From: Streptomyces sp. V4I2
Lineage (GTDB): Bacteria; Actinomycetota; Actinomycetes; Streptomycetales; Streptomycetaceae
Length of the DNA: 64,000 bases
Reading direction: 5' to 3'
Assembly (NCBI RefSeq): GCF_030817655.1
Contig: NZ_JAUSZM010000003.1
Span: 9,672,001-9,736,000 of the forward strand
Shown: piece by piece, positions 1-64,000 of the stretch
Layout of the letters: the number at the start of each line of letters is the position of its first letter
Position numbering within the stretch: the first letter of the stretch is position 1
Notes under the pieces: model-generated
Told to the model about the DNA's origin: nothing
What the model saw: only the letters and a program-made list of their open reading frames with translations
Databases searched by the model: none
Made by a program: the position numbers and the translations under genes

Positions 1-1395
1 CGCCTCGGGATCGGCGGCGGCGGCGAGTTCACGCCGGTGCAGGACCCCGACCGCGCCCTCGGCGCCCATGACGGCGATCCGGGCGGTGGGCCAGGCGAGG
101 TTGACGTCGGCGCCCAGATGCTTGGAGCCCATCACCGCGTACCCGCCGCCGTAGGCCTTGCGCACCACCACGGTCACCTTGGGGACGGTCGCCTCGGCGT
201 AGGCGTACAACAGTTTGGCGCCCCGCCGGATGATCCCGCCCCGCTCCTGCCGCACGCCGGACAGATAGCCCGGCACGTCGGCGAAGGTGAGCAGCGGGAT
301 GCCGAAGGCGTCGCAGAACCGCACGAACCGCGCGGCCTTCTCGGAGGCGTCGATGTCGAGCACCCCGGCCGAATGCAGCGGCTGGTTGGCGACGATGCCG
401 ACCGAACGGCCCTCGACCCGGGCCAGGGCACAGATGATGTTCGGCGCGAACAGCTCCTGCACGTCGAGGAGTTCACCGTCGTCGACGACCGCCCGCAGGA
501 TGTCGCGCATGTCGTAGACCTGCGCGAGCCGGTCGGGGACGATCTCGTCGAGCCAGTCCGCGGCGGGCGCGCAGCCCGGGGCGTAGTCCGGCGGCCGTTC
601 GAGATTGTTCGCGGGCAGATACGACAGCAGTTCCCGTACGGTCTCCAGGGCGTCGCCCTCGTCGGCGGCGAGGAAGTGCGCGTTTCCGTTGACGGCGTTG
701 CTGGCCCGTGCGCCGCCCAGGTCCTCGGCGGTGGTGCGCTCGCCGGTCACGGCCTCGATGACGTCGGGCCCGGTGACGAACATGTGCGAGGCGCCGTCCA
801 CCATCACCGTGAAGTCGGTGATGGCCGGTGAGTACGCCGCCCCGCCCGCGCACGGCCCGAGCACGACGGAGATCTGCGGGATCACCCCGGACGCCTGCAC
901 GTTGCGGCGCACCAGCTCGGCGTAGAGAGCGAGGGAGGCGACGCCCTCCTGGATGCGGGCGCCGCCGGAGTCGTTGAGCCCGACGACCGGACAGCCGGTC
1001 TTGAGGGCGAGGTCCATCAGGGCGACGGTCTTCTCCCCGAAGGCCTCGCCCATGCTGCCGCCGAAGACGGTGGAGTCCTGGGCGAACACACACACCGGAC
1101 GGCCGTCGACCGTGCCGTGCCCGGTGACGACCCCGTCACCGTACGGCCGGCGTCCCCCGCCCTCGGCGCACCGGGCCCGGACGAACTGCCCCGTCTCGGT
1201 GAAGGACCCCGGGTCCAGCAGCCGCTCGATCCGTTCCCGGGCCCCGAACTCCCCGCGTCTTCTCGGCCCGCCCGGCGCCAGCGCCGCCGCTCGGCGGCGT
1301 TCCAGTTCGGCGACACGGTCGACGGTGCGGTCGGGTGAACACGGCGTTTCGGCCGTCTCGGCCGCCTCGGGTGTTGTCGTCACCTCTGTCGTCAC
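1..1395 (-). CDS. acyl-CoA carboxylase beta (carboxyltransferase) subunit, partial
   Basis: The carboxyltransferase subunit moves CO2 from biotin to an acyl-CoA (acetyl- or propionyl-CoA), making malonyl- or methylmalonyl-CoA in the cytoplasm. 465 codons are visible and the frame is open to the left edge; the family is usually about 520-530 residues, so only the C-terminal end is missing. Visible family motifs are GGSMGE, GGARIQEG and GPCAGGAAYSPAI in the N-terminal half and FADVPGYL and GGGYAVMG in the C-terminal half; the glycine-rich stretches form the acyl-CoA and carboxybiotin oxyanion pockets. The GTG at 1395 is chosen because GGAGG (1401-1405) sits 5 nt upstream; a second in-frame GTG at 1383 is possible. 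The acyl-CoA substrate cannot be read from the sequence. Confidence 0.93.
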   Translation of the reverse strand, partial: MTTEVTTTPEAAETAETPCSPDRTVDRVAELERRRAAALAPGGPRRRGEFGARERIERLLDPGSFTETGQFVRARCAEGGGRRPYGDGVVTGHGTVDGRPVCVFAQDSTVFGGSMGEAFGEKTVALMDLALKTGCPVVGLNDSGGARIQEGVASLALYAELVRRNVQASGVIPQISVVLGPCAGGAAYSPAITDFTVMVDGASHMFVTGPDVIEAVTGERTTAEDLGGARASNAVNGNAHFLAADEGDALETVRELLSYLPANNLERPPDYAPGCAPAADWLDEIVPDRLAQVYDMRDILRAVVDDGELLDVQELFAPNIICALARVEGRSVGIVANQPLHSAGVLDIDASEKAARFVRFCDAFGIPLLTFADVPGYLSGVRQERGGIIRRGAKLLYAYAEATVPKVTVVVRKAYGGGYAVMGSKHLGADVNLAWPTARIAVMGAEGAVGVLHRRELAAAADPEA

Positions 1396-1529
1396 AGCCA
1401 CCTCCGAAGTCGCCTTCGAATATGGCAGCGACCAGGAGGCGGCCCGGGCGGATCGGCGGTGCGTTTGCCTGAGGTGAGTGCGCAGGGACGCCGGTTAGTC
1501 CGGCTGTGACAACCGGCCCGTGTCCGGCG

Positions 1530-1979
1530 TCAGTACCAGCCCGTCTGGGCCAGGACGTGGCCGTCGCAGGCGAGCAGGGCGCGCGAGACCCGGCCGTTGA
1601 GGTTGTTGCCGATCTTCGTGCAGGCGTAGGTGATGCCCGAGTCGACGGTCTCCGAGACCCACCCGTCGGCCCGTCCGGCACCGGAGTCGGACCGTTCGAG
1701 AACGGCGGCGCAGTTGGCCCGGGAGTTCTCGATCCGCGCGAAGGACCCGCACTTGCTCGAGTAGAAGTACTTCAGCGCCATCCCCTCGGCGTACCGGGTG
1801 GCCCCGACCTGCCCGAAGGTGCCCGAGCAGCTGGAGATGGTGGGGTACTGACCCTCCATCCCGTAGGCCCCGTAGTTCCCGCCCTGGAAGGGCGCGGCCT
1901 GGGCGGAGACCGGAGTGAGCGCCAGCACCGCGGCGGCCCCTCCGGTGGCCAGCAGAGTGGTGAACGATCGACGGCTCAT
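1530..1979 (-). CDS. small secreted protein, DUF2690-like
   Basis: 149 residues with a clear signal peptide: an SRRSF N-terminus, a hydrophobic core, and a likely cut after AQA near residue 28. The mature part carries five cysteines and a YFYSSKCGSFARIE-type segment that resembles the DUF2690 family of secreted actinobacterial proteins (a short segment of the form RYSxxCxAxWARI). No enzymatic motif is visible. A purine-rich site (AGGGAAGAGGG) precedes the ATG. It stands alone between the carboxylase and the sortase gene. The family assignment is by eye; function unknown. Confidence 0.8.
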   Translation of the reverse strand: MSRRSFTTLLATGGAAAVLALTPVSAQAAPFQGGNYGAYGMEGQYPTISSCSGTFGQVGATRYAEGMALKYFYSSKCGSFARIENSRANCAAVLERSDSGAGRADGWVSETVDSGITYACTKIGNNLNGRVSRALLACDGHVLAQTGWY

Positions 1980-2123
1980 GAGCCCTCTTCCCTGGGTCGG
2001 CGATGTCCTGACGTGCGGTCGCCGACCGGCTTCCCCCGTCCGCGACTCGTCTCGGACCCTAGGAGGCGGGAACGCCGCGGGGTACCTGACACATGTCGGG
2101 GTGGCGAGGCGCCGTGCCGGCGG

Positions 2124-2837
2124 TCAGGCCAGGTGGGCGAAGACGACCAGGTTCTCCATGTAGTCCTTGACCTTGCGGTCGTAGTCGCCCGCACAGGTGA
2201 TGAGCCGGACCTGGGCCCGTGGGGTGTCGGCGTACACCCGCCGGTCGGGGAAGTTCTTCTTGTGGAAGGTCTCCACACTGTCGACCACGAAGGTCGCCGT
2301 ACGCCGGTCCGCCCGCGTGACCCGGAAGGTGTCCCCCTCGTCCAGTTCACGGAGGTCGGCGAAGACTGCGGGAGACGTCGCCGTGTCGACGTGCCCGGCG
2401 ATGATCGCCGTACCCGGCTCGCCGGGAGAGGCCCCCTTGGCGTGCCAGCCGACCAGGTTGACGTCGTCGGCGGGCGGCGGTTCGAGCTGCCCGTTGGGAC
2501 CGATGGCGAGGGTGGTGAAGGGGGCGTCGACGGAGATCTCCGGGATGATCAGGCGCAGCGGTGTCGCCCGCGGCAGCCGCTTTCCCGCCGGCTCTTCGGC
2601 CGGCTCTTCGGCCGGCTGGGCCGACGCTCCCGGCTGCGCGGCACGCGGCTGCGCGACACGGGGCGGGGGTGCTGAGTCGTCCGGCGTGTCACGGTTGCCG
2701 ATCATGGTCAGGGCCAGGGCCAGAAGGGCCACGGCACACAGCACCAGCCAGCTCGACCGGGACTGCTGCCCGGCCGGTGCCGGGTCGGCGCCGGGTGCCG
2801 GGTCGGTGTTGTCGGGGGAGGAAGAAGGAGCTGCCAT
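2124..2837 (-). CDS. class F sortase
   Basis: Membrane-anchored cysteine transpeptidase, 237 residues. A short N-terminal segment is followed by one membrane helix (about residues 30-46), a Pro/Ala/Glu-rich linker (about 55-90) and the sortase beta-barrel. The catalytic triad can be placed: His149 in AGHVDT, Cys215 in ITCAGDYD and Arg221 just after it, the spacing typical of class F enzymes of Actinobacteria. The ATG at 2837 is preferred over an upstream in-frame start at 2915 because GAGGTGGTG lies 4 nt before it. The next gene upstream on the same strand encodes a small exported protein with a C-terminal hydrophobic helix and Arg pair, a likely substrate (see 2953-3438). Class F substrates are poorly known, so the pairing is inference. 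Confidence 0.9.
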   Translation of the reverse strand: MAAPSSSPDNTDPAPGADPAPAGQQSRSSWLVLCAVALLALALTMIGNRDTPDDSAPPPRVAQPRAAQPGASAQPAEEPAEEPAGKRLPRATPLRLIIPEISVDAPFTTLAIGPNGQLEPPPADDVNLVGWHAKGASPGEPGTAIIAGHVDTATSPAVFADLRELDEGDTFRVTRADRRTATFVVDSVETFHKKNFPDRRVYADTPRAQVRLITCAGDYDRKVKDYMENLVVFAHLA

Positions 2838-2952
2838 CGGACACCACCTCACTCGGGCACGGCAGCGCGGGGTACGGGGGACAGGGAACGCCGGCCGGGC
2901 CGCCACCCGGCGCACGAGTGGCGGCCTCGGCCGCTATCGCGTCCGGCATGGA

Positions 2953-3438
2953 TCAGGCCACGTTTCCGGCCGACCTGTTGCGGCGCGCCGCGTACAGACC
3001 GGTGCCGGCGACCGCCAGGGCGGCCAGCCCGCCGGCGGTCACACCCGGCGAGGCAAGCGCGCCGCCTCCGGTGTGCATCCCGCCACGGGGCTTGTCGTGG
3101 TCACCCTTGCCGTAGTCACCCTTGCCGTGGTCCCCCTTCGAGTAACCGCTGTCGGACGAGTCCTTGTAGGTCTCCGGGTCGTGCTTGGGGTCCTTCGCGG
3201 TGCCCCACTCCTCGTCGTCCGCGACGGTCAGCGCGCCGCCTCCGGTGTGCATCCCGCCGTGCGGCTTGTCGTGCTTGCCGTCCTTGTCGTGCTCCTTGCT
3301 GTAGGACGAGCTCTCGTGGCTGTCCGAGGAGGACTTCTCGTGGCCCCAGTCACCGTCGGCCGCCTGGGCGCCCGGTGCGGCGATCCCGACGACGGCCGCG
3401 GCCGCCGCCGCGGCGAGGAGCATACGTGTAGAGCGCAT
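2953..3438 (-). CDS. exported Lys/Asp/His/Ser-rich protein, putative sortase substrate
   Basis: 161 residues: signal peptide (1-26, AQA cut site), a hydrophilic middle rich in Lys, Asp, Ser and His including KGDHGKGDYGKGDHDK, then a hydrophobic helix (about 131-150) followed by ARRNR. This tail layout is that of a cell-wall sorting signal, but no LPXTG or LAXTG occurs. Instead GGMHTGGGAL appears twice, at residues 61-70 and 119-128, the second directly before the hydrophobic helix; its MHTG could be the motif a sortase cuts. The repeats are identical over 29 bp of DNA (3056-3084 and 3230-3258). The ATG at 3438 is favoured by AAGGA 6 nt upstream; another ATG lies at 3444. It is followed closely by the class F sortase gene. 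Function unknown. Confidence 0.82.
   Translation of the reverse strand: MRSTRMLLAAAAAAAVVGIAAPGAQAADGDWGHEKSSSDSHESSSYSKEHDKDGKHDKPHGGMHTGGGALTVADDEEWGTAKDPKHDPETYKDSSDSGYSKGDHGKGDYGKGDHDKPRGGMHTGGGALASPGVTAGGLAALAVAGTGLYAARRNRSAGNVA
3056..3258. repeat. two identical 29-bp direct repeats encoding GGMHTGGGAL
   Basis: The copies lie at 3056-3084 and 3230-3258, inside the putative sortase substrate gene and in the same reading frame. Identity extends through third codon positions, so the copies arose by recent duplication or are kept alike by gene conversion. Confidence 0.85.
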
Positions 3439-3590
3439 CTGCATTCCTTCCGCCTCGGCCGGGACAGCTGCCACTTCGTCAGCTGACGTAACCCGGCCTC
3501 GACGTGATCCACCGTCAGTCAGCCTTCGGGATCCCACCACTCCAGAGGCTCACTCGGGCGAACGGTGGTGGCGCAGACGTGGGCTCGGCC

Positions 3591-4517
3591 TCACTTCAGG
3601 ACCGCTTCCCAGGTGTCGACGGCGTAGTGGACGCTCATCCCGTTGCGCGCGTACAACTCGGGCGCCCCGGTGGCGTTGGCGGTGTCCACGCCGAGCCCCA
3701 CCGCGTCCCGTCCCCGCGCGGCGAACGCGGCGAACGCGTGCCGCAGCAGGAACCCGCCCAGCCCCCGCCCCCGCGCCTCGCGCAACACGCCGATACTGCG
3801 GATCCACCCCATGGCCTCGCGGTCGTCACGGGCGATCAGGAACCCCACGTCCCCGAGGTCCTCGGCGCTGACGATCCACACCAGGGACCAGTCGAGCCGG
3901 TCGGCGTCGATGTCGTGCAGCCACTGGCCGTACGCGCGCGGCTGGAAGTCGAAGTGCTCGGCGAACCCGGCCTGGTAGAGCTGGTGGACCCGCACCCGGT
4001 CCGCCTCGGGCTCGCAGGAGCGCACCAGCACCCCGGCGGGCGGCGTGGGCGGCAGGTCCTCGGCAGGCCGCAGGGCCCGCCGCAGCACGTGATACCGCCG
4101 TACGACCGTCCAGCCCCGTGCGCGGAGCAGTTCCGTGTCCAGCGTGGGCGCCACGTTGAGATGCAGATGCACCACGGCCCGCTCGGCACCGTTCGCACGC
4201 GCCTTGTCCAGCGCCCTGGCCTCCATCGCGTCCAGGATCCGCTCCCCGGCGGGCTGGTGATCGGGCAGCACATAGTGGTCGGCGTCGATGCGTTCGCCCT
4301 TCGACTCGTCCCACAGCAGTCCGTACGCGACCAGCCGCTCCCCTTCGAAGGCCAGCCAGGAGTCACGCTGGAGATCGGTTTCCGGATGCTTGAGATCCGC
4401 CTCGACCGTGTGCAGATCGGTCTCGCCCCGGCCGATCTCGATCAGGTCGACCGCGTTGAGCAGGTCGGTGATGACCGGGGCGTCGGCGAGCGAGGCGGGG
4501 CGCAGCAGAGAGGACAT
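3591..4517 (-). CDS. tandem-domain GNAT N-acetyltransferase
   Basis: 308 residues holding two GNAT-like halves. The second is the recognisable one: VGFLIARDD, then GWIRSIGVLREARGRGLGGFLL, whose R-G-R-G-L-G is the acetyl-CoA pyrophosphate-binding loop, and a C-terminal APELYARNGM strand. The N-terminal half (about 1-150) has the GNAT order of strands but no clear binding loop, as in other double-GNAT proteins such as mycothiol synthase; nothing ties this one to mycothiol. The ATG at 4517 gives a normal N-terminus (MSSLLRPASLADAP), although no strong ribosome site precedes it. Acceptor substrate unknown. Confidence 0.85.
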   Translation of the reverse strand: MSSLLRPASLADAPVITDLLNAVDLIEIGRGETDLHTVEADLKHPETDLQRDSWLAFEGERLVAYGLLWDESKGERIDADHYVLPDHQPAGERILDAMEARALDKARANGAERAVVHLHLNVAPTLDTELLRARGWTVVRRYHVLRRALRPAEDLPPTPPAGVLVRSCEPEADRVRVHQLYQAGFAEHFDFQPRAYGQWLHDIDADRLDWSLVWIVSAEDLGDVGFLIARDDREAMGWIRSIGVLREARGRGLGGFLLRHAFAAFAARGRDAVGLGVDTANATGAPELYARNGMSVHYAVDTWEAVLK

Positions 4518-4726
4518 GGGGTCAGGGTCCGGGGGCGGCGTGGGCGCCGCAACGGGTTTTCGCCGGGCGACGCGTCGCCCGGACCTGGTGGCCGGATCCT
4601 CGGCCGGGCGTGCGGGCCGGTCGGTGGCGGCGTGGACCTTCGTACGGCGTCGGCGGGAAGTCCGGGCATGCGCGAACTCCATGGTCCGGCACGCGGGCCG
4701 CGGGCCCGCGCGCCGGCGTGCGACGG

Positions 4727-5506
4727 TCAGGCGAGGCGGTGGACGTGCTGGTCGGACAGCTCGTAGCGGGCGCCGACGACGGCCAGTTGACCGGCGCTCA
4801 CCTTCGCGGCGAGATCCGGCTCGGCGGCGAGCCGCGCGCGGACGGCGCGGATGTTGGCGTCGATGGTCGAGTCGACGCGGGCGTCGCCTTCCTTGGTGCG
4901 GTCGATGTTCGGTGCTATCTGGTCGGCCAGATACTGGATGTGGGCAGGCAGCCCCTCGCCGGAGGTGTCCGCCTCGACGGCGGCGCGCACGGCACCGCAC
5001 GACTGGTGGCCGAGCACCAGGACCAGCGGGATCTTGAGTTCGAGGACGCCGTACGCGACGCTGCCGAGCACGGCTTCGTCCAGGACTTCCCCGGCGGTGC
5101 GCACGGTGAGCAGGTCACCGAGACCCTGGTCGAAGACGAGCTCCGGCGGTACCCGGGAGTCGACGCACCCGAGAACGACGGCGAAGGGGTGCTGGCCCGA
5201 CGTCAGGCTCTGCCGGACGCTGGGTGTTTCGTCCGGGTGCTTCTCCCGGTACGTGCGCCAGCGCACGTTTCCCGCGGTCAGCTCCCGAAGGGCCTCTTCG
5301 GGGGTGCTGGGCCGGCGGCTCGTGCCACGGCTCGCGGCGGAGGCGGGGACCGCGCCCAGGGTGACGCCGGTGCCGAGGACCGCGGCGCCGGTCAGACCGG
5401 CGCGCAGGAAGCCACGGCGGGCGGGACGGGCCGCGCCGAAGCGGGTGCGGGTGGCGGCGGCCGGCTGGAGACCCGAGGGTCTGAGGGGGGTGTCTTCAGA
5501 GTTCAC
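4727..5506 (-). CDS. Tat-exported beta-class carbonic anhydrase
   Basis: Zinc enzyme interconverting CO2 and bicarbonate. The 259-residue product begins with a Tat signal (ARRGFLRAG near residues 29-37, then a hydrophobic stretch ending PASAAS near 59), so it should act outside the membrane. The catalytic domain has the beta-class zinc ligands: Cys114 and Asp116 in GCVDSR, then His167 and Cys170 in LGHQSCGA. Length without the signal (about 200) fits the family. It is transcribed away from the MFS gene across a 223-bp spacer and is followed by the GNAT gene after 209 bp. Exported beta carbonic anhydrases are a known minority in Actinobacteria. Confidence 0.93.
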   Translation of the reverse strand: MNSEDTPLRPSGLQPAAATRTRFGAARPARRGFLRAGLTGAAVLGTGVTLGAVPASAASRGTSRRPSTPEEALRELTAGNVRWRTYREKHPDETPSVRQSLTSGQHPFAVVLGCVDSRVPPELVFDQGLGDLLTVRTAGEVLDEAVLGSVAYGVLELKIPLVLVLGHQSCGAVRAAVEADTSGEGLPAHIQYLADQIAPNIDRTKEGDARVDSTIDANIRAVRARLAAEPDLAAKVSAGQLAVVGARYELSDQHVHRLA

Positions 5507-5729
5507 GGACAGGAACGTATGTCCGAGTCCGGGGTTGATCCTTCTCGTTACCCAACCATGGCCGGATACGGGAAAGTCATCAGCGGATCATGGCCTCCCC
5601 TTGGGATTGGCCAGCGCTTTCCTTGACCTTGACGGTGTGTCCGTGTGCCACGCGCGAAGTCGGGCAGCAGCTGTGACGTGTGCCGGACGATCGGCGCGAT
5701 GCAGACGATGTCGGGAGAAAGGCGGCAGC

Positions 5730-7268
5730 GTGGTCAAGGCAGGGCCCGAGGGGCAGTCCAATCCGCCGAGCAGGGGAAACAGCCCGAAATCCGTCACGAG
5801 CCTGCCACGGCAGGTCAGGGAGGAACTGACCCGAAGGCTCCGCCGGAACAGGCGTGCCTTCCGCGAGGAGGACGTCCAGGTCGTCGAACGTCCGCTGCTG
5901 AGGCGCGCGGTCGGTGCCTCGGCGCTCGGCAACTGCATGGAGTGGTTCGACTTCGGCGTCTACAGCTACCTCGCCGCCACCCTCGGGAAGGTGTTCTTCC
6001 CGGGCGCCTCGCCGGGCGCCCAGCTGATCTCGTCCTTCGCGACCTTCGCCGCGGCGTTCGTCGTCCGGCCCCTCGGCGGCCTGGTCTTCGGCCCGCTGGG
6101 TGACCGTATCGGCAGGCAGAAGGTGCTCGCGACCACCATGATCATGATGGCGGCCGGCACCTTCGCCATCGGCCTGATCCCCGATTACGGCACCATCGGC
6201 ATCGCGGCCCCGGCCCTCCTGCTGCTCGCCCGCATGGTCCAGGGCTTCTCCACGGGCGGTGAGTACGGCGGCGCCACGACCTTCGTCGCCGAGTACTCCC
6301 CGGACCGCCGGCGCGGCTTCCTGTCCAGCTGGCTCGACTTCGGCACCTTCACCGGCTACGCCCTCGGCTCCGCCCTGGTCACCGTGCTGAACCTGCTGCT
6401 CACCGATGCCGAGATGCTCTCGTGGGGCTGGCGCGTGCCGTTCCTGATCGCCGGGCCGCTCGGCGTCATCGGCCTCTACATGCGGCTCAAGCTGGAGGAG
6501 TCCCCGGCGTTCCAGCAGCAGTTGGACGAACACGAGAAGGGCCTCGCCCAGGAGTCGGCGGGCAGCGAGCTGCGCGTCATCGTGAAGACCCACTGGCGGC
6601 CGCTGCTGGTCTGCATGGGCCTCGTGCTGCTCTACAACGTGACCAACTACATGGTCACCGGCTTCCTGCCCACCTATCAGACTCAGACGCTGAACCGCTC
6701 CAGCGGCTCCGCGGACGCCCTGGTGCTGATCGGCATGGTGTGGATCATGCTGCTGATCACCTTCATCGGCCGGCTCAGCGACCGCGTCGGCCGGCGGCCC
6801 GTCTACGCTGTCGCCGCCGCCGCGATGACCGTCCTCGCCGTGCCGTCCTTCCTCCTCATCAAGGCGGACGGAACCTGGCCACCGATCCTCGGCGTACTGG
6901 TCCTCTCCACCCTGCTGGCCTGCTTCGCCGCTCCGAGCGCCGCCACCCTGCCCGCCCTGTTCCCGACCGCCGTCCGCTACGCGGCCATGGGCATCGGCTT
7001 CAACTTCGCCGTCGCAGCCTTCGGCGGCACCACCCCGCTGGTCACCGAGGCGCTGGTCGGCCTCACCGGCAACGACATGATGCCCGCGTACTACCTGATG
7101 CTGGCCGGCGTCATCGGCCTGGTCACGGTGAGGTTCCTGCCGGAGAGCGCGCAGGTCCCGCTCAACGGCTCGCGGCCCATGGTGGGTTCGCGGGAGGAGC
7201 AGCGGGAACTGATCAGTACCTCCACGGACCTGTACCGGGTGGCACGAGAACACAGCGGCGTCCGCTGA
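5730..7268 (+). CDS. MFS metabolite:H+ symporter, ProP-like
   Basis: 512-residue integral membrane transporter of the metabolite:H+ symporter branch of the major facilitator superfamily, the group of ProP, KgtP and ShiA. Family signatures: NCMEWFDFGVYSYLA at the start of TM1, GDRIGRQKVL in the TM2-TM3 loop, GFSTGGEYGGA in TM4, and RLSDRVGRRP in the TM8-TM9 loop; about twelve membrane helices are seen. The cytosolic N-terminus is long and basic (about 55 residues before TM1). The GTG at 5730 follows GGGAGAAAGG with a 7-nt gap; the open frame runs much farther upstream, but that part is a shadow of the carbonic anhydrase gene. Proline/betaine or a small organic acid are the likeliest substrates, but this is not decided by the sequence. 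Confidence 0.92.
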   Translation: MVKAGPEGQSNPPSRGNSPKSVTSLPRQVREELTRRLRRNRRAFREEDVQVVERPLLRRAVGASALGNCMEWFDFGVYSYLAATLGKVFFPGASPGAQLISSFATFAAAFVVRPLGGLVFGPLGDRIGRQKVLATTMIMMAAGTFAIGLIPDYGTIGIAAPALLLLARMVQGFSTGGEYGGATTFVAEYSPDRRRGFLSSWLDFGTFTGYALGSALVTVLNLLLTDAEMLSWGWRVPFLIAGPLGVIGLYMRLKLEESPAFQQQLDEHEKGLAQESAGSELRVIVKTHWRPLLVCMGLVLLYNVTNYMVTGFLPTYQTQTLNRSSGSADALVLIGMVWIMLLITFIGRLSDRVGRRPVYAVAAAAMTVLAVPSFLLIKADGTWPPILGVLVLSTLLACFAAPSAATLPALFPTAVRYAAMGIGFNFAVAAFGGTTPLVTEALVGLTGNDMMPAYYLMLAGVIGLVTVRFLPESAQVPLNGSRPMVGSREEQRELISTSTDLYRVAREHSGVR

Positions 7269-7292
7269 CGAGGGGATGGGCGCAGGTGCCGG

Positions 7293-8507
7293 TCAGTGCG
7301 CGACGCGGTGGAGGCGCGCGTCGGCCCGGGCGGACGAGTACAGGAACTCGACCACCATCGCCCCGGCCCCGATCACACCGGCGTGCTCTCCGAGCCGTGA
7401 GGTGACGACCTGGAGGTTGGCGGTCGTACGGGGAATCGCGCGCTGGTAGAGCAGTTCGCGGACACCGGTCATGAAAGGGGCGCCGGACAGGTCCCCGGCG
7501 AGCATCAGGACCCCCGGATTGAGGAGGGTGACCACGGTGACCAGGACCTCGCCCGCGCGGCGCCCGGCCTCCCGGGCCAGCCGGATGGCGTCGGGGTGGC
7601 CTTCCGCGAGCAGCCGGCGTACGTCGGAGCCCGACGCGGTGGCCACGCCCAGGTCGGACAGCTGTCTGGCCAGGGCCCGGCCGCTGGCCACGGCGGCCAG
7701 ACAGCCGTGCGAACCGCACATGCACAACGCGTCGGGCCGGTCGTGCAGCCGGATGTGGCCGATGTCGCCGGAGCCGCCGTCGATACCGCGGTAGAGCTTG
7801 CCGCCCACGACGACACCGGCGCCGATGCCGGTGGACACCTTCACCAGGACGAACGCCGAGCAGTCGCGGTGGCCTGCCTGGTGCTCGGCCAGCGCCATGA
7901 GGTTCGCGTCGTTGTCCACGAAGACGGGGACGGGGCCGCCCTGCGCACCGGCCCCCACATGATCGGCGTACGCCTTCTGCAGGCGTTCCCGGACGGGGTA
8001 CCGGTCCCAGCCGGGCATGATCGGCGGTTCGACGACCCGTCCCGTCTCCCAGTCGACGGGGCCCGGCACGGACAGCCCGATGCCGCAGACGTGGGCGGCG
8101 TCGATGCCGGCCGCGGCGATCAGGTCGGGGAACCAGCGGGCGAGCCGGTCCAGCACCTCGTCCGGGCCGTCGGTGATGGGCAGCGGGCCGGTGTGCTCGG
8201 CGAGGAGGGTGCCCGCGAGATCGAGGACCGCGGCGCGCGCGTGCCGGGTTTCGAGGTCGACGGCGATGACCGAGGCGTGCGAGGGGTCGAAGACGATCCG
8301 GTGGGAGGGCCGGCCGCCGGTCGAGGCGCCGCTGGTGTGGCGCAGCCAGCCGGCCCGGTTGAGGAGGTCCAGGCGCTGTCCGATGGTCGACCGGGACAGC
8401 CCCGTGGCGCGTTGCAGGTCGGCGCGGGTGTTGGCGCGACCGTCGCGGATCAGCTGGAGCACGTCCCCCGCGCTGACCTGGCTCGGCGTCGTCATGAGTG
8501 CCCCCAT
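7293..8507 (-). CDS. ROK-family transcriptional regulator
   Basis: About 404 residues: an N-terminal winged helix-turn-helix (RADLQRATGLSRSTIGQRL near 25-45) followed by a ROK sugar-kinase fold. The ROK part shows VDLETRHARAAVLDL, the glycine-rich GIGAGVVVGGKLYRGIDGGSGDIGH, and the zinc motif CMCGSHGCLAA. Members repress sugar genes and release DNA on binding the sugar. It is the last gene of a leftward operon, 3 nt after the second permease stop, so it probably controls this transporter and the divergent isomerase/hydrolase pair. ATG 8507 is the outermost start; ATG 8495, after GGGGG, is an alternative. The inducer is unknown. Confidence 0.92.
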   Translation of the reverse strand: MGALMTTPSQVSAGDVLQLIRDGRANTRADLQRATGLSRSTIGQRLDLLNRAGWLRHTSGASTGGRPSHRIVFDPSHASVIAVDLETRHARAAVLDLAGTLLAEHTGPLPITDGPDEVLDRLARWFPDLIAAAGIDAAHVCGIGLSVPGPVDWETGRVVEPPIMPGWDRYPVRERLQKAYADHVGAGAQGGPVPVFVDNDANLMALAEHQAGHRDCSAFVLVKVSTGIGAGVVVGGKLYRGIDGGSGDIGHIRLHDRPDALCMCGSHGCLAAVASGRALARQLSDLGVATASGSDVRRLLAEGHPDAIRLAREAGRRAGEVLVTVVTLLNPGVLMLAGDLSGAPFMTGVRELLYQRAIPRTTANLQVVTSRLGEHAGVIGAGAMVVEFLYSSARADARLHRVAH

Positions 8508-8510
8508 CGC

Positions 8511-9395
8511 TCAGCTCTTGTCCGCGCCGCTGGTCAGGCCCTCGGTGAGCAGGCGTTCGGCGGCGAAGAACAGGAGTACCACGGGGATCGTCAGCACCAC
8601 GGAGCCCGCCATCAGGACGGTCTTGGGCACTTCGATGCCGCCGGACAGCTGCGCCAGGCCCAGGGAGACGGTCCACTTGTCGGGGTCGGCGGCCAGGAAG
8701 AGCAGCGCGAAGAGAAACTCGTTCCAGGCGATCATGAACACGTACAGGCCGGTCGCCATCAAGGACGGCAGCGCGAGCGGCAGGATCACCTTGCGGACGG
8801 TCTGCAGCCGGCTGCAGCCGTCGAGCGCCGCCGCCTCCTCGACGGAGCGGGGGATGGTGACGAGGTAGTTCTTCAGCATGTACACCGACACCGGTACGGT
8901 CTGCGCGACGTAGACCACGGCCAGCCCGATCAGGCTGGAGGACAGCCCGAGCCTGGCGAAGATGACGAACAGCGGGACGGCGAGCAGGGTCGCCGGGAAC
9001 AGGTACACGGCCAGGAACAGCGCACTGACCTGGCGGTGGCCGAAGAACGTCAGCCGGCTGACGGCGTAGGCGCCCGGCACGGCCGCCAGCAGGGTCAGGG
9101 CGACCGTGCCGAGGGACACCAGCGCGGAGTTGAGCAGGAACCGCAGGAAGCCCTGGCCGCCGTCGTCGGTGGACCGCAGGACGTCGCGGTAGGTGGACAG
9201 GGTGAAGTCCCCGGCCGACACCCACAACGAGCCCGGGTCGAGCAGGAGCGCGTCGATGGGCTTCACGGACAGCAGCAACATGGAGAAGAAGGGCAGCAGG
9301 GTGATTACGGCGAGGAACGCGATGACCAGCCGGCGGAGCACGCCGAAGAGTTGTTCCTCGAAGCGGGCCCTGGTCAGGGCGGCCTTTCTGGTCAC
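8511..9395 (-). CDS. carbohydrate ABC transporter permease (MalG type)
   Basis: 294-residue inner-membrane subunit of a CUT1-family sugar importer with six predicted helices. The cytosolic coupling loop is visible as EEAAALDGCSRLQTVRKVILPLALP, the EAA motif that contacts the ATPase. Its GTG (9393-9395) overlaps the stop of the upstream permease by 4 nt (GTGA) and GGAGGA lies just ahead, so the two permeases are translationally coupled. The operon has no ATPase gene; Streptomyces CUT1 systems commonly share the MsiK ATPase, which is the likely partner here. Confidence 0.93.
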   Translation of the reverse strand: MTRKAALTRARFEEQLFGVLRRLVIAFLAVITLLPFFSMLLLSVKPIDALLLDPGSLWVSAGDFTLSTYRDVLRSTDDGGQGFLRFLLNSALVSLGTVALTLLAAVPGAYAVSRLTFFGHRQVSALFLAVYLFPATLLAVPLFVIFARLGLSSSLIGLAVVYVAQTVPVSVYMLKNYLVTIPRSVEEAAALDGCSRLQTVRKVILPLALPSLMATGLYVFMIAWNEFLFALLFLAADPDKWTVSLGLAQLSGGIEVPKTVLMAGSVVLTIPVVLLFFAAERLLTEGLTSGADKS

Positions 9396-10411
9396 GACTC
9401 CTCCTGGACCCTGGCGCCGAAGAACCTGAAGTAGAGGCCCAGCAGGATGACCAGCGAGACGGCCAGGACGAGTGACTGGGCGGCGGCCGCGCCGACGTCG
9501 TAGCGGGCGGTGAGGAAGTCGTAGACGCGGACGGCGGCCACGTCGGTGCCCGCCCCGCCTCCCGTGAGCAGGTAGACGTCGTCGAACTTGTTGAACGTCA
9601 TGATGAACCGCAGCACGCACAACAGGGCGATGACCGGCATCAGTTGGGGCAGCAGGATGTGACGGAACCGCTGCGAGACGGTCGCCCCGTCGACCAGGGC
9701 GGCCTCCTCCAGTCCGTCCGGCACGGCCTGGAGCCGGGCCAGGAGGAACAGGAAGGCGAACGGGAAGTAGCGCCAGCACTCGAAGGCGATGACGGTCAGC
9801 AGGGCCAGCGGGATGTCGAAGTGCACGCCGACCAGGTGGACTTCGTAGCTGCGCGCGGACAGGAAGGCGATCGGGTCGTCCCAGCCGAACAGGCGCCGCC
9901 CCCAGTCGTTGACCACGCCGTACTGCGGGCTCAGGGCGACCTGCCAGGTGAAGGCCACGGCGACGACGGGGGCGACGTACGGCAGCAGCATCGCCGCGCG
10001 CAGCAGCCCGCGGCCGCGGAAGGGCCTGCGCAGGGCGAGCGCGGCGACCAGACCGAGGGCGACGGAGCCCAGCGTGGCACCGGCGGTGTACAGCAGCGTG
10101 GTGGTCAGGCTGGACCAGAAGCCGGCGGAGTCGAAGACCTGGGCGAAGTTGTCGAGGGACCAGTTGCCGAACAGTCCCATGCCCTGGATGTCGACGAGTC
10201 TGGCGTCCTGGAACGCCAGCAGCACCGTCCACAGGATGGGCAGGACGACCACCACGAAGACCACGAGGAAGGTGGGGGAGACGAAGGCGAGGCCCGCCCG
10301 GTTGGCGCGACGTTCGGCGGTCATCGGGCGGCGGGCCCGGGACGGGGGCGGACCGGTGGGCTGGGGGCCGGCTTCCCGGCGCTGCGGTGCGCCGGCGGGG
10401 GCTGTGGTCAT
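9392..10411 (-). CDS. carbohydrate ABC transporter permease (MalF type)
   Basis: 339-residue partner permease of the sugar importer. A Pro/Arg-rich cytosolic head of about 45 residues precedes six or seven membrane helices. The EAA loop reads EEAALVDGATVSQRFRHILLPQLMP. It is followed by the MalG-type gene with a 4-nt overlap and preceded by the binding-protein gene with a 31-bp gap, the usual CUT1 operon order. AAGGG about 8 nt ahead of the ATG may serve as ribosome site. Substrate is unknown, presumably the same sugar or glycoside handled by the divergent isomerase and hydrolase. Confidence 0.93.
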   Translation of the reverse strand: MTTAPAGAPQRREAGPQPTGPPPSRARRPMTAERRANRAGLAFVSPTFLVVFVVVVLPILWTVLLAFQDARLVDIQGMGLFGNWSLDNFAQVFDSAGFWSSLTTTLLYTAGATLGSVALGLVAALALRRPFRGRGLLRAAMLLPYVAPVVAVAFTWQVALSPQYGVVNDWGRRLFGWDDPIAFLSARSYEVHLVGVHFDIPLALLTVIAFECWRYFPFAFLFLLARLQAVPDGLEEAALVDGATVSQRFRHILLPQLMPVIALLCVLRFIMTFNKFDDVYLLTGGGAGTDVAAVRVYDFLTARYDVGAAAAQSLVLAVSLVILLGLYFRFFGARVQEES

Positions 10412-10442
10412 GAGGAGCCCTTCGTGACGTCCGGGCGGGCGG

Positions 10443-11846
10443 CTACTGCAGGGACTTCTTCAGGGCGGCGACCTCGTCGTCGGCTTCGCGTGCCGCCTCG
10501 GAGGGCGAGGTCTGTCCGCCGGTCATGGCGCTGATGGCCTTGGGCACGGGCAGTTCGCCGTTGGTGGCGCCGACGAGGGCCCCTTCGCCCTGAGTGATGC
10601 CCCAGCGCCGCATCCTGCCGACGCCGGCGGCGAGTTGGTCGAGCAGACTCGCCGGGAAGACCTCGTCGAACGGCTCGCGGGTGTCGACCCCGATGTCGCT
10701 GTGCCGCCAGGCGTCGAGATAACGGTCGGGCTGCGCGGCCGTCCCCTCGCGGACGGGGATCTTGCCCTCGGGCGCCATGCCGAACCAGGGCTCGTAGCCG
10801 GTGCCCATCATGTACTCGACGAACTCGCGGGAGGCGGCCGTCTCGGCCGTCCTGGTGGTCACCCACGAGGTGATCTCGCCGAACTGCGCCGCCTCGGTGG
10901 CGTCGGGGCCCTTCATCGCGGTGACGATGCCGCTGTTGCGGGACAGGAACCGCGGGTCCGCCTTGCACGCGGAGCAGCTGGGCAGGGCGTCCTTCCGCAG
11001 ACCGGCGAGTTCGTCCAGCAGGAACGACGACCAGACGACCATGGAGGAGCGGCCCGCGAAGTAGGTGGCGCGGGTGGAGTCGACGGTCTGGGTGCCCGGG
11101 GCGCCGTGGACGCGGGCGAGTTGGTCGTACGTACGGAACGCGGTTTCGCACTGGGGGGACTCGAGGGCCACCTCGTGGCGGTCGTCGACGAGTTGGCAGT
11201 CGTTGGCCAGGGCCAGGCTCTCGAAGCTCTGCGAGGTGAACACGTCACCCGGGTCGGTGGCCGCCGAGACACCGTCGTGGCCGTCGGTGGTCAGCGCCTC
11301 GGCGGCGGCCACGGCCCTCGCGTAGGTGTCGGGGGCCGCCAGCTGTTTCCGGTCGAACTGGTCCTTGCGGTACACGAGCAGCTGCAGCCAGGCGTCGGAG
11401 GGGACGCCGAGGCTGGTGCTCCCGTCGGAGGTCAGGGCGAGCGCGTTGGCGTTGAAGGTGTCGCGCCCGAGTTCGTCGACGATCCGCTTCGGGATGTCGG
11501 TGTTGAGTAACTCGTTCGAGTACATCTGCCAGATCTGGCTCAACGTGGTGGCCCCGATGACGTCGGGGAGCGTGCCGGAGGCCGCCGCCGACATGATGAG
11601 CTGGGGCAACTGGGCCTCGGCGACACCGACCAGACGCACGGTGATACCGGTCTTCCGCTCGAACGCGTCGACGATCTTCTGGGTCGCCGCGACCCGATCC
11701 GGAAGGCTCTCCTGGGACCAGACGGTGATCTCCCGGTCGGGTCTTCCCGGCCCGGTACCGCTGGAGCAGCCCGTCAGCAGCCCGAACCCCAGAACTGCCG
11801 TGATGCCCACGGCGATCAGCTTCGACCGCCGGCTCTTGGCGCGCAT
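10443..11846 (-). CDS. ABC transporter sugar-binding lipoprotein
   Basis: 467-residue extracellular solute-binding protein of the MalE/UgpB type. The lipobox LLTGC places the lipidated cysteine near residue 27, anchoring the mature protein to the outer face of the membrane. The mature part opens with REITVWSQESLPDR and carries the family pattern of a first lobe ending around LPDVIGA and a SSMVVWSSFLLDELAG segment. An unusual CSAC pair near residue 290 may form a disulfide. First gene of the leftward transporter operon; its ATG follows GAGGAC, and upstream lies a control region shared with the divergent isomerase. Confidence 0.92.
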   Translation of the reverse strand: MRAKSRRSKLIAVGITAVLGFGLLTGCSSGTGPGRPDREITVWSQESLPDRVAATQKIVDAFERKTGITVRLVGVAEAQLPQLIMSAAASGTLPDVIGATTLSQIWQMYSNELLNTDIPKRIVDELGRDTFNANALALTSDGSTSLGVPSDAWLQLLVYRKDQFDRKQLAAPDTYARAVAAAEALTTDGHDGVSAATDPGDVFTSQSFESLALANDCQLVDDRHEVALESPQCETAFRTYDQLARVHGAPGTQTVDSTRATYFAGRSSMVVWSSFLLDELAGLRKDALPSCSACKADPRFLSRNSGIVTAMKGPDATEAAQFGEITSWVTTRTAETAASREFVEYMMGTGYEPWFGMAPEGKIPVREGTAAQPDRYLDAWRHSDIGVDTREPFDEVFPASLLDQLAAGVGRMRRWGITQGEGALVGATNGELPVPKAISAMTGGQTSPSEAAREADDEVAALKKSLQ

Positions 11847-11906
11847 GGCGTGTCCTCAAATCGACTTACGTCTGGTCAGCACGCATCTCAGCACCAGTTT
11901 TGCGTG

Positions 11907-11934
11907 TTGACAAGACATAAGTGCGGGTTATTGT
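11907..11934 (+). promoter_or_regulatory. promoter of the isomerase/hydrolase operon with a candidate ROK operator
   Basis: TTGACA (11907-11912) and TATTGT (11929-11934) are spaced by 16 nt, giving a start near 11941 and a short leader to the GTG at 11973. Between the hexamers is ATAA-N7-TTAT (11917-11931), nested in a larger imperfect inverted repeat (TTGA...GACA...TAA against its mirror, about 11907-11945). ROK repressors of the NagC/XylR type bind AT-rich inverted repeats of this kind, and this is the most AT-rich stretch of the locus, so it is the best operator candidate. Reading left, TTGTCA overlaps the same site and may serve the transporter operon. Confidence 0.5.
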
Positions 11935-11972
11935 CGACTCAACCGACACCCGCACCCCCTTCGGAGCCATCC

Positions 11973-12821
11973 GTGGAATGCGCTGTCCAGCCCGCCGACC
12001 TACGCCCGATTCCGAGGGGCACCCTCAGGACCGCCGTCCAGGAGCAACTCCTTCCGGGGGACACCCTGCAGGCCAAGTGGGACATCGCCCAGGAGTCCGG
12101 CTACGACGCCATCGAACTGCGCGCCAGAGGCGACTTCCACTTCACGGCCCGCCTCGACGAACTGCGGCAGGCCCGCGAGGACGGCGTGGTCATGCCGACG
12201 GTGTGCGTCGACATGCCGCACTTCTTCGGCGCCTTCGACGAGGACCAACGCCGCGACGCCATCGCCCAGTTGAAGGCACAGCTCACCGTGATCGCGGAAC
12301 TCGGCGGCCTCGGCGTGCAGACCCCGGCCGCCTTCGGCATGTTCTCGCGCCGTCTGCCGCCCTTCGAACCCCCGCGCACCGAGCAGGAGGACCGCGAGAT
12401 CCTGCTGACCGGCCTGACCGAACTCGGCGAGCACGCGCGGGCGGAGGGCGTCACCCTCTTCCTGGAGCCCCTCAACCGGTACGAGGACCACATGGTCAAC
12501 CGGCTCGACCAGGCCGCCGACCTGATCCGCGCGACCGGCATGGACTGCATCAGGATCGGCATCGACAGCTACCACATGAACATCGAGGAGAGCGACCCCG
12601 TCGCCGCGATCCTCGCCCACGCCGACCTGATCGGCCACGCCCAGGTCTCCGACTCCAACCGGCTCCAGCCCGGCGCCGGCCACCTCGACTGGCCCGCCTG
12701 GCTCAGCGCCCTGCACACCATCGGCTACGACGGCCACCTCGTCGCCGAATGCCGCCTCACCGGTGACCCGATCGAGGCCGTCCGCTCCATCCCCGCCTTC
12801 CTGCAGAGGTCCGGCGCGTGA
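11973..12821 (+). CDS. sugar phosphate isomerase/epimerase (xylose isomerase-like TIM barrel)
   Basis: 282-residue TIM-barrel protein of the AP-endonuclease-2/xylose-isomerase-like family, cytosolic sugar or inositol isomerases and epimerases that use a divalent metal. The metal-site signatures are present: FLEPLNRYEDHMVN (Glu ligand), GIDSYHMNIEE (Asp and His ligands), HAQVSDSNRLQPGAGHLDW, and the closing GHLVAECRL. GTG 11973 is chosen because CGGAG lies 6 nt upstream and the promoter is just before it; the longer open frame upstream crosses the divergent control region. Its stop overlaps the start of the next gene by 4 nt (GTGA). It is probably a step in breakdown of the imported sugar; the exact reaction cannot be read. 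Confidence 0.9.
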   Translation: MECAVQPADLRPIPRGTLRTAVQEQLLPGDTLQAKWDIAQESGYDAIELRARGDFHFTARLDELRQAREDGVVMPTVCVDMPHFFGAFDEDQRRDAIAQLKAQLTVIAELGGLGVQTPAAFGMFSRRLPPFEPPRTEQEDREILLTGLTELGEHARAEGVTLFLEPLNRYEDHMVNRLDQAADLIRATGMDCIRIGIDSYHMNIEESDPVAAILAHADLIGHAQVSDSNRLQPGAGHLDWPAWLSALHTIGYDGHLVAECRLTGDPIEAVRSIPAFLQRSGA

Positions 12822-14152
12822 GGGGCCTCCTGGACCGGCCCGCGCCCACCGCGTCCGCAGCCCTGACACTGCGGCGCGGTGCGGCGCGGGTCCTTCTCGA
12901 CAACTGGACCGGCACCTCCACCGTCCCCTCCCGCACCCTCTACCCCCACCAGTGGAGCTGGGACTCCGCCTTCATCGCCATCGGCCTGCGCCACCTGTCC
13001 GCCCGCCGTGCCCAGCGGGAGCTGGAATCGCTGCTCGCCGGGCAGTGGGCCGACGGACGCCTGCCGCACATCGTCTTCAACCCGGCCCTGCCGCCCGACG
13101 CGTACTTCCCCAGCCCGGACTTCTGGCAGTCCTCACGCGCCGGCCGGACCGCGGGCGCCCCGTCGACGCCGGAGACGTCGGGCATCGTCCAACCGCCCGT
13201 GCACGCCCTCGCGGCCTGGCTGGTCCACCGCGCGGATCCCGCGGAATCGCGCCGCCGGGGCTTCCTGGCCCGCGCCTACCCACGGCTCGTCGCCTGGCAC
13301 GACTACCTGCTCACCCGCCGCGACCTCGGCGGCGGGGGACTGGCGGCCGTCGTCCACCCGTGGGAGCCCGGAATGGACAACAGCCCCTGCTGGGACGGAC
13401 CTCTGCAGCGCGTCGACCCCGCGGCACCCGACGCCTACCACCGCGCCGACCTGAACCACGGCAACCCCGCCGACCGGCCCACCGACCTGGACTACGGCCG
13501 TTACGTCCGGCTGGCGGCCGACTACCGCGACGCCGAGTACGACGACCACGCGGCACGGCACCGCTTCGCGGTGGAGGACCCCTGCTTCAACGCCCTGCTG
13601 ATCGTCAGCGAGTCGGCGCTCGCCAACATGGCCGGCGAGCTGGGCAGGTCGGGTGCACCGCACACGGCACGGGCCGCCGAGCTCACCCGACGGCTCGTCA
13701 GCCGCCTGTGGGACGACACGTCCGGCCTCTTCCGCGTCCGCGATCTCGCCACCGACGCCCTCGTCGACGAACGCAGCGTCACCGGCCTCGTCCCGCTCGC
13801 CGTCCCGCACCTCTCGCGGGACGTCGTCAAGCGCCTGCACGAGACGCTCGACGGCCCCCACTTCAGGGCACCGGCCACGCACCTGATCCCCAGCTACGAC
13901 GTCACCGGCCACGCCTTCGACCCCCACCGCTACTGGCGCGGCCCGGCCTGGTTCAACACGGCCTGGCTGATCCACCGGGGCCTGCGCACCCACGGCCTGA
14001 CCGCGCAGGCCGAGCGCCTGCGGCAGGGTTTCCTCGCGGAGGCGGGCCGCTCCGACTTCGCCGAGTACGTCGACCCCGTCACCGGCGGGGGCCGCGGTGC
14101 CCGCCGCTTCTCCTGGACCGCGGCCCTCACCCTCGATCTGCTGTGCATCTAA
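12818..14152 (+). CDS. GH63-like (alpha/alpha)6 glycoside hydrolase
   Basis: 444 residues resembling the GH63-type family that includes mannosylglycerate/glucosylglycerate hydrolase (MGH1-like). No signal peptide, so a cytosolic enzyme acting on an imported glycoside. Landmarks: YPHQWSWDSAFIAIGLRHL near the N-terminus, HPWEPGMDNSPCWD in the middle, and RYWRGPAWFNTAWLIHRGL near the C-terminus; WDSAF and GMDNSP are the usual active-site segments of this fold. The GTG overlaps the isomerase stop by 4 nt, so the two are coupled. Together with the divergent CUT1 importer and ROK repressor this makes a compact uptake-and-cleave locus for an unidentified glycoside. Confidence 0.85.
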   Translation: MRGLLDRPAPTASAALTLRRGAARVLLDNWTGTSTVPSRTLYPHQWSWDSAFIAIGLRHLSARRAQRELESLLAGQWADGRLPHIVFNPALPPDAYFPSPDFWQSSRAGRTAGAPSTPETSGIVQPPVHALAAWLVHRADPAESRRRGFLARAYPRLVAWHDYLLTRRDLGGGGLAAVVHPWEPGMDNSPCWDGPLQRVDPAAPDAYHRADLNHGNPADRPTDLDYGRYVRLAADYRDAEYDDHAARHRFAVEDPCFNALLIVSESALANMAGELGRSGAPHTARAAELTRRLVSRLWDDTSGLFRVRDLATDALVDERSVTGLVPLAVPHLSRDVVKRLHETLDGPHFRAPATHLIPSYDVTGHAFDPHRYWRGPAWFNTAWLIHRGLRTHGLTAQAERLRQGFLAEAGRSDFAEYVDPVTGGGRGARRFSWTAALTLDLLCI

Positions 14153-14467
14153 GTTGTGCACTGCATTTGAGACAACCTGACCGGAGAAAAGGTGCAGACC
14201 TATTCCGGGCGGCCCGCTTCTCCCAGGCCGCCCGGCGTCGAGGGCATATGCCGAAGGTGTGAATGAGTCAGCCCCGGAAATCGAATAGCCCTGCCGGTTG
14301 ATTGTTCAACGGGCGCGCTGCGACAATCCCCTCCCGGCAGCGTCGTCACCCACCGACGTAAGAGCCGGTCGCCGAACAGGGCCCGCAGTCCAGCGGAAAT
14401 TCGAATCACGCGAATTTCGGATTCACGAACCCCCCACAAAGTCCGCGCAGAGCATGAAGGTGCCATT
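14153..14467. promoter_or_regulatory. 315-bp gene-free spacer with inverted repeats ahead of the DUF485/symporter pair
   Basis: Besides the terminator the spacer holds two inverted repeats that may be operators: GTTGA-TTGT-TCAAC (14297-14310) and GAAATTCG-N7-CGAATTTC (14396-14418), the latter a perfect 8-bp-arm repeat about 50 bp before the TTG start of the DUF485 gene. No convincing -35/-10 pair was found. No gene is seen in the rest. Confidence 0.4.
14205..14235 (+). terminator. hairpin terminator after the glycosidase gene
   Basis: A perfect 10-bp stem (CCGGGCGGCC at 14205-14214 with its mirror at 14226-14235) and an 11-nt loop begin 53 nt after the glycosidase stop. There is no T tract, as is common for Streptomyces terminators. 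Confidence 0.6.
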
Positions 14468-14860
14468 TTGTCGACTCCCGAACGTGCCGGGCAACGATCG
14501 GTGTCCCACGATCCCGCGTACCAGTCCCTCCGCCGCGCCCACCGCAGATTCGGAAGCCGCTCGACGGCCGTCGCCGTCGGTGGATTTCTTCTCTACGTAC
14601 TGCTGTCCAGCTTCGCGCCCGGGCTGATGAACAGCTCCCTGAGCGGTCACCTCACCCTCGGACTGGCCCTGGGTCTCGGACAGTTCGTGATGATGGCGGT
14701 CATCGTGTGGCGCTACCTCGTCCACATGCGTACCCGCGTCACACCGGTGACCCGCGGCCTGCGCGGACTCGCGCGCCACCACGACGAGGTCGCGGCACGA
14801 GGACGAGCGGCGGCCGAACCGCCGGTGGCCCCCGGGGCGGGGGAGTTCCGCCCGTGGTGA
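14468..14860 (+). CDS. DUF485 membrane protein, symporter partner
   Basis: 130 residues of the DUF485 family, small inner-membrane proteins encoded just ahead of acetate/pyruvate-type sodium:solute symporters (the YjcH-ActP arrangement). Two hydrophobic helices (about 36-54 and 63-83) flank a short loop with the conserved LMNSSLSGHLTLG. The start is a TTG: GAAGG (14456-14460) stands 7 nt ahead and no ATG or GTG is better placed. The stop overlaps the symporter start by 4 nt (GTGA). Its exact role beside the symporter is not known. Confidence 0.9.
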   Translation: MSTPERAGQRSVSHDPAYQSLRRAHRRFGSRSTAVAVGGFLLYVLLSSFAPGLMNSSLSGHLTLGLALGLGQFVMMAVIVWRYLVHMRTRVTPVTRGLRGLARHHDEVAARGRAAAEPPVAPGAGEFRPW

Positions 14861-16446
14861 CGACCGGCGCCGCGGTCGTGGACCGCTTCGGCCTGCAACT
14901 GACGCTCGTGCTCTTCCTGTCCGTGGTCGTGGTCACCCTGTTCACCGCGTTGCTGACCGCACCGCAACGCGACGAGATCAGCGAGTTCTACCTCGGCAAC
15001 CGCACCATGACCCCGCTGCGCAACGGGCTGGCGATGTGCGGGGACTACCTGTCGGCCGCGACCCTGCTGGGCAGCACCGGCCTGGTCGCCCTGACCGGAT
15101 ACGACGGACTGCTGTACCTGTGCGGCACCGCGGTCGCCTGGATGATGGTCCTGCTGCTGGTCGCCGAACCCCTGCGCAACGCGGGCAAGTACACGCTGGG
15201 CGACACCCTGGCGCTGCGCCTGAAGCACATGCAGCGGCCGGTACGACTCGCCCTGGCCCTGTGCACGCTCGCCATCACCACCCTCTACCTGGTGGCCCAA
15301 CTCGTCGGCAGCGTCGCCCTGCTGACCCAGTTCACCGGCGAACCCAGCGCCACCACCCGCACCCTGTGCGTCGTCGTCATCGGCACCATCGTCATCGTGT
15401 ACGCGGCCATCGGCGGCATGCCCGGCGCCACGTTCATCCAGGTCGTCAAAGCCGTGATGCTGATCTCGGGCGTCACCGTGACCGCGGTGATGGTGCTGAA
15501 CCGCTTCGACTGGAACTTCGACGCCCTGCTCGCCGCCGCGGCGGACAACAGCGGCTCGGGTACGCGCTTCCTGGAACCCGGGCTCCGCTACGGCGCCAGC
15601 ACCACCAGCAAACTCGACTTCTTCAGCCTGCAGTTGGCCATCGTCCTCGGCCTGGCCGCGCTCCCGCACGTGATGATGCGGCTGCTCGCCCCGAAGTCGA
15701 GCAGCGTCCTGCGCTCCTCCGTGGTGTGGGCTATGGGCCTGGTCAGCCTCGTCTGCCTGGCAGCGGGCATTCTCGGCCTGGGCGCCACCGCCATCGTCGG
15801 CCGGGACACCATCGCGCAGACCGACCGCAAGGGCGATGCGGCCGTCCTGCTGCTGGCGCACGACCTGGGCGGCGCCGTCCTCACCGCCCTCCTGTCCTGC
15901 CTGGCCTTCGTCACCCTCCTGGCGGTCGCCGCGGGCCTCACTCTGGCCGCGGCCTCCTCCCTCGCCCACGACCTCTACGGCGAGGTGATCCGCAAGGGCA
16001 GGGCGAAGGAGACGGAGGAACTCGCCGTGGCCCGGCTCGCGGCGGTCGTCATCGGCGTCCTCGGCATGCTGCTCGCCCTCATCTCCTGGGGCGCCAACAC
16101 CGCCACCCTGGCCTTCCTCGCCTTCGCCATCGCCGCCTCCGCCATCCTGCCGACACTCATCTACACCCTCTTCTGGCGGCGCTTCACCGCACAGGGCGCC
16201 CTGCTCAGCCTCTGCGGCGGCCTCCTGTGCTCCGTCCTGCTTGTCGTCTTCTCACCCGTCGTCTCCTCCACCCCCAGCTCGCTCTACCCCTCCGCCGACT
16301 TCGCCTGGTTCCCGCTGCAGAACCCCGGTCTCGTCTCCATCCCGGCCGGCTTCCTGCTGGGCTGGCTCGGATCGGTACTGAGCCGGCCCGAAACCCCGGA
16401 AACCTACGAGGACTTCGAGGTCCGCACCCTCGTCGGAGTCGACTAG
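14857..16446 (+). CDS. sodium:solute symporter, ActP/MctC type
   Basis: 529-residue transporter of the SSS family with about thirteen helices, in the branch that imports acetate, pyruvate or propionate. Visible: SEFYLGNRTMTPLRNGLAMCGDYLSAAT in TM1-TM2 and a middle segment YAAIGGMPGATFIQVVKAVMLI typical of the branch. The long Ser/Thr-rich periplasmic segment near 220-260 is also usual. GTG 14857 overlaps the DUF485 stop (GTGA); GTG 14854 is an alternative. The pair should be one transcript. Which monocarboxylate is carried is inference from family membership. Confidence 0.93.
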   Translation: MTTGAAVVDRFGLQLTLVLFLSVVVVTLFTALLTAPQRDEISEFYLGNRTMTPLRNGLAMCGDYLSAATLLGSTGLVALTGYDGLLYLCGTAVAWMMVLLLVAEPLRNAGKYTLGDTLALRLKHMQRPVRLALALCTLAITTLYLVAQLVGSVALLTQFTGEPSATTRTLCVVVIGTIVIVYAAIGGMPGATFIQVVKAVMLISGVTVTAVMVLNRFDWNFDALLAAAADNSGSGTRFLEPGLRYGASTTSKLDFFSLQLAIVLGLAALPHVMMRLLAPKSSSVLRSSVVWAMGLVSLVCLAAGILGLGATAIVGRDTIAQTDRKGDAAVLLLAHDLGGAVLTALLSCLAFVTLLAVAAGLTLAAASSLAHDLYGEVIRKGRAKETEELAVARLAAVVIGVLGMLLALISWGANTATLAFLAFAIAASAILPTLIYTLFWRRFTAQGALLSLCGGLLCSVLLVVFSPVVSSTPSSLYPSADFAWFPLQNPGLVSIPAGFLLGWLGSVLSRPETPETYEDFEVRTLVGVD

Positions 16447-16463
16447 AGGTGTTCGAGGTGTTT

Positions 16464-16507
16464 GGACCGACAAGTCGTAGCAGCGTGGGTCAACAGACGG
16501 TCGGTCC
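16464..16507. promoter_or_regulatory. 8-bp inverted repeat between symporter and YceI genes
   Basis: GGACCGAC (16464-16471) and GTCGGTCC (16500-16507) are perfect mirrors separated by 28 nt. It may be a weak terminator for the symporter, 18 nt after its stop, or a paired operator for the YceI gene. The rest of the 218-bp spacer shows nothing clear. Confidence 0.3.
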
Positions 16508-16664
16508 ATTCCTCAGTCCCTTTGAGGTTGAATGGTGAATGTGTGGAGTTTTCGTTCCTCGTCCATGCGCAGGAGGTGCGCAGGTTGTGCGGTGCGGCTC
16601 CGGAAAGCTCAGTCACTCGATGCGGGCTTGCGGCAACAACTTCAGTGCAGTACTTAGGTGAATC

Positions 16665-17324
16665 ATGAATTTGTTCAGCCGGGGCACCCCGTTCCGCCGC
16701 ACGGAACCGGCCACCGCTCCCAAGCCCCCCACAGCGTCACCGGCTGCCGCCACCACAACCCTTCTGGATCCCGCACTGGCAACGCTGACCGGGGAATGGG
16801 TCATCGACCCCGCCCACAGCAGGATCGGTTTCTCCGTGCGCCACGCCATGGTCACCACGGTGCGCGGAGCCTTCTCGGAATACCAGAGTCGCCTGTACTT
16901 CGACGGCCGCGACCCGGCCCGCTCACAGGCGGAAATCATCATCAACACCGCCAGCGTCGACACCGGCGTGGAACAACGGGACGCCCACCTGGTGGGCCGT
17001 GACTTCCTTGACGCCAGGGCCTACCCGCGCATGCATTTCGCCAGCACCTCGGTCGAACTCGCGGACACCGACGTCTACCGCATGACCGGCGACCTCACCA
17101 TCAAGAACTCCACCCGCCCCGTCGTCCTGGAACTCACCTACATCGGCCACGTCACCGACCCCTTCGGATACGACCGTGTCGGCTTCGACGGCACCACCAC
17201 CATCGACCGCTCCGAATGGGGCCTGACGTACAGCACCAGACTGGCCGAAGGCGGCGCCATGGTGAGTGAAAAGGTGCGTCTCCAATTCGACATCGCCGCA
17301 ATTCGCAGGCCGCCCGTCGACTGA
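16665..17324 (+). CDS. YceI-family lipid-binding protein
   Basis: 219 residues of the YceI family, lipocalin-like beta-barrels that bind isoprenoid or other lipid chains. The domain begins at about residue 40 with GEWVIDPAHSRIGFSVRHAMVTTVRGAF and continues with SVDTGVEQRDAHLVGRDFLD, TGDLTIKNSTRPVVLEL and DRSEWGLTYS, all family hallmarks. Unlike the E. coli protein there is no signal peptide; the first 38 residues are Pro/Ala/Thr-rich, so it is probably cytosolic. No strong ribosome site is seen. It converges on the esterase gene, 28 bp away. Confidence 0.9.
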   Translation: MNLFSRGTPFRRTEPATAPKPPTASPAAATTTLLDPALATLTGEWVIDPAHSRIGFSVRHAMVTTVRGAFSEYQSRLYFDGRDPARSQAEIIINTASVDTGVEQRDAHLVGRDFLDARAYPRMHFASTSVELADTDVYRMTGDLTIKNSTRPVVLELTYIGHVTDPFGYDRVGFDGTTTIDRSEWGLTYSTRLAEGGAMVSEKVRLQFDIAAIRRPPVD

Positions 17325-17352
17325 CGGAATTCGGACGTCGCTGTCCGTCCGG

Positions 17353-18468
17353 CTACCAGTGCAGCGGAAGGCCGGCGAGGCAGTCGTCGAGCAGGCCGGA
17401 GATGATCCGGTGGTCGTTGAGAGAGGGGTGCCAGTCGCAGCCGAGGTGGTCCAGGCCGGGGTCGTCGTAGTACCAGTGGCGGACCCGGTCGTCGCCCTGC
17501 CGGTTGCGCTCCTGGACGATGCGCAGGGTGGCCCGGGCGAACGCCGTGGTGTTGGAGAGGTGGGCGGCGCTGACCACGAGGAAAGTCTTCGGGCCGTACC
17601 GGGCGCGCAGCTTGTCGAGAAAGCCCTGATACGCGGTCTCGTAGGCGGCGACCAGCTCGTCCTCCGTGCTCCAGCGCTCGCCGGGATTGAGCGGGGTGGA
17701 GAAGTCGTTGATGCCCAGACCGACCACGACCACCTGGGGCCGCCAGGTGCCGGGATTCCGCCAGACATCGCCCTCGACGTTCAGCAGCGCCCGATCGTAG
17801 TAAGTGCGGAAGTCGGTATCGGGGCTGCTGCCGTTGTAGTTGCGGACCATGCCCCGGCCGGAGAAGGCGTTGATCTGGTGGTCGGCATTGAGCTTCCGGG
17901 CGGTGAGGGCACCGAAGGCGAGATCGGCGTTGCTGTTCCGGTTCACTCCTCCGTTGGTCGAACAGTCGCGTGTGCCGGAGACGTTGCCGTATCCGGCGGT
18001 GAAGGAGTCACCGATGAACTCGATCTGCCGGCTCCGCGCCCGCGGCCCGGGGAGGACGGCGCCGCCGGGACGGGCGACGAACCCGCCGAACCGGCCTGCC
18101 GCCCACGGGCTTTCGGTGCGCTTGACGAGCCGCACGCCGTGCTCGGCGTCGGAGAGGCCGTCGACCCAGGAGAGGGTCCGGCCCGGAGTGACCAGCGTGA
18201 CGAGGGTCGTTCCGTCGATCTGGACGTCGTAGTCGTTGTCGGCGTCGTCGAGGGCGATGCCGACGCCGGTACCCCGGAACCGGCCCTCGAAGCAGATGCC
18301 GGGCCAGGTGTATCGCACCCACCCGTCGGCGGCGCGCTTGACGCGGCCCACCGTGTGGTACCGGGCCCGCGCGCCGGATGCCTGCGCGGGAGGGGCGATC
18401 GCGGCGGCGGCGCCCGCGGCGGCGGCGGTCATCAACGTTCTTCTGGATAAGCGGCCAGGCGCGTGCAT
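17353..18468 (-). CDS. exported CE2-type SGNH esterase
   Basis: 371-residue Tat-exported esterase. LSRRTLMTAAAAG is followed by an Ala-rich core and PPAQAS. The mature protein has the two-part layout of carbohydrate esterase family 2: a beta-sandwich (about 40-140) then an SGNH hydrolase domain with GDSFTAGYG (nucleophile Ser), GRGMVRNY (oxyanion Gly), GINDFS (Asn) and DWHPSLNDH (Asp/His). Such enzymes remove acetyl groups from xylan, mannan or cello-oligosaccharides. The ATG at 18468 is chosen because AAGGAGGG lies 4 nt upstream. A perfect CebR operator sits 41 bp upstream, which ties it to the cellulose-utilisation regulon. Confidence 0.9.
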   Translation of the reverse strand: MHAPGRLSRRTLMTAAAAGAAAAIAPPAQASGARARYHTVGRVKRAADGWVRYTWPGICFEGRFRGTGVGIALDDADNDYDVQIDGTTLVTLVTPGRTLSWVDGLSDAEHGVRLVKRTESPWAAGRFGGFVARPGGAVLPGPRARSRQIEFIGDSFTAGYGNVSGTRDCSTNGGVNRNSNADLAFGALTARKLNADHQINAFSGRGMVRNYNGSSPDTDFRTYYDRALLNVEGDVWRNPGTWRPQVVVVGLGINDFSTPLNPGERWSTEDELVAAYETAYQGFLDKLRARYGPKTFLVVSAAHLSNTTAFARATLRIVQERNRQGDDRVRHWYYDDPGLDHLGCDWHPSLNDHRIISGLLDDCLAGLPLHW

Positions 18469-18508
18469 GTGGCCCTCCTTGATGATGGCGGCGTGGGGCA
18501 TGGAGTCA

Positions 18509-18522
18509 TGGGAGCGCTCCCA
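18509..18522. promoter_or_regulatory. CebR operator
   Basis: TGGGAGCGCTCCCA is a perfect 14-bp palindrome and equals the consensus bound by CebR, the LacI-family repressor of cellulose and cello-oligosaccharide genes in Streptomyces. It lies 41 bp before the esterase start. A TATAGA hexamer (minus strand, 18535-18530) ends 7 nt before it, so the operator covers the expected transcription start and repressor binding should block initiation. Cellobiose or cellotriose would relieve it. Confidence 0.88.
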
Positions 18523-18821
18523 TGGCTGCTCTATAGAAAGTGACCGCCACTCAGGTCTCCGTCAACCCCTGGCGAAAATCTGGTCCCGGAGGTCGGCGGC
18601 CCTCATGAGATCGTTGGGCCTGCGACCACCGAGACACCGGCGCGCCCGTTCGCGCGGCACCGGTGCCAGGGACGTCGGGATGCCGAGCCTGTCGGCCGTT
18701 ATGGCCATGGAAGGAGAGCCAGGGCAGGGACTCGAGGTACGCAGGGAGACCGATGACACCGTGTACAGCGACGACACCGTGTACGCGGAACGCGGGAACC
18801 CCGAGGGCCCCCCGACGCACC
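18523..18821. other. 299-bp spacer without a convincing gene
   Basis: The left edge holds the esterase promoter. The rest has several small open frames with poor codon usage. A 12-bp direct repeat (GACACCGTGTAC) occurs at 18755-18766 and 18773-18784. An ATG at 18753 behind AGGGAG could extend the following lipid-kinase gene. Confidence 0.4.
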
Positions 18822-20204
18822 ATGAACGCGAACCGACGAACCACGAGCGAGGCCGAGCCGGACGGCTCCGACAGACACGAGGGGTCCGCGCGAGCGCTGG
18901 CCCGGCTCGCCCTGCTGTGCGTGGCCTGCGCCGTCGCGTCAGTGGTCGCCGGCGCCGGTCAGTGGTTCATCCTGCTGCTCGGCCTGGCCGGGCTCGCCCT
19001 GGCCGGCGCGGGCATCTGGTGGGCCCTCGCGCACCGGGGAGTGGCGCGCCTGCTCGGTGCCCTGCTGGCGCTGGCCGCACCCGTCGGTGTCCTGATCCTG
19101 TACGCCGTATCGGGCCTGTGGCCGGTGGCGGTGACCGCGCTCGCCTTGTGGGCGGCGGCGCTGGCCTGCGCCCGGAGCGCGCTGCGGCGCCTGCGCAAGC
19201 CGCACGGCGTACGCTCCCGTTCGGCCCGGCCGCCCCGGCGCCCGGTTCTGATCATGAACCCGCGGTCCGGGGGCGGAAAAGTCTCCCGGCACGGACTGGC
19301 CGAGCGGGCCGAGGCGCTGGGCGCCCGCGTGATGATGCTCGACCTCGACGCCGGACCGGACGCGGTGACGCTGGCCCGGCGGGCCGTGGCCGAGGGCGCG
19401 GATCTGCTCGGCGTGGCGGGCGGTGACGGCACGCAGGCCCTGGTGGCGGGAGTGGCGGCCGAGCACGGTGTGCCGTTCGTCGTCCTGGCGGCCGGGACCC
19501 GCAACCACCTGGCCATGGACCTGGGCCTGGACCGCGACCATCCGGTGAGCGGCCTGGACGCCCTCTCGGACGGCGTGGAACTCCGTATCGACCTGGGTGA
19601 CGTGGCCGGGCGGCCGTTCGTCAACACAGTCTCCTTCGGGGCATACGCGGAGATCGTCCAGAGCCCCGACTACCGGGACGCCAAGGCCGCCACCGCGCTC
19701 GACCACCTGCCGGGCCTGCTGGTCGGCGAGACCGGCACGGTCCTGGATGTGCAGACCGACGACGCCCGCGTGCACGCCCCGCAGACCTTGCTGGTGAGCA
19801 ACAACCCCTACGGACGGGCCGACCCCCTCGGCGGCGGGCGCAGACCGCGGCTCGACGGGGGCACGCTCGGCGTGATCGCGATCCGAGTGGAGGGCGCGGC
19901 GCAGGCCGCCGAACTGGCGCTGCGCGGCGAACGGGCCAGCAGCATCACCTCCCTGACCTCGCGTCGGGTGGTCGTGAACGCCGACGAGGAGCTCATCCCG
20001 GTGGCCGTCGACGGTGAAGCGCTCACCCTGCCCCCTCCCGTGGTGTGCACGGTGCGTCCCGGCGCACTGCGCGTGCGCGTGCCCCGACATCGTCCCGGCG
20101 CCTCCTACGTCGCCCCGTCCGTCGACTGGCGGCGGGTGGTCCGCCTCGCGCTCGGCCACGATCCCCTTCCGATCCGCACGAACCAGGAGCAGAGCGATGC
20201 TTGA
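18822..20204 (+). CDS. membrane-anchored diacylglycerol kinase-family protein
   Basis: About 460 residues. The first 140 form three or four membrane helices; the rest is a DAGK catalytic domain (lipid or sphingosine kinase type) beginning PVLIMNPRSGGGKVSRHGL, with the nucleotide motif GVAGGDGTQALVAGVAAEHGVPFVVLAAGTRNHLA and the C-terminal DEELIPVAVDGEAL. It should phosphorylate a membrane lipid with ATP. The stop overlaps the start of a PAP2 phosphatase gene by 8 nt, pairing a lipid kinase with a lipid phosphatase. The start is uncertain: ATG 18822 gives the best codon usage but has a distant ribosome site; ATG 18753, behind AGGGAG, would add 23 residues. Confidence 0.88.
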   Translation: MNANRRTTSEAEPDGSDRHEGSARALARLALLCVACAVASVVAGAGQWFILLLGLAGLALAGAGIWWALAHRGVARLLGALLALAAPVGVLILYAVSGLWPVAVTALALWAAALACARSALRRLRKPHGVRSRSARPPRRPVLIMNPRSGGGKVSRHGLAERAEALGARVMMLDLDAGPDAVTLARRAVAEGADLLGVAGGDGTQALVAGVAAEHGVPFVVLAAGTRNHLAMDLGLDRDHPVSGLDALSDGVELRIDLGDVAGRPFVNTVSFGAYAEIVQSPDYRDAKAATALDHLPGLLVGETGTVLDVQTDDARVHAPQTLLVSNNPYGRADPLGGGRRPRLDGGTLGVIAIRVEGAAQAAELALRGERASSITSLTSRRVVVNADEELIPVAVDGEALTLPPPVVCTVRPGALRVRVPRHRPGASYVAPSVDWRRVVRLALGHDPLPIRTNQEQSDA

Positions 20205-20772
20205 CCGCCCGCTGCCGCACGACCGGTCACAGCGAGGTCTGATGCGTGATCTCGCCGCCCTCGACCAGGCGCTCTACGAGGCCGTGACGGTCACCAGGAC
20301 GCCCGCGTTGGACGCCGCCCTGCGGCGGCTGTCCGCGGCGGCGGACCACTCGAAGATCTCCTTCGTGGTCGCCGGGTTCCTGGCGCTGCGCCCCGGGCGG
20401 CCGCGCCGCGCCGCCGTTCTGGGCCTCGCCGCCGTCGGCGTCGCCTCGACGACCGCCAACCTGCTCGGCAAGCGCCTGGTCCGCCGGCCTCGGCCCCACC
20501 GCGCCGAGGACTCGCCGTTTCCGTGGCGGCACGTGCCCATGCCGGCCTCCGCGTCCTTCCCCTCGGGCCACACGGCCTCGGCCGTCGCCTTCGCCGCGGC
20601 CGTGGGACCCGCGTTCCCGGCCGCCACGGTTCCCCTCGGCCTGCTGGCCTGCGCGGTGGGCTATTCACGGATCCACACCGGCGTGCACTACCCGGGAGAC
20701 GTCGTCGCCGGCGCCGTACTGGGCACAGGTGCGGCGGCCGCGGTCCTCGCGGCGGCCCGCTGGGACGACTGA
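20197..20772 (+). CDS. PAP2-family membrane phosphatase
   Basis: 191-residue membrane phosphatase of the PAP2 superfamily, acting on phosphatidate, undecaprenyl diphosphate or a related lipid phosphate. The three-part active site is complete: KRLVRRPRP, PSGHTAS (phosphorylated His partner) and SRIHTGVHYPGD. Five hydrophobic segments are visible. AGGAG lies 8 nt before the ATG, which overlaps the upstream lipid-kinase gene by 8 nt, so both proteins are made from one message. Confidence 0.92.
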   Translation: MLDRPLPHDRSQRGLMRDLAALDQALYEAVTVTRTPALDAALRRLSAAADHSKISFVVAGFLALRPGRPRRAAVLGLAAVGVASTTANLLGKRLVRRPRPHRAEDSPFPWRHVPMPASASFPSGHTASAVAFAAAVGPAFPAATVPLGLLACAVGYSRIHTGVHYPGDVVAGAVLGTGAAAAVLAAARWDD

Positions 20773-20984
20773 GCAGGGGCGCGTTCCGCCCGCCCAGGGA
20801 TGCCCACGGGCAGGGACATGGTGAGGTGCCGAACACGCCACGGTCGGCTGCGGTGCTGTGGTTCGGGGGCGTGTGACGGCGTGGTGGCCGAGCCGTGGGC
20901 ACGGGAACGGGTGGATCGAGGCGCTGGACCCGCCCGCTGTTCGCGGGGTGTGAGCGGGGGTGGCGAGGCCGGGGGTGCCGCAGG

Positions 20985-21590
20985 GTCTTTCTGGCGGTGC
21001 TCGCCAACCACCTGTTCGTCCGCCTGCTCCGGGACCGCTTCGCCGCTCCCGCCCGGATCGTGATCACCGTCAGCGACACCCACTTCGGCGACTTCCGGCA
21101 CAACCTGGGCATGGTGCCCGGCCCGGCCTGGAGGTCCCCGGACGTCCTGGTCCGCGCGGGTGCCTTCCCCGAGCCGGACACCACCGCCGCCGGGCGCACG
21201 GCGTACTCGACGAGCAAGCTGGCCGCCCTCCACCTCGTGCACGAGTACGCGCGCCGCCTGCGGGCCGGGATCGACGCCGTTGCCTACAACTCCGGCTTCG
21301 TCCCCGGCACCGGCCTCGCCCGCAACGCGGACCCCGTCTCCCGGTTCGCGATGCGCCGCGTCCTGTCGGCGCTGACCCTCACCCCGCTCGCCACCAGCCG
21401 CAGCGCCGCGGGCCGCTGCCTGGCCGATGTCGTCCTCGGCACGACCCGGGCGCCGACCGGCTCCTACGTCGACCGCGCCCGGGTGGACCGCTCGTCGCGG
21501 GAGTCCTACGACCCACAGCGCGCAGCCGAACTCTGGTCTGCCGCCGAACGGTTCACCGCGGGACACGCTCCCAGGACGGATGCGCGCTGA
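20985..21590 (+). pseudogene. short-chain dehydrogenase remnant, N-terminus missing
   Basis: From about 20985 the frame encodes the C-terminal two thirds of an SDR: LANHLFVRLLRDRF, RIVITVSDTHFGD, then AYSTSKLAALHLVHEYARRL with the catalytic Tyr and Lys, and a tail rich in family-like residues. The nucleotide-binding first half (TGxxxGxG and NNAG) is absent; upstream sequence in this frame is unrelated Arg/Gly-rich translation. It cannot bind NAD(P) normally and is read as a 5'-deleted relic. The 212 bp between the PAP2 gene and this point show no other gene. Confidence 0.75.
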
Positions 21591-21776
21591 GGCGAGAATC
21601 GGCGTCCTGCGGTGCCACCGCCTCATCAGGTCACTTGTCCCGGACCCTTGACTCGGAACCCCTCCTGTCGCGATCCTCGTCGCATATCTTGCGCCGGTCA
21701 TGACAATCCCGCCTTCGGGTCCCGGGATCGTCGGGCTCCTCGACCGCGCCACCCCGCCGACCGAGGGACGTGGGCA

Positions 21777-23837
21777 GTGACCATGACCGGACGCCCGTAC
21801 CGCAGGCGCAAAGACGTCACCGTTGTCTCGCTGCTCCTCCTCGTGCTGGCCATGGCCCTCGGCCCCACGCCGAGTTCGGCGGCCGGCACCGACTGGTGGG
21901 TGCCGACCGCACGGCCGGCGCCGGACTCCCAGATCAACGTCAGCGGCGAGCCGTTCACCGGCACCAACGCCGAGGGCGAGGTGCGCGGGTTCGTCGACGC
22001 GCACAACCACCTGATGTCCAACGAGGCCTTCGGCGGCCGGCTCATCTGCGGCAAGACGTTCTCCGAGGCCGGCGTGGCCGACGCGCTCAAGGACTGTCCC
22101 GAGCACTACCCGGACGGCACGCTCGCGATCTTCGACTACATCACCCACGGCGGTGACGGCAGGCACGACCCGGTCGGCTGGCCCACGTTCAAGGACTGGC
22201 CGGCGTACGACTCGATGACCCATCAGGCGAACTACTACGCCTGGGTGGAGCGGGCCTGGCGCGGCGGACAGCGCGTCCTCGTCAACGACCTCGTCACCAA
22301 CGGCATGATCTGCTCGGTGTACCCCTTCAAGGACCGCGGCTGCGACGAGATGACCTCGATCCGGCTCCAGGCGAAGCTGACCTACGACCTCCAGGCCTAC
22401 ATCGACAAGATGTACGGCGGCCCCGGCAAGGGCTGGTTCCGGATCGTCCTCGACAGCGCGCAGGCCCGACAGGTCATCGAGCAGGGCAAGTTGGCGGTCA
22501 TCCTGGGCGTCGAGACCTCCGAGCCGTTCGGCTGCAAGCAGATCCTGGACATCGCGCAGTGCAGCAAGGCCGACATCGACGCCGGGCTGGACGAGCTGTA
22601 CGGGCTGGGTGTGCGCAGCATGTTCCTGTGCCACAAGTTCGACAACGCGCTGTGCGGGGTCCGCTTCGACGAGCACGGGCTCGGTACGGCGATCAACGTC
22701 GGCCAGTTCCTGTCGACGGGTACCTTCTGGCGGACGGAGAAGTGCACCGGACCGCAGAAGGACAACCCCATCGGCGGCGCGGCGACTGAGGCCGAGGCGG
22801 ACCTCCCGGACGGCGTCGAGGTCCCGGAGTACGAGGCGGACGCCCAGTGCAACGTCCGCGGCCTCACGGACCTCGGTGAGTACGCCGTGCGCGGCATGAT
22901 GAAACGCAAGATGATGCTGGAGATCGACCACATGAGCGTGAAGGCCACCGGCCGGGTGCTCGACATCTTCGAGGCCGCCTCGTATCCCGGCGTGCTCTCC
23001 TCGCACAGCTGGATGGACCTCAACTGGACCGAGCGGGTCTACGCGCTCGGCGGCTTCGTCGCCCAGTACATGCACGGCTCGAAGGAGTTCAGCGCGGAGG
23101 CCGAGCGCACGGCCGCGCTGCGTGAGAAGTATGGCGTGGGATACGGCTACGGCACCGACTTCAACGGTATCGGCGACCATCCCGCCCCGCGCGGCGCGGA
23201 CGCCGCCGACAAGGTCACGTACCCGTTCAAGAGCGTCGACGGCGGCTCCGTCATCGACAGGCAGACCACCGGTCAGCGCACCTGGGACCTGAACACCGAC
23301 GGAGCCGCGCACTACGGCCTCGTCCCGGACTGGATCGAGGACATCCGCCGCGTCGGCGGTCAGAAGGTGGTCGACGACCTCTTCGGCGGGGCGGAGTCCT
23401 ACCTCGACACCTGGGGAGGGTCCGAGCGGCACCAGGCCGGGGTCAACCTCGCCAAGGGCGCCGCGGCCACGGCCAGTTCGGCGGAGTCGAACCCGGTCAC
23501 CAGCTACGCGCCCGGCCGCGCCGTGGACGGCGACGGCGGCACCCGCTGGGCCAGCGACTGGAGCGACGACCAGTGGCTGCGGATCGACCTGGGCGCCACC
23601 CACCGCGTCGGACGCGTCACGCTCGACTGGGAACGCGCGTACGGGAAGTCGTACCGCATCGAACTCTCCACCGACGGTGTGAGCTGGCGGACCGCCTGGT
23701 CCACGACCGCCGGTGACGGCGGCCTGGACACGGCCCGGTTCGCGGGCACACCCGCCCGCTACGTCCGCGTGCTGGGCCTCGACCGCGGCACCGACTGGGG
23801 ATACTCGCTCCACGAGGTGGGCGTCCACAGCAGCTGA
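21777..23837 (+). CDS. secreted metal-dependent hydrolase with C-terminal discoidin domain
   Basis: 686 residues. A signal peptide (hydrophobic stretch ending PSSAAG) leads to a metallo-dependent hydrolase (amidohydrolase/dipeptidase-like TIM barrel): FVDAHNHLMSNE gives the first His pair, LEIDHMSVKAT and VLSSHSWMDL the next ligands, and YGTDFNGIGDH the final Asp. From about residue 545 an F5/8-type C (discoidin) sugar-binding domain follows: VNLAKGAAATASS, AVDGDGGTRWAS, QWLRIDLG. So it is an extracellular enzyme tethered to a glycan. GTG 21777 is preferred since GAGGGA lies 8 nt upstream; ATG 21783 is the alternative. The bond it cuts is not known. Confidence 0.88.
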   Translation: MTMTGRPYRRRKDVTVVSLLLLVLAMALGPTPSSAAGTDWWVPTARPAPDSQINVSGEPFTGTNAEGEVRGFVDAHNHLMSNEAFGGRLICGKTFSEAGVADALKDCPEHYPDGTLAIFDYITHGGDGRHDPVGWPTFKDWPAYDSMTHQANYYAWVERAWRGGQRVLVNDLVTNGMICSVYPFKDRGCDEMTSIRLQAKLTYDLQAYIDKMYGGPGKGWFRIVLDSAQARQVIEQGKLAVILGVETSEPFGCKQILDIAQCSKADIDAGLDELYGLGVRSMFLCHKFDNALCGVRFDEHGLGTAINVGQFLSTGTFWRTEKCTGPQKDNPIGGAATEAEADLPDGVEVPEYEADAQCNVRGLTDLGEYAVRGMMKRKMMLEIDHMSVKATGRVLDIFEAASYPGVLSSHSWMDLNWTERVYALGGFVAQYMHGSKEFSAEAERTAALREKYGVGYGYGTDFNGIGDHPAPRGADAADKVTYPFKSVDGGSVIDRQTTGQRTWDLNTDGAAHYGLVPDWIEDIRRVGGQKVVDDLFGGAESYLDTWGGSERHQAGVNLAKGAAATASSAESNPVTSYAPGRAVDGDGGTRWASDWSDDQWLRIDLGATHRVGRVTLDWERAYGKSYRIELSTDGVSWRTAWSTTAGDGGLDTARFAGTPARYVRVLGLDRGTDWGYSLHEVGVHSS

Positions 23838-23899
23838 CGGCCGACCTCGCCCGGCAAGAGCCCGGCAAGAGCACGAGAGCACGAGGACAGGACGCGCAT

Positions 23900-24529
23900 A
23901 TGGCTCGGATGCCGTTGGTGGAACGGCGCCGGCAGCTCACGGAAGCGGCGATCAGGGCGATGGCCCGGGACGGCGTCGCCAAGACGACGACCCGGTCCAT
24001 CGCCGCCGAGGCGGACGTGTCCCTGAGCGTCTTCCACTACTGCTTCGACTCCAAGCAGGCGCTGATCGAGTCCGTGATCACCACTATCACCGACCACTAC
24101 GTGACCCTGGTGAAGGAGGCCCTGCGCCCCAGAGCCACGCTCGAAGAGACCGTCCGGGCAGGCTTCCAGGCCTACTGGGACCACGTCCGCGCCCATCCCG
24201 ACGAACACATGCTCACCTACGAACTCACCCAGCACGCGCTGCGCCAGCCCGGCTTCGAGCACCTGGCGCGCCGCCAGTACGAGCTGTACGCCGACGCCTA
24301 CACCGAGCTCATCGACCAGCTCCGCCAGGACATGCGCCTCCGACTGCGTGTCCCCGTGCCGGTACTGGCCCGCTACCTGGCCGCCATGACCGACGGCCTG
24401 ACCCTCAACTACCTGGTGCTCGGCGACGCCACCACCTGGACCGACATCCTCGACACGGTCACCGCCCACATCGCCGGCCTGGTCGACGCCGACAGCACCT
24501 CGACGCCCCGGCCGGACGTCCTTCACTGA
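23900..24529 (+). CDS. TetR-family regulator
   Basis: 209 residues: TetR DNA-binding domain (ERRRQLTEAAIRAMARDGVAKTTTRSIAAEADVSLSVFHYCF, helices 1-4, about residues 8-52) and a variable ligand domain rich in His, Tyr and Trp. Repressor of a small-molecule response in most family members. It follows the secreted hydrolase after 62 bp and is followed 78 bp later by a membrane protein that could be its target. No clear TetR palindrome was recognised in either flank. Confidence 0.92.
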   Translation: MARMPLVERRRQLTEAAIRAMARDGVAKTTTRSIAAEADVSLSVFHYCFDSKQALIESVITTITDHYVTLVKEALRPRATLEETVRAGFQAYWDHVRAHPDEHMLTYELTQHALRQPGFEHLARRQYELYADAYTELIDQLRQDMRLRLRVPVPVLARYLAAMTDGLTLNYLVLGDATTWTDILDTVTAHIAGLVDADSTSTPRPDVLH

Positions 24530-24607
24530 GGGGCGCCATGCCCGTTTCCGGCGCAGGATGGGATGAGGAAACGACCATCTCGGGGGACTCTCCGACGGGA
24601 GGCCACC

Positions 24608-25276
24608 ATGTCGGCGTCGCAGAGCGAGGAAACCACCCGGGCGGGAGAAAGCAGGCCCCTGTGGGCCGGGATCGCCGGGATCCTGGCCGGCGCACTGATG
24701 ATCGCCGGCCATGTCCTGACCTGGCGGACGCCGGACACCGAGGACGACGACGCGATCCGGGAGATCGTCACCTTCTACTCCAAGGACAGCAATCAGGCGC
24801 TGTCCGTGACCTCCGCCCTGCTGCTGCTCGCGGGCGGGCTGGCGTTCCTGTGCTTCCTGCCGGTACTGGTACGCGCCGCCGGCAGGCGCTCCACCTTCGC
24901 GCTCGCCGGCGGGACCGTTTTCGTCGTGCTCCTCATGATCTCGGCGATCGCCGGGAACGCCTACGGAATCACCGCGAACAACGTCGACGTCTTCCGGGTC
25001 GTACCCGAGACGGCCCTGATCGCGATCCTGCTGCTGGAGGTGGCGTACGGGGGCCTCATCGCGGCGATGGTGGGCGCGGCCGTGCTGCTTCTCGCCATCT
25101 GGCGCACCACCCGCGGCACGGAAGACATCAAGATGCTGCCCTCGTGGCTGACCTGGGCCGCACTCGTCGTGGGTGTGCTGTGCCTGGCCGGGCCCTTCAG
25201 TGCCTGGCTGACTTCCATGCTGCTGGGACTGTGGCTGGTGGCGGCCGGCCTCGTGGTGATGCTGAAGCGAGCGTGA
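24608..25276 (+). CDS. six-helix membrane protein of unknown function
   Basis: 222 residues with six hydrophobic helices arranged in pairs. A charged DTEDDDAIREIVTFYSKDSNQ loop follows the first helix; this kind of DUF4386-like or hypothetical membrane protein is frequent beside TetR genes. ATG 24608 is set by GGGAGG at 24597-24602, 5 nt upstream; an open frame extends 15 codons further without a ribosome site. Probably co-transcribed with the TetR gene. No transport or catalytic motif was recognised. Confidence 0.85.
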   Translation: MSASQSEETTRAGESRPLWAGIAGILAGALMIAGHVLTWRTPDTEDDDAIREIVTFYSKDSNQALSVTSALLLLAGGLAFLCFLPVLVRAAGRRSTFALAGGTVFVVLLMISAIAGNAYGITANNVDVFRVVPETALIAILLLEVAYGGLIAAMVGAAVLLLAIWRTTRGTEDIKMLPSWLTWAALVVGVLCLAGPFSAWLTSMLLGLWLVAAGLVVMLKRA

Positions 25277-25294
25277 GGCCGGGCGAGGGCCGGT

Positions 25295-25867
25295 TCAGCG
25301 CAGGTCGAGCCGCATCAGGATGCGGGGGTGTCCGGCCAGCACCGACGTGGTGTCGGCGGCGTGGGTGAACCCGGCGCGTTCGAAATTCTTCCGCAGTCCG
25401 GTGTACGCCATCGTCAGGTCGACCTTGGCGTCGCCGTTGTCGAGGGGGTACGCCTCGATCGCCGGTGCGCCGTGGGCGCGGGCGAATCCGACCGCGCCGG
25501 CGATCAGGGCGTGGGAGATCCCCTTCTTCCGATGACCGGGGCGCACGCGGATGCACCACAGCGACCAGACCGGCAGGTCGTCGATGTACGGGATCTTGCG
25601 GTTGCGCGCGAAGGAGGTGTCCGAGCGCGGTGCCACCGCGGCCCAGCCGACCGGCTCGTCGCCGTCGTGGGCGAGCACTCCCGGAGGGGGGCCCGTACGG
25701 CACAGCTCGGCGACGTACTCACCGCGGGCCGGTCCGCGAAGCTCGTTGTTGAGCCTGGAGGGGATCCGGTAGCTCAGGCACCAACAGACGTTGGCTCCGG
25801 GTGACTTCGGACCGAGCAGGGTGCGGACGTCTTCGAAGACCGAAGCCGGGCGAACGTCGATGGTCAT
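25295..25867 (-). CDS. GNAT N-acetyltransferase
   Basis: 190 residues. The acetyl-CoA-binding segment is WCIRVRPGHRKKGISHALI (R-x-x-G-x-x form, with His/Lys in place of the usual Gln-Gly). A conserved N-terminal CWCLSYR and the internal GWAAVAPRSD place it in a branch of actinobacterial GNATs with unknown acceptors. It converges on the membrane-protein gene, 18 bp away, and lies 12 bp after the amidotransferase stop, so it is likely the second gene of that transcript. Confidence 0.85.
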   Translation of the reverse strand: MTIDVRPASVFEDVRTLLGPKSPGANVCWCLSYRIPSRLNNELRGPARGEYVAELCRTGPPPGVLAHDGDEPVGWAAVAPRSDTSFARNRKIPYIDDLPVWSLWCIRVRPGHRKKGISHALIAGAVGFARAHGAPAIEAYPLDNGDAKVDLTMAYTGLRKNFERAGFTHAADTTSVLAGHPRILMRLDLR

Positions 25868-25879
25868 ACCACCACGATC

Positions 25880-26713
25880 TCAGGCCGGTGCGAAGGAGCG
25901 CAGTTCGTCCGCGCCGGCTCGCACCACGCCGTAGCTGTGCTCCGGCACCTCGTTCCAGGCTCCTGGCAGATCACCCAGGGGCTCGGACACGACGAGGCGC
26001 GTTTCCTCCGACAGGTCCTTCAGGAACGATATGTCGGGGTGCAGGGCCCGCAGTGAGTCCACGCGGCTGCTGTAGTACAGCGAGCGGGCGTCGCCGTCGC
26101 TGGCGTAGCGGAACGCCCAGACGCTCTCGCCGTCGGTGGTCGCGATGGTCATCTGCAGCGGGGCGGCTATGCCGTGTGCGTGACCCGTGCGCTCGACCAG
26201 CCCGGCCATCCGGGCGACCGCCCCCGGAGGGTCGTCCTCGAGTCCCATGGTGAGCGCCAGGAAGAACATCACCTCGGAATCCGTGGATCCCTCGATGGCG
26301 GCGAACAGCGAGGGGTCCACGGCCAGGCAGAGGTCCCTGCGCATGGCGGGGAAGCCGGCGATGGCTCCGTTGTGCATCCACATCCAGCGGCCGTGCCGGA
26401 AGGGGTGGCTGTTGGTCTGCTGCACTGCCGTGCCCGTCGACGCGCGGATGTGGGCGAAGAAGAGCGAGGACCTGACGTGCCCGGCGATCTCCCGCAGATT
26501 GCGGTTGTTCCACGCCGGTCCGGTCTCGCGGACGACGGCCGGGCTGCCGAGGTCCGCGTCCTGCGCGTACCAGCCGATACCGAAGCCGTCCCCGTTGGTC
26601 GTCTCCACGCCCATCCGGGAGTGCAGGCTCTGGTCGATGAGTGAGTGCGCGGGCTTGTACAGGATGGTTTCGAGGAGTTGCGGAGTCCCTGAGTAGACGA
26701 GCCACCGGCACAT
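25880..26713 (-). CDS. class II glutamine amidotransferase
   Basis: 277 residues with the N-terminal-nucleophile amidohydrolase fold. After removal of Met1, Cys2 (MCRWLVYSG) is the catalytic nucleophile that frees ammonia from glutamine. Other family marks are the GDGFGIGWY loop, FFAHIRASTG, and the QTNSHPF-WMWMHNG segment that positions the active site. It resembles EgtC/YafJ-type stand-alone proteins, but no ergothioneine genes are near. The start is certain: a near-perfect ribosome site, GGAGGTGATC, precedes the ATG at 26713. Precise substrate unknown. Confidence 0.92.
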   Translation of the reverse strand: MCRWLVYSGTPQLLETILYKPAHSLIDQSLHSRMGVETTNGDGFGIGWYAQDADLGSPAVVRETGPAWNNRNLREIAGHVRSSLFFAHIRASTGTAVQQTNSHPFRHGRWMWMHNGAIAGFPAMRRDLCLAVDPSLFAAIEGSTDSEVMFFLALTMGLEDDPPGAVARMAGLVERTGHAHGIAAPLQMTIATTDGESVWAFRYASDGDARSLYYSSRVDSLRALHPDISFLKDLSEETRLVVSEPLGDLPGAWNEVPEHSYGVVRAGADELRSFAPA

Positions 26714-26939
26714 GGCGATCACCTCCGAGGCAGGTCGAGACGCGAGAGGACCGGGGCGGACACAGGGACCCGGCGCCACGACAGCTCCGGCCGCCGCGCT
26801 GCCGACGCCCTCCCGGCCGACGTCGCGCCGGGACGGGCCCATGGGTACCACGGTCGCTCGTGAACGCGTTGATCGCATACGGACGCGTGCGAGCACCGTC
26901 TCCACCTGTGGGTGTGGGGGAACGGCCGTGCGCGGCGGC

Positions 26940-27881
26940 TCAGGACGAGCGCAGGGGAATGGTGTCGAGCAGTTCGGCGGCCATCCGGCGGGCGGGCGCC
27001 GCGGTCTGGTCGGCGATGCGGTGGAAGGTGTCGTGCGCGGGCTGCGCCGGCCAGTCGGCGGGGAGGTGCCGGGCGGGCAGGCGTGGGTCGGTGCGGATGA
27101 TGTCGAGCCACTCGCTGATCAGGCGCAGCCGGTTGCCGACCGGGTCGCCGGAGCCGGTGTCGAGCCAGGCGGTCCAGTGCTTGTCGAAGTCGGCGTACCG
27201 GGCGGCGACGCTGTCCAGGTCCCAGGTGTCGCGGATCATCAGGCCGACGTCGGTCGCGTCGTCGGCCGTGGCGTGGAAGATCTTGACGTGGGCGGCGAGG
27301 CCGAGTTCGGCGACGATGCCGGAGACGTCGACGTCACCGGGTGCGATCCACAGGCCGCTGTACAGGGCGCCGAAGCCCGACCAGGTGAGCCGGGAGCGCA
27401 GGTCGTGGCGCTGGCGCTGCCAGGACTCGGGGAGGGAGAAGCCGAGGAGGGTCCAGGTGCCGTCCCAGTCGTCGTTGACGGCGCCGGTGTGCCAGAGGCG
27501 TTTGCTTCCGTCCCGGAGGATCTCGGCGGCCTGCGGGGTGAGGCCGAAGTACATGCGGCGTCCCTCGCGCTGGCGTTGCAGCAGACCGCGGTTGACCATG
27601 CGGGAGAGGGTGGAACGCACGGCCTGCTCGCCGACTCCGGCCCGGGCGAGGACGTCGATGATGCTGCCCGAGTACACGCACAGCGGCCCCTCGTCCAGAA
27701 CGTGGTTGCCGAAGAAGGCGAGCATGAGCGACTGGGGGCGCAGCTGCGGTCCGCTGGGGGCGTCGACGGCGGTCTGCCGGGGTTCTTCGTGCACGTCGAC
27801 AAGGGTACGGTCGCCCGCCGGAGCCCCCGCGGGCGACCGGGCGTCAGCCGCGGACGCGGTCGGCGGGGTGGGCGAGGTCAT
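26940..27881 (-). CDS. PaaX-family transcriptional regulator
   Basis: About 313 residues. The PaaX winged-helix part starts near residue 47: PQSLMLAFFGNHVLDEGPLCVYSGSIIDVLARAGV, then AVRSTLSRMVNRGLLQRQREGRRMYFGLTP. The C-terminal PaaX domain follows (WTLLGFSLPESWQRQRHDLRSRLTWSGFG). Relatives repress phenylacetate or other aromatic and ester catabolic genes and respond to acyl-CoAs. The outermost ATG at 27881 overlaps the upstream hydrolase by 38 nt and has no ribosome site; GTG 27794 would still keep the whole domain, so the start is open. Confidence 0.88.
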   Translation of the reverse strand: MTSPTPPTASAADARSPAGAPAGDRTLVDVHEEPRQTAVDAPSGPQLRPQSLMLAFFGNHVLDEGPLCVYSGSIIDVLARAGVGEQAVRSTLSRMVNRGLLQRQREGRRMYFGLTPQAAEILRDGSKRLWHTGAVNDDWDGTWTLLGFSLPESWQRQRHDLRSRLTWSGFGALYSGLWIAPGDVDVSGIVAELGLAAHVKIFHATADDATDVGLMIRDTWDLDSVAARYADFDKHWTAWLDTGSGDPVGNRLRLISEWLDIIRTDPRLPARHLPADWPAQPAHDTFHRIADQTAAPARRMAAELLDTIPLRSS

Positions 27882-29235
27882 AAGGACGCGGGTAGGACGC
27901 CGGGCGGTAGTGCACGTAGCGGGCGGGCGTGGTGGGGTCGGCCTCGGTGGCGCGGGCGTTGAGGGCGTCGGGGTCGGCGGCCTTCCAACGGCCGGTGGCG
28001 ATGCGGTCCTCCAGGGTGTGCAGGGCGGCGACCTGCTCGCCGGGGCTGAAGGTGCAGTGGCCCGCGTTCTCGACGTAGGACTGCCGGAGCAGGGGAGCGG
28101 CGCCCGCGGCGGCGACCGCCCGGCGCAGGGCGCTTTCGGCCTGGACGGGGATGAGTCCGTCGCCGGTGGTGTGGATGTCCAGCTGGGGCTTGGTCAGTCC
28201 GCTGGTGAAGGAGCTCGTACGGGCCATCTTCTCGACCGCTCCCCGGTCGGCCTTGATGCGGGGCGCCTTGTTCAGCGTGGCGAGGTCGTCGCGCAGGGAC
28301 AGGCCGGCCTTGGCGTAGAGCTCCGTGACCTCGTTGTGGAGCGGGGAGCGGTGGAGCATCGCCGTGTAGTCGACGCCGGTGTTCCAGGACATGTTGCCGC
28401 CCGCGCGGCCTTCCGCCTCCTGCCGCCAGGAGAACGCGGGGTAGAGGATCAGGCCCATGACCCCTTGGTACTGGTTGGCCTCCTGGGTGTCCCAGTCGGT
28501 GGGTGCCGGGCGGGGCTGGGCGGGGTTGTTCCAGCCGGGGATGTTGTGGAGCGCGGCGGCCAGTGCGATACGGGCCCGGCCGGTGCTGGTGGACTGGGCG
28601 CCGGCCACGGCCGCGGACAGGGTGTTCGCCGCCGCGGCGGCCTCGCCCTGGCTGCCGAGTCCCGTCAGCGGGATGCCGGAGTCCGGCGCGAGCAGGGTCC
28701 TCAGGGCGAATACCGGGTCGAGGGTGCTGTTCCAGTTCGCGACGCCGCCCTGCACCAGGCCGCACATCGAGAGCGATCCGTTGATGCGCCGCTGGTGGCG
28801 TTCGGCGATGGCGGTGGTGACGAGCCCGCCGTAGGAGGTGCCCCAGGCGATGGTCTCGCGGGCCGGGCCGAACCGGCCGGTGAAGGCGTCGAGGGTGGCG
28901 AGCTGGTCGGGCACCGCGTCCGTGACCGCCCAGCCGGTGGTGGCGTACGAGGAGCCGACGAGTGCGTAACCGGCGTTCAGCAGCAGGGACTTGGTGGCGT
29001 CGTCGGGAGCGTTCTGGGCGGGGTTGGGCGACCCGGCCGGGCGGTAGCCGTGGCTGTACAGCAGGACGGTGCCGTTCCAGCGCGCGGGCATGTCCATCAG
29101 GTAGGCGGCGCCGGACGGCAGCGTGCCCTCGACATGGGTGGTGGAGTCGGCGGCGCGGGCGGCCGGGGAGACCGGGCCGCACAGGAGCAGAGCGGCCAGG
29201 ACGACCAGGGTGCGGGTTCTGGTGCGGGTTTTCAC
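27844..29235 (-). CDS. secreted alpha/beta hydrolase
   Basis: 463 residues with a signal peptide (KTRTRTRTLVVLAALLLCG, cut near ARAA). The mature enzyme has the alpha/beta hydrolase layout: LLYSHGYRPAG oxyanion strand, nucleophile elbow AWGTSYGGLV, acid HTTGDGLIP and base ENAGHCTFS. It resembles actinobacterial secreted esterases of about 450 residues. GTG 29235 is set by AAGGGAG 8 nt upstream. It runs leftward ahead of the PaaX-type regulator, which overlaps its end, suggesting an operon in which the regulator controls the esterase. Natural ester unknown. Confidence 0.88.
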   Translation of the reverse strand: MKTRTRTRTLVVLAALLLCGPVSPAARAADSTTHVEGTLPSGAAYLMDMPARWNGTVLLYSHGYRPAGSPNPAQNAPDDATKSLLLNAGYALVGSSYATTGWAVTDAVPDQLATLDAFTGRFGPARETIAWGTSYGGLVTTAIAERHQRRINGSLSMCGLVQGGVANWNSTLDPVFALRTLLAPDSGIPLTGLGSQGEAAAAANTLSAAVAGAQSTSTGRARIALAAALHNIPGWNNPAQPRPAPTDWDTQEANQYQGVMGLILYPAFSWRQEAEGRAGGNMSWNTGVDYTAMLHRSPLHNEVTELYAKAGLSLRDDLATLNKAPRIKADRGAVEKMARTSSFTSGLTKPQLDIHTTGDGLIPVQAESALRRAVAAAGAAPLLRQSYVENAGHCTFSPGEQVAALHTLEDRIATGRWKAADPDALNARATEADPTTPARYVHYRPASYPRPYDLAHPADRVRG

Positions 29236-29352
29236 GGGCGTAGCTCCCTTTCGGGCGGGCGGGCCGTGGGCGCCAACGGGTGCCCGCTCGGCGGGTTTCC
29301 CGGTGGGGGTAGGGGTGGGGCGAAGCTGTCGCAACCTCGCTTGTCCGGAGTG

Positions 29353-29381
29353 CTGACAGCGCGAAGGTAGGTGTGTAGATT
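29353..29381 (+). promoter_or_regulatory. promoter of the SsuABC-like importer operon
   Basis: CTGACA (29353-29358) and TAGATT (29376-29381) with a 17-nt spacer match the housekeeping consensus at 5/6 and 4/6 positions. Transcription would begin near 29388, leaving a leader of about 157 nt before the binding-protein ATG. No known riboswitch core was recognised in that leader. Confidence 0.5.
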
Positions 29382-29544
29382 GCCGCCGTCAAGAAAGTGC
29401 ACAACATTCAGTGCTGAGTCGTGGTCGAGCAGCCGTGGCCCGTTCGCCGCTTCGCTGCCTCACCCATCGTCCGCGCACCTCGTGACCAGGGCAGTTCATG
29501 CCACTCACACCATCCACCCGTTTGCCTTCCGTCAGGAGGAGCCC

Positions 29545-30522
29545 ATGCAAAGGCGCATTATCGGGCTTGCCGCAGTACTGTTCACCATCGTCGGCGCAGC
29601 CGGCTGCGGGTCCTCGGACTCGGGATCGAGCGGGCCGTCGGCCTCGAGCGGGGACAAGACCGCCACGGTGAAGGTCGGCATCATCCCCATCGTCGACGTG
29701 GCGCCGCTCTACCTGGGGCAGAAGAAGGGCTTCTTCGACAGCCGCGGCATCAAGCTGGAGATGGTGAGCGCCCAGGGCGGCGCGGCCATCATCCCCGGCG
29801 TGGTGAGCGGTCAGTTCCAGTTCGGGTTCAGCAACACCACGTCGCTGATGATCGCCCAGGTCAAGGGAGTTCCGGTCAAGTCCGTGGCCAACGGCGCCGC
29901 CTCCAACGGCAAGGTCGGTGCCGACGTCACCGGAGTGGCCGTGAAGCAGGACAGCTCGATCAAGTCGGCCAAGGACCTCGCCGGGCGCACGGTCGCGGTG
30001 AACACCCTGCAGAACATCGGGGACACGACGGTGCGCGAGTCGGTCCGTCAGGCAGGCGGAGACCCGTCGAAGGTCAAGTTCGTCGAGATCCCGTTCGACC
30101 AGATGCCGGCCGCGCTGGACGGCGGGCGGGTGGACGCCGCCTGGATGGGCGAGCCCGCGATGACGATCGCCAAGGGACAGGGTGCCCGCGTGGTGGCCTC
30201 GCCGTTCGCCGAGACGGACCCCAAGCTCACCGTGGCGACGTACTTCACCTCGACCCAGGTGCAGCAGCAGAACCCCGACCTGGTGAAGAAGTTCACCGAG
30301 GCCATGGCCGAGTCCCTGCAGTACGCCTCCGACCATCCGGACGAGGCGCGTCAGATCCTCGCCACCTACACCAAGATCAGCGGCGATGTGCAGCAGAAGC
30401 TCACGCTGCCCAGCTGGCCGGCGAGCGTCGACATGGCCTCCCTACAGAAGCTGGCCTCCCTGAGTGAGAAGGACGGCCTCTTCGGCGACAAGAAGCCCGA
30501 TCTGGACTCCCTGTTCTCGTGA
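29545..30522 (+). CDS. ABC transporter substrate-binding lipoprotein, SsuA/TauA/NMT1 type
   Basis: 325 residues. Lipobox VGAAGC fixes the lipidated Cys near residue 21, followed by a Ser/Gly linker. The mature part is of the NMT1/SsuA family: VKVGIIPIVDVAPLYLGQKKGFFDSRGI, then GVVSGQFQFGFSNTTSLMIA and DGGRVDAAWMGEPAMTIAKGQGA. Members bind aliphatic sulfonates, taurine, nitrate or thiamine precursors outside the cell. AGGAGGA stands 4 nt before the ATG. First gene of four that encode a complete importer. The ligand is not decided by the sequence; no sulfonate monooxygenase gene is close. Confidence 0.92.
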   Translation: MQRRIIGLAAVLFTIVGAAGCGSSDSGSSGPSASSGDKTATVKVGIIPIVDVAPLYLGQKKGFFDSRGIKLEMVSAQGGAAIIPGVVSGQFQFGFSNTTSLMIAQVKGVPVKSVANGAASNGKVGADVTGVAVKQDSSIKSAKDLAGRTVAVNTLQNIGDTTVRESVRQAGGDPSKVKFVEIPFDQMPAALDGGRVDAAWMGEPAMTIAKGQGARVVASPFAETDPKLTVATYFTSTQVQQQNPDLVKKFTEAMAESLQYASDHPDEARQILATYTKISGDVQQKLTLPSWPASVDMASLQKLASLSEKDGLFGDKKPDLDSLFS

Positions 30523-31379
30523 GCCACCACGACCTCACCCCTGTGATGGCGCCCGCTGCCGGGCCGGCCATCGGTTCCGGCAGCGCCTCCGGCCGGCGCC
30601 GCCCGGTTCCCACCGCTGCCCTGCGCGGCCTGGCCGGACTGGCCGGACTGGTCGCCGTACTCGAGGTACTGCCGCACGTCGGCCTGGTGTCCGCCGACTA
30701 CCTGCCCCCGGCCTCGGAAACCGGTCGTGCCCTGTGGCAGTTGCTCGCCGAGGACCCGTTCTGGACCGCCCTCGGCGACACCCTGACCGGCTGGGCGCTG
30801 GGCCTGGCCATCGCGGTCGGGGCGGGCGTGGTGGCCGGGGTGGTCATCGGCTCCGTGCCCCTGCTGCGTGCCGCGACCGCCTCCACCATCGAGTTCCTGC
30901 GGCCGATCCCGTCCGTGGCCCTGATCCCCGTCGCGGTGCTCATGTACGGAACGGACCTGCGGTCGAAGCTGCTTCTGGTGGTCTACGCCTCCTTCTGGCA
31001 GGTGCTCGTCCAGGTGCTGGCAGGCATGCAGGACGTCGACCCGGTGGCCGACGACACGGCCCGGAGCTACCGGCTGGGCAGGTGGGGGCGGGTACGGCAC
31101 GTCATGTGGCCGACCGCGCTGCCTTACGTGATGACGGGCGTACGGCTGGCCGCCACGGTGGCTCTCGTCCTCGCCGTCACCGCCGAACTGGTCATCGGCT
31201 CCCCGGGGTTGGGGCGCGAGCTCGCCGTCGCGCAGTCCTCCGGCGCCGTACCGCAGGTCTACGCCCTGGTGCTGGTCACGGGGCTGCTCGGGGTGGCCAT
31301 CAACCTCGTGGCACGGGCGGTCGAGCGCAGGGCGCTGCACTGGCACCAGTCGAACCGCAGGAGAGGGGCCGAGGGATGA
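30519..31379 (+). CDS. ABC transporter permease (SsuC/TauC type), first
   Basis: 286-residue permease with six helices. The cytosolic coupling loop reads DDTARSYRLGRWGRVRHVMWPTALPYVMTGVRL, the SsuC-type variant of the EAA motif. Its GTG overlaps the binding-protein stop by 4 nt (GTGA). The operon has two different permeases, so the channel is presumably a heterodimer, unlike the homodimer of the single-permease SsuABC system. Confidence 0.92.
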   Translation: MSHHDLTPVMAPAAGPAIGSGSASGRRRPVPTAALRGLAGLAGLVAVLEVLPHVGLVSADYLPPASETGRALWQLLAEDPFWTALGDTLTGWALGLAIAVGAGVVAGVVIGSVPLLRAATASTIEFLRPIPSVALIPVAVLMYGTDLRSKLLLVVYASFWQVLVQVLAGMQDVDPVADDTARSYRLGRWGRVRHVMWPTALPYVMTGVRLAATVALVLAVTAELVIGSPGLGRELAVAQSSGAVPQVYALVLVTGLLGVAINLVARAVERRALHWHQSNRRRGAEG

Positions 31380-32158
31380 CCGTCCACACCGTGTTCCGGC
31401 GCGCCCTGCTCGCCGGCGGCCTGCCCGGAGCCCTGTTCGCCCTGTGGTGGTTCACCAGCGCCGGCAGCACCGACTTCTATCTCCCGCCGCTCTCCACCAC
31501 CCTCGGAAAGTTCGGCGAGGTCTGGACACCCGAGCGGCTCCGGTCGGACGTCCTGCCCAGCCTGCTCCGGCTCACCGCCGGCTACCTCCTCGCCGTGGTC
31601 GCCGGAGTGGGACTCGGGCTGGTGGTGGGCACGGGCCGGGTCGTACGGGACGTACTGGAGCCGGTCCTGGAACTCTTCCGTGCCATCCCGCCACCCGTAC
31701 TCGTACCGGTGATCATGCTGTTCGCCGGAATCGGCGACACCATGAAGGTGATCGTCATCGTCAGCGGCTGCATGTGGCCGATCCTGCTCAACACCGTCGA
31801 GGGCGTCCGCGCCGTCGACGAGGTGCTCAGCGACACCTGCCGGTCCTACGGCATCACGGGACCGACGCGCCTGTGGCACCTGGTGCTCAGATCGGCGAGC
31901 CCGCAGATCGTCACGGGCATGCGGCAGGCACTGTCGATCGGGATCATCCTGATGGTCATCAGCGAGATGTTCGCCTCCAGCAACGGACTGGGTTTCACCA
32001 TCGTCCAGTTCCAACGCTCCTTCGCCATCCCCGAGATGTGGAGCGGCGTCCTGCTGCTCGGCCTGCTCGGCTTCCTCCTCTCCCTGCTCTTCCGATTCGC
32101 CGAGAACCGCGCCCTGGCCTGGTACCACGGCCTGCGCCGCGCACAGCGCAACCCCTGA
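31376..32158 (+). CDS. ABC transporter permease (SsuC/TauC type), second
   Basis: 260 residues, six helices, with the coupling loop SDTCRSYGITGPTRLWHLVLRSASPQIVTGMRQAL. ATG 31376 overlaps the first permease stop (ATGA) and sits directly behind GAGGG. An in-frame upstream extension of this frame is a shadow of the first permease. Partner of the preceding permease in a heterodimeric channel. Confidence 0.92.
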   Translation: MTVHTVFRRALLAGGLPGALFALWWFTSAGSTDFYLPPLSTTLGKFGEVWTPERLRSDVLPSLLRLTAGYLLAVVAGVGLGLVVGTGRVVRDVLEPVLELFRAIPPPVLVPVIMLFAGIGDTMKVIVIVSGCMWPILLNTVEGVRAVDEVLSDTCRSYGITGPTRLWHLVLRSASPQIVTGMRQALSIGIILMVISEMFASSNGLGFTIVQFQRSFAIPEMWSGVLLLGLLGFLLSLLFRFAENRALAWYHGLRRAQRNP

Positions 32159-32171
32159 CAAGGAGACGTCG

Positions 32172-33026
32172 ATGCTCGACGTACAGGACCTGCAGAAGAT
32201 CTACACCGGCCGCCACCGCAACGTCGAGGCGCTGCGCAACCTCACCTTTCACATAGCCGCGGGCGAACTGGTGTGTCTGGTCGGTCCGTCGGGCTGCGGC
32301 AAGACCACCCTGCTCAAGTGCATGGCGGGACTGCTCACTCCCACCAGTGGCGAAGTGCGCCTGGACGGCCGCCCGGTCGACGGGCCGCCGCCCGGCATGG
32401 CGGTCGTCTTCCAGGAGTACGGCCGCTCCCTGTTCGCCTGGATGAACGTACGGGACAACGTCGCCCTGCCGCTGCGCCGCAAGAAGCTCGGAAAGGCACG
32501 TGAGCGCGAACTGGTCGACCACGCCTTGGAAGTGGTCGGTCTCGCCGACGCCCACCAGGCGTACCCGTGGCAGCTGTCCGGAGGGATGCAGCAGCGCGTC
32601 GCCATCGCCCGCGCCGTCGCGTACGAGCCCAAGGTGCTGCTCATGGACGAGCCCTTCGCGGCGGTCGACGCGCAGACCCGCGCCGACCTGGAGGACCTCA
32701 TCCGGCGCCTGTGGCGCGAACTGGGTGTCACCGTCCTGTTCGTCACCCACGACATCGACGAGGCGGTCTACCTCGGACAGCGCACCCTCATCCTGTCCAC
32801 GTCCCCGACCGTCGTGCAGGAGGACCTCACCATCGACCTCCCCGACGAACGCGACCAGTTGCACACCCGCTCCAGCACCCGCTTCGCCGAACTCCGCGCC
32901 CACGTCTACGAACAGATCCAGCGAGCCAAGAGGCACAGCGGCGACGTGAACGGGACGCAGGTCGCGGACCGGATGCCGCAGGCGGCTCCGACGAAGGCGC
33001 AGACCGAAGTGGTCGGTTCCGAGTAG
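32172..33026 (+). CDS. ABC transporter ATPase (SsuB/TauB type)
   Basis: 284-residue nucleotide-binding subunit driving the importer. Walker A GPSGCGKTTL (about 38-47), Q-loop VVFQEYGRSLF, signature LSGGMQQRVAIARA, Walker B VLLMDEPFAAVD and switch His in FVTHDIDEAV are all intact. The short C-terminal tail after residue 240 is polar and not needed for ATPase activity. AAGGAG precedes the ATG. A strong hairpin 72 bp after the stop ends the transcript. Confidence 0.94.
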   Translation: MLDVQDLQKIYTGRHRNVEALRNLTFHIAAGELVCLVGPSGCGKTTLLKCMAGLLTPTSGEVRLDGRPVDGPPPGMAVVFQEYGRSLFAWMNVRDNVALPLRRKKLGKARERELVDHALEVVGLADAHQAYPWQLSGGMQQRVAIARAVAYEPKVLLMDEPFAAVDAQTRADLEDLIRRLWRELGVTVLFVTHDIDEAVYLGQRTLILSTSPTVVQEDLTIDLPDERDQLHTRSSTRFAELRAHVYEQIQRAKRHSGDVNGTQVADRMPQAAPTKAQTEVVGSE

Positions 33027-33097
33027 GCCGTCGGCGGCTGCCGCTCACACGGCCGGGATCCGCCGGCCGAGTGTCCTGCGCGGACGTCGGCACGACG

Positions 33098-33144
33098 CCG
33101 GCCGCGCCCGCGCGGTGCTCGGAGCACCGCGCGGGCGCGGCCGG
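33098..33144. terminator. bidirectional terminator with a 23-bp perfect stem
   Basis: 33098-33120 and 33122-33144 are perfect mirror images around a single base, so the RNA folds into a hairpin with about 20 paired G/C-rich bases. It lies between the convergent importer operon and the small membrane protein gene and can stop transcription from both sides. Confidence 0.85.
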
Positions 33145-33190
33145 ACTGCGTGGGCTGCCTGGAATCCGCCGAGCGTGGTGCGGCTGCCGG

Positions 33191-33454
33191 TCAGCGGCGC
33201 AGCTTCACCTTGTTGATCGCGGCGACACCGAAGGCCGCGAGTGCGATCTGGATGATCCACTCGACCCAGTCGACGCCCTCGGTGTCGGCGACGTCGAGGC
33301 CGGATGCGATGCCCGTTCCGATGAACGCCGCGATGATGCCGATCCCGATCGTCCAGAGGATGCCTATCCGCTGACGGCCGGGGACGACGAGTCGGCCGAG
33401 AACACCGATCACGATACCGATGACAATTGCGCTGATGACGCCTGAGATCTCCAT
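33191..33454 (-). CDS. GlsB/YeaQ/YmgE-family membrane protein
   Basis: 87-residue inner-membrane protein of the transglycosylase-associated (GlsB/YeaQ/YmgE) family. Three hydrophobic helices with the conserved GRLVVPGRQRIG between the first two and IIAAFIGTGIA in the second. These proteins are general-stress and envelope-associated in many bacteria, with no known reaction. ATG 33454 is used, about 10 nt after GAGGGG; a GTG at 33475 is less likely because the ribosome site would fall inside the gene. Confidence 0.88.
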   Translation of the reverse strand: MEISGVISAIVIGIVIGVLGRLVVPGRQRIGILWTIGIGIIAAFIGTGIASGLDVADTEGVDWVEWIIQIALAAFGVAAINKVKLRR

Positions 33455-33709
33455 GAGCGGTCTGTCACCCCTCACTCGTTGGTATCGAACGAGTGCCCCG
33501 TCGAGAAGGCATCAGTCCGTCTCTCATCACGACTCCCTTCGTCCGCCGGTGCGCCGGGCATGGCATTCCGGGTGTCCCCCGGTCAGGCAGGGGGTTCTTT
33601 CCAGTACCGAGTCGGGGGACCGCCGGAGCGAGATACGCCGGCGACGTCTATAGCGTTCCGGTGCATGAGGACGTGCCGCGTCGGCCATCCAATGAAGGAG
33701 CCGCACCCA

Positions 33710-35302
33710 ATGGACCGGACCAACGCCACGCGCCGGAGCGTGCTCGCGCTCGGCACCGCCGCGGCAGCCACACCCTTGCTCGGCGCAGTTCCGGCCCAGG
33801 CCCATGCCGCGGCGGGGGAACTGGACGAGCTGGGCATCACCGAGCTCCGTCGGCGGATGGACGACGGGCGGCTCGACGCCGAACGGCTCACCCGCTACTA
33901 CCTGGAGCGGATCGAACGCATCGATCCGCTCCTGCACGCGGTGATCGAGGTCAACCCCGACGCGCTGCGGGAGGCCCGTCGCCTGGACGCCGAAGGCAAC
34001 CGCCGCGGGCCGCTGCACGGCATCCCCATCCTGCTCAAGGACCTGGTGGAGACCGCGGACCGGATGCACACCACGGCCGGATCACTCGCCCTGGAAGGCC
34101 TACGGCCGACAGCGGACGCCACAGTCGCCGCCAGATTACGTGCGGCCGGTGCCGTCATCCTCGGCAAGACCAACCTGAGCGAGTGGGCAGGCGGGATGTC
34201 ACTCACCCACCACGCGGGGTGGAGCGCCCGTGGCGGGCAGACCCGGAACCCGTACAAGCTGGACCGGTCGCCGAACGAGTCCAGCTCCGGTGCGGCGGTC
34301 GCCGCCGCGGCCAACCTGTGCGTCGCCGGGATCGGAACCGAGACGAACGGCTCGATCATCGACCCCGCTTCGGCGAACTCCGTGGTCGGGGTGAAGCCGA
34401 CCGTCGGACTGGTCGGGCGCGGGGGAGTGATCCCCGGGGTGCCCAGCCAGGACAGCGTCGGCCCGATCGCGCGCACGGTCCGCGACGCCGCGATCCTGCT
34501 CGGCGCCCTCGTCGGCGTCGACGGCCGCGATCCGGCGACCGAGGCGAGCCGCGGGCACTTCCATCGTGACTACACCCGGTTCCTGGATGCCGGGGGACTC
34601 CGGGGTGCGCGGATCGGCGTACCCCGCGCGGTGTACTTCGGTTACAGCCACCACGCCGACGAGATCGCGGAGCGCGCGATCGCCACGTTGCGGGAGGCCG
34701 GCGCAACCGTGGTCGACCCGGCCGACATTCCCACGGCCGAGCAACTCGAGGACCTGCCCAGCTCGCCGGCCGTCCAGGTGTACGAGTTCAAGCGCGGGCT
34801 GAACTCCTACCTGGCCGGCGCCCGCGGCGACCATCCGCGCAGCCTGGCGGAGCTCATCGCGTTCAACCGTGCGCACGCCGACCGCGAACTGCGCTATGTG
34901 CGCCAGGACGGACTGGAGACGGTGCACGAACTGCACGTCACCGAGCGCGAGTACCGCGAGGCACTGGCCACCAACCACCGGCTGTCGCGCGCGGAGGGCA
35001 TCGACGCGGTCCTGCGCCGATTCCGCCTGGACGCGCTGGTGATGCCGACCACCGGACCGCCGGCCAAGATCGACCTGATCCGCGGGGACAGCCACGGCGG
35101 CGGCGCCTCGACGCCCGCCGCGCTCGCCGGATACCCGGCGATCAGCGTCCCGGCAGGCTTCGCGTTCGGCCTGCCGGTCGGTCTGACGTTCATGGGTACG
35201 GCGTGGAGCGAGCCGACCCTGCTCCGCCTGGCCTACGCCTACGAGCAGGCCGGCCGAGTGCGCCGCCCGCCGACATACCGTCCCGCGGACGTGGGTTTCT
35301 GA
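33710..35302 (+). CDS. Tat-exported amidase (amidase-signature family)
   Basis: 530 residues. ATRRSVLALGTAAA and AQAHA mark a Tat signal. The mature protein is an amidase-signature hydrolase using a Ser-cisSer-Lys triad: Lys in GIPILLKDLVET, Ser pair in NESSSGAAVAAAA and nucleophile Ser in GTETNGSIIDPA. GTETNGSI is a little unlike the usual GTDTGGSI. Such enzymes cut linear amides or C-terminal peptide amides; being exported, this one acts outside the cell. ATG 33710 follows AAGGAG by 9 nt; ATG 33692 would swallow that site. The substrate is unknown. Confidence 0.92.
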   Translation: MDRTNATRRSVLALGTAAAATPLLGAVPAQAHAAAGELDELGITELRRRMDDGRLDAERLTRYYLERIERIDPLLHAVIEVNPDALREARRLDAEGNRRGPLHGIPILLKDLVETADRMHTTAGSLALEGLRPTADATVAARLRAAGAVILGKTNLSEWAGGMSLTHHAGWSARGGQTRNPYKLDRSPNESSSGAAVAAAANLCVAGIGTETNGSIIDPASANSVVGVKPTVGLVGRGGVIPGVPSQDSVGPIARTVRDAAILLGALVGVDGRDPATEASRGHFHRDYTRFLDAGGLRGARIGVPRAVYFGYSHHADEIAERAIATLREAGATVVDPADIPTAEQLEDLPSSPAVQVYEFKRGLNSYLAGARGDHPRSLAELIAFNRAHADRELRYVRQDGLETVHELHVTEREYREALATNHRLSRAEGIDAVLRRFRLDALVMPTTGPPAKIDLIRGDSHGGGASTPAALAGYPAISVPAGFAFGLPVGLTFMGTAWSEPTLLRLAYAYEQAGRVRRPPTYRPADVGF

Positions 35303-35636
35303 CCAACCGTGGTCTGTGGCCTGCGTGTTGAGGCGCACCACGTCGGTACGACGGGGCCGTCGCCGAAGCCTTCCGAGGCGATTCCCGCGCTGTCGGACTC
35401 GGAGCGGGAGTCGGACCGGGGTTTGGAGTCGGACTCGGAGCGGGATTCGGAGTTGCACCCGGAGCAGGAGTCGGACCCCGGAGCCGGCCAAGCTCCGCGG
35501 CTTGTTTCGTCGGCGGACCTCCGCCTTGGGACATCGCCGTGCATTGGGGCTCTGACCTGGGCAGCCGCCAGGCTGCGCTGTAGCCGGGCGGGCGAAACCG
35601 GTCGCCGCGGGGGTCGGGCGCTGCTAGCTTGCGGCC
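35303..35636. other. 334-bp spacer with a tandem repeat and a likely leaderless promoter
   Basis: Apart from the 12-bp-period repeat listed separately there is no gene. TAGCTT (35625-35630) ends 6 nt before the GTG start at 35637, the spacing expected for a leaderless message, and no ribosome site is present. Open frames crossing the repeat on both strands encode low-complexity peptides and lack normal Streptomyces codon use. Confidence 0.5.
35396..35479. repeat. degenerate tandem repeat, 12-bp unit, seven copies
   Basis: Unit consensus GACTCGGAGCGG. Copies start at 35396, 35408, 35420, 35432, 35444, 35456 and 35468; the first and fourth are identical and the others differ at one to several positions. 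Read rightward it would encode Ser/Asp/Glu/Arg repeats, but no start, ribosome site or conserved frame supports translation. Confidence 0.8.
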
Positions 35637-36290
35637 GTGGATCTCTTCTCACACTCTTGGCCAGCGTTGCGCACAGCGGTCGCCGAGCTCCAGGACGAGG
35701 ACTTCGCGCGGCCGTCCGGCTGCACCGGCTGGCTCGTGCGGGACCTGGTGTGCCACCTGATCATCGACGCTCAGGACGTCCTGATCACCCTCGTCACCCC
35801 CGCCGAGACGGAACCGACCCGGGACGCGGTGACGTACTGGGACCTCGTCGACACCCCGACCGGCGACGACCCGCTCGACGCGCTGATCGTCCGCCTGGCC
35901 GCCGCGTACGAAGAGCCGTGGCTGCTCAAGTTCCACCTCGACGACGTCGGTTCCGCCGCCGGTCGCGCCGCCGAACTCGCCGATTCCGCGCTCCGGGTCC
36001 GCACCCGCGACCAGGTGCTCACCGCGGGCGACTACCTCCATGCGTACGTCCTGGAGTGGACGCTGCACCACCTCGACCTGATCGCGCACCTCCCGGACGC
36101 GACGGAACCGCCCGCCGAGGGGCTCGCCCGGTCACGTGAACTGCTGGAGAGGATCGCCGGTACGGCGTTTCCCCCGTCCTTCTCCGACAAGGACGCGCTG
36201 CTGATCGGCACCGGACGGCGTGCCCCGGCCGAAGCCGAGAAGGCCGAACTGGGTGAACTGGCCGCGAAACTTCCGCTCGTCCTCGGCTGA
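35637..36290 (+). CDS. maleylpyruvate isomerase-family (DinB-fold) mycothiol-dependent protein
   Basis: 217 residues of the DinB/YfiT-like four-helix family called mycothiol-dependent maleylpyruvate isomerase. GCTGWLVRDLVCHLIIDAQD (first metal His) near residues 29-48 and AYVLEWTLHHLDLIAHL (His pair) near 128-144 provide the metal site. Members transfer or isomerise using mycothiol, the low-molecular thiol of Actinobacteria, in the cytosol. The GTG start has no ribosome site but follows TAGCTT by 6 nt, so the message may be leaderless. The precise substrate is unknown. Confidence 0.85.
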   Translation: MDLFSHSWPALRTAVAELQDEDFARPSGCTGWLVRDLVCHLIIDAQDVLITLVTPAETEPTRDAVTYWDLVDTPTGDDPLDALIVRLAAAYEEPWLLKFHLDDVGSAAGRAAELADSALRVRTRDQVLTAGDYLHAYVLEWTLHHLDLIAHLPDATEPPAEGLARSRELLERIAGTAFPPSFSDKDALLIGTGRRAPAEAEKAELGELAAKLPLVLG

Positions 36291-36349
36291 TCGTCCGCCA
36301 CCGGGCGGGTGTCGCCCCGGGTTCGGCTTTCACAGGGCAGGGCAGCGTG

Positions 36350-37386
36350 GCCACAGTGGTAGCGGAGGCGTCAAGGATGCCACCGCGATCACCGAGGTCT
36401 TCGGCGACGGCCAGAAGTTGACCGCCGTCGCACTCGAATACCCCAAGGCGATCGACACCGCGAAGCTTTCCAAGAAGACCTTCACCGGGGACGGCAGGAC
36501 CATTACCAAGGTCTACGCGAACACCGCCCACGACCGCCCAGAACGGCGCGAACGGCAAGTACGTCATCGTCGAGATGTCGCCCGACGACGACGGCGCCTC
36601 CTTGAAGGCCGAGGCATCGGTGACGCAGGCAGGAACCGTCACGGCCACCGACGGTTCCACGTACGACGCGAGCAGCACGGCGGTCAGCACAACCAAGGTG
36701 TCGAACCTCGTCGTCGACGACTTCAAGCAGCTCTCGGCAACGGCGCCATCTGCTGGGCGAGTCCGGAGGACCAGGCCCAGCGGCCGGCCTTCGTGCTCGC
36801 GCCCAGTACTCCACTTCCGTCGTGGACGACCGCGACGGATACGTCGTCACGGACCTGCTCGACACCACCGTCCGGCTGGTCGACGAGGTGACGAGGTGAC
36901 GAGGTGACGAGCCAGTACAGCATCGACACCGACCGGCTCTACGCCACCGGGCAGTCCATGGGCGCCATCATGTCGATCGTCATGGGCATCGAGTATCCCG
37001 ACCTGTTCGCCGCCTCATACATCGTCGCCGGCCAGTGGGATCCCACGAAGGTCGAGCCGTTGGCCGACGACAGGCTGTGGATCGTCGTGGCCCAGGGCGG
37101 CGACAACGCCTATCCCGGCGAGAACAAGATCACGGCCGCACTGGAGAAGGAGGGCGCCGAAGCCAGCCGCGCCGTCTGGGACGGAAGGTCCACCGCCGCA
37201 CAGTTCGCCACCGACGTGGCGGCCATGGCCGCCAAGGGCACATCCATCAACTACGCGGCATTGAAGAAGGGCACCGTCGTGCCTGCCGGCGAGACCGACA
37301 ACTCCATCAACAATCACCTGAGCACCCGGACGATCGCCTACGACATCGACGGCATCCGCGAGTGGATCTTCCAGCAGCGCAAGTGA
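36350..37386 (+). pseudogene. shattered secreted alpha/beta hydrolase (PHB-depolymerase/peptidase-like)
   Basis: A once-secreted hydrolase is spread over several frames. From about 36360: GVKDATAITEVFGDGQKLTAV; near 36535 it jumps frame to NGKYVIVEMSPDDDG; near 36735 DDFKQLS is joined directly to GNGAICWASPEDQ, losing about 50 residues; near 36809 one base is missing before QYSTSVVDD; at 36883-36912 extra 8-bp repeats shift the frame again. The last frame (36904-37386) is open for 160 codons and keeps the nucleophile elbow ATGQSMGAI. The signal peptide is gone too. At least four lesions make it inactive; the 3' piece alone is too short for the fold. Confidence 0.85.
36883..36912. repeat. 8-bp tandem repeat (GACGAGGT, 3.75 copies) causing a frameshift
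   Basis: GACGAGGT is repeated at 36883, 36891 and 36899, and six of its bases recur at 36907. In-frame reading (VDEVTSQYS) needs only the last part; the two extra copies add 16 bp, shift the frame and create a TGA. Replication slippage is the simplest cause. Confidence 0.85.
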
Positions 37387-37460
37387 GCCGCGGTCAAGGC
37401 ATCTCCACGCATGATCTCGATGCGTGTGTGATCACCGCGCGTCATTGAAATACTCCGGCC

Positions 37461-37997
37461 GTGGATACGAGTGCGAGGGCAGACGGGCTCCGGCCGGTTC
37501 GACCGGTTCAGGCGGCGCCTGCGATCGGAGCGGACCATCCCGTCAAATGGGTGCTGCGGCCCGCAGAACCGGCGGACGTCGAGGCGATCGCGGAGCTCCG
37601 GGCGACGGTGATGCGCCCGGACCTGGAGCGACTGGGACGGTTCGACGAGCATCGAGTCCGGCAGCGGCTGCGGGATTCCTTCTCCCCGCAGCACACGTCG
37701 GTCATCGTGGCCGACGGTGCCTTCGCGGGCTGTGTCGCGGTGCGTCCGGCCGAGGACGGGCGGTGGCTGGAGCACTTCTATCTCGCTCCGGACCTGCAGG
37801 GCCGCGGGGTCGGTTCGGCCGTCCTGCGGTACGTGCTGGACCGGACCGATGCCGACGGCGCGCTCGTCCGCTTGAACGTCCTGCAGGGCAGCGCCGCCCG
37901 GCGACTGTACGAGCGCCACGGGTTCACCGTGGAGGTTCAGGACCCGATCGACGTGTACATGGTGCGACGGCCGGATGAGGGCGCCCTCGGAACGTGA
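37461..37997 (+). CDS. GNAT N-acetyltransferase
   Basis: 178 residues. The acetyltransferase domain begins near residue 29 (KWVLRPAEPADVEAIAELR) and has the binding loop LEHFYLAPDLQGRGVGSAVL with Q-G-R-G-V-G, then AARRLYERHGFTVE. The first 28 residues are not part of the domain, and the GTG at 37461 lacks a clear ribosome site, so a later start is possible. Acceptor unknown. It stands between two degraded genes. Confidence 0.85.
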   Translation: MDTSARADGLRPVRPVQAAPAIGADHPVKWVLRPAEPADVEAIAELRATVMRPDLERLGRFDEHRVRQRLRDSFSPQHTSVIVADGAFAGCVAVRPAEDGRWLEHFYLAPDLQGRGVGSAVLRYVLDRTDADGALVRLNVLQGSAARRLYERHGFTVEVQDPIDVYMVRRPDEGALGT

Positions 37998-38029
37998 GGC
38001 GGGGTGCGGATGTTCAGCCGGTACGTCGC

Positions 38030-38197
38030 TCGTGTCGTCGTCTGGGTCCCGGATCATGCCGATCCGGCGCATCACTGCCCGGGAACGTAGGTTCGAGCGC
38101 CCACCACCCAAACCTCGGCGTTCATCGCCGCCCACGGTCCGAGGTCGGACTCCCGCCACCGGCGGAGCAGAAGACGATCGGTACGCAGTTCTGGCAT
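38030..38197 (-). pseudogene. RimJ/RimL-type GNAT gene with an internal deletion
   Basis: Reading left from ATG 38197 the frame gives a typical GNAT start (PELRTDRLLLRRWRESDL then GPWAAMNAEVW). It is joined within a few bases (about 38095-38110) to NLRSRAVMRRIGMIRDPDDD in a different frame, which is the C-terminal GNAT motif. About 100 residues, including the acetyl-CoA loop, are missing and the frame is broken, so this is a relic. It lies between an intact GNAT and a LysR gene, and accounts for most of an otherwise empty 218-bp gap. Confidence 0.7.
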
Positions 38198-38215
38198 GCC
38201 GGTCAGCCAACGCCA

Positions 38216-39169
38216 TCACGATCGGGGCGTCGATCGGTTATGTCGAACCTTGCGGTGCTCGCCCGGGACGGCCTGCGGCTCTGTCGTGGTCAAGGTGGCG
38301 CGCAGCAGGTCCCGCAGGGTGAGTGCCGCCTGTAGCGGGGCAGCGGGCAGCGCCACATGTACGGTCCGGCGCAGGGCCGGGTCGGTGAGGCGGCGCAGGA
38401 CGAGTTCGTCGGGGACCGCCCAGGCGGCCAGCGAGGGCACCAGGGCAACCCCGAGTCCGGCGGCCGCGTAGCCGAACTTCCCGGACCACTCCGCGATCCG
38501 GATGATCTTCCTGGGGGTGAAACCCGCCCGCGAGCAGGCGTCGGCGAGCATCGTGGGACGGTCGCCGTACGCGTTCTGGAGCCAGGCCTCGTCGCGCAGT
38601 TCCCACAGGTCGACCGTCCTGGCGCCGGCGAGGCGGTGCTCGCGGGGGAGAGCGACGAGGAGCTCGTCCTCGCACAGCATCGTCGTCGTGACACCGTCGG
38701 CCGGCGGCAGACCGGACGGGTAGTCGCTGACGACGGCGAGATCCAGCGCTCCGTCCGTGAGGCGCTCCACCAGCGTGTGGGTCGGGCCCTCGACCGCGAC
38801 GACCTCGACATCCGGCCTGGCGTCCCGGAGGGCCCGCAGGGCGGTGGGCACCAGGGAGATGTTGGCGGTGGCGAACGCGCCCATGTGCAGCAGCCCGCCG
38901 TGCCCCGCGTGCAGCACGGCCAGTTCCCGTTCCGCCCGCGACAGTCGGTCGAGCACCTCCGTGGCGTGCCGGTGCAGCGTACGGCCGGCGGGGTTCAGCC
39001 GTACGCCCCGAGGAAGCCGTTCCAACAGCGGTCCGCCCGCCTGCTGTTCAAGGGTGGCGATCCGTCGGGACACCGCGGACTGCGTGTAGTTGAGCCGGAC
39101 CGCTGCTTTCGTGAACGATCCGGTCTCGGCAACGGCCACGAGCAGCCGCAGTGCGTCGATCTCGAACAC
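38216..39169 (-). CDS. LysR-family regulator
   Basis: 317 residues: N-terminal winged helix (FEIDALRLLVAVAETGSFTKAAVRLNYTQSAVSRRIATLE, residues 2-41) and a LysR effector domain from about residue 90. GTG 39169 follows GGGAGG. It is transcribed away from the M20 peptidase gene, the classic LysR arrangement, so that peptidase is the likely target. In the 232-bp gap GCAT-N7-ATGC (39232-39246), which fits the T-N11-A pattern of LysR sites, is a candidate binding site. Confidence 0.92.
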   Translation of the reverse strand: MFEIDALRLLVAVAETGSFTKAAVRLNYTQSAVSRRIATLEQQAGGPLLERLPRGVRLNPAGRTLHRHATEVLDRLSRAERELAVLHAGHGGLLHMGAFATANISLVPTALRALRDARPDVEVVAVEGPTHTLVERLTDGALDLAVVSDYPSGLPPADGVTTTMLCEDELLVALPREHRLAGARTVDLWELRDEAWLQNAYGDRPTMLADACSRAGFTPRKIIRIAEWSGKFGYAAAGLGVALVPSLAAWAVPDELVLRRLTDPALRRTVHVALPAAPLQAALTLRDLLRATLTTTEPQAVPGEHRKVRHNRSTPRS

Positions 39170-39231
39170 GTTCCTCCCTCGCCAAGGTCCTCATCCAGCC
39201 ACCACCATCGTTCCCGACACATTCCTCAGGC

Positions 39232-39246
39232 GCATAGGTCCCATGC
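39232..39246. promoter_or_regulatory. candidate LysR binding site
   Basis: GCAT-N7-ATGC, an inverted repeat with the T-N11-A spacing of LysR-type sites, in the gap between the divergent LysR and M20 peptidase genes, 62 bp before the LysR start. Confidence 0.35.
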
Positions 39247-39401
39247 AATCCAGTCGCTGGTGGAATGCCTTGCCTCACCCTAACGTCGTTCACGCGGCGG
39301 AGCGTCGGAGGGGGAGCGAGCTCCGCCGCACCCCATGGCCGATGAGATCCGAAGGGGTGAAGTGTGTTGTCACGAGGGGGAGTTGGGATGGGGCGGGACC
39401 G

Positions 39402-40538
39402 GTGACCCGGGGGCCTGCGCTCACGTTGCCGGCGATGCTGGCCGATCTGGAGGACCTCGTGCTGTGCGAGTCCTTCTCGGCGGACCACGCGGCGCTGGCG
39501 CGGAGCGCCGAGGTGGTCGGCGCCCTCGGGGCGAGGCTGTTGGGGGCCGCGCCGGAGACGATCGTGATCGACGGTGTGACCCATCTGCGGTGGAGCTTCG
39601 GCGCTCCGCGGGTCCTGCTGATGGGACATCACGACACGGTGTGGCCCATGGGCTCGCTCCGGAAGCACCCCTGGTCGGTTGCCGACGGGATCGCCCGTGG
39701 CCCTGGGGTCCTGGACATGAAGGCGGGCCTTGTGCAGTTGTTCCACGCGCTGGCCTCCCTGCCCTCCCCGGACGGAGTGTGCGTACTGGTCAACGGGGAC
39801 GAGGAAGTCGGCTCCGCGACCTCCCGGCGGCTGATCGAGGAATCCGTGCGGGGATGCGCGGCCGCCTTCGTGCTGGAGGCGTCCGCGGACGAGGGGGGTG
39901 CCCTCAAGACCGCCCGCAAGGGCACTTCGCGATACGAGGTCGTGGTGCACGGCCGAGCCGCGCACGCGGGTCTGGAACCGCACAAGGGAGTCAACGCCGC
40001 GGTCGAGGCCGCTCACCAGGTGCTGGCCGTCGTCGGCCTCGGGGACTCGATGGGCGCCGTCGGTGCCGCCCCTTCAGTCCTGGGCTTCGCGACCGTCACG
40101 CCCACCCTGCTGTCGGCCGGCAGCGCGCGCAACACGGTGCCCGCGCTGGCGCGGGTGTCGGTGGACGTGCGAGCACCGAGCACGACGGCACAGAACCGTA
40201 TCGACGAGCTCATGCGAGGGCTCACCGCCCGGACGCCCGGAACCCGGTTGGAAGTGCTGGGTGGCAGGCAACGGCCGCCCATGGAACCGGAGTCCTCCGC
40301 CGGACTGTTCGCCCTCGCCTCCCGGCTCGCCGCGGAACTGGGCCAGGAACCGCTGCGGGGGAGCGCCGTCGGTGGTGCTTCGGACGGCAACTACACCGCG
40401 GCGGCGGGCTGTCCGACGCTGGACGGCCTGGGCGCCGTGGGCGGTGGCGCGCATGCGGACACCGAGTACGTCGAGGTCGCGCAGATGATCCCCCGCACCC
40501 GGCTGCTCGCTCACCTCATTGATCACACGACCGGCTGA
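39402..40538 (+). CDS. M20-family metallopeptidase, glutamate carboxypeptidase-like
   Basis: About 378 residues of the M20 family (CPG2/ArgE-like), cytosolic two-metal amino- or carboxypeptidases. Metal and catalytic residues are visible: MGHHDTVWP (His and catalytic Asp), GPGVLDMKAGL (bridging Asp), NGDEEVGSATS (catalytic base Glu and a ligand), EASADEGG and the closing GGGAHADTEYVE (His). The lid domain lies between about 160 and 275 (GRAAHAGLEPHKGVNA). The start is uncertain; GTG 39402 gives the usual length, while GTG 39357 and ATG 39342 are in frame. Divergent from a LysR gene that may control it. Confidence 0.9.
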   Translation: MTRGPALTLPAMLADLEDLVLCESFSADHAALARSAEVVGALGARLLGAAPETIVIDGVTHLRWSFGAPRVLLMGHHDTVWPMGSLRKHPWSVADGIARGPGVLDMKAGLVQLFHALASLPSPDGVCVLVNGDEEVGSATSRRLIEESVRGCAAAFVLEASADEGGALKTARKGTSRYEVVVHGRAAHAGLEPHKGVNAAVEAAHQVLAVVGLGDSMGAVGAAPSVLGFATVTPTLLSAGSARNTVPALARVSVDVRAPSTTAQNRIDELMRGLTARTPGTRLEVLGGRQRPPMEPESSAGLFALASRLAAELGQEPLRGSAVGGASDGNYTAAAGCPTLDGLGAVGGGAHADTEYVEVAQMIPRTRLLAHLIDHTTG

Positions 40539-40686
40539 AGCGGCCTTGCCGAGTGCCGCTCCGAAACGAAACCGAGGCCCCTGTATGAGCGTGCCGGGTT
40601 CCCCGTCCCCTGAAGCCGCCCAGCTGGCTTCCCGTAGAGGCTTCGGCCGACTCGAACACACCTTCCTGCCGAGGAAGGAGGTCAAC

Positions 40687-41385
40687 ATGCAGGAGAAGTA
40701 CCGGGGACTGTTCATCGCCGCTTCCCTGACTGGCATCGCCGTCCTGGCGACCGGAGGCACCCTGTTGTGGGTCTACACGAGCTGGTGGGTCGCGTGGTAT
40801 CCCCTGTTCTTCTCCGCGCTGAGCATCGGTGCCCTGCTCAACAGCCCCAACTTCCGGAAGAAGCTCGGCAGTCAACGCCTGCACCTCTTCGAGAGGGGGC
40901 TGCTCGTGGACAGGGGCGCCGGTCAGTTGTTCGCGGTCCGCTGGGACCAAGCGGTCCATTACCAGGAAACCGTCCAGGAAGTGATCATCTACAAGGGCAC
41001 GAAGACCCCTTACAACACCACGCACACCTCCACCCTGGTAGCGCCCAACGGCACCAAGGTGCAGATCTCGTCCCGCTTCGCCGACTTCGGGACCTGGCTG
41101 CCCCTGATCTCCGAGGCCATCGCCCGCGCCCAGGCCCAGAAGGTGTGGGAGGCGGTCCGTGAGGGTCAGAAGGTGAGTCACGGCCCGTTCAGCGTGGACG
41201 CCACCGGTATCTCCACCGAACGCGAAGGGGTCCTGCCCTGGTCGGCCGTCGCGACGATCGATGTCGGCGGGGGCTTCGTGGCCGTCCGGCAGCACGGACA
41301 GCCCAGAGCCTGGGCGCTCGCCAAGGTCGAGACCGTGCCGAACCTTCTCGTCTTCCTGACCATCGCCGCGAACCTCTACGGCTGA
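40687..41385 (+). CDS. two-helix membrane protein, DUF6585-like
   Basis: 232 residues. Two hydrophobic helices (about 8-28 and 33-48) are followed by a cytosolic beta-rich part with QRLHLFERGLLVDRG and AVRWDQAVHYQE, features I associate with DUF6585 proteins. No catalytic residue stands out. ATG 40687 follows GGAAGGAGGT, a strong ribosome site; the longer open frame before it is not needed. It converges on the beta-glucanase gene across a hairpin terminator. Confidence 0.8.
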   Translation: MQEKYRGLFIAASLTGIAVLATGGTLLWVYTSWWVAWYPLFFSALSIGALLNSPNFRKKLGSQRLHLFERGLLVDRGAGQLFAVRWDQAVHYQETVQEVIIYKGTKTPYNTTHTSTLVAPNGTKVQISSRFADFGTWLPLISEAIARAQAQKVWEAVREGQKVSHGPFSVDATGISTEREGVLPWSAVATIDVGGGFVAVRQHGQPRAWALAKVETVPNLLVFLTIAANLYG

Positions 41386-41434
41386 GGAGCAGGTGTCACG
41401 GTGTACCTGGCGGCGGGCGCCTGCACAGCCGCAT

Positions 41435-41470
41435 GTGCCCCGCACGCGGCCGTGACCGCGTGCGGGGCAC
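41435..41470. terminator. bidirectional terminator, 15-bp stem
   Basis: GTGCCCCGCACGCGG (41435-41449) pairs perfectly with 41456-41470 around a 6-nt loop (CCGTGA), between the convergent membrane-protein gene and beta-glucanase gene. Confidence 0.85.
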
Positions 41471-41474
41471 CGGG

Positions 41475-42674
41475 TCAGCTGACCGGATCCAGTGTGAGGT
41501 AGGCCTGCCGGGGGTTGCCGTCGTGGACGAGGGACTCGTGATGGCCGACGTCGTCGAAGGCGAAGGCGTATGCCTTTCCGTCCGCCATCTGCGCATGGAT
41601 GAGCCGCGCGTAGTGATTGGTGACGGCGTCCTGGTAGAAGGCGGCCGCCGAGGCGTCGGGCTGGTTGGGGTTGGCCAGCAGGGTGGAGCGGTTGAAGCCT
41701 GCGCACAGGGTGCGCGAGATCGGCCCGCGCACCGCGTCGTTGGGCGCGTCGAGGAGCCTGTGGCAGCCGAAGATGCTGTTCGCGTCCGGCTTCTGGAAGC
41801 TGGTGACGACGGCGCCGGAACTGTTCGTGAAGTTCATGACGTTGCCCGAGACCCGGCCGTGGTACTTGGTGTTCGGCTGGTCGGCGAACGGCGTGACCGT
41901 CAATGTCGTCGACGCGTACTTCTGCCAGACGCGGTTGACGTAGTCGTCCATCACGGAGGCGGACAGGGCCCCGGTCTCCAGCCCGTACCCGGGTGCAAGC
42001 GCACGTAGTGGCGTCCCGTCGGACCGGGTCTGGATCAGGTTCCCCCAGCCGCCCGACTGCCCGCGCAGGCCGTTGAGGACCGCGTTGTATCCGCCCGCCT
42101 TGAGATGGCCGGTGTTGACGGTGCTGCCGTCGGCGCGCTGGACACCCACGGCGTACGGCGCGGAGAACATGTCCACCTGGGTGCTGTTGAGCCACAGCCC
42201 GGCGTCGTTGAGCGTGTACTCCGACCAGTTGAACAGGATGTTCCGGTTGGGGTCGCTCGGATTCTGCACGGCGGGCTGCACCAGGCCGCCGGTGGTCAGT
42301 TTGAAGACGAGCTTCTGCCCGTAGGAGAAGTAGATCCGACCGGAGAACTTGGGTATCCGGATCGTGGTCGACTGCCCTGCGGCCGGTCCGGGGATGGCTG
42401 CGTCCGGTGCCGGTGTGGGCGGGTTGCCGCCGGCGGGCCAGGGGTGGAACGTGCCGCCTGCGTCGGCCCAGCCCTGCCGGCCGGTCGAGAGCAGGGTGCC
42501 GAGGTTGTAGATGTAGACCGGTTCGCCGCGGCCGGAGCTGTTGGTGATCTTCAGGGGGATCGTGGCGGGCACCGCCTGCGCGGGCGACGGCGCCGCGAAG
42601 GCAAGCAGCGCGCCCAGCAGGGCGGCTACCGCGGCCAGGGCTGCGAGTGGGTGTCTGTTGTGTGGGGGGAGCAC
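41475..42674 (-). CDS. secreted GH64 beta-1,3-glucanase
   Basis: 399 residues. A signal peptide (AALAAVAALLGALLAFAAPSPAQA) exports it. The mature protein has the GH64 two-domain fold of laminaripentaose-producing endo-beta-1,3-glucanases: PLKITNSSGRGEPVYIYNLG at the N-terminus, a FSGRIYFSYGQKLVFK segment, the FNWSEYTLND catalytic region with its Glu, NSTQVDMFSAPYAV and the C-terminal AYAFAFDDVGHHESLVHDG. It attacks fungal or algal glucans. GTG 42674 is fixed by GGAGGT 5 nt upstream. A LacI-type palindrome 60 bp upstream should control it. Confidence 0.92.
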   Translation of the reverse strand: MLPPHNRHPLAALAAVAALLGALLAFAAPSPAQAVPATIPLKITNSSGRGEPVYIYNLGTLLSTGRQGWADAGGTFHPWPAGGNPPTPAPDAAIPGPAAGQSTTIRIPKFSGRIYFSYGQKLVFKLTTGGLVQPAVQNPSDPNRNILFNWSEYTLNDAGLWLNSTQVDMFSAPYAVGVQRADGSTVNTGHLKAGGYNAVLNGLRGQSGGWGNLIQTRSDGTPLRALAPGYGLETGALSASVMDDYVNRVWQKYASTTLTVTPFADQPNTKYHGRVSGNVMNFTNSSGAVVTSFQKPDANSIFGCHRLLDAPNDAVRGPISRTLCAGFNRSTLLANPNQPDASAAAFYQDAVTNHYARLIHAQMADGKAYAFAFDDVGHHESLVHDGNPRQAYLTLDPVS

Positions 42675-42733
42675 TCTCGACCTCCGTGCGAGTGGGGGGA
42701 ATCGAGCAGGAGCGGAGCTTGGTCCGTACCTAT

Positions 42734-42747
42734 TGAGAGCGCTCTCA
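42734..42747. promoter_or_regulatory. LacI-family operator ahead of the GH64 gene
   Basis: TGAGAGCGCTCTCA is a perfect 14-bp palindrome differing from the CebR box at two mirrored positions. It lies 60 bp before the GH64 start. A perfect -35, TTGACA (minus strand 42775-42770), stands 17 nt before a weak -10 at 42752-42747 that touches the operator. The repressor is probably LacI-type but not CebR itself. Confidence 0.75.
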
Positions 42748-43150
42748 GCGTCGCGCTGGGACGAGGACATGTCAATGCATAGGGCGTGGATGTGTGTTGC
42801 CCGGTCAGTCACGCTCGGTGTCGTCCGGTCGGCGGATCCGCGGCGGGGCATCAGCAGGCGGTGCACGGCACAGTGGAGGTATGAACGCAGACGACAGGAA
42901 CATCCTGGCCCGGGGACGCGTGGCGACCAGGCTTCCGGCCCAGGACCTGGACCGTGCGCGGCGCTTCTACGCCGAGCAGCTCGGACTGGAGCCCGTCGAC
43001 GAACGGCCCGGTGGGCTGCTGTATCGGTGCGGCGGCACGGACTTCGCCCTGTTCGAGTCGGCGGGAACCTCGCCCGGCACCTTCACCCAGATGGGATGGG
43101 AGGTGGACGACATCGAGACCGTCGTGTCCGAACTCAGGCAGCTCTACCGT

Positions 43151-43336
43151 CTTGATCGGGTTGATCGAGCCATTCGTAGGGTTGGGTCGCCCAGGGGTGC
43201 TGGGTGTGGCTATCAGGCGGCTGCCGTCTCGTGGCTTGCCTCGCTTCGCCGCCCGGCACCCCACGACGACTCGGCCGCCGATTAGGAAGTGCGAACAAGT
43301 CGCTGCGTAGAGCAATGCCGGCGAGGTCGTCCGTGG
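43151..43336 (+). ncRNA. predicted IS110 bridge RNA
   Basis: A 5' hairpin CTTGATC-5-GATCGAG (43151-43169) is followed by two large hairpins. Target loop: stem GGGGTGC (43194-43200)/GCACCCC (43256-43262); inside, TCAGG (43213-43217) equals the left target and CGCTTC (43242-43247) is complementary to GAAGCG at the right target. Donor loop: imperfect stem 43261-43277/43318-43336; inside, ATTAGG (43281-43286) equals the last six bases of the element and GTAGAGC (43307-43313) is complementary to GCTCTAC at its left end (43141-43147). Order, guide polarity and the total of about 186 nt match the IS621 bridge RNA (about 177 nt). Confidence 0.7.
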
Positions 43337-43370
43337 CACGAACAGCACGAACACACACGTCAGGAGCGCG

Positions 43371-44567
43371 ATGAGCCGGATATGGGCGGGGATCGACAGC
43401 GGCAAGGGCCATCATCACGGCCTCGCGGTGGATGCCGACGGCAAGCCGCTGCTGTCGCGGCGGGTCGCCAACGACGAACCCGAGCTGCTGAAACTGATCG
43501 GTGACGTCCTCGACCTGGCCGACGGCCGCCCGGTCACCTGGGCCATCGACATGACCGGCGGGGAACCCGCGCTGCTGCTGGCCCTGCTGATCAACCACGG
43601 TCAGGAAGTCCTCTACATGCCCGGCCGGCTGGTGAACCGGGCCTCCGACGGCTACCGCGGCGAGGGCAAGACCGACGCCCGCGACGCCTACGTCATCGCC
43701 GACCAGGCCAGAATGCGCCGCGACCTGCGGCCCATCCACCCCGGCGACGAAGCCGCCATCGAGCTCAAGCTGCTGACCGGACGCCGGGCCGACCTGGTCG
43801 AGGACCGCACCCGCGCAGTGAACCGCCTGCGCGGCACCCTGCTGAGCATGTTCCCCGCCCTGGAGCGGGCCCTGGAGGTCACCAACACCGGGCCTCTCAG
43901 GCTGCTGACGGGCTACCAGACCCCGGCCGCGATCCGCCGCGCCGGGATCTCGCGGCTGACCACCTGGCTGGCCAACCGCAAGGTCCGCAACGCGAGATCC
44001 CTGGCCGAGGCCGCGGTCGAGGCCGCCGAGCGCCAGCACACCGCCGTCCCCGGGGAGAAGACCATCGCGAAGCTGGTCCACACCCTGGCAGAGGAGGTGA
44101 TGGCCCTCAATCAGCAGATCTCTGAGATGGACAAGCTCATCGAGGGCCGGTTTCGAGAGCACGAACTCGCCGACATCCTCCTGAGCGTCCCGGGCATCGG
44201 AGCCGTGCTCGGCGCGGAGTTCCTCGCCGCTGTCGGCGGCGGCCTGGAGGAATTCGACTCGCCAGATGCTCTGGCAGCCTTCGCCGGAGTCGCCCCCGCA
44301 CCTCGCGATTCGGGCAAGGTCAGCGGCAACCTCCACCGGCCAATCACCTACCACCGCAGGCTCCAGCGGGTGTTCTACACCTCCGCGCTGGTCAGCGTCC
44401 GCTGCGACCCGAACTCGCGGAAGTTCTACGACCGCAAACGCGCGGAGGGGAAGAAGCACGTCCAGGCCGTGCTCGCCCTCGCCCGCCGACGCGTCAACGT
44501 TCTGTGGGCCCTGATCCGTGACCGACGGTGCTATCAAGTCGCACCTCCAGTGACTACGGCTGCTTGA
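43371..44567 (+). CDS. IS110-family transposase (DEDD recombinase)
   Basis: 398 residues. The N-terminal RuvC-like DEDD domain has Asp9 (WAGIDSGK), Asp60 (WAIDMTGG, where IS621 has Glu), and Asp102/Asp105 (KTDARDA). The C-terminal IS116/IS110/IS902 domain has SVPGIGAVLGAEFLA and GVAPAPRDSGK with the likely catalytic Ser314. With a bridge RNA it cuts and joins donor and target in circular form. No frameshift or stop, so it may be active. The ATG follows CAGGAGCGCG. Function of the Asp60 change is unknown; a Glu-to-Asp swap keeps the charge. Confidence 0.95.
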   Translation: MSRIWAGIDSGKGHHHGLAVDADGKPLLSRRVANDEPELLKLIGDVLDLADGRPVTWAIDMTGGEPALLLALLINHGQEVLYMPGRLVNRASDGYRGEGKTDARDAYVIADQARMRRDLRPIHPGDEAAIELKLLTGRRADLVEDRTRAVNRLRGTLLSMFPALERALEVTNTGPLRLLTGYQTPAAIRRAGISRLTTWLANRKVRNARSLAEAAVEAAERQHTAVPGEKTIAKLVHTLAEEVMALNQQISEMDKLIEGRFREHELADILLSVPGIGAVLGAEFLAAVGGGLEEFDSPDALAAFAGVAPAPRDSGKVSGNLHRPITYHRRLQRVFYTSALVSVRCDPNSRKFYDRKRAEGKKHVQAVLALARRRVNVLWALIRDRRCYQVAPPVTTAA

Positions 44568-44569
44568 CA
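44564..44569 (+). promoter_or_regulatory. outward -35 at the right end of the IS
   Basis: TTGACA overlaps the transposase stop. If the two ends join in the circular intermediate, the next 11 bases of the right end plus 6 of the left end give a 17-nt spacer to TACCGT (43145-43150), a 3/6 -10. This would be the junction promoter known from IS110-family circles, driving bridge RNA and transposase. Confidence 0.6.
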
Positions 44570-44769
44570 ACAGCATTAGGAAGCGGGGCGTGGTGTTCGA
44601 AGAGGTCGACCTGCCCGGGTTCCGAACGAAGGACGGAATCGCCGACATCGACGGGAACTACCCGAGCAAGGGAGCCCGGGGTGAACGGGCCGCCTGGTTC
44701 CGTGACAGCGAGGGAAACATGCTGGGCATCGGTGAGCCGGTCGTCTGAGCAGAGCCCTGCGGACGGCGT

Positions 44770-45039
44770 TCAACTCCCCGCGAAGGTCGAGCCGGTCAGG
44801 GCCACGCTGATCGCCTCGCTCGCGCCGCCGGGACCAGGGCCGGGCGGCCCGTCGTTCGTGGCGGCGTCGGGACTGTAGGTGGCGGAGGCGATCGCCCCGA
44901 TGGCGATCAGCAGGAGCAGGGCGACGCCCAGGGTGATCCAACTGGAGCGCAGCGACCAGAACTTGGCCCACTCCGAGCGCAGCACCCGGCGGCCGGTCAC
45001 TGTGCGGACCGACACCGTGGGAAGGGTCGTGACGGTCAT
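44770..45039 (-). pseudogene. ABC-2 type permease, C-terminally truncated
   Basis: 89 residues: a cytosolic RRVLRSEWAKFWSLRSSWIT (the usual start of ABC-2 export permeases), one helix (about 37-52), then a Gly/Pro-rich loop and the stop after SVALTGSTFAGS. Family members run to about 250-280 residues with six helices; the sequence ends exactly where the second helix (FAGLAFGQL...) should begin. The following bases run straight into the VOC gene end, so the rest was deleted. Its ATG overlaps the ATPase stop by 1 nt (TGATG). Confidence 0.8.
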
Positions 45040-45968
45040 CAGGCGGCCTCTCGGGCGGTGGTGGCGGGGGCGCTGTGGTACTCCACGGCGTCGCTGGTGA
45101 GTTCTATGAACGCCTCCTCCAAGGAGACGGACTGCGGGGTGAGTTCGTACAGCGGCACCCCGTGCTGAGCGGCGATCGCCCCGATCTCACGGGCGTCACG
45201 CCCGGAGACCAGCAGTTCCTCGGCCGAGGAGGAGCTGATCGTGACATCCGGGCCGGCCAGCAGCGAGCGCAGCTTCTGGGCCTCGGCGGTGGCGACCTTC
45301 ACACCGCCGCCGCCCGCCTCCCGTACGAAGTCGTCGACCGTCGTGTCCGCGAGCAGCCGCCCCCGCCCGATGATCACCAGATGGTCGGCGATCAGCGCGG
45401 TCTCGCTCATCAGGTGCGAGGAGAGCATCACCGCGCGGCCCTCGTCGGCCAGCCCGGACAGCAGATGGCGCACCCACAGCACGCCCTCCGGGTCGAGGCC
45501 GTTGACCGGTTCGTCGAGCATGACGACCGCGGGGTCGCCGAGCAGGGCCGCCGCGATGCCGAGCCGCTGGCCCATGCCGAGCGAGAAGGCGCCCACCCGC
45601 TTGCCGGCCACACTGCCGAGACCGGCCAGCTCGATGACCTCGTCCACCCGGCGGCGGGAGATGCCGTGGGTGTGCGCGAGCGCCATCAGGTGACCGACCG
45701 CGGTGCGCCCGGGGTGGACGGACTTGGCCTCCAACAGGGCGCCGATCTCGTGCAACGGCGCGGCGTGCTGGGCGTAACGACGCCCGTTGACGGTCACCGA
45801 GCCTCCGGTGGGGGAGTCCAGGCCGATGATCATGCGCATGGTCGTGGACTTGCCCGCGCCGTTGGGGCCCAGGAAGCCGGTCACCTCACCGGGCTTGACG
45901 GTGAAGCTCAGGTGGTCGACCACCGTCTTGTCCCCGTACCGCTTCGTCAGCTCACGCGCTTCGATCAT
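45039..45968 (-). CDS. ABC exporter ATPase
   Basis: 309 residues of the DrrA/CcmA-type (ABC-2) export group. Walker A GPNGAGKSTT, Q-loop GALLEAK, signature SLGMGQRLGIAAALL, Walker B VVMLDEPVNGLD, and switch His in SSHLMSE are intact; a C-terminal extension (EEAFIELTSDAVEYHS) is typical. ATG 45968 follows AGGAAGG. Its partner permease is reduced to one helix, so unless another permease substitutes it is an orphan. A 20-bp perfect palindrome 117 bp upstream may be its operator. Confidence 0.9.
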   Translation of the reverse strand: MIEARELTKRYGDKTVVDHLSFTVKPGEVTGFLGPNGAGKSTTMRMIIGLDSPTGGSVTVNGRRYAQHAAPLHEIGALLEAKSVHPGRTAVGHLMALAHTHGISRRRVDEVIELAGLGSVAGKRVGAFSLGMGQRLGIAAALLGDPAVVMLDEPVNGLDPEGVLWVRHLLSGLADEGRAVMLSSHLMSETALIADHLVIIGRGRLLADTTVDDFVREAGGGGVKVATAEAQKLRSLLAGPDVTISSSSAEELLVSGRDAREIGAIAAQHGVPLYELTPQSVSLEEAFIELTSDAVEYHSAPATTAREAA

Positions 45969-46084
45969 GGGAGTGGGCCTTCCTCGCCTCGAACTCGGCC
46001 ACGGGCACACCGCGGCACCTGTGTTCGACGCTATGAGGGCATCCCCTCCCCACTCTGGGACCACGGGAGACTCTTCGGCGGTCC

Positions 46085-46104
46085 ACTGGTACCGCGGTAC
46101 CAGT
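46085..46104. promoter_or_regulatory. 20-bp perfect palindrome upstream of the ABC exporter
   Basis: ACTGGTACCGCGGTACCAGT reads the same on both strands. It lies in the 145-bp gap between the S15/CocE hydrolase stop and the ABC ATPase start. Size and perfect symmetry fit a TetR- or GntR-type operator. TTGGAC (minus strand 46108-46103) overlaps it as a possible -35. Confidence 0.6.
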
Positions 46105-46113
46105 CCAAGGCGC

Positions 46114-48162
46114 CTAGAGCAGGTCGCGTGGCACCGTCTCGTTCCAGGTGCGGGAGAACACCCGGCGGTCGCCCTCGTAGCCGTCCAGGGTGGCGTCCAC
46201 GAAGAAGTCGCGCTCGTCGCAGCTGAGCCGGGTGTGCGTGACGACGCGAATGTCCCAGTCCTCGCGGCGGAACCGCATGGTCCAGGTGGACTCGCCGCTG
46301 ACGGACGTGAAGTCGTCGGCGACGGTCGCGTAGCGCTCGTAGGCGCGACGGCCGGCATCGAGCCCGATGCCGTCGAAGCGGATCAGTCCCTGGTCCTTCA
46401 CGATCTCCAGTGCGGCGTGGTAGCCGATCAGGTCCCGCTTCACGTCCCACCGCTGCTCGAGGGGTGTCAGCCGGGTCACAGCCAGGGGCGCCGTTCCCTC
46501 GGGCTCGTCGAACGGGTTCGGCGGCACCTCGTCGGGTTCGTCGGTCGGGCGGACCGGGAGCGTGAGGGTGCTGGAGTTCTCGTGGACGCTGAGCAGGGCC
46601 CTTTTGGGGGGCGGCCAGGCGAGCGGCCAGTACGACGTGGATAGGGAGAGGCGGATGCGGTGTCCGGGCGGGAAGGCCTGCGCCACTCCGTTGAGGTGGA
46701 CGGTCGCGCGGTAGCGCCGGCCCGGCTCCAGCGGCTCGGGGGCCTCGGTGCTGTCCCGCCGGGTGAGGTTGAGCAGACCGTACGTGACACGGGTGGCGGC
46801 GCCGTCGGGGCTCACATCGGACAGGCGCGCGGCCACCATCGCGACCGGCTCGTCGGCCGAGAGGTCGAGTTCCACGGTCGGCGAGCCCAGGATCTCGAGC
46901 CGTTCCGTCAAGGGCTCCGTCTCGAAGACGAGCGAGCCGCCGTCCTCCTCGCGCTGGTCGTAGGGCAGGTCCGGGGGCGCGTTGTAGGAGGCCCACTTGC
47001 CCGCGAACTGGCCGACGGACAGCGGCGAGCGCACCGTCATGGCGGCGCCGTCGCCCTCGCCGGCCGCCGCCTCCTCGCTCGGCGGGTCCGGGGAGCCGAT
47101 CCGGTGCCGCGTCAGCGGATACGTGACGGGGTGGATGTGCGGAGACGGCCAGGCGGGTTCCGCGACCCAGCGGCCCGGCCGCTCCTCGTACGAGGTGGAC
47201 GGAGGCACACTGTCCTGCATCCAGGTGTGCAGCATGGGGCCGTCCATGACACCGTTGTCGACGCCCTTGAGCCAGTGGTCCCACCACCGCACCACTTCCT
47301 GCAGGTAGCCGATGGCCGGGCCGGGTTCTCCGAGGTGGGGGAACTTGTGCGACCAGGGACCGATCAGCCCCTTGCGGGGCACGTCCAGGTTGCCGAGCAG
47401 ACGGGTCACGGCGTTGGAGTAGCCGTCCGCCCAGCCGCTGGAGGCGAGGACGGGGCAGCGTACGTCCTGGTGGTTCTCGGAGACCGAGGCGTGGCGCCAG
47501 TAGTCGTCGCGGCGCTGGTGGCGCAGCCACGGAAGCACCCAGGGACCGGTGTTCTCCAGGCGTTCGTGCCACATGTCGCGCCAGCGGTCGCCGACCACGG
47601 CGGGGTCGGGCGGGCAGGTGGCGTAGGCGAACATGGTGCCCGCCTCGGCGAGGTTGTCCGAGAGCATGGCCCCGCCCATGTAGTGCATGTCGTCGGCGTG
47701 CCGGTCGTCGGTGAAGGACGCGATGACGATGGCGCGCAGGCTCGGTGGCTGCCGGGCGGCCACCTGGAGCGCGGCGAAGGCACCCCAGGAGATGCCCATC
47801 ATGCCGGTGCGGCCGTCGCACCAGGGCTGCTCGGCCAGCCAGGCGAGGACCTCTTCGGCGTCGGCCTGTTCCTGTTCCAGGTACTCGTCCTTCAGTACCC
47901 CCTCCGAGTCACCGGTGCCGCGCACGTCGACGCGGACGCAGGCGTAGCCGTGCCCGGCGATGTACGGGTGGTGGATGGAGTCACGTACTGAGGTGAGGTC
48001 GCGCTTGCGGTAGGGGATGTACTCCAGCACCGCGGGCACGGGCTCGTCGTCCGAGGACGTGGGACGCCAGATGCGTGCCGACAGCTGTACGCCGTCGGAC
48101 ATCGGGATGCGGACGTGCTCCTCTTCTTTGGTGGCGTACGGCAGGTTGGTCACGTAACGCAT
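46114..48162 (-). CDS. CocE/NonD-family (peptidase S15-like) hydrolase
   Basis: 682 residues. Alpha/beta hydrolase core: PYRKRDLTSVRDSIHHPYIAGHGYACVRVDVRGTGDSEG, nucleophile MMGISWGAFAAL (Ser), acid in SSGWADGYSN, base in GPWSHKFPH. A jelly-roll C-terminal domain follows (LDLSADEPVAMVAARLSDV, FPPGHRIRLSLSTSYWP), as in cocaine esterase and X-Pro dipeptidyl peptidase. The protein is cytosolic (no signal). AAGGAG is 12 nt before the ATG. It begins 16 bp after the ATP-grasp stop, so the two form one operon: a ligase and an amide/ester hydrolase. The substrate is not known. Confidence 0.92.
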   Translation of the reverse strand: MRYVTNLPYATKEEEHVRIPMSDGVQLSARIWRPTSSDDEPVPAVLEYIPYRKRDLTSVRDSIHHPYIAGHGYACVRVDVRGTGDSEGVLKDEYLEQEQADAEEVLAWLAEQPWCDGRTGMMGISWGAFAALQVAARQPPSLRAIVIASFTDDRHADDMHYMGGAMLSDNLAEAGTMFAYATCPPDPAVVGDRWRDMWHERLENTGPWVLPWLRHQRRDDYWRHASVSENHQDVRCPVLASSGWADGYSNAVTRLLGNLDVPRKGLIGPWSHKFPHLGEPGPAIGYLQEVVRWWDHWLKGVDNGVMDGPMLHTWMQDSVPPSTSYEERPGRWVAEPAWPSPHIHPVTYPLTRHRIGSPDPPSEEAAAGEGDGAAMTVRSPLSVGQFAGKWASYNAPPDLPYDQREEDGGSLVFETEPLTERLEILGSPTVELDLSADEPVAMVAARLSDVSPDGAATRVTYGLLNLTRRDSTEAPEPLEPGRRYRATVHLNGVAQAFPPGHRIRLSLSTSYWPLAWPPPKRALLSVHENSSTLTLPVRPTDEPDEVPPNPFDEPEGTAPLAVTRLTPLEQRWDVKRDLIGYHAALEIVKDQGLIRFDGIGLDAGRRAYERYATVADDFTSVSGESTWTMRFRREDWDIRVVTHTRLSCDERDFFVDATLDGYEGDRRVFSRTWNETVPRDLL

Positions 48163-48178
48163 AGGGCCGACGCGCTCC

Positions 48179-49504
48179 TTACTCTCGCGGGCTGTCGTCG
48201 AACTCTCGCGGGCTCTCGTCGAAGGTGAATCCCAGTGCGGCCACGCAGTGGTCGTACTTCTCCCGCAGGTCCTCCTCGTCGCTGCCGCCGGTGAAGATGT
48301 GGGCCAACTCGAAGCTGTAGCTGTCCTGTTGGGGGAGTCCCGACAGTCGCTGCCCCGCTTCGGGCGTGACGTCCACGCGCACGCCGTCGGTCTCGCGCTC
48401 GATGCGGGCGAGGTCCTCGGTCGAGGGCACATGGCCCACCACCCCGTCGGTGAACCAGCGGTAGTACCACTTCGCGGCCATCGCGTACGGCCCCTGCCGA
48501 TGCGGCATGTGCGGGTCGTCGCCGAGGGCGAGGCTGAGCATGCAGTGGTGGTTGGGTACGCCGTCGACGTACTGGAACAGCTCGGCGTGGGACTGGGAGT
48601 GCCGGGGGTTGATCTCCAGCAGACGGATCTCCTGGCTCTGCGGGTCGTAGAAGTACTCCACGCTGAAGGTGGCCGAGTCGAAGCCGATCTGACGCATCAC
48701 CCGCTGGGTGACGTCGTGGAGCTGCCCGATCACCTGCGGCGGCAGGGTGGAGGGGTACTGGTGGCGCAGGAAGCAGGGCGTGTCGGGGTAGTTGATGGAG
48801 TCCAAGGCGCCGTAGACGGTCACTTCGCCCTGATGGACGTAGCCTTCGACGGCGACCTGGATCCCCGACATCTCCTCCTCCGCGAGGCAGACCTGCCCGC
48901 CGACGCCGTGCATCTCGGGCGGCAGCTCGATTCGGTCGAGGATGTACTCGAAGGGCCGGCCGACCCGGGCGATTCCCTCACGGATCTCGGCGACGGCGGC
49001 CCGGAACTCGTCCAAGTCCTTGACGCCGAAGGCGAGTTCGGAGGAGTAGGAGAGCGCCGGCTTGAGCCACATGGGGAAGCGCACGCCCTCCGGGGGGCGG
49101 GGGTCGTCGGCCTCCAGATCCACCTTGCCGAACCGCGGGATCCTGTCGGTGACCTTCTGCTGCTCGAGCCGGCTCCAGTACTTGTGCTCGCACTTGACCA
49201 CCGACTCCAGGCTGGTGCTGCGGGTTCCGTAGCGCTCGCCGAGGACGGGGACCATGGTGCTGACCGGGAAGTCCCAGTAGCCGACGATCGCGTCGATGCT
49301 TCCGTCGAAGGCATCCAGTATCCCCTGGGCCTTGTCGATGAGCTCCGGCACCGACACCTCGCCGCCCTGCAGTTCGTCGGTCGACAGCAAGGGGTGAAAG
49401 CGCAGTGCTCTCGCACCCGGCACCGCGTGGAGCGTCGGCAGGTTGGCCTCGTCGAGGCCGAGCACAAAGATGTTCTTCGCATCGTTCACGTTCCTGTCAG
49501 GCAC
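48179..49504 (-). CDS. ATP-grasp ligase
   Basis: 441 residues of the ATP-grasp superfamily, enzymes that activate a carboxylate as acyl phosphate and join it to an amine or thiol. The N-terminal domain (about 1-105) has the pre-ATP fold; the ATP site is PMWLKPALSYSSELAFGV (Lys) and the metal site SVEYFYDPQSQEIRLLEINPRHSQSH (Glu and Asn). AVEGYVHQGEVTVYGALDSINYPDT is the strand before it. The last 14 residues are a duplication (FDESPRE then FDDSPRE). GTG 49504 follows GGAAGG by 5 nt. It is coupled to an S15/CocE hydrolase. Probably a peptide- or amide-forming ligase; substrates unknown. Confidence 0.9.
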   Translation of the reverse strand: MPDRNVNDAKNIFVLGLDEANLPTLHAVPGARALRFHPLLSTDELQGGEVSVPELIDKAQGILDAFDGSIDAIVGYWDFPVSTMVPVLGERYGTRSTSLESVVKCEHKYWSRLEQQKVTDRIPRFGKVDLEADDPRPPEGVRFPMWLKPALSYSSELAFGVKDLDEFRAAVAEIREGIARVGRPFEYILDRIELPPEMHGVGGQVCLAEEEMSGIQVAVEGYVHQGEVTVYGALDSINYPDTPCFLRHQYPSTLPPQVIGQLHDVTQRVMRQIGFDSATFSVEYFYDPQSQEIRLLEINPRHSQSHAELFQYVDGVPNHHCMLSLALGDDPHMPHRQGPYAMAAKWYYRWFTDGVVGHVPSTEDLARIERETDGVRVDVTPEAGQRLSGLPQQDSYSFELAHIFTGGSDEEDLREKYDHCVAALGFTFDESPREFDDSPRE

Positions 49505-49618
49505 GGCACCTTCCCGATTTCCCGCGGCTCACATCGGAAGATCGTCGGAGTACCCGTGAGGTGCGCGGCCAACCTCCTGCCCGCTGACGCCCTCGTCACT
49601 GACGGGCGACACCGCTGG

Positions 49619-49925
49619 TCAACTGGTCACCGAGGGCAGCACATCGACGTGGGCACGCGTTGCTCGTCGCGCGGGCCGTCCCCCGAGTCCCCGAGTCCCC
49701 GGCAGCGGAGTCGGCGCGCTGTCCCCGTCCAGTACGGCCTCGATATTCCGTGCCGCCAGCCCCACCATCGCCGCGCGTGTCTCCTCCGTCGCCGAGCCCA
49801 CGTGCGGCAGCACCACCAGGTGCGGCTCGGCGAACAGCGGGTCGGCCGGGTCCGTGCGCGGCTCGTTCATCATCACGTCCAGCCCAGCCGAGTGCAGTTG
49901 CCCGTCGCGCAGCGCGGTGAGCAGG
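49619..49925 (-). pseudogene. 2-hydroxyacid dehydrogenase, 5' part deleted
   Basis: Reading left, from about 49925: ALLTALRDGQLHSAGLDV, then MMNEPRTDPADPLFAEPHLVVLPHVGSATEETRAAM with the catalytic His of D-isomer-specific 2-hydroxyacid dehydrogenases (PHVGSAT). Only about the last 90 residues exist; the NAD-binding domain and catalytic Arg and Glu are gone. The upstream edge meets the binding-protein remnant at about 49926 with no spacer. The tail past ARNIEAVLDG is Arg-rich and may be frameshifted. Confidence 0.8.
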
Positions 49926-50372
49926 GCCCGTGCTGTCCACGACCGACATCCCGATCGCCGACGCCAGCAGCCGCACCCCGCAGGGGGTCTCCGCGCTGCT
50001 GTCCCGCTTCGGCACCAAGTGGACGAACTCCGTGGCCATCAACGACCTGTACTTCGCCGACGCGGCACCCGCGCTGCGGGCGGGCGGCAAGCAGGGCGAC
50101 GCTGCCCCCTTCAGCATCGGGGCGGGCGACGGCGACCCGTCCGCCTTCCAGCGCATCAACAGCAAGCAGTTCCAGGCGGCCACGGTGCCCGAGCCGCTGT
50201 CCGAGCAGGGCTGGCAGATCGTCGACGAGTTCAACCGCGCCTTCGCCCACCAGCCCGCCGGCGGCTACATCGCCCCGGCGCGCACATCACCACGGCGGCC
50301 AACAGCGGCGGCGGATCCTCCTGGGACCCGAAGGGATACCGCGAGGCGTACCGCAAGCTGTGGGGCAAGTAG
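49926..50372 (+). pseudogene. sugar ABC binding protein, 5' part deleted and frameshifted
   Basis: From about 49926 the frame encodes the C-terminal third of an RbsB-like periplasmic binding protein: STTDIPIADASSRTPQGVSALLSRFG, KWTNSVAINDLYFADAAPALRAGGKQGDA, QGWQIVDEFNRAFA. Near 50280 the frame shifts, and HITTAANSGGGSSWDPKGYREAYRKLWGK closes the protein in another frame, stop at 50372. Signal peptide and first lobe are missing. Together with the leftward remnant it marks one deletion that removed a divergent promoter and both 5' ends. Confidence 0.8.
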
Positions 50373-50397
50373 ACGACAGCGCAGGCCCTGCCAGGTA

Positions 50398-50424
50398 CCC
50401 TCCCGCTCCTTCTCAGCGGGAGGG
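50398..50424. terminator. bidirectional terminator, 10-bp stem
   Basis: CCCTCCCGCT (50398-50407) pairs perfectly with AGCGGGAGGG (50415-50424) around a 7-nt loop, between the convergent binding-protein and MerR remnants. It overlaps the MerR stop codon. Confidence 0.75.
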
Positions 50425-50640
50425 AGCATGCCGTTCGGTGGCATCGATGTAGTCGTGGAGGACCTGGCGGGAGCGGATGAGCAGGTCGATCTGTTCGTCC
50501 AGCCCCTGGAGGCGAGCTCGCAAGGCGGTCAGGAGCTCGGGGCAGGGTTCGAGGTCGGGAGCCGTGCCGGTGACGCAGGGCTGAAGAAACCCGATCTCCT
50601 GGGTCGACAGTCCGGCTTCGCCGGGTGCTGCTGGCGATGA
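50413..50640 (-). pseudogene. MerR-family regulator, C-terminal fragment
   Basis: Reading left from about 50620, EAGLSTQEIGFLQPCVTGTAPDLEPCPELL then LTALRARLQGLDEQIDLLIRSRQVLHDYIDATERHAPSR gives the dimerisation helix and Cys-containing linker of a MerR regulator, stop at 50413. The N-terminal DNA-binding domain is not present upstream; bases to the right lead to the OsmC gene. Too short to bind DNA, so a relic. Confidence 0.7.
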
Positions 50641-50780
50641 CGGTCGACCACGTGTACGGCGCCAGGATCCGCTGACCTCCGACAGGTGTTGAGGCAGACG
50701 CGGACCGTGATCTCATCGTCGGTGAGGCCGGGGCCGCCGTCGCGCGCCAAGTGGCCGGTACAGGTCTTAGTGTCGACGGC

Positions 50781-51221
50781 ATGACCGAAGATTCCCTGCG
50801 CTCCGTCACCGTCGAGCGAACCAGCACCGGCCACTTCACCGCGACGAACGCCCGCGGCGGCACGATCAGCTTCGGCACCGGCTCCGATCCGCACGGGGGC
50901 ACCGAGTTCACCCCGGTCGAGTTGTTGCTCGCCGCACTCGGAGGCTGCACGGCGGTGGACGTCGACGTCGCCACCAGCCGCCACGCGGAGCCCACCAAGT
51001 TCTCCGTCGCGGTGACCGGCAACAAGATCAGTGACGAGCTCGGCAACCGGATGACCGACCTCGCGGTCACCTTCTCCGTCGCGTTCGCGGACGGAGAAGG
51101 TGCGGATCGCGCCCGAGCGATCCTCCCGAGGGCGGTCAAGTCCTCCCACGACCGGCTCTGCACGGTCAGCCGCACCGTCGAGACCGGCACGCCCGTCACC
51201 GCGACGGTCGACGACGCCTGA
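50781..51221 (+). CDS. OsmC-family protein
   Basis: 146 residues of the OsmC/Ohr superfamily, thiol peroxidases or related proteins. The signature [22 protein letters not shown] contains the first Cys (GGCT); [13 protein letters not shown] holds the second Cys, the usual pair for organic hydroperoxide reduction. No ribosome site is clear, and ATG 50781 is the natural start of the family ([18 protein letters not shown]). It stands alone after the MerR fragment. Confidence 0.9.
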
Positions 51222-51346
51222 CGTCACGCGAGGTCCCGTGCGACCCGCTCGCTGTACTGCACGGCGGCCGGGCCCTCGCACACCCGACCCGTGACGAGGA
51301 AAGATGGGACGTCGAGCGACGGAGCAAGCCATGCGGAGGAACGCAC

Positions 51347-52987
51347 ATGCAGCATGAACGAGCGGGTCGGCCGGCCGGTCCCGAGGACCTTGTCGACGTC
51401 GCCCGGTTGGTGACCGCGTACTACGCGCTGCACCCCGACCCGGCGGACCCGGGGCAACGGGTGGCGTTCGGTACGTCAGGACACCGCGGATCTTCCCTGA
51501 ACACGGCGTTCAACGAGGACCACATCGCCGCGACCAGCCAGGCCATCTGCGAGTACCGCAGCGCGCAGGGCACCGACGGGCCCCTCTTCCTCGGCGCCGA
51601 CACGCACGCCCTGTCCGAGCCCGCCCGGGTCACCGCACTGGAGGTGTTCGCCGCCAACGACGTGACCGTGCTCATCGATGTCGCCGACGGCTACACCCCC
51701 ACACCGGCCGTCTCGCACGCCATCCTCGCCCACAACCGCGGTCGTGCCACCGGCCTCGCGGACGGCGTGGTCGTCACCCCCTCGCACAACCCGCCCGCGG
51801 ACGGCGGCTTCAAGTACAACCCGCCCAGCGGCGGCCCGGCCGGATCCGAGGCGACGTCCTGGATCCAGGACCGCGCCAACGAGATCATCACGGCCGGGCT
51901 GAAGGACGTACGCCGCATCCCGTACGTCCGGGCCCTCACGGCCCCCGGTACCGGGCGCCACGACTTCCTCGGCACCTACGTCGCCGACCTGCCCGCCGTC
52001 CTTGACCTGGACGCGATCCGCGCCGCCGGCGTCCGGATCGGCGCCGATCCGCTCGGCGGGGCCTCCGTCGCCTACTGGGGCCGGATCGCCGAGGAGCACC
52101 GGCTCGACCTCACCGTGGTCAACCCGCTCGCGGACCCGACCTGGCGCTTCATGACGCTGGACTGGGACGGCAAGATCCGCATGGACTGCTCGTCGCCGTA
52201 CGCGATGGCCTCGCTGATCGAGCAGCGGGACCGCTTCCAGATCGCCACGGGCAACGACGCCGACGCCGACCGGCACGGCATCGTCACCCCGGACGCGGGT
52301 CTGATGAACCCCAACCACTACCTGGCCGCCGCCATCGCCTACCTGTACGCCCACCGCGAACAGTGGCCCGACCACACCGGCATCGGCAAGACCCTGGTGT
52401 CGTCCTCCATGATCGACCGCGTCGCCGCCGACCTCGGCCGGCGCCTCGTCGAGGTGCCGGTCGGCTTCAAGTGGTTCGTGGACGGCCTGGTCGACGGCTC
52501 GCTCGGGTTCGGCGGCGAGGAGTCGGCCGGCGCGTCGTTCCTGCGCCGCGACGGCTCGGTCTGGACCACCGACAAGGACGGCATCATCCTGGCGCTGCTC
52601 GCCTCCGAGATCACCGCCGTCACCGGGAAGACCCCGTCGGAGCACTACGCCGCCCTGACGGCCCGCTTCGGCGATCCCGCCTACGCCCGCATCGACGCCC
52701 CGGCGACCCGCGAGGAGAAGGCGCTGCTGGCCAAGCTCTCGCCCGCGCAGGTCACCGCGGACACCCTGGCCGGCGAGGCGGTCACCGGCGTCCTCACCGA
52801 GGCCCCCGGCAACGGGGCGGCCATCGGCGGCATCAAGGTGACCACCGAGAACGCCTGGTTCGCCGCCCGCCCCTCGGGCACCGAGGACGTCTACAAGATC
52901 TATGCCGAGTCGTTCCAGGGACCCGACCACCTGCGCCGGGTCCAGGAGGAGGCCAAGGACGTGGTGATGGCGGCCCTCGGCAGCTGA
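51347..52987 (+). CDS. pgm: alpha-D-glucose phosphate-specific phosphoglucomutase
   Basis: 546 residues, the full length for this bacterial Pgm. It interconverts glucose-1-P and glucose-6-P, linking glycogen, trehalose and cell-wall precursors to glycolysis. Active-site serine loop [18 protein letters not shown] (phosphorylated Ser), metal loop [12 protein letters not shown], sugar loop [12 protein letters not shown] and phosphate loop [16 protein letters not shown] are all intact. GGAGGAACGCAC precedes the ATG. It is a housekeeping gene; its decaying neighbours suggest the surroundings, not pgm, are under relaxed selection. Confidence 0.97.
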
Positions 52988-53026
52988 CCGCCGGGACCGG
53001 GTGGCGCGGGCGGCCCGGGCGGGGGC

Positions 53027-53311
53027 TCAGGCGACGGCGAAACGGAACGCGCCGGCGCCCCCGCCCAGCGTCAGCCACACATACCGCTCCTCACGCACCA
53101 GCCGCAGCGCCACGTGCGCGCAGCCGGGGCAGCGGGCGGTGAGACCGGGCTCGGGGCCGTAGACGTGCAACTCGGCGAGCGGCCCCGAGCGGGCGCACTC
53201 CGGGCAGCGCCACCAGGCGTCGGTCGCTTCCACGGAGAGGATCTCCGAGAGCGGTCCGGCAAGGCAGTTGCCATCGAGATGAGCGGCGGTGTCTGGCACG
53301 AGGTCCTCCAA
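53027..53311 (-). CDS. small zinc-ribbon protein, DUF6510-like
   Basis: 94 residues with two CxxC knuckles (WWRCPECARSG and LTARCPGCAHVALRL), a zinc ribbon, preceded by HLDGNCLAGPLSEILSV, as in DUF6510 proteins. It follows the FAD/NAD reductase gene after 8 bp and is the third gene of the sulfite-oxidase-like operon, so it may help the redox pair. No function is known. Confidence 0.82.
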   Translation of the reverse strand: MEDLVPDTAAHLDGNCLAGPLSEILSVEATDAWWRCPECARSGPLAELHVYGPEPGLTARCPGCAHVALRLVREERYVWLTLGGGAGAFRFAVA

Positions 53312-53319
53312 CGTCGGGG

Positions 53320-54030
53320 TCAGCCGAAGCGTTCGGTGCGAATGGTCGCCGGATCCCGTCCCAGGCCGGTCAGCAGATCGCCGACCGCCTCGACGAACCC
53401 GGTGGGGCCGCAGACGTAGACGGGGCTCGCCGGCAGCAGTCCGGCCGTCGCCTCCGCCAGGTCGGCTGCCGTGACCCGGCCCGGGGCGCGGGCGGTGCCC
53501 GGCGGCGCCTTGCGGGTGTACACGAGGCGGACGTCAAGATCGGGGTGCCCGTCGGCGAGGTCCTCGCGGTACCAGGCGTCGTCCGCACTGCGCACGGAGT
53601 ACAGCAGGTGGAAGGCGCCCCGCGAGAGCGACTGGCGGTGGGCGCGCACCATGGCCGTCAGCGGGACCACCCCCGAGCCGCCCCCCACCAGGAGCACCGG
53701 CTCGGTCCGCCCCGGCCGCCACACGAACCAGTTCCCGAGCGGTCCCCGCACCTCCACCTCCGAGCCCACGGGCAGCGCGTCGGCCAGATACGGCGAGACC
53801 TCCCCGTCGGGCACCGCCTGCACCCCCAGTTCGACGCGGTTGCCGTCGGCGGGCGCGGCCAGCGAATAGCTGCGCACGGCCTGGTAGCCGTCGTCGGCGG
53901 TCAGGCGCACGTCGACATGCTGACCGGGGAGGTGGCCGGGCCAGCCGGGGACGGTGAAGACCAGGGTGCGGGCTGTGGCGTTCTGCGGGACACGCTCCAC
54001 CAGCCGCGCCCGGCGCCATACGACGGCCAC
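53320..54030 (-). CDS. FAD/NAD(P)-binding oxidoreductase
   Basis: 236 residues of the ferredoxin-NADP reductase fold without an iron-sulfur domain. FAD site: YQAVRSYSLAAPADG (RxYS); NAD(P) site: PVLLVGGGSGVVPLTAM; YVCGPTGFVEAV near the end is the nicotinamide-binding loop. GTG 54030 begins 2 bp after the molybdoenzyme stop, so the two are coupled. It is the likely electron partner of that oxidoreductase in the cytosol. Confidence 0.9.
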   Translation of the reverse strand: MAVVWRRARLVERVPQNATARTLVFTVPGWPGHLPGQHVDVRLTADDGYQAVRSYSLAAPADGNRVELGVQAVPDGEVSPYLADALPVGSEVEVRGPLGNWFVWRPGRTEPVLLVGGGSGVVPLTAMVRAHRQSLSRGAFHLLYSVRSADDAWYREDLADGHPDLDVRLVYTRKAPPGTARAPGRVTAADLAEATAGLLPASPVYVCGPTGFVEAVGDLLTGLGRDPATIRTERFG

Positions 54031-54032
54031 GC

Positions 54033-54632
54033 TCAGTCGCCCCAGTTGCGCTGCTCGCGCCACGGGTCGCCGTAGTTGTGGTAGCCGACGCTCTCCCAGA
54101 ACCCGGGTTCGTCCTCGTCGGTGAGCTGGATGCCCTGCACCCACTTGGCCGACTTCCAGAAGTACAGGTGGGGCACGAGGAGCCGGGCGGGGCCGCCGTG
54201 CTCCGGCGACAGCGGAAAGTCGTCGAAGGTGTGGACGAGCCATGCCTGGCCGTCCAGGAGATCCTCCAGCGGCAGGTTCGTGGTGTAACCGCCGTAGCTG
54301 CTGACCACGACGTAGTCGGCGGCCGTCTCGACGTCCTCGAAGAAGGTGTCCAGCGACACGCCCCGCCACCGTGTGTCGAACTTCGACCAGCGCGTGACGC
54401 AGTGGATGTCCTGCACGGTCTCCTGCTGGGGCAGGGCCATCATCTGGTCCCAGGTCCACGCGTGCGTCCGGCCGGTCTCGGTGGTCACGGTGAACTGCCA
54501 CGACTCGACGGGGACCTTGGGCGTGGGGCCCGCCGACAGGACGGGGAACGACTCGGTCGGGTACTGCCCGGGCGGCAGCTTGTCGGCCACCTGTCGGGCT
54601 CGGCCCTGGAAGCCGGGGGAGAAGGAGTTCAC
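54033..54632 (-). CDS. sulfite oxidase-like molybdopterin oxidoreductase
   Basis: 199 residues of the oxidoreductase molybdopterin-binding fold (MsrP/YedY-like core). Cys in TVQDIHCVTRWSKFDTRWRGVSL is the molybdenum ligand. YVVVSSYGGYTTNLPLEDLLDG and HLYFWKSAKWVQGIQL complete the cofactor pocket. No Tat or Sec signal, so this form is cytosolic. First gene of an operon with an FAD reductase and a DUF6510-like zinc ribbon. Its substrate (sulfoxide, sulfite or other) is not known. Confidence 0.9.
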   Translation of the reverse strand: MNSFSPGFQGRARQVADKLPPGQYPTESFPVLSAGPTPKVPVESWQFTVTTETGRTHAWTWDQMMALPQQETVQDIHCVTRWSKFDTRWRGVSLDTFFEDVETAADYVVVSSYGGYTTNLPLEDLLDGQAWLVHTFDDFPLSPEHGGPARLLVPHLYFWKSAKWVQGIQLTDEDEPGFWESVGYHNYGDPWREQRNWGD

Positions 54633-54866
54633 GGGTCATCTCCTGGGTGCGTCCGCCGGGGGCGTGCGAGGCTCTGTAGTCAGTGTCGGGGGGAGCGGCC
54701 CCGTTCACCACCGGCCGCACAGGGCGGGTCCCCGAACGCCGGCGTCGCACAGGCTAGGACGCCCACGCCGAGTCGGACAGCCCACGCGTGCACCGAGACT
54801 GGTCCACGAGCGCACGGAGCGAACGGCACGAGTCGATTGATCACCACGTCATGCCTGACTTCCTCA

Positions 54867-54909
54867 TTGACAGTCACATCGTCGTACGGCTAACTTCGAT
54901 TGACGAAGT
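54867..54909 (+). promoter_or_regulatory. thioesterase promoter with overlapping inverted repeat
   Basis: TTGACA (54867-54872) and TAACTT (54891-54896) are 18 nt apart. An inverted repeat, ACTTCG-N5-CGAAGT (54893-54909), covers the -10 and the expected start near 54903, so a repressor bound there would block it. The start codon at 54930 then has a leader of about 27 nt holding GGGAGG. Confidence 0.5.
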
Positions 54910-54929
54910 CAGCTGGGAGGCAGTGGGGT

Positions 54930-55430
54930 ATGGGACGGTCACGCACATACGAGTGGAGCGACCCCGCGATCACGGCGGCCGCCGTCGGGCGCGCTTCCGG
55001 CCTGCACCTCCTGCAGGAGCTGCAGGCGGGCCGGCTGCCGGGCCCGCCCGTCGCCGCCACCCTGGACTTCACCCTCGACGAGGTGGCAGAGGGCAGGGCG
55101 GTGTTCTCCCTGTTGCCGGGGGAGGAGCACTACAACCCCATCGGCAGCGTGCACGGCGGCGTCTACGCCACCCTCCTCGACTCCGCGGCGGGCTGCGCCG
55201 TCCAGTCCACACTCCCGCCCGGCATGGGGTACACCTCGCTCGACCTGACCGTGAAGTTCCTGAAGCGGATCACGGTGGACACGGGCAGGGTGCGTGCCAT
55301 CGGCACGATCGTGAACCGGGGCCGTCAGACGGCCCTCGCCGAGGCCACGCTGGTCGATGCCCAGGACCGCCTCCTCGCCCACGCCACCAGCAGCTGCCTG
55401 CTGTTCCCGGTGCCCGTCTCCGAGGACTGA
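54930..55430 (+). CDS. PaaI-type hotdog thioesterase
   Basis: 166 residues with the hotdog fold of PaaI-like acyl-CoA thioesterases. HYNPIGSVHGGVYATLLDSAAGCAV is the family signature (Asn-His-Gly-Gly with the catalytic Asp in LLDSA), followed by YTSLDLTVKFLKRIT. Such enzymes release free acids from acyl-CoA in the cytosol. ATG 54930 follows GGGAGG by 9 nt; a TTG at 54900 lies before the predicted transcription start and is rejected. The gene faces a LysR gene tail-to-tail. Confidence 0.9.
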   Translation: MGRSRTYEWSDPAITAAAVGRASGLHLLQELQAGRLPGPPVAATLDFTLDEVAEGRAVFSLLPGEEHYNPIGSVHGGVYATLLDSAAGCAVQSTLPPGMGYTSLDLTVKFLKRITVDTGRVRAIGTIVNRGRQTALAEATLVDAQDRLLAHATSSCLLFPVPVSED

Positions 55431-55457
55431 CCGGACGGGCGCCGCCGGGTCGTCCGG
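55431..55457. terminator. hairpin after the thioesterase gene
   Basis: CCGGACG (55431-55437) pairs with CGTCCGG (55451-55457) around 13 nt, directly after the thioesterase stop and before the convergent LysR stop. Modest stem, no T tract. Confidence 0.45.
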
Positions 55458-55484
55458 CAGGCGCCTTCCCGGAACCGGTCGCGG

Positions 55485-56366
55485 TCATCCCCGCCCGGGG
55501 AGCCGCGCCGCCTCCAGCACCGGACCAGCGACCGCGACCTCCGTGCCTGCCCGGACGAACGCGGCCACCGCACGCGACCGCGTCCGCTCGGGCCACGCCA
55601 ACAGGACCGAGCTCCGCGGCACGTCGAGCACCGGCACACACACCACGTCCGCCCGCGCGTGGCGCCGCACCGACTCCGGGACCACGGCGACCACCTGGCC
55701 CAGTGCGACCAGTTGCATCAACTGCCCGCAGTCGCGCACCTCCGGGCCGCTCGCCTCTTCCGGACTCAGGCCGGGCCAGCGGGGGGCCGGTTCGCCGTCG
55801 AGGTCGGCCCGCACCAGGGCGGAGCGGTCGGCCAGCCGGTGGTGACGGGGGAGCACCGCCACATGGTCCTGGGTCAGCAGCAGTTCGGTGTCGAACCCAC
55901 TGAGGTCGTCGTGCGGGGCGTGCAGGAACGCGAGGTCGACGCGCCCGTCGCGCAGCATCCGCGCCTGCTCGCCGATCCCGCACACCACCACCTCCACCTC
56001 GACGGCATCAGGGCCCCGCCGGTACACCGGCATGATCCGCTCCAACAGGCCCGCGTCCCCGTCGGGTTTCATCGCCACCATCAGCCGCGGCGCGACCTGC
56101 CCCGCCCGCTGCGCCCGCCGCACCGCGGCAAAGACCGCGTCGAGTGCCTTGCGGCTCTCCGCGAGAAAGACCAGGCCCGCGGGCGTCAGAGTCACCCCGC
56201 GGCTCGTGCGCTCCAGCAGCACCACGCCCATCCGCCGCTCCAACTGCTGGATGGCGCGAGACAGGGGCGGCTGCGCCATGCCGAGCCGCCGGGCCGCGCG
56301 GCCGAAGTGCAACTCCTCGGCGACGGCAACGAAATACGTGAGCTCCCGCGTCTCCACTGCGTCCAT
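55485..56366 (-). CDS. LysR-family regulator
   Basis: 293 residues: winged helix in TRELTYFVAVAEELHFGRAARRLGMAQPPLSRAIQQLE (residues 6-43) and an effector domain from about 90. The head resembles the BenM/CatM-like branch (LHFGRAA, PPLSR). It is divergent from an SDR gene that it probably regulates; ACCGA-N7-TCGGT (56382-56398), just before its start, is a candidate site. Confidence 0.92.
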   Translation of the reverse strand: MDAVETRELTYFVAVAEELHFGRAARRLGMAQPPLSRAIQQLERRMGVVLLERTSRGVTLTPAGLVFLAESRKALDAVFAAVRRAQRAGQVAPRLMVAMKPDGDAGLLERIMPVYRRGPDAVEVEVVVCGIGEQARMLRDGRVDLAFLHAPHDDLSGFDTELLLTQDHVAVLPRHHRLADRSALVRADLDGEPAPRWPGLSPEEASGPEVRDCGQLMQLVALGQVVAVVPESVRRHARADVVCVPVLDVPRSSVLLAWPERTRSRAVAAFVRAGTEVAVAGPVLEAARLPGRG

Positions 56367-56381
56367 ACCCGCAGAGTATCG

Positions 56382-56398
56382 ACCGAGACCACATCGGT
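56382..56398. promoter_or_regulatory. candidate LysR box between divergent LysR and SDR genes
   Basis: ACCGA-GACCACA-TCGGT, a 5-bp-arm inverted repeat in the 70-bp gap between the two divergent genes, spaced as LysR half sites are. Confidence 0.4.
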
Positions 56399-56436
56399 GT
56401 TGGCCTGCGCGGACCGCACCATGGCGTCATGGAGTC

Positions 56437-57207
56437 ATGAACGACACCATGATCACTCTGGTCACCGGCGCCAACAAGGGCATCGGCCGCGAGATCGCCG
56501 CGCAGCTCGCCGCCCTCGGGCACATCGTCGTGATCGGCGCCCGCAGCGCCGAGCTCGGTGAGAAGGCCGCCGCGGAACTGCGCGCCACCGGCGCCGACGC
56601 CACCTCCGTCGTGCTCGACGTGACCGACCCCGCCTCTGCCGCCGCGGCCGCCGACGCGGTCGAGGCCCGGCACGGCCGGCTCGACGCGCTGGTCAACAAC
56701 GCGGGCGTGGCCCGTCCCCCGGGGAGCGACCTGGCCGCCCAGCGGCCCCGCTCCGCCGACCTCGACGTCATCCGCCGCATCTTCGACACCAACTTCTTCG
56801 GCGTCATCACCGTCACCAACGCCCTGCTGCCGCTGCTGCGCCGGTCGAGCGCCCCGCGCGTTGTCAACGTCTCCAGCAGCGCCGGTTCACTGGCCGCCGG
56901 GACGGATCCGGAGATCGCCGCCGTGGTCTACGCCGGACTCAGCGCCGCCGACCTCCCCCTCGCCGTCGGCTATGTCCCGTCGAAGACCGCCCTCAACGCC
57001 CTGACCGTCCAGTACGCCAGGGATCTGCACCCCGACGGCATCCTCGTCAACGCCGTCTGCCCCGGCTACTGCGCCACCGACCTGAACAACCACTCCGGCC
57101 ACCGCACCGCCGCCCAGGGCGCCGTGGCCGCCGTCCGGATGGCCACCGTCCCCGCCGACGGACCCACCGGCACCTTCACCGACGACCAGGGCTCGGTGCC
57201 CTGGTAG
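56437..57207 (+). CDS. short-chain dehydrogenase/reductase
   Basis: 256 residues, a complete classical SDR. Cofactor loop VTGANKGIGREIAA, LVNNAGVARPPGS, catalytic Ser in VVNVSSSAGSLA and Tyr-Lys in AVGYVPSKTALNALTV; the C-terminal VCPGYCATDLNNHSGHRT is like plant-type carbonyl/menthone reductases. It reduces a carbonyl with NAD(P)H. The ATG at 56437 has GGAG only 2 nt upstream; ATG 56449 is an alternative. Divergent from a LysR gene. Confidence 0.92.
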   Translation: MNDTMITLVTGANKGIGREIAAQLAALGHIVVIGARSAELGEKAAAELRATGADATSVVLDVTDPASAAAAADAVEARHGRLDALVNNAGVARPPGSDLAAQRPRSADLDVIRRIFDTNFFGVITVTNALLPLLRRSSAPRVVNVSSSAGSLAAGTDPEIAAVVYAGLSAADLPLAVGYVPSKTALNALTVQYARDLHPDGILVNAVCPGYCATDLNNHSGHRTAAQGAVAAVRMATVPADGPTGTFTDDQGSVPW

Positions 57208-57389
57208 GGCGGTCGCCGTCGGAACGCCGACGAGAACCTCCTGCCTCTGCCGTGGCTTCTGCGCGGTCACCGGCGTTGTTCACTGCGGCGGACCGGGTGA
57301 CTGAACAATCCGTGCCGCGCTGAACTGGACCCACGGTGCCGGCGTCCGGCCCGCGAAGACGGGGTCACAGCACGGAGAGAGGTAGTTGG
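57208..57389. promoter_or_regulatory. spacer with a small hairpin and an inverted repeat
   Basis: A 6-bp stem with AACG loop (57217-57232) nine bases after the SDR stop may end that transcript. TTGTTCA (57276-57282) and TGAACAA (57302-57308) are mirror images 19 nt apart and may be a paired operator for the lipoprotein gene. Otherwise nothing is seen. Confidence 0.35.
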
Positions 57390-58292
57390 ATGGTCAAGAG
57401 AGGGAGCGTCGTCGTGGTGGCCGCCGGGCTGGTCCTGACTCTCGGCGGCTGCGGGGGCGGGGCGGACGAGAAGGCCGACGCGTCCGGCAACGACAAGGGA
57501 TCAGCCGCGCCGACGCCGACCCGGCCGCCGTCCGAGGAACTGGTGGAGTGGGTCGGCGGCATGTGCGAGTCGACGACCGCAATCAAGGAGCTGCGGACGG
57601 ACAGCGCCACGGATCTGAAGGAGATCCGGCAGGCGGCCGAGGACGATCTGTCCCCGGAAGTCCTCTCAGTCAGCTACCTTTCCGGCACACCGTCGGCGGT
57701 GGAGGACGTGGAAAGCGACCTGGAGGCCCTCGACCGGTCGGGGGTTCCCGCGGCCGACCGGCTGCTCGACGCCTGGCTGAAGAAGGTGAACGGCGTCGTG
57801 ACCGAACTGGACGGTGTGTCCCCGAGCGCGGCCTTTGACGACGCGGAAGGCAGTGCCGCGGGCGTCGACAAGCTCGTCCAGTCCCTCACCTCGCCCCGAC
57901 CGGACCTGCTCGCGCTGACCAAGAAGGACCCGCAGCTCGCGGCCGCGTACAAGAGCGCCGAGCAGTGCGCTCCGGGCTGGAAGCCCACCGAGGAGACCGC
58001 CCCGGCCACGCCCGACCCCACCGGCCCGCTGCCCAAGGCGGCGGACGGGAAGAACACCGACGCGTGCTCGGACGGCGCGTGCGAGGTCCTGGTGACCTCG
58101 CCGGAGTGGATCACGGCGAACGGGGTGGAGGTGCATGTCACCCCGGGGGACGACTCCGTCACCTTCGAGACGCCCAGCTCCGTGATGCGGCTCGGCGGCC
58201 AGGGCGGTGTGGCCAAGTGGGGCGACGATCTGAAGGTCACCATCGTCGCGCAGAACAAGGAAGGTGCCGTGCTGGAGTTCACCGTTCCCTGA
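57390..58292 (+). CDS. lipoprotein of unknown function
   Basis: 300 residues. Lipobox LTLGGC gives the lipidated Cys near residue 21; a Gly/Asp/Thr/Pro linker follows. Residues 50-190 are helical and acidic (EELVEWVGGMCEST, AVEDVESDLEALDRSG); residues 225-300 are beta-rich, with CSDGACEVLVTSPEWI, like the small beta domains of other Streptomyces lipoproteins. No enzyme motif. AGAGAGG stands 7 nt before the ATG. It converges on the WD40 gene, 6 bp away. Confidence 0.85.
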   Translation: MVKRGSVVVVAAGLVLTLGGCGGGADEKADASGNDKGSAAPTPTRPPSEELVEWVGGMCESTTAIKELRTDSATDLKEIRQAAEDDLSPEVLSVSYLSGTPSAVEDVESDLEALDRSGVPAADRLLDAWLKKVNGVVTELDGVSPSAAFDDAEGSAAGVDKLVQSLTSPRPDLLALTKKDPQLAAAYKSAEQCAPGWKPTEETAPATPDPTGPLPKAADGKNTDACSDGACEVLVTSPEWITANGVEVHVTPGDDSVTFETPSSVMRLGGQGGVAKWGDDLKVTIVAQNKEGAVLEFTVP

Positions 58293-58298
58293 GCGCCC

Positions 58299-60610
58299 CT
58301 AACGCCCCTCGCACACAGCCCGGTAGCCGAGTTGCGGCAGGTGTTCCTCCCATTCGGCGCGGGTGAGGACGCCGCCGGTGCGGTCGCAGACGTGGTCCGC
58401 CGCGCGGTCCGTGTCCAGGGTCCACACCCGGGCCGTCAGGTCGTAGCCGGCGGAGGCGAGGGCGTCGCCGTCCGGGCTGAACGAGACGGAGGTGACGGTG
58501 TCGAGATGCCCGGTGAGTTCCTGGCCGTAGGGCTCGGCACGGGCCGGGTCGCGCACGTCCCACAGCCGTACAGTCCCGTCGTCGCCGGCGGTGGCCAGCG
58601 TCCGGCCGTCAGGGGCGAACGCGACGGAGACGACGTTCTCCTCGTCGTGGCTCACCAGCGGCCGGCCGACGGCACGGGGCCGCAACCGGTCTCGTACGTC
58701 CCACAGTTGGAGGCCGCCGCCTTTCCCGGTGGCGACCAGCAGGTCGACATCAGGCGGGGAGAAGGCGACCGCGCCGACCGGTCCCGTGCTCAGTCGCAGC
58801 GGTTCGTCCAGGGGCCTCCCCGTGCCGGTGTCCCACAGCCGGACCGTGCCGTCATGGCCGCCGCCGGCGAGCGTGCGGCCGTCGGGCGCGTACGCCACGG
58901 AGCTGCCGATGCCGTCGTGGCCCGGCAGCCGGGTGGCCAGCACCCGGCCCGCGTCCGAGGTCAACCGGGGCCGCAGGTCCGGCGTGGAGCGCATGCGGTA
59001 CGCGGCGACGTCGAGCCGGGCGGCCAGCCCGGCGTGGGTGTCGCGGACCCGGTCGGCCTCCGCGGTGAGCCGGCCGAAGACGGCGTCGTCCCGTTCGGCC
59101 TGCGCGGTGGCGCGCGCCTGGAGGGCGGCGACGGCGGTGCCGGTGGCGATCAGGGTGAGCGCGGCGAGTACGGCCACGACCGTGCGGCGCACTCGAGCGG
59201 TGCGGTACCGGCGCCGGAGCGAGGCGGTGAGGAACTGCCTTTCCAGTGGCGTCAGTTCGTTGCCGGGGCGGTCCTGCGGTGCGAGGTCGCGCGGGAAGGC
59301 GTCGCGGGCGGCGTCCAGGCGCGAGCCGGCGTAGAGGGCGGCGTTCTCCTGGCCGAGTGCCTGCCAGGTGCGGGCCGCCTCGGAGAGCGAGCGGTGGACG
59401 CGCAGCCGGTCGCGTTCGGCGTCGATCCATGCGCGCAGGCGGGGCCAGGCGGTGATGAGGGCTTCGTGGGCGAGGTCGACCGTGCCGTCGTCGAAGGTGA
59501 TGAGACGGGCACGGACCAGGCGTTCCAGTACCACTCGGGTGTCGGCGGGGCTGCCGAAGCCGAGTTCCGCGTGCTCGGTGGGGCGACGGGACGGGGGTCC
59601 CCCCGCTTGAGCGAAGCCGAGAGTGGGGGAGGGTGTGCCGTCGCCCGGGGCGACCAGGCGGAGCAGGATACGGCGAGCCAACTCCGCCTGCGGCGCGGTG
59701 AGTTCGCCGTACACCTGCTCGGCCGTACGGACGACGGCTCCGTGCAGCCCGCCGGCCGCCTCGTACGCGGTCTCGGTCAGGACGCGGCCGCTGCGGTGGC
59801 GCCAGGTCTCCAGCAGGACGTGCGACATCATCGGCAGGCCGCCCGGGGCGCCCTCCACCTCGTCCAGGAGCCGGTCGGTCAGGGAGCGCTCGACGATCAG
59901 GCCGGCCGCGGCGGCCGGGCGGACGATGGCCTCCCGCAGCTCCGCGCGGCTCATCGGCCCGGCGAGCAGCGTGGCGTTCTGCAACGCGGCGGTGAGACCG
60001 GGGTGTTCGGCGCAGCGGCCGAGGAAGTCGGCCCGCACCGCGATGACGACGCGCAGCCGGCTGTCGGCGTCGGTGGCGGCGACGAGGCGGTCGATGAAGG
60101 TGTCCCGGTCGGCCGGGCCGGCGCCGAGGGTGTACAGCTCCTCGAACTGGTCGACGATCAGCCAGGTGTCGGCGTCGCTGCCGGGTACGGGCACGATCCG
60201 GTCGGCGTGTGTGCGCAGCGGGTCCGCACCGGGGGTGAGGATCCGTACGGCCGCGGGAGGCACCTCCGCTTCCCCCTCGACCGGCGTGCGCAGCCGGGGA
60301 ATCAGGCCGGCGCGCAACAGCGAGGACTTGCCGCTGCCGGAGGGCCGAAGACGGCGGTGAAGCGATGCTTGCGGTTCAGCTCGCTCAGCCGCTCCACGAG
60401 CTGGTCGCGGCCGAAGAACAGCTCGGCGTCGCCCGGTTCGAACCGGGTCAGACCGCGGTACGGCGGTCGGGAGCCCTCGTCGTCGGCGGACTCGGCGGCC
60501 ACCTCGGCCGACGCCTCGCGCCCGCGCCGCTCCCACTCGATCACGTCGCCGCCGCACGCCTTCACATAGGCGAGCGTCACCACCCGGGTCGTCGGCGACG
60601 TACTGCGCAT
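58299..60610 (-). pseudogene. nSTAND NTPase-WD40 protein with a frameshift in the P-loop
   Basis: Reading left, 60610-60342 gives the nSTAND head (TLAYVKACGGDVIEWERRGRE, PPYRGLTRFEPGDAELFFGRDQLVERLSEL, HRFTAVFG); then one base is missing in a C run at 60342-60344, and the Walker A continues in the next frame (PSGSGKSSLLRAGL). That frame runs intact to 58299: Walker B WLIVDQFEELY, winged-helix STAND domain, one membrane helix (TVVAVLAALTLIATGTAVAA), and at least four WD40 units, each marked by GTVRLWD-like text. The usual N-terminal Xre helix-turn-helix is also absent. Could be a sequencing error or a genuine loss. Confidence 0.8.
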
Positions 60611-60657
60611 GACCGGTGAGGCGAACGGCGACAGCGGCTGGCTCGCCTCGCCGTACG

Positions 60658-60837
60658 GGCCTGGAGAACGGCGCCCCGGGCGAGCCGTGCGCCGAGGCGT
60701 TCCTGCACTACCCGCACCCGGAAGGCGTGCCCGTGCAGCAGGAGTGCGCGCGACAGTGCGGCGTGGACCTGTCGCAGTGGCACGACGTCGCCGTCGAGTG
60801 GACCTCGGACCACGTGCGCGGCTTCATCAAAGCGTGA
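60658..60837 (+). pseudogene. GH16-like glycoside hydrolase fragment
   Basis: About 59 codons that match an inner part of GH16 endoglucanases: AEAFLHYPHPEGVPVQQECARQCGVDLSQWHDVAVEWTSDHVRGFI, ending in a stop where YVDG should follow. Neither the catalytic EIDxxE strand nor the C-terminus exists. It butts against the truncated 5' end of the nSTAND gene on the left. Confidence 0.65.
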
Positions 60838-60848
60838 GGTGATCGGCC

Positions 60849-61343
60849 ATGCAGAACTCCCCGTATCAGCCCGGTCCGGCCGGTCCGTCCGATCCGCCGA
60901 CGGCACAGCGCATGCCCGGGGCCCTCATCTTCGTTCTTGTGATCGTCACCGCGCACGCGCTCGGCACGGTCTTCGGCGGCTGGGCAGTCGTCGAGGAGAA
61001 CCAGAGCAAGCAGGAGCACGGGCAGGACCTGCTCATGCCGATGGCCACGGCCTGGTTCGTGGCCCTGTTCTGTTGGGGGCTGGCGGCGCTCCAGGCCGTC
61101 TGCGTCGTCCTGGCACGGAAGCGCCGGGCCTGGGTCCGTGTGGTGCTCATCGTGTGCCTGGCCTTCGTGTCGCTGGGGACGGTCCTCGGTTCCCTCGGCT
61201 CGCTGGTCGCCGGGGCGCCCAGCCTCGCGGTGTTCGTGATCGCCGGTATCGATGTGGCGGCCCTGTGGATGATGGCCGGCGAGAGGGGACGCCACTACTT
61301 CTCCGTAGGCAGCCCGGCGCCCGCTTCCTCGCAGGGGTGGTGA
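60849..61343 (+). CDS. four-helix membrane protein
   Basis: 164 residues with a Pro-rich N-terminal tail and four hydrophobic helices (about 24-46, 66-88, 96-116, 122-142). GAGGTGATC, a near-perfect ribosome site, precedes the ATG. No family motif was recognised. It converges on the reductase gene with 52 bp between. Confidence 0.82.
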   Translation: MQNSPYQPGPAGPSDPPTAQRMPGALIFVLVIVTAHALGTVFGGWAVVEENQSKQEHGQDLLMPMATAWFVALFCWGLAALQAVCVVLARKRRAWVRVVLIVCLAFVSLGTVLGSLGSLVAGAPSLAVFVIAGIDVAALWMMAGERGRHYFSVGSPAPASSQGW

Positions 61344-61395
61344 ATGCCGCAGCACGGACGCCTTCCGGCGCCAAACGGGAGCCGGTCCGTGGAGG

Positions 61396-62400
61396 TCAGA
61401 GGTCGAGCACCAGCCGGGGGCCGCAGGAACGCGAGACGCAGATCAGCATGGTGTCGCCCGCGGCCCGTTCGTCCTCGTCGAGCAGTGAGTCCCGGTGGTC
61501 CGGCGTACCTTCCAGTACCTCCGTCTCACAGGTGCCGCAGGTGCCTTCCCGGCAGGAGAACAGCACCGGTACACCCGCCTCCTCCGCCACTTCGAGCACC
61601 GATCGGTCGGGCGGCACGGTGAGCGTGCGCCCCGACCGTGCGAGCACCACCTCGAAGGCGTCGGCCGGTGCGGCCTCGACCGCTGGCTGGACGGGGGCGA
61701 ACCGCTCGACGCCCAGCGTGCCGGAGGGCCAGCCGGCGCACTGCTCCTGCGCGGCCCGGAGCAGCGGCTCGGGACCGCAGGCGTGCACCAGCGTGCCCGC
61801 GCGGGGCGAGCCGATGAAGGCGGCGAGGTCCAGCAGGCCGTACTCGTCCTGCGGCCGGATCAGCACCCGGTCCCCGTAGGGCGCGAGGCGGTCGAGGAAC
61901 ACCATGGACTCGCGGGTACGGCCGCCGTACAACAGGCGCCAGTCGGCTCCCGCGGCCTCGGCGGCCTCCACCATCGCCAGGATCGGAGTGATACCGACCC
62001 CGCCCGCGATGAAGAGGTGGTGCTCGGCCGGGCGCAGCGGGAAGTTGTTCCGCGGTCCGCGCACCCGCACGGCCGAGCCCTGCGCGAGACGGTCGTGGAC
62101 GTACGAGGAGCCGCCGCGGCCGTCCGGTGCGCGCAGCACCGCGATCTGCCAGGCCGCTCGGTCGGCCGGCTGCCCGCACAGCGAGTACTGACGGATGAGG
62201 CCGTTGTCCAGCAGCACGTCGATGTGGGCACCCGGCGTCCAGGCCGGGAGCGGATCGCCGTCCGGGTGGCGCAGGACGAGGGAGACGACGCCGTCGGCGG
62301 CATCGATGCGGGCGTCCACGACGAGAGTCGCCTCGCCGGGGTCCGCCTGGGACTGCGGCGCCTCGGGGCTCCGGAGGACCTGGAGCGGTTGGTTGGTCAT
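61396..62400 (-). CDS. phthalate dioxygenase reductase-type FMN/[2Fe-2S] oxidoreductase
   Basis: 334 residues. Flavin and NAD domains come first ([14 protein letters not shown] with the RxYS site; [19 protein letters not shown] for [16 protein letters not shown]), then a plant-type ferredoxin domain with [13 protein letters not shown] and CVSR giving the four Cys of a [2Fe-2S] cluster. It passes electrons from NAD(P)H to an oxygenase, as VanB and PDR do. ATG 62400 is preferred; a TTG 9 nt upstream is in frame. No oxygenase gene is visible in the window; a thiolase gene follows upstream. Confidence 0.93.
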
Positions 62401-62454
62401 GTGCGTCAACCTGAGTCTCGTACGGGTGGGGGACGAAGGCGGGAGGCCGGAGCC

Positions 62455-63642
62455 TCAGACGCCCGGTACATGCAGCAGCAGCGCGTCGCCCTGGCCGCCG
62501 CCTCCGCAGAGGGCCGCGGCCCCGGTGCCGCCGCCGCGCCGCCGCAGTTCCTGGGCGAGGGTCAGGACGAGCCGGGCGCCGGTCATGCCGACCGGGTGGC
62601 CGAGAGCGATCGCGCCGCCGTTGACGTTCACCCTGTCCAGGGGGATGTCCAGTTCCCGGACGGAGGCCAGGGCCACCCCGGCGAACGCCTCGTTTATCTC
62701 GAACAGGTCGAGGTCGGCGGCTTTCAGCCGGCCGTCCCGGGACAGGGCGTCGCGGATGGCGCCGGCCGGCTGCACGAGCAGCGAGGGGTCGGGGCCCGCG
62801 ACGGTGCCGTAGGCGCCGATCTCGGCGAGCGGGGTCAGGCCTTCCCGGCGGGCGCGGTCCGCGCTCATCACGACGACGGCCGCTGCTCCGTCGGACAGCT
62901 GGGACGCGTTGCCCGCGGTGATCGTGCCCTCGGAGGAGAAGGCCGGCTTCAGACGCCCGAGGCTCTGAGCGGTGCTCTGCGGCCGGATGCCCTCGTCGGC
63001 CTCCACCACCGTCTCGCCCCGGCGCCCGGCCACCGTGACCGGGGCGATCTCCGCGGCGAACGCGCCGGACTCCTGGGCGCGGTGGGCGCGCTCGTGCGAC
63101 AGCGCGCTGTACTCGTCCTGCTCCTCGCGGGTGAACGCGAAGGGCCGCTGGTAGCGCTCGGTGGCCGCGCCCATGGAGACCCCGTCGAAGGCGCAGGTCA
63201 GCGCGTCGCGGTCGAGGGCGTCCTCGACGGTCGTCGCCCCGTACTTCCAGCCGGTGCGGGACCCGCGCAGCAGATGCGGGGCGCCGGACATGGACTCCAT
63301 GCCGCCCGCCACGACCACCTCGTGGCGCCCCGAGGCGATCATGAGATCGGCCAGGGCGATGGCGTGCAGCCCGGACAGGCACAGCTTGTTGACGGTGCTC
63401 GCCGGTACGGCGAACGGGATGCCGGCGGCCACCGCGGCCTGCCGGGCCGTGTTGGGACCGGCCCCGGCCTGGACGACATGGCCCATCACGACGGCCTCCA
63501 CGGCGGCCGGGTCCAGCAGCGCCGCGGACAGCGCGGCGCGGATGGCGTGGGCGCCGAGGTCGGCGGCGGACAGGCTGCTCAGCCCACCCATGAGCTTGCC
63601 GACGGGCGTTCTCGCTCCGGCGACGATGACGGATCCGGGCAT
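62455..63642 (-). CDS. thiolase, acetyl-CoA acetyltransferase type
   Basis: 395 residues. Catalytic Cys in [17 protein letters not shown] (about residue 88), the His of [18 protein letters not shown] and the second Cys in [15 protein letters not shown]. Thiolases condense or cleave acyl-CoA (beta-oxidation or acetoacetyl-CoA formation). It is on the same strand as the reductase, 54 bp upstream of it, and could be one transcript with it and with the phosphatase gene. ATG 63642 starts the usual [16 protein letters not shown] head. Confidence 0.95.
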
Positions 63643-63679
63643 GTCCGGGACCTCCTGTGGATGTGGGCGGATCAGCGGA

Positions 63680-64000
63680 TCAGAGGACGGCGTCTACGGA
63701 ACGTTCCGCGACCAGGTGGGCGGTCTCGTTCACCGAGTGCAGGACGATCCGGCCCCCGGGCATCCGCCGCACCCTGCTGACGGAGGTGTAGCCGGGGTGG
63801 AACCAGAACATCCGGGGGATCTCGAGCACGGTCGCGAGGTACGTGTTGGTGATTCCGCCGTGGCACACGGCCGCGATCCGCTCGCCGGGGTGGGCGTCCA
63901 GCATGGTGTTCATGGCGCCCACCGCCCGGGCCCGGAAGGCGTCCCAGTCCAGGTCCGGTACGAAGTCCTCGTACCGTCCCTCGGACAGCGCCACCGACCG
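63680..64000 (-). CDS. histidine phosphatase-family protein, partial
   Basis: The C-terminal about 107 codons of a phosphoglycerate mutase-like phosphatase run off the right edge. AAVCHGGITNTYLATVL contains the second catalytic His. The RHG motif lies beyond the window. FVPDLDWDAFRARAVGAMNTMLDAHPGERIAAVCHGG is typical of the small fructose-bisphosphatase/cobalamin phosphatase-like branch. Same strand as the thiolase, 37 bp upstream of it. Confidence 0.85.
   Translation of the reverse strand, partial: RSVALSEGRYEDFVPDLDWDAFRARAVGAMNTMLDAHPGERIAAVCHGGITNTYLATVLEIPRMFWFHPGYTSVSRVRRMPGGRIVLHSVNETAHLVAERSVDAVL

What the first reader, a model, noticed from the sequence alone, without database searches (positions are those of the whole stretch)
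43151..43336. A readable bridge RNA in the left end of an IS110-family element, with guides matching both donor ends and both target sides
The left end holds two adjacent hairpins. In the first, TCAGG (43213-43217) equals the target bases left of the insertion and CGCTTC (43242-43247) is complementary to the target bases on the right (GAAGCG). In the second, ATTAGG (43281-43286) equals the element's own last six bases and GTAGAGC (43307-43313) is complementary to GCTCTAC at its left end. Each pair has the polarity known for IS621 target- and donor-binding loops (5' guide like the top strand, 3' guide its complement), and the order target loop then donor loop is the same. Four matches in the right order and loops are hard to explain by chance.
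Basis: partly seen in the sequence, partly recalled or inferred. Interest (0 to 1): 0.88.

Follow-up and report, generated by a model that had tools for sequence, protein, structure and literature searches.

The report
Bridge RNA of Streptomyces IS110 element
A small jumping element in a Streptomyces-like genome encodes a guide RNA whose two loops spell out both the DNA site it jumped into and its own ends, as in the recently described "bridge RNA" elements, and most of its examined relatives carry a guide that fits their own landing site.

Summary
The four matches are real, at the stated coordinates, and they are a bridge RNA. Intact copies of the interrupted glyoxalase-like gene in relatives, and copies of the element elsewhere, put a GC core at both ends (43141-43142, 44583-44584). 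Left target TCAGGCA, right target GGGGC, left donor TTAGGAA and right donor TCTAC pair with guides 43213-43221, 43238-43244, 43282-43290 and 43307-43313: the 14-position geometry of IS621, with 29 Watson-Crick and 3 wobble pairs of 32. Over 61 left and 44 right sites (window included), and 37 and 27 held-out ones, guides fit their own flanks far better than flanks of other elements with the same core (0 of 10,000 shuffles in each test); 12 of the 98 left sites fit badly. Cores vary (GC, TC, GT) and guides follow. Compensatory changes support the two-loop fold, and a TTGACA/TAnnnT promoter would form in the circle. It is a new member of a known kind (IS110-group bridge RNA). Less expected: guides of this clade often point at gene borders, stop codons (18 of 35 sites) or start codons (9 of 12). 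No RNA or recombination was measured.

The parts
43143..44582 (+). IS110-group insertion sequence, core to core (cores outside)
   Evidence: Homology with copies elsewhere starts at 43141 and runs through the right end; empty sites in relatives
43134..43140 (+). left target TCAGGCA
   Evidence: LTG 43213-43219 TCAGGCG, one G.T wobble; in homologs the fit spans 7 positions and drops at the 8th
43141..43142 (+). core dinucleotide GC, left copy
   Evidence: left core = right core in 67 of 67 elements with both ends
43143..43147 (+). right donor TCTAC
   Evidence: complement of RDG 43307-43311; 56 of 58 match over 5 nt, part of which the parser fixed; the free first position agrees in 93 of 93
43145..43150 (+). 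-10 element TACCGT, active only in the circle (inferred)
   Evidence: 17 nt from the TTGACA-type box of the right end across the junction in 59 of 67 elements, 18 nt in 8 (the parser required both boxes, not their distance)
43157..43337 (+). predicted bridge RNA (5' end by promoter spacing; 3' end approximate)
   Evidence: model R1 finds 7 copies in the own genome, this one included
43170..43181 (+). 5' stem-loop
   Evidence: 2 consensus pairs, 1 with double changes
43194..43262 (+). target-binding loop hairpin (outer stem 43194-43210 / 43248-43262, inner stem 43223-43225 / 43233-43235)
   Evidence: 6 of 14 outer pairs with compensatory changes; coordinates
43213..43221 (+). left target guide TCAGGCG + core GC
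43238..43244 (+). right target guide GCCTC + core GC
43245..43246 (+). handshake bases TT, complementary to donor AA 44581-44582
   Evidence: complementary in 73 of 73 parsed right ends, but only two types, AA 70 and AG 3, and the parser required AA or AG on the donor side
43263..43334 (+). donor-binding loop hairpin (outer stem 43263-43278 / 43317-43334, inner stem 43291-43294 / 43300-43303)
43282..43290 (+). left donor guide TTAGGAA + GT (U.G wobble at the last core base)
43307..43313 (+). right donor guide GTAGA + core GC
   Evidence: RDG core equals left core in 58 of 58 and 35 of 35 held-out
43371..44567 (+). IS110 recombinase, 398 aa (D9, D60, D102, D105, S314)
   Evidence: Pfam DEDD_Tnp_IS110 3.6e-50 and Transposase_20 1.8e-21; PDB hits ISCro4 and IS621; residues
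44564..44569 (+). -35 element TTGACA in the right end; the recombinase stop codon TGA (44565-44567) lies inside it
44576..44582 (+). left donor TTAGGAA
44583..44584 (+). core dinucleotide GC, right copy
44585..44589 (+). right target GGGGC (RTG complement GAGGC, one U.G wobble)
42881..43140 (+). 5' piece of the interrupted glyoxalase (VOC)-type gene (start codon approximate)
   Evidence: Pfam Glyoxalase 1.4e-05 for 42872-43138; intact relatives
44585..44748 (+). 3' piece of the interrupted gene
   Evidence: aligns with intact genes of relatives in L107-L115; no Pfam hit on its own (44581-44748)

Best explanation
The left end encodes an IS110-group bridge RNA of about 180 nt. When the recombinase excises the element as a circle, the -35 box in the right end and the -10 box in the left end come together and drive transcription of this RNA (inferred). 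The first internal loop pairs with the two strands of a 14-position target (TCAGGCA-GC-GGGGC here), the second with the RE-LE junction (TTAGGAA-GC-TCTAC). The recombinase then exchanges strands at the shared GC core, inserting the element without loss. Shown: guide/flank matching, core identity, RNA fold, the uninterrupted site in relatives, catalytic residues. Inferred: transcription, binding, strand exchange.
For: Own guides fit own flanks. LTG 7 positions: 5.70 of 7 (n 61, window included) against 3.68 for flanks shuffled within the same core. RTG 6 positions: 4.18 (n 44) against 2.04. Held-out loci: 6.38 (n 37) against 4.77, and RTG 5 positions 3.93 (n 27) against 1.89. 0 of 10,000 shuffles reached the observed value in each test. 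The fit drops at LT -8 and RT +6, the 14-position frame described for IS621 (passages of PMC11208158). RTG core equals right core in 44 of 44 and 29 of 29; RDG core equals left core in 58 of 58 and 35 of 35; left core equals right core in 67 of 67. Eight guide sets occur at two or three different sites each (20 entries, 19 distinct right flanks), and the sites largely share the guide's motif. Consensus fold: 98.9% of cells paired, 63 doubly changed cells against 14.3 in shuffles, slid controls at most 12. Promoter spacing 17 (59) or 18 (8) of 67. Uninterrupted target in relatives. The two PDB hits are ISCro4 and IS621 recombinases. RNAs found by model R1 in other families also carry left guides that fit the left flank, by eye: L217/L228/L230, L219, L221, L226.
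Against: No RNA or recombination was measured. 10 of 61 left sites score 2 or less (L009, L016, L021, L028, L032, L038, L054, L069, L072, L085): by eye six are one-base register shifts and one (L032) a doubled left end, but L054, L069 and L072 are real misfits; 2 of 37 held-out score 1 (by eye L172 and L175, register shifts). RT +5 misfits in 30 of 71 right sites and RT +2 in 19 of 71. Wobble explains only 15 of 34 LT and 16 of 71 RT misfits. The donor-loop handshake base does not fit target position 7 beyond chance (18 of 91; shuffled mean 17.3). The window's single-sequence fold is not unusually stable (z -1.43, 18 of 200 shuffles as good). No relevant Rfam match. Of 16 loci looked at by eye, L213, L214, L223 and L224 show no clear left fit. 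Shuffles do not remove relatedness, and the parser fixed part of the donor letters (see full report).
Confidence: 0.95

Rival explanations
1. Coincidence: short matches in a G+C-rich region, picked by eye.
For: RTG-like matches alone are common (12,640 of 20,000 shuffles hold one at 1 mismatch).
Against: All four in order in 0 of 20,000 shuffles; the match recurs with different letters in many homologs and in held-out ones.
Confidence: 0.005
2. Guide capture: the element copies its landing site into its RNA after insertion, so guide follows target rather than target following guide.
For: Elements about 91% identical over their length carry different guides, each fitting its own site.
Against: Identical guides sit at two or three different sites (8 guide sets, 19 distinct right flanks), and those sites misfit the guide at scattered positions; capture would make each guide an exact copy of its own site.
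Confidence: 0.02
3. The region is a structured 5' leader that only regulates the recombinase gene.
For: It lies directly upstream of the gene and is structured. PMC11208160 (passages) mentions small RNAs thought to modulate the recombinase of ISPpu9.
Against: A leader would not need internal loops that track flanking host DNA or the element's own far end. A regulatory side role is not excluded.
Confidence: 0.015

Closest known systems
IS621 bridge RNA (E. coli; PMC11208160, PMC11208158; passages read)
   Same: RNA in the left end upstream of the recombinase gene, 177 nt there and about 180 nt here; 5' stem-loop, then target loop, then donor loop; 5' guide pairs with the bottom strand, 3' guide with the top strand; positions 1-14 around a 2-nt core included in the guides; promoter rebuilt in the circle.
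   Different: Core GC (relatives TC and GT) instead of CT, with C at the second core position where T is described as almost invariant for IS621 and its relatives; right target guide fits 5 positions beyond the core (wild-type IS621 pairs 4 nt including the core, and longer ones are reported for other IS110s); aspartate instead of glutamate at the second catalytic position; no support here for the donor-loop handshake; gene-border targets, not REP elements.
IS110-type seekRNA (PMC11187229; abstract and passages read)
   Same: Same family and same idea: an RNA from the noncoding region with short stretches fitting both target strands.
   Different: That work used four IS1111 and one IS110 elements and describes a shorter processed RNA of 70-100 nt; whether this RNA is processed is unknown.
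IS900 of Mycobacterium (PMC8141618; passages read)
   Same: IS110-family element of similar size (1,451 bp) whose reported target motif CATGNNNNNNTCTCCTT resembles the start-codon plus Shine-Dalgarno targets of some relatives of the window element (e.g. L072 TCATGAGA-GT-TCCTTCT).
   Different: The window element's own target is not of that form. Kinship with IS900 was not tested, and no IS900 RNA was examined.

Membership tests
IS110 family recombinase | RuvC-like DEDD domain plus C-terminal Tnp domain | tested here: met
   Pfam PF01548 3.6e-50 and PF02371 1.8e-21, both above cut-off
IS110 family recombinase | D, E, D, D and catalytic serine | tested here: met
   D9, D60, D102, S314 in 85 of 85 and D105 in 84 of 85 full-length distinct relatives. 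The E of IS621 is D here in all 85, a conservative change; which residue is equivalent to E60 was judged by motif and numbering, not by structure
IS110 group (not IS1111) | long left end upstream of the gene, short right end | tested here: met
   228 nt from 43143 to 43370; 15 nt from the stop codon to 44582
IS110 group bridge RNA | 5' stem-loop, target loop, donor loop, in that order | tested here: met
IS110 group bridge RNA | guides in the first loop fit the insertion site of each element | tested here: met
   0 of 10,000 shuffles in each test; 12 of 98 left sites score 2 or less
IS110 group bridge RNA | guides in the second loop fit the element's own ends | tested here: met
   RD 5 nt 56 of 58, LD 8 nt 24 of 30 exact, 28 of 29 held-out; part of these letters was required by the parser. 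At freely read positions: RD first base T/C 93 of 93, LD fifth-from-last A/G 58 of 59, LD sixth-from-last 53 of 59. Weaker than the target evidence because donor letters vary little
IS110 group bridge RNA | shared core dinucleotide at both ends, present in the guides | tested here: met
   67 of 67 left = right; 44 of 44 RTG; 58 of 58 RDG; LTG core 52 of 61, register shifts and misfits in the rest; in the window the LDG core is GT against GC, a wobble
IS110 group bridge RNA | CT core as in IS621 | tested here: not met
   GC, TC and GT only among matched cores. This is a property of IS621 and its near relatives, not of the whole family
IS110 group bridge RNA | handshake bases | tested here: inconclusive
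   target-loop side 73 of 73 but only two types and donor side limited by the parser; donor-loop side at chance, 18 of 91
IS110 group bridge RNA | RNA expressed, bound by the recombinase, needed for recombination | not testable with these tools
   no expression or biochemical data

The most novel reading that the evidence does not exclude
In this actinobacterial clade natural bridge-RNA guides are tuned to gene borders: one set reads the stop codon with its preceding codons (e.g. TCAGGCGGC = complement of GCC GCC TGA), another the start codon with the Shine-Dalgarno sequence. One guide thus gives many landing sites that spare the coding sequence, and the clade has also changed its core dinucleotide several times (four changes on a quick tree) with the guides following.
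Probability: 0.5. Interest if true: 0.6.

Novelty: new member of a known kind. Interest (0 to 1): 0.42.

Why it matters
It gives a bridge-RNA system in high-G+C actinobacteria with its exact boundaries, a GC core and a natural series of 98 left and 71 right guide/site pairs. That series shows which positions matter (7 + 2 + 5) and offers TC and GT core relatives for testing what sets core choice. The gene-border bias of the guides suggests how such elements find many harmless sites with one short guide. It may also explain older target consensuses such as that of IS900, though that link is only a lead.

Tried and rejected

Chance and guide capture: see rivals. Handshake of the donor loop with target position 7: not supported. 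Wobble as a general explanation of misfits: not supported for the right target. Residues after D60 as sole determinant of the core: weakened by L055, which has core GC with the loop DLNHGGA shared by GT members. Rfam: the one listed hit is a microRNA model far below its gathering score. Two first-pass parsers were replaced: that missed most left anchors of the GC type, that found only 6 elements.

Rows dropped: 20 of 80 loci gave no parse (41 new distinct elements from the other 60 after removing those already seen); of the 73 elements only 61 had a usable left side and 44 a usable right side; loci of the first set without any parse were not counted. The start/stop test used the 12 and 35 sites with both ends and enough flank; L174 is in both. 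Alignment A1 holds 34 sequences kept after a similarity filter, L032 and L105 left out. The tree holds 65 distinct proteins. The misfit table used left sites with at least 4 fits (86).

Full report
What was claimed.

The sequence. The protein at 43371-44567 has both IS110 domains, and its two PDB hits by sequence are the ISCro4 and IS621 recombinases. The window lies in an 11.1 Mb genome of 4 contigs. The 80 best related loci of a genome collection come mostly from Streptomyces and Kitasatospora, with a few from other actinobacteria such as Actinacidiphila, Streptacidiphilus, Amycolatopsis and Nonomuraea. In 276 of 295 same-genus genomes the whole element gives some DNA match; many of these are weak, with E-values near 1e-4.

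Boundaries and core. I fetched copies and relatives of the element and compared their ends. The other six rows (L004, L018, L021, L024, L032, L034) do not show this end at the expected place. The glyoxalase-like gene that the element interrupts is intact in relatives. In L112 it reads GAACTCAGGCGGCGTGGC through the site, which aligns with the window if the left flank is ...TCAGGCA and a GC core is shared. Left and right cores are the same in 67 of 67 elements with both ends. Three core types occur among the matched pairs: GC (the window's type), TC and GT.

Corrected guides of the window element. Left target TCAGGCA plus core GC against guide TCAGGCG-GC (43213-43221). Core plus right target GC-GGGGC against guide GCCTC-GC (43238-43244). 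Left donor TTAGGAA plus core GC against guide TTAGGAA-GT (43282-43290). Core plus right donor GC-TCTAC against guide GTAGA-GC (43307-43313). Of 32 positions 29 are Watson-Crick and 3 are G.U/G.T wobbles (counted by hand). TT after the right target guide is complementary to the donor's AA, which is the handshake position in IS621 (passages of PMC11208158).

Is it more than chance? For the window alone, 0 of 20,000 dinucleotide shuffles of the RNA held all four at the observed quality in order (thresholds set after seeing the fit). The stronger test uses homologs. Their guides differ, and each guide was compared with its own flank and with flanks of other elements of the same core. First set: left guide 5.70 of 7 (n 61, window included) against 3.68; right guide 4.18 of 6 (n 44) against 2.04. 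Held-out set from a different collection: 6.38 of 7 (n 37) against 4.77; 3.93 of 5 (n 27) against 1.89. No shuffle of 10,000 reached the observed value in any of the tests. These shuffles do not remove relatedness, and the held-out set contains relatives of the first. The fit falls at the 8th base left of the core and the 6th right of it, so the guided stretch is 7 + 2 + 5, as in IS621. Misfits are real: 10 of 61 left sites score 2 or less. By eye six of these are one-base register shifts and one is a doubled left end, but L054, L069 and L072 are not explained that way. What the parser fixed: target guides, target flanks and cores were read freely, but the right-end pattern required TTGA(C/T) and AT(T/G/C)(A/G)GGA(A/G), the left-end pattern (T/C)(C/A)TA(C/A)(C/G)(G/T)T, and the donor guides GGA(A/G) and TA(A/G)(A/G). 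Donor agreement is therefore partly built in. At freely read donor positions it is 93 of 93 (first base of the right donor) and 58 of 59 and 53 of 59 (fifth and sixth from the end of the left donor).

Same guide, several sites. Eight guide sets occur at two or three different sites each: 20 entries, 19 distinct right flanks, as L146 and L183 look like the same site in two strains. The sites largely share the guided motif while differing elsewhere. Two further sets were seen by eye: a pair in G101 and three copies in G404, outside the genus. This is what a fixed guide choosing targets predicts, and it argues against guides being copied from the landing site.

Fold and promoter. An alignment of 34 RNAs gives a 5' stem-loop, a target hairpin and a donor hairpin with the guides in the internal loops. 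98.9% of cells are paired, 10 of 38 pairs have compensatory changes, and 63 doubly changed cells are seen against 14.3 in shuffles; slid controls give at most 12. The window RNA alone does not fold unusually well (z -1.43). In the 67 elements with both ends the TTGA(C/T)-type box of the right end would lie 17 (59) or 18 (8) nt from the TAC(C/G)(T/G)T box of the left end when the ends join (the boxes were required by the parser, their distance was not). In the window the recombinase stop codon lies inside the TTGACA. A covariance model of the RNA finds 7 copies in the own genome, the window's included, and matches in 12 of 148 genomes drawn from the class, in 7 of 81 genera, the own included. 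I looked by eye at 16 of these loci. Left guides fit the left flank in L217/L228/L230, L218, L219, L221 and L226; in part in L215, L220, L222/L229 and L225; not clearly in L213 (left end lost), L214, L223 and L224.

How it most likely works. As IS621: the excised circle makes the RNA; the target loop and donor loop hold the two DNAs; the recombinase cuts and exchanges at the shared core. Everything after the sequence evidence is inferred by kinship. The catalytic residues are in place: D9, D60, D102 and S314 in 85 of 85 relatives, D105 in 84 of 85. The second acid is Asp, not the Glu of IS621.

What differs from IS621. The core is GC, TC or GT. On a quick tree of 65 proteins the core needs 4 changes. 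Residues after D60 go with the core (DMTGGEP-like with GC, DLADGG or DLNAGG with TC, DLNHGG or DVADGM with GT), but this follows lineages, and L055 breaks it. The donor-loop handshake with target position 7 is at chance (18 of 91, shuffled mean 17.3).

Gene borders. Left guides mostly contain TCA (96 of 114 elements, 42 of 56 distinct guides). At 18 of 35 sites with TCAG the host gene on the other strand ends exactly there with an in-frame TGA, by a simple frame and third-position G+C criterion, against 186 of 1,749 TCAG and 38 of 166 TCAG(G/T)C(G/C) occurrences in background sequence (Fisher p 4e-9 and 0.0015). At 9 of 12 sites with CAT a gene on the other strand starts there, against 321 of 1,050 TCAT and 75 of 235 CAT-plus-Shine-Dalgarno-like occurrences (p 0.002 and 0.004). 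The full nine-letter TCAGGCGGC met the stop criterion in 1 of 8 background occurrences, so the motif alone does not guarantee a border. The window's own insertion is not of this kind: it broke a gene. Loss of cells with harmful insertions could produce part of this bias. A target motif of similar look, CATGNNNNNNTCTCCTT, is reported for IS900 (passage of PMC8141618).

Comparison with print. The mechanism is that of PMC11208160 and PMC11208158 (passages only), with the parallel seekRNA work PMC11187229 (abstract and passages). My searches of the held library found no paper joining 'bridge RNA' with IS900 (0 papers). Among the papers listed (2; 25 of 2,819; 10 of 139; 2) none was, by title and start of abstract, about bridge RNAs of Streptomyces elements or about stop-codon targeting. 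These lists are capped, and subscription journals and preprints are not held. It is a new member of a known kind, with an unusual core and an interesting bias in what the guides point at.

Noticed in passing
L105, left flank: The left flank of this GT-core element reads ATTAGGAG-GT, like a left donor rather than like its own target guide, but no TTGACA lies upstream; possibly insertion into a donor-like site.
   Followed up: partly
L032, left end: The first 30 or so bases of the left end are doubled in tandem; the outer copy is flanked by ATCAAACT, which fits the left target guide.
   Followed up: partly
L055 (G036): Right core, right target guide core and right donor guide core are all GC (left side not parsed), inside a clade of GT-core elements and with the same DLNHGGA loop: a natural core switch.
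   Followed up: partly
G000:C3:182864, 10437644, 540155, 290498, 1125776; G000:C2:102702: Six further bridge-RNA-like copies in the window's genome; some belong to incomplete elements.
   Followed up: partly
44564-44569: The recombinase stop codon TGA (44565-44567) lies inside the TTGACA -35 box, so the coding end and the promoter half overlap.
   Followed up: yes
45039-46358 and 46114-48432, minus strand: Neighbouring ABC transporter ATPase and an X-Pro dipeptidyl-peptidase (S15/PepX) type hydrolase; ordinary genes downstream of the element.
   Followed up: no
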